Assembly (NCBI GenBank): GCA_007117525.1
Contig: SKGJ01000339.1
Coordinates: 1-10,942 of the forward strand
Length of the DNA stretch: 10,942 nt
Source: Alkalimonas sp.
GTDB lineage: Bacteria; Pseudomonadota; Gammaproteobacteria; Enterobacterales; Alteromonadaceae
Reading direction: 5' to 3'
Below, piece by piece: positions 1 through 10,942 of this stretch. Position numbers and translations under genes: made by a program. The notes beneath the pieces are model-generated. The model was not told where the DNA came from. It saw nothing but the letters and a program-made list of their open reading frames with translations, and did not search any database. Within the stretch, counting starts at the first letter, position 1. Each line of letters begins with the position of its first letter.

Positions 1-759
1 GTAGCCTGCGACTTTGGTGCCAAAAGCCACTCGGGAACCATCTGCGTCCAACACATCAATCCAGCAGTCTTCCGAAAATGCCATTCGTAGCTGCTGAACA
101 TCCGCTGTCGGCTCTGGCGCAGCCAGCTCAGCCTCATTATTTATTTCACTGACCTCCAGCAAGGCAGTCAGGGCGCTAGGGACTTGCACGGGTACAGCCG
201 TTGCCGTTGCCGTTGCTGTTCCCGGCACCAGTTCCTCGGGTTCAACATCCGTATCAATCACAGCTTCAGTAGGGAAAGCACCAGAAATAGCGGACTCTAT
301 GCTGCTGCTATCCGTCGTGTTGCTAACGTTGGTATCGGTCAGCCAGTGCGTTTGCCACCACCACAGCAACAACAAGCCCAATAACAGAGCTCCAACCAGG
401 TAAGTCAACAACATAAAGCGACTTTCTGTGGCTTCTTTTTCGGTGCGGTTGGAAAAGCTGTGCATGGTGCGTGGTTCGATGGTCTGGTTGCCATGATGCT
501 GCTCGTAAGCAGCCAGAACTTGTTGTTCCGGGATCTTCAGCAGGCGAGCGTACGAACGAAGATAGCCTCGAATAAAGGTCGGCAGCAAGTTTGCCTCGTA
601 TTGATCGGCCTCCATGCTTTCGATCAGCGCCATTCGCAGATTCAGCTGACTGGCAACTTCTTTTTGCGACCAGCCTTTTTCTTTGCGGGCGCTTTTTAGC
701 AGCTCACCAGCCCGCAGCTCATTAGAAGCGTCGTCAGCTGCTGTGTATTCAGTTGTCAT
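1..759 (-). CDS. rodZ: Cytoskeletal/cell-shape protein RodZ (C-terminus cut by window edge)
   Basis: Bitopic inner-membrane protein that links MreB filaments to the elongation machinery and helps maintain rod shape. The reading frame starts with ATG at 759 and stays open to base 1, giving about 253 residues, so the stop lies outside the window. Visible parts are an N-terminal helix-turn-helix domain (about residues 15-85, with the family-like stretch LPTFIRGYLRSYARLLKI), one transmembrane helix (about 115-137, Leu-rich and ending in WWW), a low-complexity Thr/Ala/Glu-rich periplasmic linker, and the start of the C-terminal RodZ domain (MAFSEDCWIDVLDADG). The start overlaps the end of pilF by 11 bases, implying translational coupling. 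Order rlmN-pilF-rodZ is conserved in gammaproteobacteria, where ispG usually follows. Identification rests on domain order, sequence and neighbours. Confidence 0.93.
   Translation of the reverse strand, partial: MTTEYTAADDASNELRAGELLKSARKEKGWSQKEVASQLNLRMALIESMEADQYEANLLPTFIRGYLRSYARLLKIPEQQVLAAYEQHHGNQTIEPRTMHSFSNRTEKEATESRFMLLTYLVGALLLGLLLLWWWQTHWLTDTNVSNTTDSSSIESAISGAFPTEAVIDTDVEPEELVPGTATATATAVPVQVPSALTALLEVSEINNEAELAAPEPTADVQQLRMAFSEDCWIDVLDADGSRVAFGTKVAGY
197..220. repeat. Short hexanucleotide tandem repeat inside rodZ
   Basis: Three perfect copies of GCCGTT (197-214) followed by one imperfect copy, GCTGTT (215-220). On the minus strand they encode alternating Thr-Ala residues in the RodZ periplasmic linker. 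Unit length is a multiple of three, so gain or loss of a copy would keep the frame. Confidence 0.6.
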
Positions 760-2566
760 GAGTCAATTGTGCCGGATCAATGAGGTAAATGCGTTGCCCA
801 AGGTAAACGCGACTGCGCTCTGTCAGATTGTTCCACTCCAGCAAGCGTGCCAGCCGCACGTTGTAACGCATGGAAATACTAAACAAGGTGTCTCCCTCGG
901 CGATAATATGGTAATCAGGCCTTACTACTTCAGCAACTGTCACCACCCGTTCAGATTCTGGCGGTGGCTCGGCCAGCCACAAACGCCGACCAACACGGAT
1001 ACTGTCACCCGGTGACAGCCGGTTCCATTGTTGCAGACGCTCCAGCCGGATGTTGTATTGCATCGAAATGGCAAACAGTGACTCCCCCGCCTGCACTTTA
1101 TGGTACGGAGGTTCTTCAAACTGCATGGTCTCAGCATGGCGGCTTATACTCTCGTGGCTGGCAGGCGCAGACTGAACACTGGAGTTTTCGGAAACCTCAG
1201 AGTGGACCGACTCTTGGGTATAAAGTTCCGTGCTGATGTCAGAATTTAACGCTGCGGTGCCGTTTTCAACCGTTTCTGACTCTGCTGCTAACCCATCGAC
1301 GTCAGACGTCAACTCGGAAAATGGTGTGACCATTGGCAATGGTTGACTGTCCAGCAAAGCATTCATGCTTTGCTGCATGCGTTGGCGGAGTTCAGTATCC
1401 GATAATACCTCAGGCTCAAAGCTTAACGTAGCAGGCTCGGTGGCGACGACTTCCGCTCGTTGAGGTAAGGCGGTACTGGCTTCCGGTAATGGTTGTGGCT
1501 GACTTAAACTGGCAGCAATGGAGCTGGTTTCGTGCCGTGCCAGTGCGTCCTGAGCAGTTTCACGAGGACTCTGGACGGGCTCAACCGCTCTGGAATCGGG
1601 ACGGGTACGGGCTAAAGACTCGGAGCGAATCGCTGGCGTTGACTCTGTTTGTGCCGACTGTCGGCGCACAATACGAATTTGCGGCTGTTCCGGCTCTGCT
1701 GTGCGCTCAGGTGCTGACTCTGGCATCTCGAGGTTGGCAATCAGGTATTGTTTGTAGCGCTCTCTGAGCTGCTCGAACTCACTGTCCTGCAACCGATTCT
1801 GGCGCAGCAAACGTGCCGCATCGCTGTCTGGATAAACTTGCAGCAACAGTTCCCGACTGTTTTGCTGCGTGTCCTCATCCAGCTCTTTGTCAGCCAGCAA
1901 ATAGCTTAGCAAAATACTGTCGGCAGAGACATGGCCCAGCCGCTGGATACGGGTTAGATGTTGTCGCGACCGCTGATGATTGCCCATGGCATAATCAAGC
2001 CCGGCCAAATTCAATAAGCTGCTAATGCGGTTGCCACTGTGCAAAACTGCCGACTCCAGATAGCGCTGCGCCCGGCTAAAATTGTTTTGTTGCAACTGAC
2101 ACAAAGCCAGGTTTTCGTAACTTTCAGATACCCGCATGTAGCCAGGCCGGCGAATGGCGGTCAGCAACAAGTGTTCGGCTTCGTCGTACTTGCCTTGCTG
2201 GCAAAGAAAAGCACCGTAATTGTTGTAGGTATCGGCATTGTCCGGATCACGGGCCAAAGCTTGCTTGTAGGCGGCTTCGGCTTGCTCAGGCTCATTGACG
2301 TTTTGATAGTAAAAAGCCAGTGCATTGTAGACTTCGGGCAGTTGAGGAGCCAAGGCTCTGGCGCGCTCCAGATTAAAAATAGCTTGTGCATTCTCACCAC
2401 GTTGCAGGTAGTTGAGCCCGAGCGACATCCGGGTCCGAGCCGCCTCGGTATTGTCGACCTGCCGTTGTTGCACAGGCCTGTCTGAGCCGACATAAGTACT
2501 TTCAGACACACAGCCTGACAACACCAATGCACTGACAACCACCATGCTAACCGACAGTTTTTGCAT
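749..2566 (-). CDS. pilF: Type IV pilus biogenesis/stability lipoprotein PilF (PilW) extended by two LysM domains
   Basis: PilF/PilW is an outer-membrane TPR lipoprotein acting as pilotin for the PilQ secretin. The N-terminus has a lipoprotein signal with lipobox LSGC (Cys19). Residues about 40-278 form the TPR superhelix (for example AEAAYKQALARDPDNADTYN), roughly the whole usual PilF of about 250 residues. Here the protein has 605 residues. Residues about 279-487 are a Glu/Ser/Ala/Pro-rich, probably disordered linker, followed by two LysM peptidoglycan-binding modules at about 488-531 (starting YHKVQAGESLFAISMQYNI) and 552-595 (starting YHIIAEGDTLFSISMRYNV). An AGGA ribosome site lies about 9 bases before the ATG. 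It starts 22 bases after rlmN and overlaps rodZ by 11. Inference: an outer-membrane pilotin that also grips peptidoglycan. The PilF identity is firm from the TPR part and gene order; the LysM extension is unusual. Confidence 0.9.
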   Translation of the reverse strand: MQKLSVSMVVVSALVLSGCVSESTYVGSDRPVQQRQVDNTEAARTRMSLGLNYLQRGENAQAIFNLERARALAPQLPEVYNALAFYYQNVNEPEQAEAAYKQALARDPDNADTYNNYGAFLCQQGKYDEAEHLLLTAIRRPGYMRVSESYENLALCQLQQNNFSRAQRYLESAVLHSGNRISSLLNLAGLDYAMGNHQRSRQHLTRIQRLGHVSADSILLSYLLADKELDEDTQQNSRELLLQVYPDSDAARLLRQNRLQDSEFEQLRERYKQYLIANLEMPESAPERTAEPEQPQIRIVRRQSAQTESTPAIRSESLARTRPDSRAVEPVQSPRETAQDALARHETSSIAASLSQPQPLPEASTALPQRAEVVATEPATLSFEPEVLSDTELRQRMQQSMNALLDSQPLPMVTPFSELTSDVDGLAAESETVENGTAALNSDISTELYTQESVHSEVSENSSVQSAPASHESISRHAETMQFEEPPYHKVQAGESLFAISMQYNIRLERLQQWNRLSPGDSIRVGRRLWLAEPPPESERVVTVAEVVRPDYHIIAEGDTLFSISMRYNVRLARLLEWNNLTERSRVYLGQRIYLIDPAQLTHDN

Positions 2567-2588
2567 GCTATTTTTCCTGTCCTTTGCG

Positions 2589-3716
2589 TTATGAGGTCAT
2601 TCTGACCGAAATTTCCTGACCTTTCATTTGTTTTTTTAATAGACGTTTGGTTCTATCAACCACATCCCCAACCAACTGACCACAGGCAGCATCGATATCG
2701 TCACCGCGTGTCTTACGTACCATGACGGTAAAACCATGTTCTTGCAAGACTTTATTAAAGCGATCGATGCGCGAGTTGCTGGAGCGGCTGTAGGGTGAGC
2801 CAGGGTATGGGTTGAAGGGGATCAGGTTAATCTTGGCCGGCGTATCACGCAGCGCATGTGCCAACTCATGAGCCTGCTCCATACTGTCGTTGATGCCTGA
2901 CAGCATCACGTACTCAACCGTGACTTTGTCATTGGCTTTCGACCACTCAACATAGCGACGAGAGGACGCCAAAAACTCTTCCATTGGGTACTTTTTATTG
3001 ACCGGCACCAGCTCATTACGCAGCACGTTATTGGGAGCGTGCAACGAAATAGCCAGAGCAACATCAATTTTACCCAACATCGCGTCCAGGGCGGGCACAA
3101 CACCAGACGTACTTAGCGTAACCCGGCGCTTGGACAGACCAAAGCCATAGTCTTCCATCATCAGTTCCATCGCAGGGATAACATTGTTCATGTTGAGCAA
3201 AGGCTCGCCCATGCCCATCATCACCACATTGGTTACTGGCTTTTCACCGGTCTCACCAAAGCTGCCAATCAACTGACTGACCCGCCAGACCTGGCCAATG
3301 ATCTCGGCCACCGTCAGGTTGCGGTTGAAGCCTTGCTGCGCGGTCGAACAAAAGGAGCAATCCAGTGCACAACCTACCTGTGAGGAAACACACAGGGTGC
3401 GGCGGTCTTTTTCCGGGATCCAGACCGTTTCAACTTCCTGACCACCATCGAGGCGCATCACAAACTTAATGGTGCCATCCGCGCTGTCTTGCTTGGTGGC
3501 AACCTCTGGCGCCCGAATTTCGCACAACTGCTTGAGCTTTTCGCGCAACACCTTATTGACATTGGTCATTTGATCGAAGTCGTCCACACAGTAGTGGTAA
3601 ATCCACTTCATGACCTGATCCGCGCGAAAGGGTTTTTCGCCCATCTCAGCAAAAAACGACTTCATTTGCTCGCGATTTAAGTTCAGCAAATTTGTTTTTG
3701 CGGTCTGTGTTGTCAT
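2589..3716 (-). CDS. rlmN: Dual-specificity 23S rRNA/tRNA adenine-C2 methyltransferase RlmN
   Basis: Radical-SAM enzyme that methylates C2 of A2503 in 23S rRNA and of A37 in a subset of tRNAs, using a [4Fe-4S] cluster and a methyl-Cys intermediate. The cluster motif CxxxCxxC is seen as CALDCSFC (Cys116, 120, 123 from the start used here), GMGEPLLN follows, and the second catalytic cysteine is in DAACGQL (Cys345). The length of 375 residues is normal. Three Met codons lie close together: ATGs at 3725, 3722 and 3716. The only ribosome site, AGGA at 3729-3726, directly abuts the first ATG but is 9 bases from the third, so the start at 3716 is preferred; the alternatives add at most three residues. 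First gene of an rlmN-pilF-rodZ operon. No convincing promoter is seen in the about 100 bases behind ndk. Family assignment is certain. Confidence 0.97.
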
Positions 3717-3786
3717 TGTCATCATTCCTGTCTGGCCAAAACTGCGCTGCCCTTGTCACTCAATACTCACGCCGTTTAAGACGCAA

Positions 3787-3807
3787 CAAGGGGGCGATGC
3801 CCCCTTG
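3787..3807 (-). terminator. Stem-loop between ndk and rlmN, probable terminator or attenuator
   Basis: Perfect 9-bp inverted repeat, CAAGGGGGC and GCCCCCTTG, around a 3-base loop, lying 22 bases downstream of the ndk stop. On the minus strand the stem is followed by TTGCGTCTT, a weak T-tract, so it may only partly stop transcription and let some ndk message run into rlmN. A role in stabilising the ndk 3' end is an alternative. Confidence 0.5.
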
Positions 3808-3828
3808 ATGTTATGCTACCGGTGCCGA

Positions 3829-4260
3829 TTAACGGGTGCGTGGGCAAACTTCCGCATCGGTAAAGAAGTAGGCGATTTCACGCGCTGCAGACTCTGCAGC
3901 ATCCGAACCATGAACGGCATTCTCGTCAATGCTGTCGGCGTAATCAGCACGCAAAGTGCCAGCCAAGGCATCCTTCGGATTGGTAGCGCCCATGATTTCA
4001 CGGTTTTTGCGAACCGCATCTTCACCTTCCAGTACCTGCACCATCACAGGGCCAGAGGTCATAAAAGCAACCAGAGCACCAAAGAAAGGACGCTCTTTGT
4101 GTTCTGCATAGAAACCTTCAGCCTGTTCTTTGCTCAAGTGTAGCATTTTTGACGCCACAATACGCAGACCTGCAGCTTCAAAGCGCTGATAGATAGCACC
4201 GATCAGATTTTTTGCCACTGCATCTGGTTTAACAATCGAGAAAGTACGTTCTAAGGCCAT
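3829..4260 (-). CDS. ndk: Nucleoside diphosphate kinase
   Basis: Transfers the gamma phosphate from NTPs to NDPs through a phosphohistidine, balancing cytosolic nucleotide pools. The 143-residue length is typical of the family. The N-terminal [15 protein letters not shown] and the active-site segment NAVHGSDA (catalytic His117) are clear, as are the nucleotide-site segment around [17 protein letters not shown] and the conserved RxxMGATNP-type segment ([12 protein letters not shown]). An AAGGAG ribosome site stands about 7 bases before the ATG. It precedes rlmN, as in many gammaproteobacteria, but a hairpin separates them. In Pseudomonas-type genomes the gene just upstream of ndk is the last gene of the isc cluster; here it is instead the terminator of the porin unit. 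Nothing unusual in the protein. Confidence 0.98.
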
Positions 4261-4303
4261 GAAAGGACTCCTTGGTGAGTTGGTTAAATTTTAAAGGCGC
4301 GAA

Positions 4304-4309
4304 ATTATA
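4304..4309 (-). promoter_or_regulatory. -10 element of the ndk promoter
   Basis: On the minus strand a perfect TATAAT lies 44 bases upstream of the ndk start. No good -35 box is found at 16-18 bases (the region is T-rich), so the call rests on the -10 alone. It sits between the porin-unit terminator and ndk, the expected place for an independent ndk promoter. Confidence 0.5.
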
Positions 4310-4352
4310 CGTGATCTGTTGCAAAAAACCTATTTTTTAGCAGATGAGTTTG

Positions 4353-4387
4353 CAAAAAGAAAAAGCTTCCGTCTGGCGGAAGCTTTT
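4353..4387 (-). terminator. Rho-independent terminator of the porin/PstS-like unit
   Basis: A perfect 11-bp stem (AAAAGCTTCCG at 4361-4371, CGGAAGCTTTT at 4377-4387) around a 5-base loop, 23 bases after the stop of the last PstS-like gene. On the minus strand the stem runs into TTTTTCTTTTTG, a good T-tract. It closes the four-gene unit and insulates ndk. Confidence 0.88.
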
Positions 4388-4410
4388 CTAATTGCGAGCA
4401 GGGTAAACGA

Positions 4411-4824
4411 TCAGAAAGTCGCAACGACTCGAACAGTATCGTCAACATCGCTGCTGGCAATGTAGCCGATGGCTGTAGGATCGGCCGCAACAGCCGCCTT
4501 CATGGCAGCCGCATTAGGGTGCTCAGCCGGCGGCGTGCCTTTGCCGGTAAAAACCAGCCGCGACCAATAGGCTTTGAGCTGAGCAGAACTTCGATTCAGC
4601 ACCTGAGTGTCAAAATGCTCACGAGCAGCTTGCCCCTCTGCCAGATTGAGCGGCGTAGCCCTGTTGCCGTCACTAAAGTTGCTACCGCGTCCTAAAAACA
4701 AGCGGTTCAGATCGGACTGGTCCACACTTACCGTATTGGATGGATGCACAATCACCGAAATTTCGGCCAGAGCAGCTCCTGATAACAACAACAAAGCGCC
4801 CAGCATGGCTTTTAGATAGTTCAT
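4411..4824 (-). CDS. Small periplasmic PstS-like protein (half-domain), copy 1
   Basis: A 137-residue exported protein: Sec signal peptide about 1-20 ending ALA, mature part about 117 residues. The mature sequence opens with ISVIVHPSN and continues with a DLNRLFLG block and, near the end, DPTAIGYI. By memory of the phosphate-binding PstS family, these match three family blocks: the AVIVNPSNPVS-type strand, the LKxIFxGKIxNW block and the GAIGYVSxxY block. The N-terminal part with the first anion-binding loop (GSGT/GSTT type) is absent. The second loop, usually xxGSGTREAF, reads AEGQAAREHF, so the Ser-Gly-Thr is missing. Substrate binding is therefore uncertain. A strong AAGGAGG ribosome site overlaps the stop of the porin 9 bases upstream, so the two are co-translated. 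A second, very similar copy lies upstream. Function unproven; a periplasmic partner of the adjacent porin is an inference. Confidence 0.8.
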   Translation of the reverse strand: MNYLKAMLGALLLLSGAALAEISVIVHPSNTVSVDQSDLNRLFLGRGSNFSDGNRATPLNLAEGQAAREHFDTQVLNRSSAQLKAYWSRLVFTGKGTPPAEHPNAAAMKAAVAADPTAIGYIASSDVDDTVRVVATF

Positions 4825-4833
4825 AGCTCCTCC

Positions 4834-5919
4834 TTAGAAAACCAGGTCGATACCGAAAGAAACGGACTTGCTGTCACCAGCAACCTCCCAACCCGGCACC
4901 CCTTTATCATTGACATCATCGTACTGGAATTTAAAGGCAGCATTGGAATGAAAATCCCAGCGCAGTCCCAGACTGGTGGTGTTGTGCTTCTCATTTTCGC
5001 TGTCAAAATCGGCGAACGAAATGTAAGGGGTAAATTGATTAATACGATAACCAGCAGATACCATGTAAGTATCGAACTTGGATCCATCCAGATCGAGCCG
5101 GTTTAACTCAGACAGCAACAACCAGTCACCAAAGTCCATGTTGACTGAGATACCGGCAAACTTACCTCGCCGGGTTAAGGAGTCACCCCAGGTCACCCGC
5201 TCTTCGATACCGTCGATGGTCCGGTAACGCTCATTGATGTAAGTCATGTAGGTCAAGCGAATATCCAGCCAATCCCGGTTCAGGTTGACGACCCCACCAA
5301 CGATATCTTTCCAGATTTCCCGTACCGGTACCGAGCCAAAAAATTGCGACAAGAGTTTGTTTTCTTTGTCATCTTCCCGGCCGGTGTAGATATTGCCGCT
5401 GATGTCCCAGTCACCGACAAAGTAATTAAACATGGCGTTGACACCCGTGTAGTTGAAAATTTGCCAGGTGTAGTTGTCCGCGGGTGGCCGGATCCAGAGG
5501 TAGGCGTAGCCAACATCAAAAAAATCCGAATAATAATACAATGGCAAACGCTTTTTACCGGCTTGCAGCGTCCAGTGATCGTTCAGGTCGTAAGACAGAT
5601 AGGCCCATTCAAAGCGGGCATCAAAGTCATCCGCACCGCGGGCAACCACCTGAGCTGTCGCTGACAAACCATCCATTAGATTGGCACGGAACTGCAAGCC
5701 AAAGCGGGTATCCGGCTTGAAAGTCCATTCTTTTTCGTAGACACCAACCAAAGGGTAATTGGCTAAAAAAGTTGGTGGCAAGTCAAAGGCCTCAACACCT
5801 GAACCACTCAATACCCGCCCGCCAATCACCGAGGCGTAGCCAGAGATATCTACGTTGGCATGTGCCAATGGCTGCATTAGCAAGAGACCCGAGGCCGTCA
5901 CTAGTAAGCTTTTCTTCAT
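4834..5919 (-). CDS. Porin-like outer-membrane beta-barrel protein, copy 1
   Basis: Probably a diffusion channel in the outer membrane; substrate unknown. A 361-residue precursor has a Sec signal peptide about 1-21 ending AHA, then NVDISGYASV and many alternating aromatic/hydrophobic strands, ending in a C-terminal Phe (GIDLVF), the usual outer-membrane barrel insertion signal. Segments shared with the second porin of the unit are DDFDARFEWAYLSYDL (about 97-112), SDFFDVGYAYLWIRPP (131-146), GDWLLLSELNRLDL (264-277) and LGLRWDFHSNAAFKFQY (317-333). It carries an AGGAG ribosome site and is preceded by a PstS-like gene (17-base gap) and followed by another (9-base gap). No cysteines and no transporter-specific motif seen. 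It may belong to a phosphate- or oxyanion-related porin group given its partner, but this is not shown by the sequence. Confidence 0.82.
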   Translation of the reverse strand: MKKSLLVTASGLLLMQPLAHANVDISGYASVIGGRVLSGSGVEAFDLPPTFLANYPLVGVYEKEWTFKPDTRFGLQFRANLMDGLSATAQVVARGADDFDARFEWAYLSYDLNDHWTLQAGKKRLPLYYYSDFFDVGYAYLWIRPPADNYTWQIFNYTGVNAMFNYFVGDWDISGNIYTGREDDKENKLLSQFFGSVPVREIWKDIVGGVVNLNRDWLDIRLTYMTYINERYRTIDGIEERVTWGDSLTRRGKFAGISVNMDFGDWLLLSELNRLDLDGSKFDTYMVSAGYRINQFTPYISFADFDSENEKHNTTSLGLRWDFHSNAAFKFQYDDVNDKGVPGWEVAGDSKSVSFGIDLVF

Positions 5920-5936
5920 TATGCTCTCCTGTTCAA

Positions 5937-6356
5937 CTAATCCAGCTGCATCACGACTCGGACACGATCGTCCGCTTGCGATGCCGGCAGATAGCCGATA
6001 ATGCTGGGGTTGGTGGCTACCAATTTAAGAACTTCTTCGTGGCTTTCCGCCTCCTGCGGTGGCGTCCCTTTGCCGGTAAAGACCAGTTTGGACCAATAGG
6101 CTTTTAACTGAGCTGAACTTCGGCTCAAAGCCCGCTCATCAAAACGTTCTCTGGCAGGCATGCCTTCTGCCAGGTTAATTGGAATGGCCGAGTCGCCATT
6201 GGGGAAAGTCCGACTTCGCCCGAGATACAGACGCGAGAGGTCGTCGCCACTTAACTCTGCCATATTGGACGGATGCACCACGATGGCCAGCGGCTCCGCA
6301 TGCAAGGCCGAAGCACTTAGCAGGGCAATGGCCATAATCAGAGTTCGAATACGCAT
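5937..6356 (-). CDS. Small periplasmic PstS-like protein (half-domain), copy 2
   Basis: A 139-residue exported protein with a Sec signal peptide about 1-20 ending LHA. It is a clear paralogue of the other small PstS-like protein: both have VHPSN, a DL-x-RL-x-LGR block, NLAEG, the 11-residue run RSSAQLKAYWS and, one residue later, LVFTGKGTPP, then IGY near the end and RVRVV/VRVV at the C-terminus. As in that copy, the protein starts at what is the second lobe in full-length PstS, and the expected anion loop is replaced (AEGMPARERF where PstS-type proteins have a GSGTREAF-like loop). An AGGAG ribosome site overlaps the stop of the preceding porin gene (9-base gap). Co-transcription with both porins is likely. 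A real ligand could be phosphate, another anion or none. Confidence 0.8.
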   Translation of the reverse strand: MRIRTLIMAIALLSASALHAEPLAIVVHPSNMAELSGDDLSRLYLGRSRTFPNGDSAIPINLAEGMPARERFDERALSRSSAQLKAYWSKLVFTGKGTPPQEAESHEEVLKLVATNPSIIGYLPASQADDRVRVVMQLD

Positions 6357-6365
6357 AACCTGCTC

Positions 6366-7496
6366 CTAAAACACGATGTCGACGCCAGCAGCGATCAAAT
6401 CGTGTCGGTGACCCGACAAATCATTTTTCTGGCTGCTGTACTGCACCTTAAAAGCAGCAGCTGGATGAAAATCGTAGCGCAGCCCCAGATTCCAGGTTTT
6501 GGTATCCACCGCCTGGCTTTCCACCACCGCCATCAGAGGTTGCAATAACGCCTCTGGCAGCACGCTGATAAAAGGTTGGTACAGCTCTGATTTGCTGCGA
6601 TGATCTTCGCGCTCGTAGGAAACAAAGGGCGTGACAACATCCAGCCGATAACCCAAAGACAGGTAGTAGTTTTCACGCTTGGCAAAGAAAGAGTCTTTGA
6701 CATCAATCCGGTTGTACTCGGTAATCAGAACCCAATCGCCCTGATCCAAGGTCACACCCAAGCCAATGAATTCGCTGGTATCGTCATTAAAATCCAATGC
6801 AGCAACCAGTCCACCCAATCCCGCCTGAGACAAACCGGCAAAAAGCGGCGATAACGCCGGAGCCTCAATGGTCGATTTACCGTTCAGGTAAGCTGCCCGA
6901 AACGAGAACCAGTCACGCTCCAGCTCCCAGGTGATGCCTGCGATATTATCAATGCGCGCATTGGCCGAGTTGCCAGCCAGGGTAATACCGCCGCTAAAGG
7001 AGCCCCACAGCAATTGCAAACTGGATTCAAAGTCACCCAGCTGCGCCATCCGGTACAGGGAAACGCCCTCAATATTGTCGAGCCCAAGGCCATAGACACC
7101 TTGAGGGACCCTGAGCCAGTCGTAGGCAAAACCGACATCCATAAAATCGGAAAAACGGTAAAAAGGCGTTCGGAGCCGGCCGGCGTTAATCCGCATGGCA
7201 TCGGTCAACTCGTAAGTCAGGAAAGCCCACTCAAAGCGGGCATCAAAATCGTTGCTGCCACGTCCCATCACTTGAGCGGTAACGGATAAACGGTCGCCTA
7301 AATCCGAGCGCACCTGAATGGCAAACAAACTTTCGTTTTTAAAGTCCAGCTCGTTGCTGTAACCATACAGCTGGTCGTTGCTGCCGGTAGTGGTACCTGC
7401 TGTGATGGAGGCAAAGCCATTGATATGCAGATCAGCCTGGACCGGTAAAGCAAAAGCGAACGATAAAGCACTGACGGCGAGAAGGGATTTTCTCAT
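6366..7496 (-). CDS. Porin-like outer-membrane beta-barrel protein, copy 2 (first gene of the unit)
   Basis: A 376-residue precursor with a Sec signal peptide about 1-21 ending VQA, then DLHINGFASI and a beta-rich barrel ending in Phe (GVDIVF). It is paralogous to the other porin: NDFDARFEWAFLTYEL, SDFMDVGFAYDWLRVP, GDWVLITEYNRIDV and LGLRYDFHPAAAFKVQY match block for block. An upstream in-frame GTG at 7505 is rejected as start because the only ribosome site, GGAG at 7508-7505, runs into that codon and stands 8 bases before the ATG at 7496. A loop region at about 208-240 (rich in Ala, Leu and Gly) has no counterpart in copy 1. The promoter should lie between the iscS terminator and the start; only weak boxes are seen (TAGGCT on the minus strand at 7549-7544, CTGGCG 17 bases upstream). 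No Pho-box-like repeat was found. Substrate unknown. Confidence 0.82.
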   Translation of the reverse strand: MRKSLLAVSALSFAFALPVQADLHINGFASITAGTTTGSNDQLYGYSNELDFKNESLFAIQVRSDLGDRLSVTAQVMGRGSNDFDARFEWAFLTYELTDAMRINAGRLRTPFYRFSDFMDVGFAYDWLRVPQGVYGLGLDNIEGVSLYRMAQLGDFESSLQLLWGSFSGGITLAGNSANARIDNIAGITWELERDWFSFRAAYLNGKSTIEAPALSPLFAGLSQAGLGGLVAALDFNDDTSEFIGLGVTLDQGDWVLITEYNRIDVKDSFFAKRENYYLSLGYRLDVVTPFVSYEREDHRSKSELYQPFISVLPEALLQPLMAVVESQAVDTKTWNLGLRYDFHPAAAFKVQYSSQKNDLSGHRHDLIAAGVDIVF

Positions 7497-7581
7497 TGAT
7501 TTCACTCCGAAAAAAATAATGGTTTTAACGGGGAACTTTTTTTAGCCTAGCTGAGGCCTGAGAAAACGCCAGTATGCGCAT

Positions 7582-7615
7582 CAAAAAAGCCAGCGTAAAT
7601 CAAGGCGCTGGCTTT
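7582..7615 (-). terminator. Rho-independent terminator directly behind iscS
   Basis: A perfect 10-bp stem (AAAGCCAGCG at 7586-7595, CGCTGGCTTT at 7606-7615) with a 10-base loop. On the minus strand it ends in a run of six T, then GA. It lies 79 bases after the iscS stop and ends the iscRS message before the porin unit, so nothing further downstream belongs to the isc transcript. Confidence 0.88.
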
Positions 7616-7694
7616 ATCATGAAGATAAAATTCAATTTTTGTCACAAAAAAAACACAAACCACTCCAGCTGTCTACAGCTCGACCGGTCTTTTG

Positions 7695-8867
7695 TCAGCT
7701 GTGTTGCCACAAGGATGGCGAAGCACGCAAATGGCCGATGGCCGATGTGACCACTGCTATGGTGTGATCGATATCCGCCTCCGTGGTATAGCGACCAAGA
7801 CTAAAGCGAATCGAACTGTGCGCCAGCGCATCCGACACCCCCAAAGCACGCAGCACATGAGACGGGTCCAGGCTGGCCGAGGTGCAGGCTGAGCCGGTGG
7901 ATACCGCAATGTCCTTCAGTGCCATCAACAGTGTTTCGCCATCCACCTGACCAAAAGCGATATTGAGAATTCCGGGAACCCGCTGTTGGCTGTCGCCATT
8001 CAGAAACACCTGCTCAATCGAACTCAGCCCCAGCCACAAGCGCTGGCGTAACCGCTCCAGCCGTTGTGTTTCGTCCGCCATTTCTTCACGAGCAATCCGA
8101 AAAGCTTCGCCCATACCCACCAGCTGATGACTGGCCAAAGTACCGGAGCGCATGCCTCGCTCATGACCGCCGCCATGGATTTGCGCTGCCAGCTGGATAC
8201 GCGGCTTGCGCCGTACATAGAGAGCACCAACACCTTTGGGCCCATACACTTTATGCGCCGAGAAGGACATCAGATCGACCGGCAGTTGCTGCACATCGAT
8301 GGCCACTTTGCCAGCGGCCTGGGCGGCATCAACATGGAGCAAAACACCGTTTTGCTGACAAATTTCAGCCAGGCTGACCATGTCCTGAATCACGCCAATT
8401 TCATTGTTGACGAACATCACACTGAGCAGGATGGTGTCCGGCCGAATCGCCGCCCTGACGGTGGCCAGATCCAACAAACCATTGGCAGCCACATCCAGAT
8501 AAGTGACTTCAAATCCCTCGGCTTCCAACGCTTGCATCGGATCCAGCACCGCTTTGTGCTCGGTTTTCACAGTGATTAAATGCTTGCCGCGGCTGGCGTA
8601 GCTTTGTGCCGCGCCTTTGATAGCCAGGTTATTGGACTCGGTGGCCCCTGACGTCCAGACGATTTCTCTGGGATCGGCATTGATCAGCTCAGCGACCTGA
8701 CTGCGCGCCAGCTCCACCGCTTCTTCGGCTTGCCAGCCATAGCGATGCGAACGTGAGGCCGGGTTGCCGAAGTGACCATCAAAGGTCAGGTACTGCATCA
8801 TGCTATCGGCCACGCGCTGATCGACAGGCGTGGTGGCGGCATAATCCAGGTAGATGGGACGTTTCAT
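7695..8867 (-). CDS. iscS: Cysteine desulfurase IscS
   Basis: PLP enzyme that takes sulfur from L-cysteine as a persulfide and hands it to Fe-S scaffolds, TusA, ThiI and other acceptors. The sequence aligns without gaps to E. coli IscS from the start ([16 protein letters not shown]). PLP-stacking His104 (KTEHKAV), the Schiff-base Lys206 ([10 protein letters not shown]), [13 protein letters not shown] and the persulfide Cys328 ([10 protein letters not shown]) are all in place. It ends SPSLWQHS at residue 390, three residues past the Trp aligned with E. coli Trp387, whereas E. coli continues to 404. The missing tail belongs to the region implicated in IscU binding. The gene follows iscR by 26 bases and is ended by a terminator, with no iscU, iscA, hscBA or fdx behind it. 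The ribosome site is weak (GGAA). The IscS assignment rather than SufS/NifS is firm from sequence and iscR linkage. Confidence 0.97.
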
Positions 8868-8893
8868 TTTGGGTTCCGCTGAAACAACAACAA

Positions 8894-9370
8894 TTAGAGC
8901 TGGCAGTTTACCTGAATACTGTGCTCGGATGAAGCTGGGCCAGCTTTGGCGTTGGCTTTGTCGTCAGCATCGTTTTGCGTCACCAGCTCAGCCAGAGTGA
9001 TGCTGGTCAGAAAGTCTTCAATCCGCTGACTTAAGTCACTCCACAAACTATGGGTTTGGCAACGGACGCCGCCATGGCAATCCGACTTGCCCTGGCAGCG
9101 GGTGGCATCGATCGATTCATCCACCGCACTGATCACTTCAGCCACGGCAATGGTATCGGCAGCACGACCCAGCTGGTAACCGCCACCCGGGCCGCGCACA
9201 CTGCTCACCAGGCCACGTTTGCGCAGACGGGCAAATAGCTGCTCCAGATAGGACAAGGAGATGCCCTGACGCTCCGAAATATCGGCCAGGGATACCGGAC
9301 CCTTGTTGTGATGCAGGGCGACATCCAACATGGCCGTGACGGCGTAGCGCCCCTTTGACGTTAATCTCAT
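8894..9370 (-). CDS. iscR: Fe-S cluster-sensing transcriptional repressor IscR
   Basis: Rrf2-family dimeric DNA-binding regulator of Fe-S cluster biogenesis genes. With its [2Fe-2S] cluster it represses its own operon at type 1 sites; without it, it still acts at type 2 sites. The protein starts [19 protein letters not shown], as in E. coli, so the ATG at 9370 (GGAG 7 bases upstream) is chosen over an upstream in-frame ATG at 9403. The winged-helix region includes [22 protein letters not shown] and [11 protein letters not shown]. The cluster ligands Cys92, Cys98, Cys104 and His107 ([13 protein letters not shown]) are all present, so cluster sensing should be intact. The C-terminal tail (after about residue 132) is variable, as usual. 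Length 158 residues. It lies between trmJ and iscS, the standard gammaproteobacterial order. Confidence 0.98.
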
Positions 9371-9420
9371 GCTGCACTCCGGTGGTGATGCCTGATGCCT
9401 CACCGCTGTTCATGGGCACC

Positions 9421-9448
9421 ATTGTACATTCCCGACTATTTCAGTCAA
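9421..9448 (-). promoter_or_regulatory. Sigma-70 promoter of iscRS
   Basis: Minus strand: -35 TTGACT (9448-9443), 16-base spacer, -10 TACAAT (9426-9421), giving a leader of roughly 45 bases before the iscR ATG. The -35 and most of the spacer lie inside the IscR operator, the arrangement expected for autorepression. Confidence 0.85.
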
Positions 9449-9452
9449 GTAT
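9428..9452 (-). promoter_or_regulatory. IscR type 1 binding site
   Basis: The two half-sites read ATACTTGACT and AGTCGGGAAT around the centre GAAAT on the minus strand. Compared with the E. coli type 1 consensus as I recall it (ATASYYGACTRWWWYAGTCRRSTAT), 24 of 25 positions agree, the one mismatch being A for T at position 23. Directly upstream, at 9477-9468, ATACCTGACC resembles a further half-site, in step with a 25-base tandem arrangement, but its other half is not conserved. Confidence 0.88.
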
Positions 9453-9495
9453 TAAACCATGCAGCCTGGTCAGGTATTTCAAAGCGCTGCAGGCC

Positions 9496-10215
9496 CTAGC
9501 GAATACGCTTTTGCACCGAAGTCAGCATGCCACGCAGGATATTGTATTCAGCTTCTTCAGGCCGCGCCCGGTTGAACAAACGCCGCAACTTGGTCATCAC
9601 CATCCCAGGGTGTTGCCGGATGATAAAGCCGCTTTGATCCAGCGTCTGCTCCAGATGTTGGTAGAAGTTTTCCATCTGGCTGGAGTCCGGGTAGGCAACC
9701 GGCTCCAGAGGCTGAACCGCCTGCTCCTGGGCCAGTGCCGCCATTCGGACTTCGTAGGCGATAATTTGCACCGCCATCGCCAGATTGAGCGAGCTGTACT
9801 CTGGATTGGCCGGAATGCAGACATGGTAATTGCAAAGTTGCAATTCGTCGTTGCTCAGTCCGCTGCTTTCGCGGCCAAACACCAGCGCCACCTGATGACT
9901 GTGCGCTTCCTGCACCGCCAGCTCTCCCAGCGAGCGCGGCTCCAACATCGGCCAGGAAAGTGTGCGTGAGCGGGCACTGGTGCCGACTACCAAACCACAA
10001 TCAGCCACCGCCGGGCCCAAAGCGTCGAAGTGCTCTGCTTCGCTGAGCAGTTCACTGGCTCCGGCGGCCAGCGCATAAGCCTGCCCGTCCACTTCCGCCT
10101 TGGGCTGCACCAGACAAAGGCGACTCAGCCCCATGGTTTTCATGGCTCTGGCGACCGAGCCGATGTTTCCGCTGTGGGAGGTTCCCACCAACACAATTTT
10201 GATTTGTTCCAGCAT
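9496..10215 (-). CDS. trmJ: tRNA (cytidine/uridine-32-2'-O)-methyltransferase TrmJ
   Basis: SPOUT-class, SAM-dependent methyltransferase making Cm32/Um32 in tRNA anticodon loops. The protein has 239 residues from the ATG at 10215 (AGGG about 6 bases upstream), matching the E. coli start MLQNIRIVLV; the longer form would need a TTG start at 10233. Family blocks are [19 protein letters not shown] (12-30), [16 protein letters not shown] (76-91), [16 protein letters not shown] (110-125) and the SAM-knot segment [17 protein letters not shown] (134-150). The C-terminal extension typical of bacterial TrmJ is complete and ends with [15 protein letters not shown]. It is upstream of iscR as in E. coli, separated by a 125-base region carrying the iscR promoter. 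No terminator is seen after trmJ, so some read-through into iscR is possible. Confidence 0.97.
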
Positions 10216-10240
10216 AGCGTACCCTTTGTTCAAGGTCGCA

Positions 10241-10249
10241 ATTCTAACA
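10241..10249 (-). promoter_or_regulatory. Extended -10 promoter of trmJ
   Basis: On the minus strand TGT is followed directly by TAGAAT (5 of 6 to the -10 consensus), an extended -10 element. Transcription would start about 20 bases before the trmJ ATG. The -35 is poor (TTCCAG at an 18-base spacer). Confidence 0.5.
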
Positions 10250-10299
10250 CAGCGCCAGGGAAAGCTGGAACCAGAATGGATGCTTGCCAGCTTGGTGCT

Positions 10300-10328
10300 C
10301 AGCGCCTGTCTAAGGCGCTGCTTTTTTT
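10300..10328 (+). terminator. Orphan rho-independent terminator on the plus strand
   Basis: Seven-base stem CAGCGCC (10300-10306) / GGCGCTG (10314-10320) with a 7-base loop, followed by C and seven T. It works only on the plus strand: the minus-strand flank has no T-tract. The plus strand upstream is antisense to trmJ and shows no credible gene or promoter, so its transcript is unknown. Confidence 0.8.
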
Positions 10329-10337
10329 GCCGGACTT

Positions 10338-10346
10338 TGCTACACT
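10338..10346 (+). promoter_or_regulatory. Extended -10 promoter of the methyltransferase-like gene
   Basis: TGC followed by TACACT, an extended -10 with TACACT matching 4 of 6. It predicts a leader of about 85 bases. The -35 falls in the terminator T-run and is poor. The terminator just upstream would shield this promoter from read-through. Confidence 0.5.
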
Positions 10347-10437
10347 AGCCCACCTCGGCAGTGTGCGTGCAGTCCAGGGGTACTTCGCCTGGCGCACCGG
10401 GTAGATACGAAATTCAACCCAACCACAGGATACCCCC

Positions 10438-10942
10438 ATGACGGCAAAAAATACCAACTACCGCTGGCTTTGCTTTATCGCTATCGTGTTCAGTGGCTCG
10501 CTGGTGGCTTCCGAAGCCGCCATTCAAGCCGCAGTGGATCACCCCAGCCGCACCGAAGCCAATAAAACCCGGGATAACTTCCGTAACCCTGTTGCAACCT
10601 TGCACTTTTTCGGAGTCCAGTCCCAGCATACCGTGGTCGAAATCTCACCGGGCGCAGGCTGGTATACCGAGATCCTGGCTCCGTTACTGCATGACGAAGG
10701 CACCTTGTATGCCGCCCATTTCCCGGCCAACAGCAGCTCCGATTTTGCCCAGCGTTCACGGGCCGCTTTTCGCGAAAAAATGGCCTCACACCCCATCTAC
10801 AGCCGAGTTCAACTGAGCGAGTTCGCCCCGGTTGAGGGCGTGCAAATCGCACCAGACAACAGTGCTGATCGGGTACTGACCTTCCGCAACCTGCACAACT
10901 GGTACATGCAAGGTGGCGACGATGCGATGCGGCTGGCCTTCA
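10438..10942 (+). CDS. Exported class I SAM-methyltransferase-like protein (C-terminus cut by window edge)
   Basis: The frame opens at ATG 10438 (AGGA 7 bases upstream) and runs off the window after 168 residues. Residues about 9-25 form a Sec-type signal peptide (hydrophobic WLCFIAIVFSGSLVA, cleavage near ASEA). The mature part has RxxDxxRNPxATLxFFGV, then VVEISPGAGWYTEILAPLL (67-85), which looks like the glycine-rich SAM-binding motif I, and later ADRVLTFRNLHNWY (143-156), at the place of motif IV. This resembles the predicted methyltransferase group COG4798, often annotated as class I SAM-dependent methyltransferase of about 270 residues, recalled from family knowledge. The substrate is unknown. 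The odd point is an apparent export signal on a fold that needs cytosolic SAM. It is divergent from trmJ, a place held by suhB in E. coli. Family fairly sure, function not. Confidence 0.75.
   Translation, partial: MTAKNTNYRWLCFIAIVFSGSLVASEAAIQAAVDHPSRTEANKTRDNFRNPVATLHFFGVQSQHTVVEISPGAGWYTEILAPLLHDEGTLYAAHFPANSSSDFAQRSRAAFREKMASHPIYSRVQLSEFAPVEGVQIAPDNSADRVLTFRNLHNWYMQGGDDAMRLAF

Follow-up and report, generated by a model that had tools for sequence, protein, structure and literature searches.

Deletion of the iscU–fdx genes beside a retained, C-terminally shortened IscS in an Alkalimonas lineage, with parallels in related genera

In this Alkalimonas lineage, synteny with related genomes shows that iscS and an older porin/PstSL unit were once separated by iscU-iscA-hscB-hscA-fdx, which a deletion has removed. 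The window, that is, the whole stretch of 10,942 nucleotides analyzed here (GCA_007117525.1, contig SKGJ01000339.1), retains iscR and iscS, and the same state (SUF present, the iscU block gone, iscS kept but nearly always without its tail, and cyaY not found) recurs in further genera of the family. Judged from sequence comparison, it is very probable that SUF took over cluster assembly and that IscS, its IscU dock repeatedly shed, became a sulfur donor directed to TusA.

Gene order at the iscS locus and deletion of the isc block

The genes in the window lie on the minus strand in the order trmJ-iscR-iscS-porin-PstSL-porin-PstSL-ndk. The original prediction of this order, with the isc block missing between iscS and ndk, agreed with the confirmed gene order and identities, and family synteny bore out its view that both flanks are ancestral. 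On the left flank, where the usual order in the family is trmJ-(cysE)-iscR-iscS, trmJ (9496..10233; NCBIfam NF011694, 357 bits against a cut-off of 280) is followed by a putative type-1-like IscR operator (9428..9452, no strand assigned; one mismatch, 0 of 200 shuffles) and by iscR, encoding an Rrf2-type regulator (8894..9370; TIGR02010, 220.2 against 207.55 bits, and alignment). The cysteine desulfurase gene iscS (7695..8867; profiles and alignment) encodes 390 amino acids, and its last codons are overlapped by the deletion scar (7613..7706), which was delimited by alignment with the congeners G002, G003, and G005. Next come (7530..7612; sequence reading and alignment) a terminator-like hairpin, absent from the terminator-scan listing, and a pre-porin sequence conserved with congeners. 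The unit itself comprises porin 1 (Porin_4, 6366..7505; PF13609, 55.3 bits; same place in congeners), a small PstS-like protein (5937..6356), porin 2 (Porin_4, 4834..5919; PF13609, 38.8 bits), and a second small PstS-like protein (4411..4824). Only this second small protein matched the PstS family, and weakly (TIGR02136, E 1.2e-5, 24.7 bits, below the cut-off of 206.6); the first had no match in Pfam or NCBIfam and is named by similarity to its paralogue. The right flank starts with ndk (3829..4260; NF001908, 220.4 bits against 155), identified by profile, and continues with rlmN-pilF-rodZ, named by sequence and synteny. None of iscU, iscA, hscB, hscA, and fdx is present in the iscS-ndk interval of the window.

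In relatives, the porin/PstSL unit is the ancestral neighbor, situated between fdx and ndk: A. amylolytica, A. collagenimarina, and seven Rheinheimera-type loci all have it 3′ of a full iscU-iscA-hscB-hscA-fdx set, and the MAG Bin.14 likewise carries the module 3′ of an intact fdx. This position in relatives indicates that roughly 3.5 kb next to a long-standing neighbor has been deleted; the size is that of the missing genes in A. amylolytica, and the precise ends of the deletion are not resolvable by alignment. The intact block in relatives also excludes the possibility, raised beforehand, that they never had iscU at this site. Loss of iscX, in contrast to the original prediction, was rejected, because G002, G003, and G005 have no coding-strand ORF of at least 60 amino acids between fdx and the porin. 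Within the scar, relic alignments to the iscS tails of A. amylolytica and A. collagenimarina gave P values of 0.0075 and 0.0985, respectively (2000 shuffles); they are suggestive only of a degraded, frameshifted relic of the iscS tail.

ISC and SUF genes across the family

Among 295 family genomes, an IscU match was found in 231 and a SufB/D match in 78; when the printed lists were compared by eye, both were present in 15 genomes, SUF alone in 63, IscU alone in 216, and neither in one. An iscS match was found in all 63 SUF-alone genomes, and their iscS loci contained an isc-block gene in one case (hscB, in G261) and none in the other 62. One candidate for a half-lost operon, G025, was rejected, as its locus contains 13001 masked bases. 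The expectation that the cell would need SUF is supported by the SUF genes of the two MAGs of this lineage, namely the window's own MAG (G000, 2.09 Mb, 72% complete) and its sister (G001, 81% complete). On contig C50 of the sister MAG, the order is sufB-C-D-S-A-T-E, with SufB, C, D, S, and T each above an NCBIfam cut-off; SufA and SufE were the top matches for their genes yet scored below the cut-offs of those models, SufA being above that of TIGR00049. The MAG that contains the window has sufB and an incomplete sufC at the end of contig C195.

Loss of the IscS C-terminal tail

The IscS of the window scored 658.9 against NF010611, the NCBIfam IscS-subfamily model (cut-off 548), and 638.1 against TIGR02006, just below its cut-off of 643.2. 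It has 390 residues instead of 404: after W387, QHS and a stop codon replace the 17-residue IscU-docking end, and its alignment to the solved IscS structure 1p3w_B, which we take to be E. coli IscS, reaches only residue 388 and thus stops short of completing the C-terminal helix and tail (379–404). Counted from position 372, the C-terminal part of IscS is 33 residues long in 36 of 36 genomes with an adjoining iscU and 10–22 residues long in 60 of 62 genomes without IscU; the two exceptions, G007 and G261, lack IscU yet keep 33 residues. The IscS proteins of G024 and G093, which stand outside this alignment, are 380 and 387 amino acids long. According to the consulted parts of Shi 2010 (PMC2854127), the IscU dock of E. 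coli IscS comprises residues 309–316, residue 347, and helix 379–391; IscS without 376–404 fails to bind IscU, and binding persisted in the single mutants L386R and M389R. Because these single mutants retain binding, the loss of residues 388–404 might weaken rather than abolish IscU docking.

Residue retention and evolutionary rate of IscS

The PLP lysine (K206) and the catalytic cysteine loop (C328) are present in the IscS of the window, as are W45, E49, E52, and D65 at the TusA-contact positions; the reference residues there are W45, E49, D52, and D65, and E52 is also found in 7 of 36 IscU-containing genomes. We then scored sites invariant in IscU-containing genomes for their retention in 63 others. 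The four active-site positions and the three TusA-contact positions were retained in 63 of 63, although full retention of only three TusA sites was not significantly above that of other invariant sites (P 0.098). Against an overall retention of 0.883 (177 sites), IscU-side sites were retained at 0.684 (9 sites, P 0.006) and CyaY/IscX sites at 0.671 (8 sites, P 0.007). The ThiI-contact sites were also relaxed (0.688, P 0.022), partly through their overlap with the CyaY site, and therefore not all tRNA-thiolation contacts are kept. Within genera, the median ratio of IscS distance to TrmJ distance was 0.50 for 18 pairs of IscU-containing genomes, 1.20 for 59 mixed pairs, and 1.34 for 172 IscU-less pairs. 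By these sequence distances, IscS is evolving faster following IscU loss, with its catalytic and examined TusA-contact residues kept.

CyaY, TusA, and IscR

An unlinked cyaY was found in 33 of 33 genomes with iscU and in 0 of 47 without it; cyaY thus occurs only together with iscU, and among close relatives its presence or absence tracks the loss of the isc block. TusA was found in 79 of 80 genomes, the exception being the 72% complete MAG of the window, whose sister MAG has it. With TusA so widespread and its contact residues kept, the earlier suggestion that the IscS of the window serves tRNA thiolation is plausible.

The original prediction also held that the remaining iscRS operon could only supply sulfur, a view not supported in light of the intact ligand region of IscR and the type-1-like sites at iscR and sufB. 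In addition to its TIGR02010 match, the window IscR, read from the ATG at 9370, scored 247.3 against NF008110, below the cut-off of 275, and its CX5CX5CX2H region is conserved in the alignment. All 101 loci were scanned with what we take to be the type-1 IscR-site consensus, and a type-1-like site was located 5′ of iscR in 34 of 36 IscU-containing loci. Such a site also precedes sufB in all five Alkalimonas suf loci, in 14 of 15 loci of genus g25, and in 12 of 20 others. None was seen 5′ of sufB in G242 (g25), in the two g20 loci, or in the remaining 8 of these 20 suf loci, which were retrieved separately; in six of the eight, an iscR-like gene lies 5′ of sufB, and any site would fall outside the scanned stretch. 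Six g15/g75 loci end at sufB, beyond the reach of the sufB-operator scan. Given the conserved CX5CX5CX2H region and the type-1-like sites 5′ of both iscR and sufB, IscR probably also regulates SUF.

We propose that SUF, with its own SufS-SufE sulfur donor, would take over Fe-S cluster assembly and so leave no need for IscU, the chaperones and ferredoxin that serve it, or frataxin. IscS would be retained because other pathways, chiefly TusA-dependent tRNA thiolation, need it; once freed from IscU and CyaY, it could lose the dock at its C terminus and drift at the residues that face IscU and CyaY, while the active site and TusA face would stay fixed. IscR would be retained because it would now control SUF via the type-1-like sites. 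We regard as likely, with less confidence, the broader proposition that the IscS tail is a dedicated, discardable IscU dock; at each handover to SUF, the dock would be shed in concert with the residues facing IscU and CyaY and with the unlinked frataxin gene, with selection keeping IscS as a TusA-directed donor, and tail length alone would predict ISC use in the family.

Alternative explanations

Of the competing readings, the one that survives best, though it is unlikely, is that IscS was re-assigned to SUF and feeds SufE/SufBCD, its tail being lost through the change of acceptor as Fe-S work continued. In genera g25 and g20, the next recognized genes after iscS are indeed sufBCDSA-T(-E), and in g15/g75 the suf genes are convergent beside iscS. 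However, the suf loci linked to iscS carry their own sufS, sufS and a SufE-like gene occur in the sister MAG, the other IscU-less genera showed no suf gene adjoining iscS, and all proteins examined retain the TusA-contact residues.

We consider it quite improbable that the isc block was relocated, with iscU-hscBA-fdx now outside the assembled sequence; the 72% and 81% completeness of the MAGs would leave room for this. Neither of these incomplete MAGs had a match to the IscU domain (PF01592), an HscA match above the TIGR01991 cut-off, a Fer2 match with the 115-aa frame of the isc-site Fdx, or a frataxin. In the four remaining genomes of the genus (G002–G005), the IscU domain lies beside iscS in 4 of 4, and each has one Fer2 match with the 115-aa frame; HscA is above the cut-off in G002, G003, and G005, and G004 has a 303-aa partial TIGR01991 match next to an Fdx match on contig 309. 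Other Fer2 proteins were found in all six Alkalimonas genomes. The scaffold, chaperone, and ferredoxin genes are thus gone from the site, as originally predicted, and were not found elsewhere in the two incomplete MAGs; moreover, the window IscS shows the tail loss typical of IscU-less genomes and an accelerated divergence.

A misassembly or chimera that fused iscS to the porin unit is very unlikely. MAG contigs are short and porin-PstSL paralogues lie close by, but the same iscS-porin junction is present in both MAGs (97.7% identity over 5302 bases), the genes on either side are colinear with those of congeners, and the altered iscS end is inside the contig in both. Chance can be set aside as an explanation, since two assemblies share the junction and other genera show gaps of the same type. 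Equally improbable is that the window iscS has no role left and is decaying: its tail is lost and its divergence is fast, but its reading frame is open, its catalytic residues are intact, its dN/dS against the sister MAG is 0.105 (16 nt differences), and iscS persists in every SUF-alone genome. Finally, the original suggestion that the isc genes gave way to an inserted, unrelated envelope module, which suits the window taken alone, where the module fills the interval, is refuted by the synteny described above, since the module predates the deletion.

Comparison with known systems

The E. coli ISC operon is iscRSUA-hscBA-fdx. The window resembles the ISC operon of A. amylolytica in having iscR and iscS at the ancestral site and a type-1-like IscR site, and differs from it in that the scaffold, A-type carrier, chaperones, and ferredoxin are deleted, the IscS tail is gone, and cyaY was not found. 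In another phylum, Mycobacterium tuberculosis has a lone iscS beside a complete SUF system, and tRNA thiolation is named as a possible role (PMC10848736, in part); the term “C-terminal” is absent from the main text of that study, which thus has no tail analysis, and its consulted sections contain no comparison with operon-keeping close relatives. Parts of another study (PMC10631705) describe ISC and SUF as mutually exclusive in Gammaproteobacteria and ISC as lost in Alphaproteobacteria; those lineages are alike in having ISC or SUF and seldom both, whereas here the ISC desulfurase has been kept at its site and reshaped, repeatedly within one family. The E. coli IscS-IscU and IscS-TusA complexes, as presented in parts of PMC2854127, define the IscU dock and TusA site with laboratory mutants, whereas the truncations found here are natural and alike in place. 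Loss of the IscS tail coupled to IscU loss was not reported in the open-access titles, abstract openings, and paper passages surveyed, subscription papers being mostly outside this scope.

IscS is a sulfur hub for many partners, whose demands are hard to separate. The genomes compared here amount to a repeated natural experiment in which IscU, the chaperones, ferredoxin, and frataxin were removed and IscS was kept, several times among close relatives, and the result is a residue-level map of what each IscS partner may need. The pattern is support for the idea that frataxin in bacteria acts exclusively with ISC, and the length of the IscS tail could serve as a simple sequence marker for the Fe-S machinery in genomes of this family. 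The intermediates, namely the genomes with both systems and the two IscU-less genomes with a tail, make the order of loss testable. For the phylogeny, a tree was built from TrmJ, RlmN, and Ndk, leaving out IscS, whose accelerated rows would attract each other; it covers 89 of 101 loci, 36 of them with less than half of the columns filled, and has many weak branches. Only five independent losses are comparable on its strongly supported branches, and in these five pairs the tail agreed with IscU loss in approximately four, ran against it in none, and showed no difference in approximately one (sign test, median P 0.125).

Deletion of the isc block beside an ancestral porin unit

The window carries, on the minus strand, trmJ-iscR-iscS-porin-PstSL-porin-PstSL-ndk-rlmN-pilF-rodZ (names of rlmN, pilF, and rodZ based on sequence and synteny; PstSL, small PstS-like protein), with no isc genes besides iscR and iscS. 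It represents contig 341 of a 2.09-Mb metagenome-assembled genome (MAG) that is 72% complete. The catalytic residues are present in IscS, and IscR scored over the cut-off for one of the two IscR family models. The PstSL genes (4411–4824 and 5937–6356) each adjoin a Porin_4 porin, and their products (137 and 139 aa) matched no Pfam family at an E-value of 0.01.

According to the original prediction, an envelope module had replaced the isc block (iscU-iscA-hscB-hscA-fdx) between iscS and ndk. However, Alkalimonas collagenimarina, A. amylolytica, and the MAG Super_Day4_Bin.14 have the order trmJ-(cysE)-iscR-iscS-iscU-iscA-hscB-hscA-fdx-porin-PstSL-porin-PstSL-ndk, with hscB and cysE confirmed by profile. 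Among 62 loci fetched with porin 2 as the query, 10 contained the entire isc block followed by the porins and ndk: the records of A. amylolytica, Super_Day4_Bin.14, and A. collagenimarina (L064, L070, and L121, respectively), six Rheinheimera records (L068, L071, L072, L074, L075, and L120), and one Gammaproteobacteria MAG (L078). The remaining loci mostly held a porin and a PstSL gene, without any isc-region genes. Because the porin unit lies downstream of an intact block in these ten loci, their comparison indicates that it is ancestral at the site and that the adjacent isc block was deleted, which leaves no place for a replacement. The deletion is common to the window's MAG and its sister MAG (Super_Day4_Bin.20; 97.7% identity across the overlapping 5302 bases), and the scar begins at the iscS end and stops just short of a conserved stretch preceding the porin.

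Porin 1 (6366–7505) differed from its counterpart in the sister MAG (L031:728–1864) at 66 of 1137 bases (dS 0.25), with dS values of 0.02–0.05 for trmJ, iscR, iscS, and PstSL1, suggesting recombination or a hypervariable porin allele. Both MAGs also have a further porin-PstSL-like pair, named from sequence, directly upstream of the suf operon (L126:550–2095 and L127:6750–8295). Records from Shewanella, Pseudoalteromonas, and Colwellia include porin-PstSL pairs too. The pairing of a porin with a small PstS-like protein downstream looks like a recurrent two-gene unit.

iscS kept in SUF-only genomes

In a sample of 295 genomes from the family, IscU was matched in 231 and SufB/D in 78; when the lists were compared by eye, 15 genomes had both systems, 63 had SUF (the other Fe-S cluster assembly system) alone, 216 had IscU alone, and 1 had neither. 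In G093 and G234, both among the 15, the IscU hits were only weak and no iscU lay beside iscS. PMC10631705 already describes ISC/SUF mutual exclusion in Gammaproteobacteria, and according to PMC11559095 a single system, usually SUF, is what most bacteria carry. An IscS match was found in all 63 SUF-alone genomes (61 within an 80-genome search; the window's MAG and its sister searched separately). In their loci, trmJ lay within the fetched stretch in 54 and iscR in 49, and of iscU-A-hscB-A-fdx, the only member observed was hscB, in a single genome (G261). Following iscS, the first gene that could be recognised was ndk in genera g3, g11, g12, g17, g29, g58, and g68 (iscS-ndk gaps of up to about 950 unannotated bases; hscB first in G261), sufB in g25 and g20, and a convergent sufE in g15 and g75; none was recognised in the fetched loci of G010 (g6) and G075 (g71).

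In G261 (L135), hscB still lies between iscS and ndk and IscU was not found, a possible intermediate in operon loss. Among six Alkalimonas members searched, only A. collagenimarina lacked a SufB/D match, at 100% completeness; the genus therefore includes members with ISC only, members with ISC+SUF, and, among incomplete MAGs, two with SUF only.

Loss of the IscS tail

The window IscS aligned without gaps up to residue 388 with the solved E. coli IscS, 1p3w_B, and stops at 390; the final 14 of 404 residues are absent and those just before are altered. Shi et al. 2010 (PMC2854127) locate the IscU contacts on IscS at 309–316, at 347, at the helix 11 end, and at 379–391, and cite IscS without 376–404 as not binding IscU. 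The tail (IscS from position 372) had 33 residues in all 36 genomes with iscU beside iscS (IscU+) and 10–22 in 60 of 62 without it (IscU-); the two others, G007 and G261 (genus g3), have the full 33. Separate readings gave an IscS of 380 aa for G024, the 63rd SUF-alone genome, and of 387 aa for G093; the G234 tail had 28 residues.

Both states occur within g1, g3, g11, g12, and g29. A tree built from TrmJ, RlmN, and Ndk of 89 loci, with many weak branches, required at least 13 or 15 changes of IscU state and at least 12 of tail state. Strongly supported branches gave five independent pairs, in which the tail followed IscU in about four, opposed it in none, and did not differ in about one (sign test, median P 0.125). 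The single IscU+ genome of g11 falls inside IscU- rows, so g11 may reflect several losses or a regain.

Partner genes and IscS surfaces

CyaY and TusA were searched for in 80 of the 101 genomes, with G093 and G234 grouped with those without iscU beside iscS. CyaY was found in 33/33 genomes with iscU beside iscS versus 0/47 others, its company with iscU being already known (PMC4440780); TusA was found in 79, the single miss being the window's MAG. At the 177 sites where all 36 IscU+ proteins agree, 63 other IscS (G234 included; G024 and G093 excluded) kept a mean share of 0.883. The active-site residues (four sites; P 0.044 for higher) and TusA contacts (three sites; P 0.098) were kept in all 63, whereas the shares were 0.684 for IscU-side sites (309–316, 346, and 347; nine usable; P 0.006), 0.671 for CyaY/IscX sites (eight; P 0.007), and 0.688 for ThiI sites (six, overlapping the CyaY/IscX set; P 0.022). 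Averaged over 13 genera, the values were 1.0, 1.0, 0.712 (P 0.013), 0.637 (P 0.003), and 0.645 (P 0.008), respectively.

Median within-genus IscS/TrmJ distance ratios were 0.50 (18 IscU+ pairs), 1.20 (59 mixed), and 1.34 (172 IscU-), and IscS/RlmN ratios 0.81 (10), 2.00 (45), and 3.12 (133); the pairs are non-independent, and those <3% apart in the yardstick protein were excluded. Genus g3 shifted only slightly (TrmJ ratios 0.51, 0.59, and 0.76). The dN/dS of iscS between the window and its sister MAG was 0.105.

We propose that SUF was probably acquired first, because 15 genomes have both systems; that the isc block and cyaY would then have been lost; and that tail loss likely followed, because G007 and G261, with no iscU or cyaY match, retain the tail. 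IscS would finally serve TusA-dependent sulfur transfer, a role suggested by the conservation and by known E. coli biology. The nearest published case found is M. tuberculosis, with a lone iscS next to a complete SUF system (PMC10848736).

IscR and the suf loci

Fifteen loci lacked iscR beside iscS, and for nine of them the suf locus was fetched. An iscR-like gene lay upstream of sufB in five (G016, G149, G021, G075, and G234; 61–70% identical to the window IscR) and was absent there in four, all g11 (G087, G148, G264, and G309); IscR thus appears, from iscS and suf loci, to tend to go with SUF. G007 and G261 have an iscR-like gene at both places. Using the consensus of type-1 IscR sites, we found a type-1-like site upstream of iscR in the window. 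With up to three mismatches accepted, such sites lay upstream of sufB in 5/5 Alkalimonas, 14/15 g25, 0/2 g20, and 12/20 further suf loci (six g15/g75 loci, which end at sufB, are outside this count). Ten g11 loci lacked iscR beside iscS (L137, L159, L168, L169, L179, L182, L184, L187, L188, and L189). In G087 and G309, type-1-like sites persist upstream of sufB although iscR is at neither iscS nor sufB.
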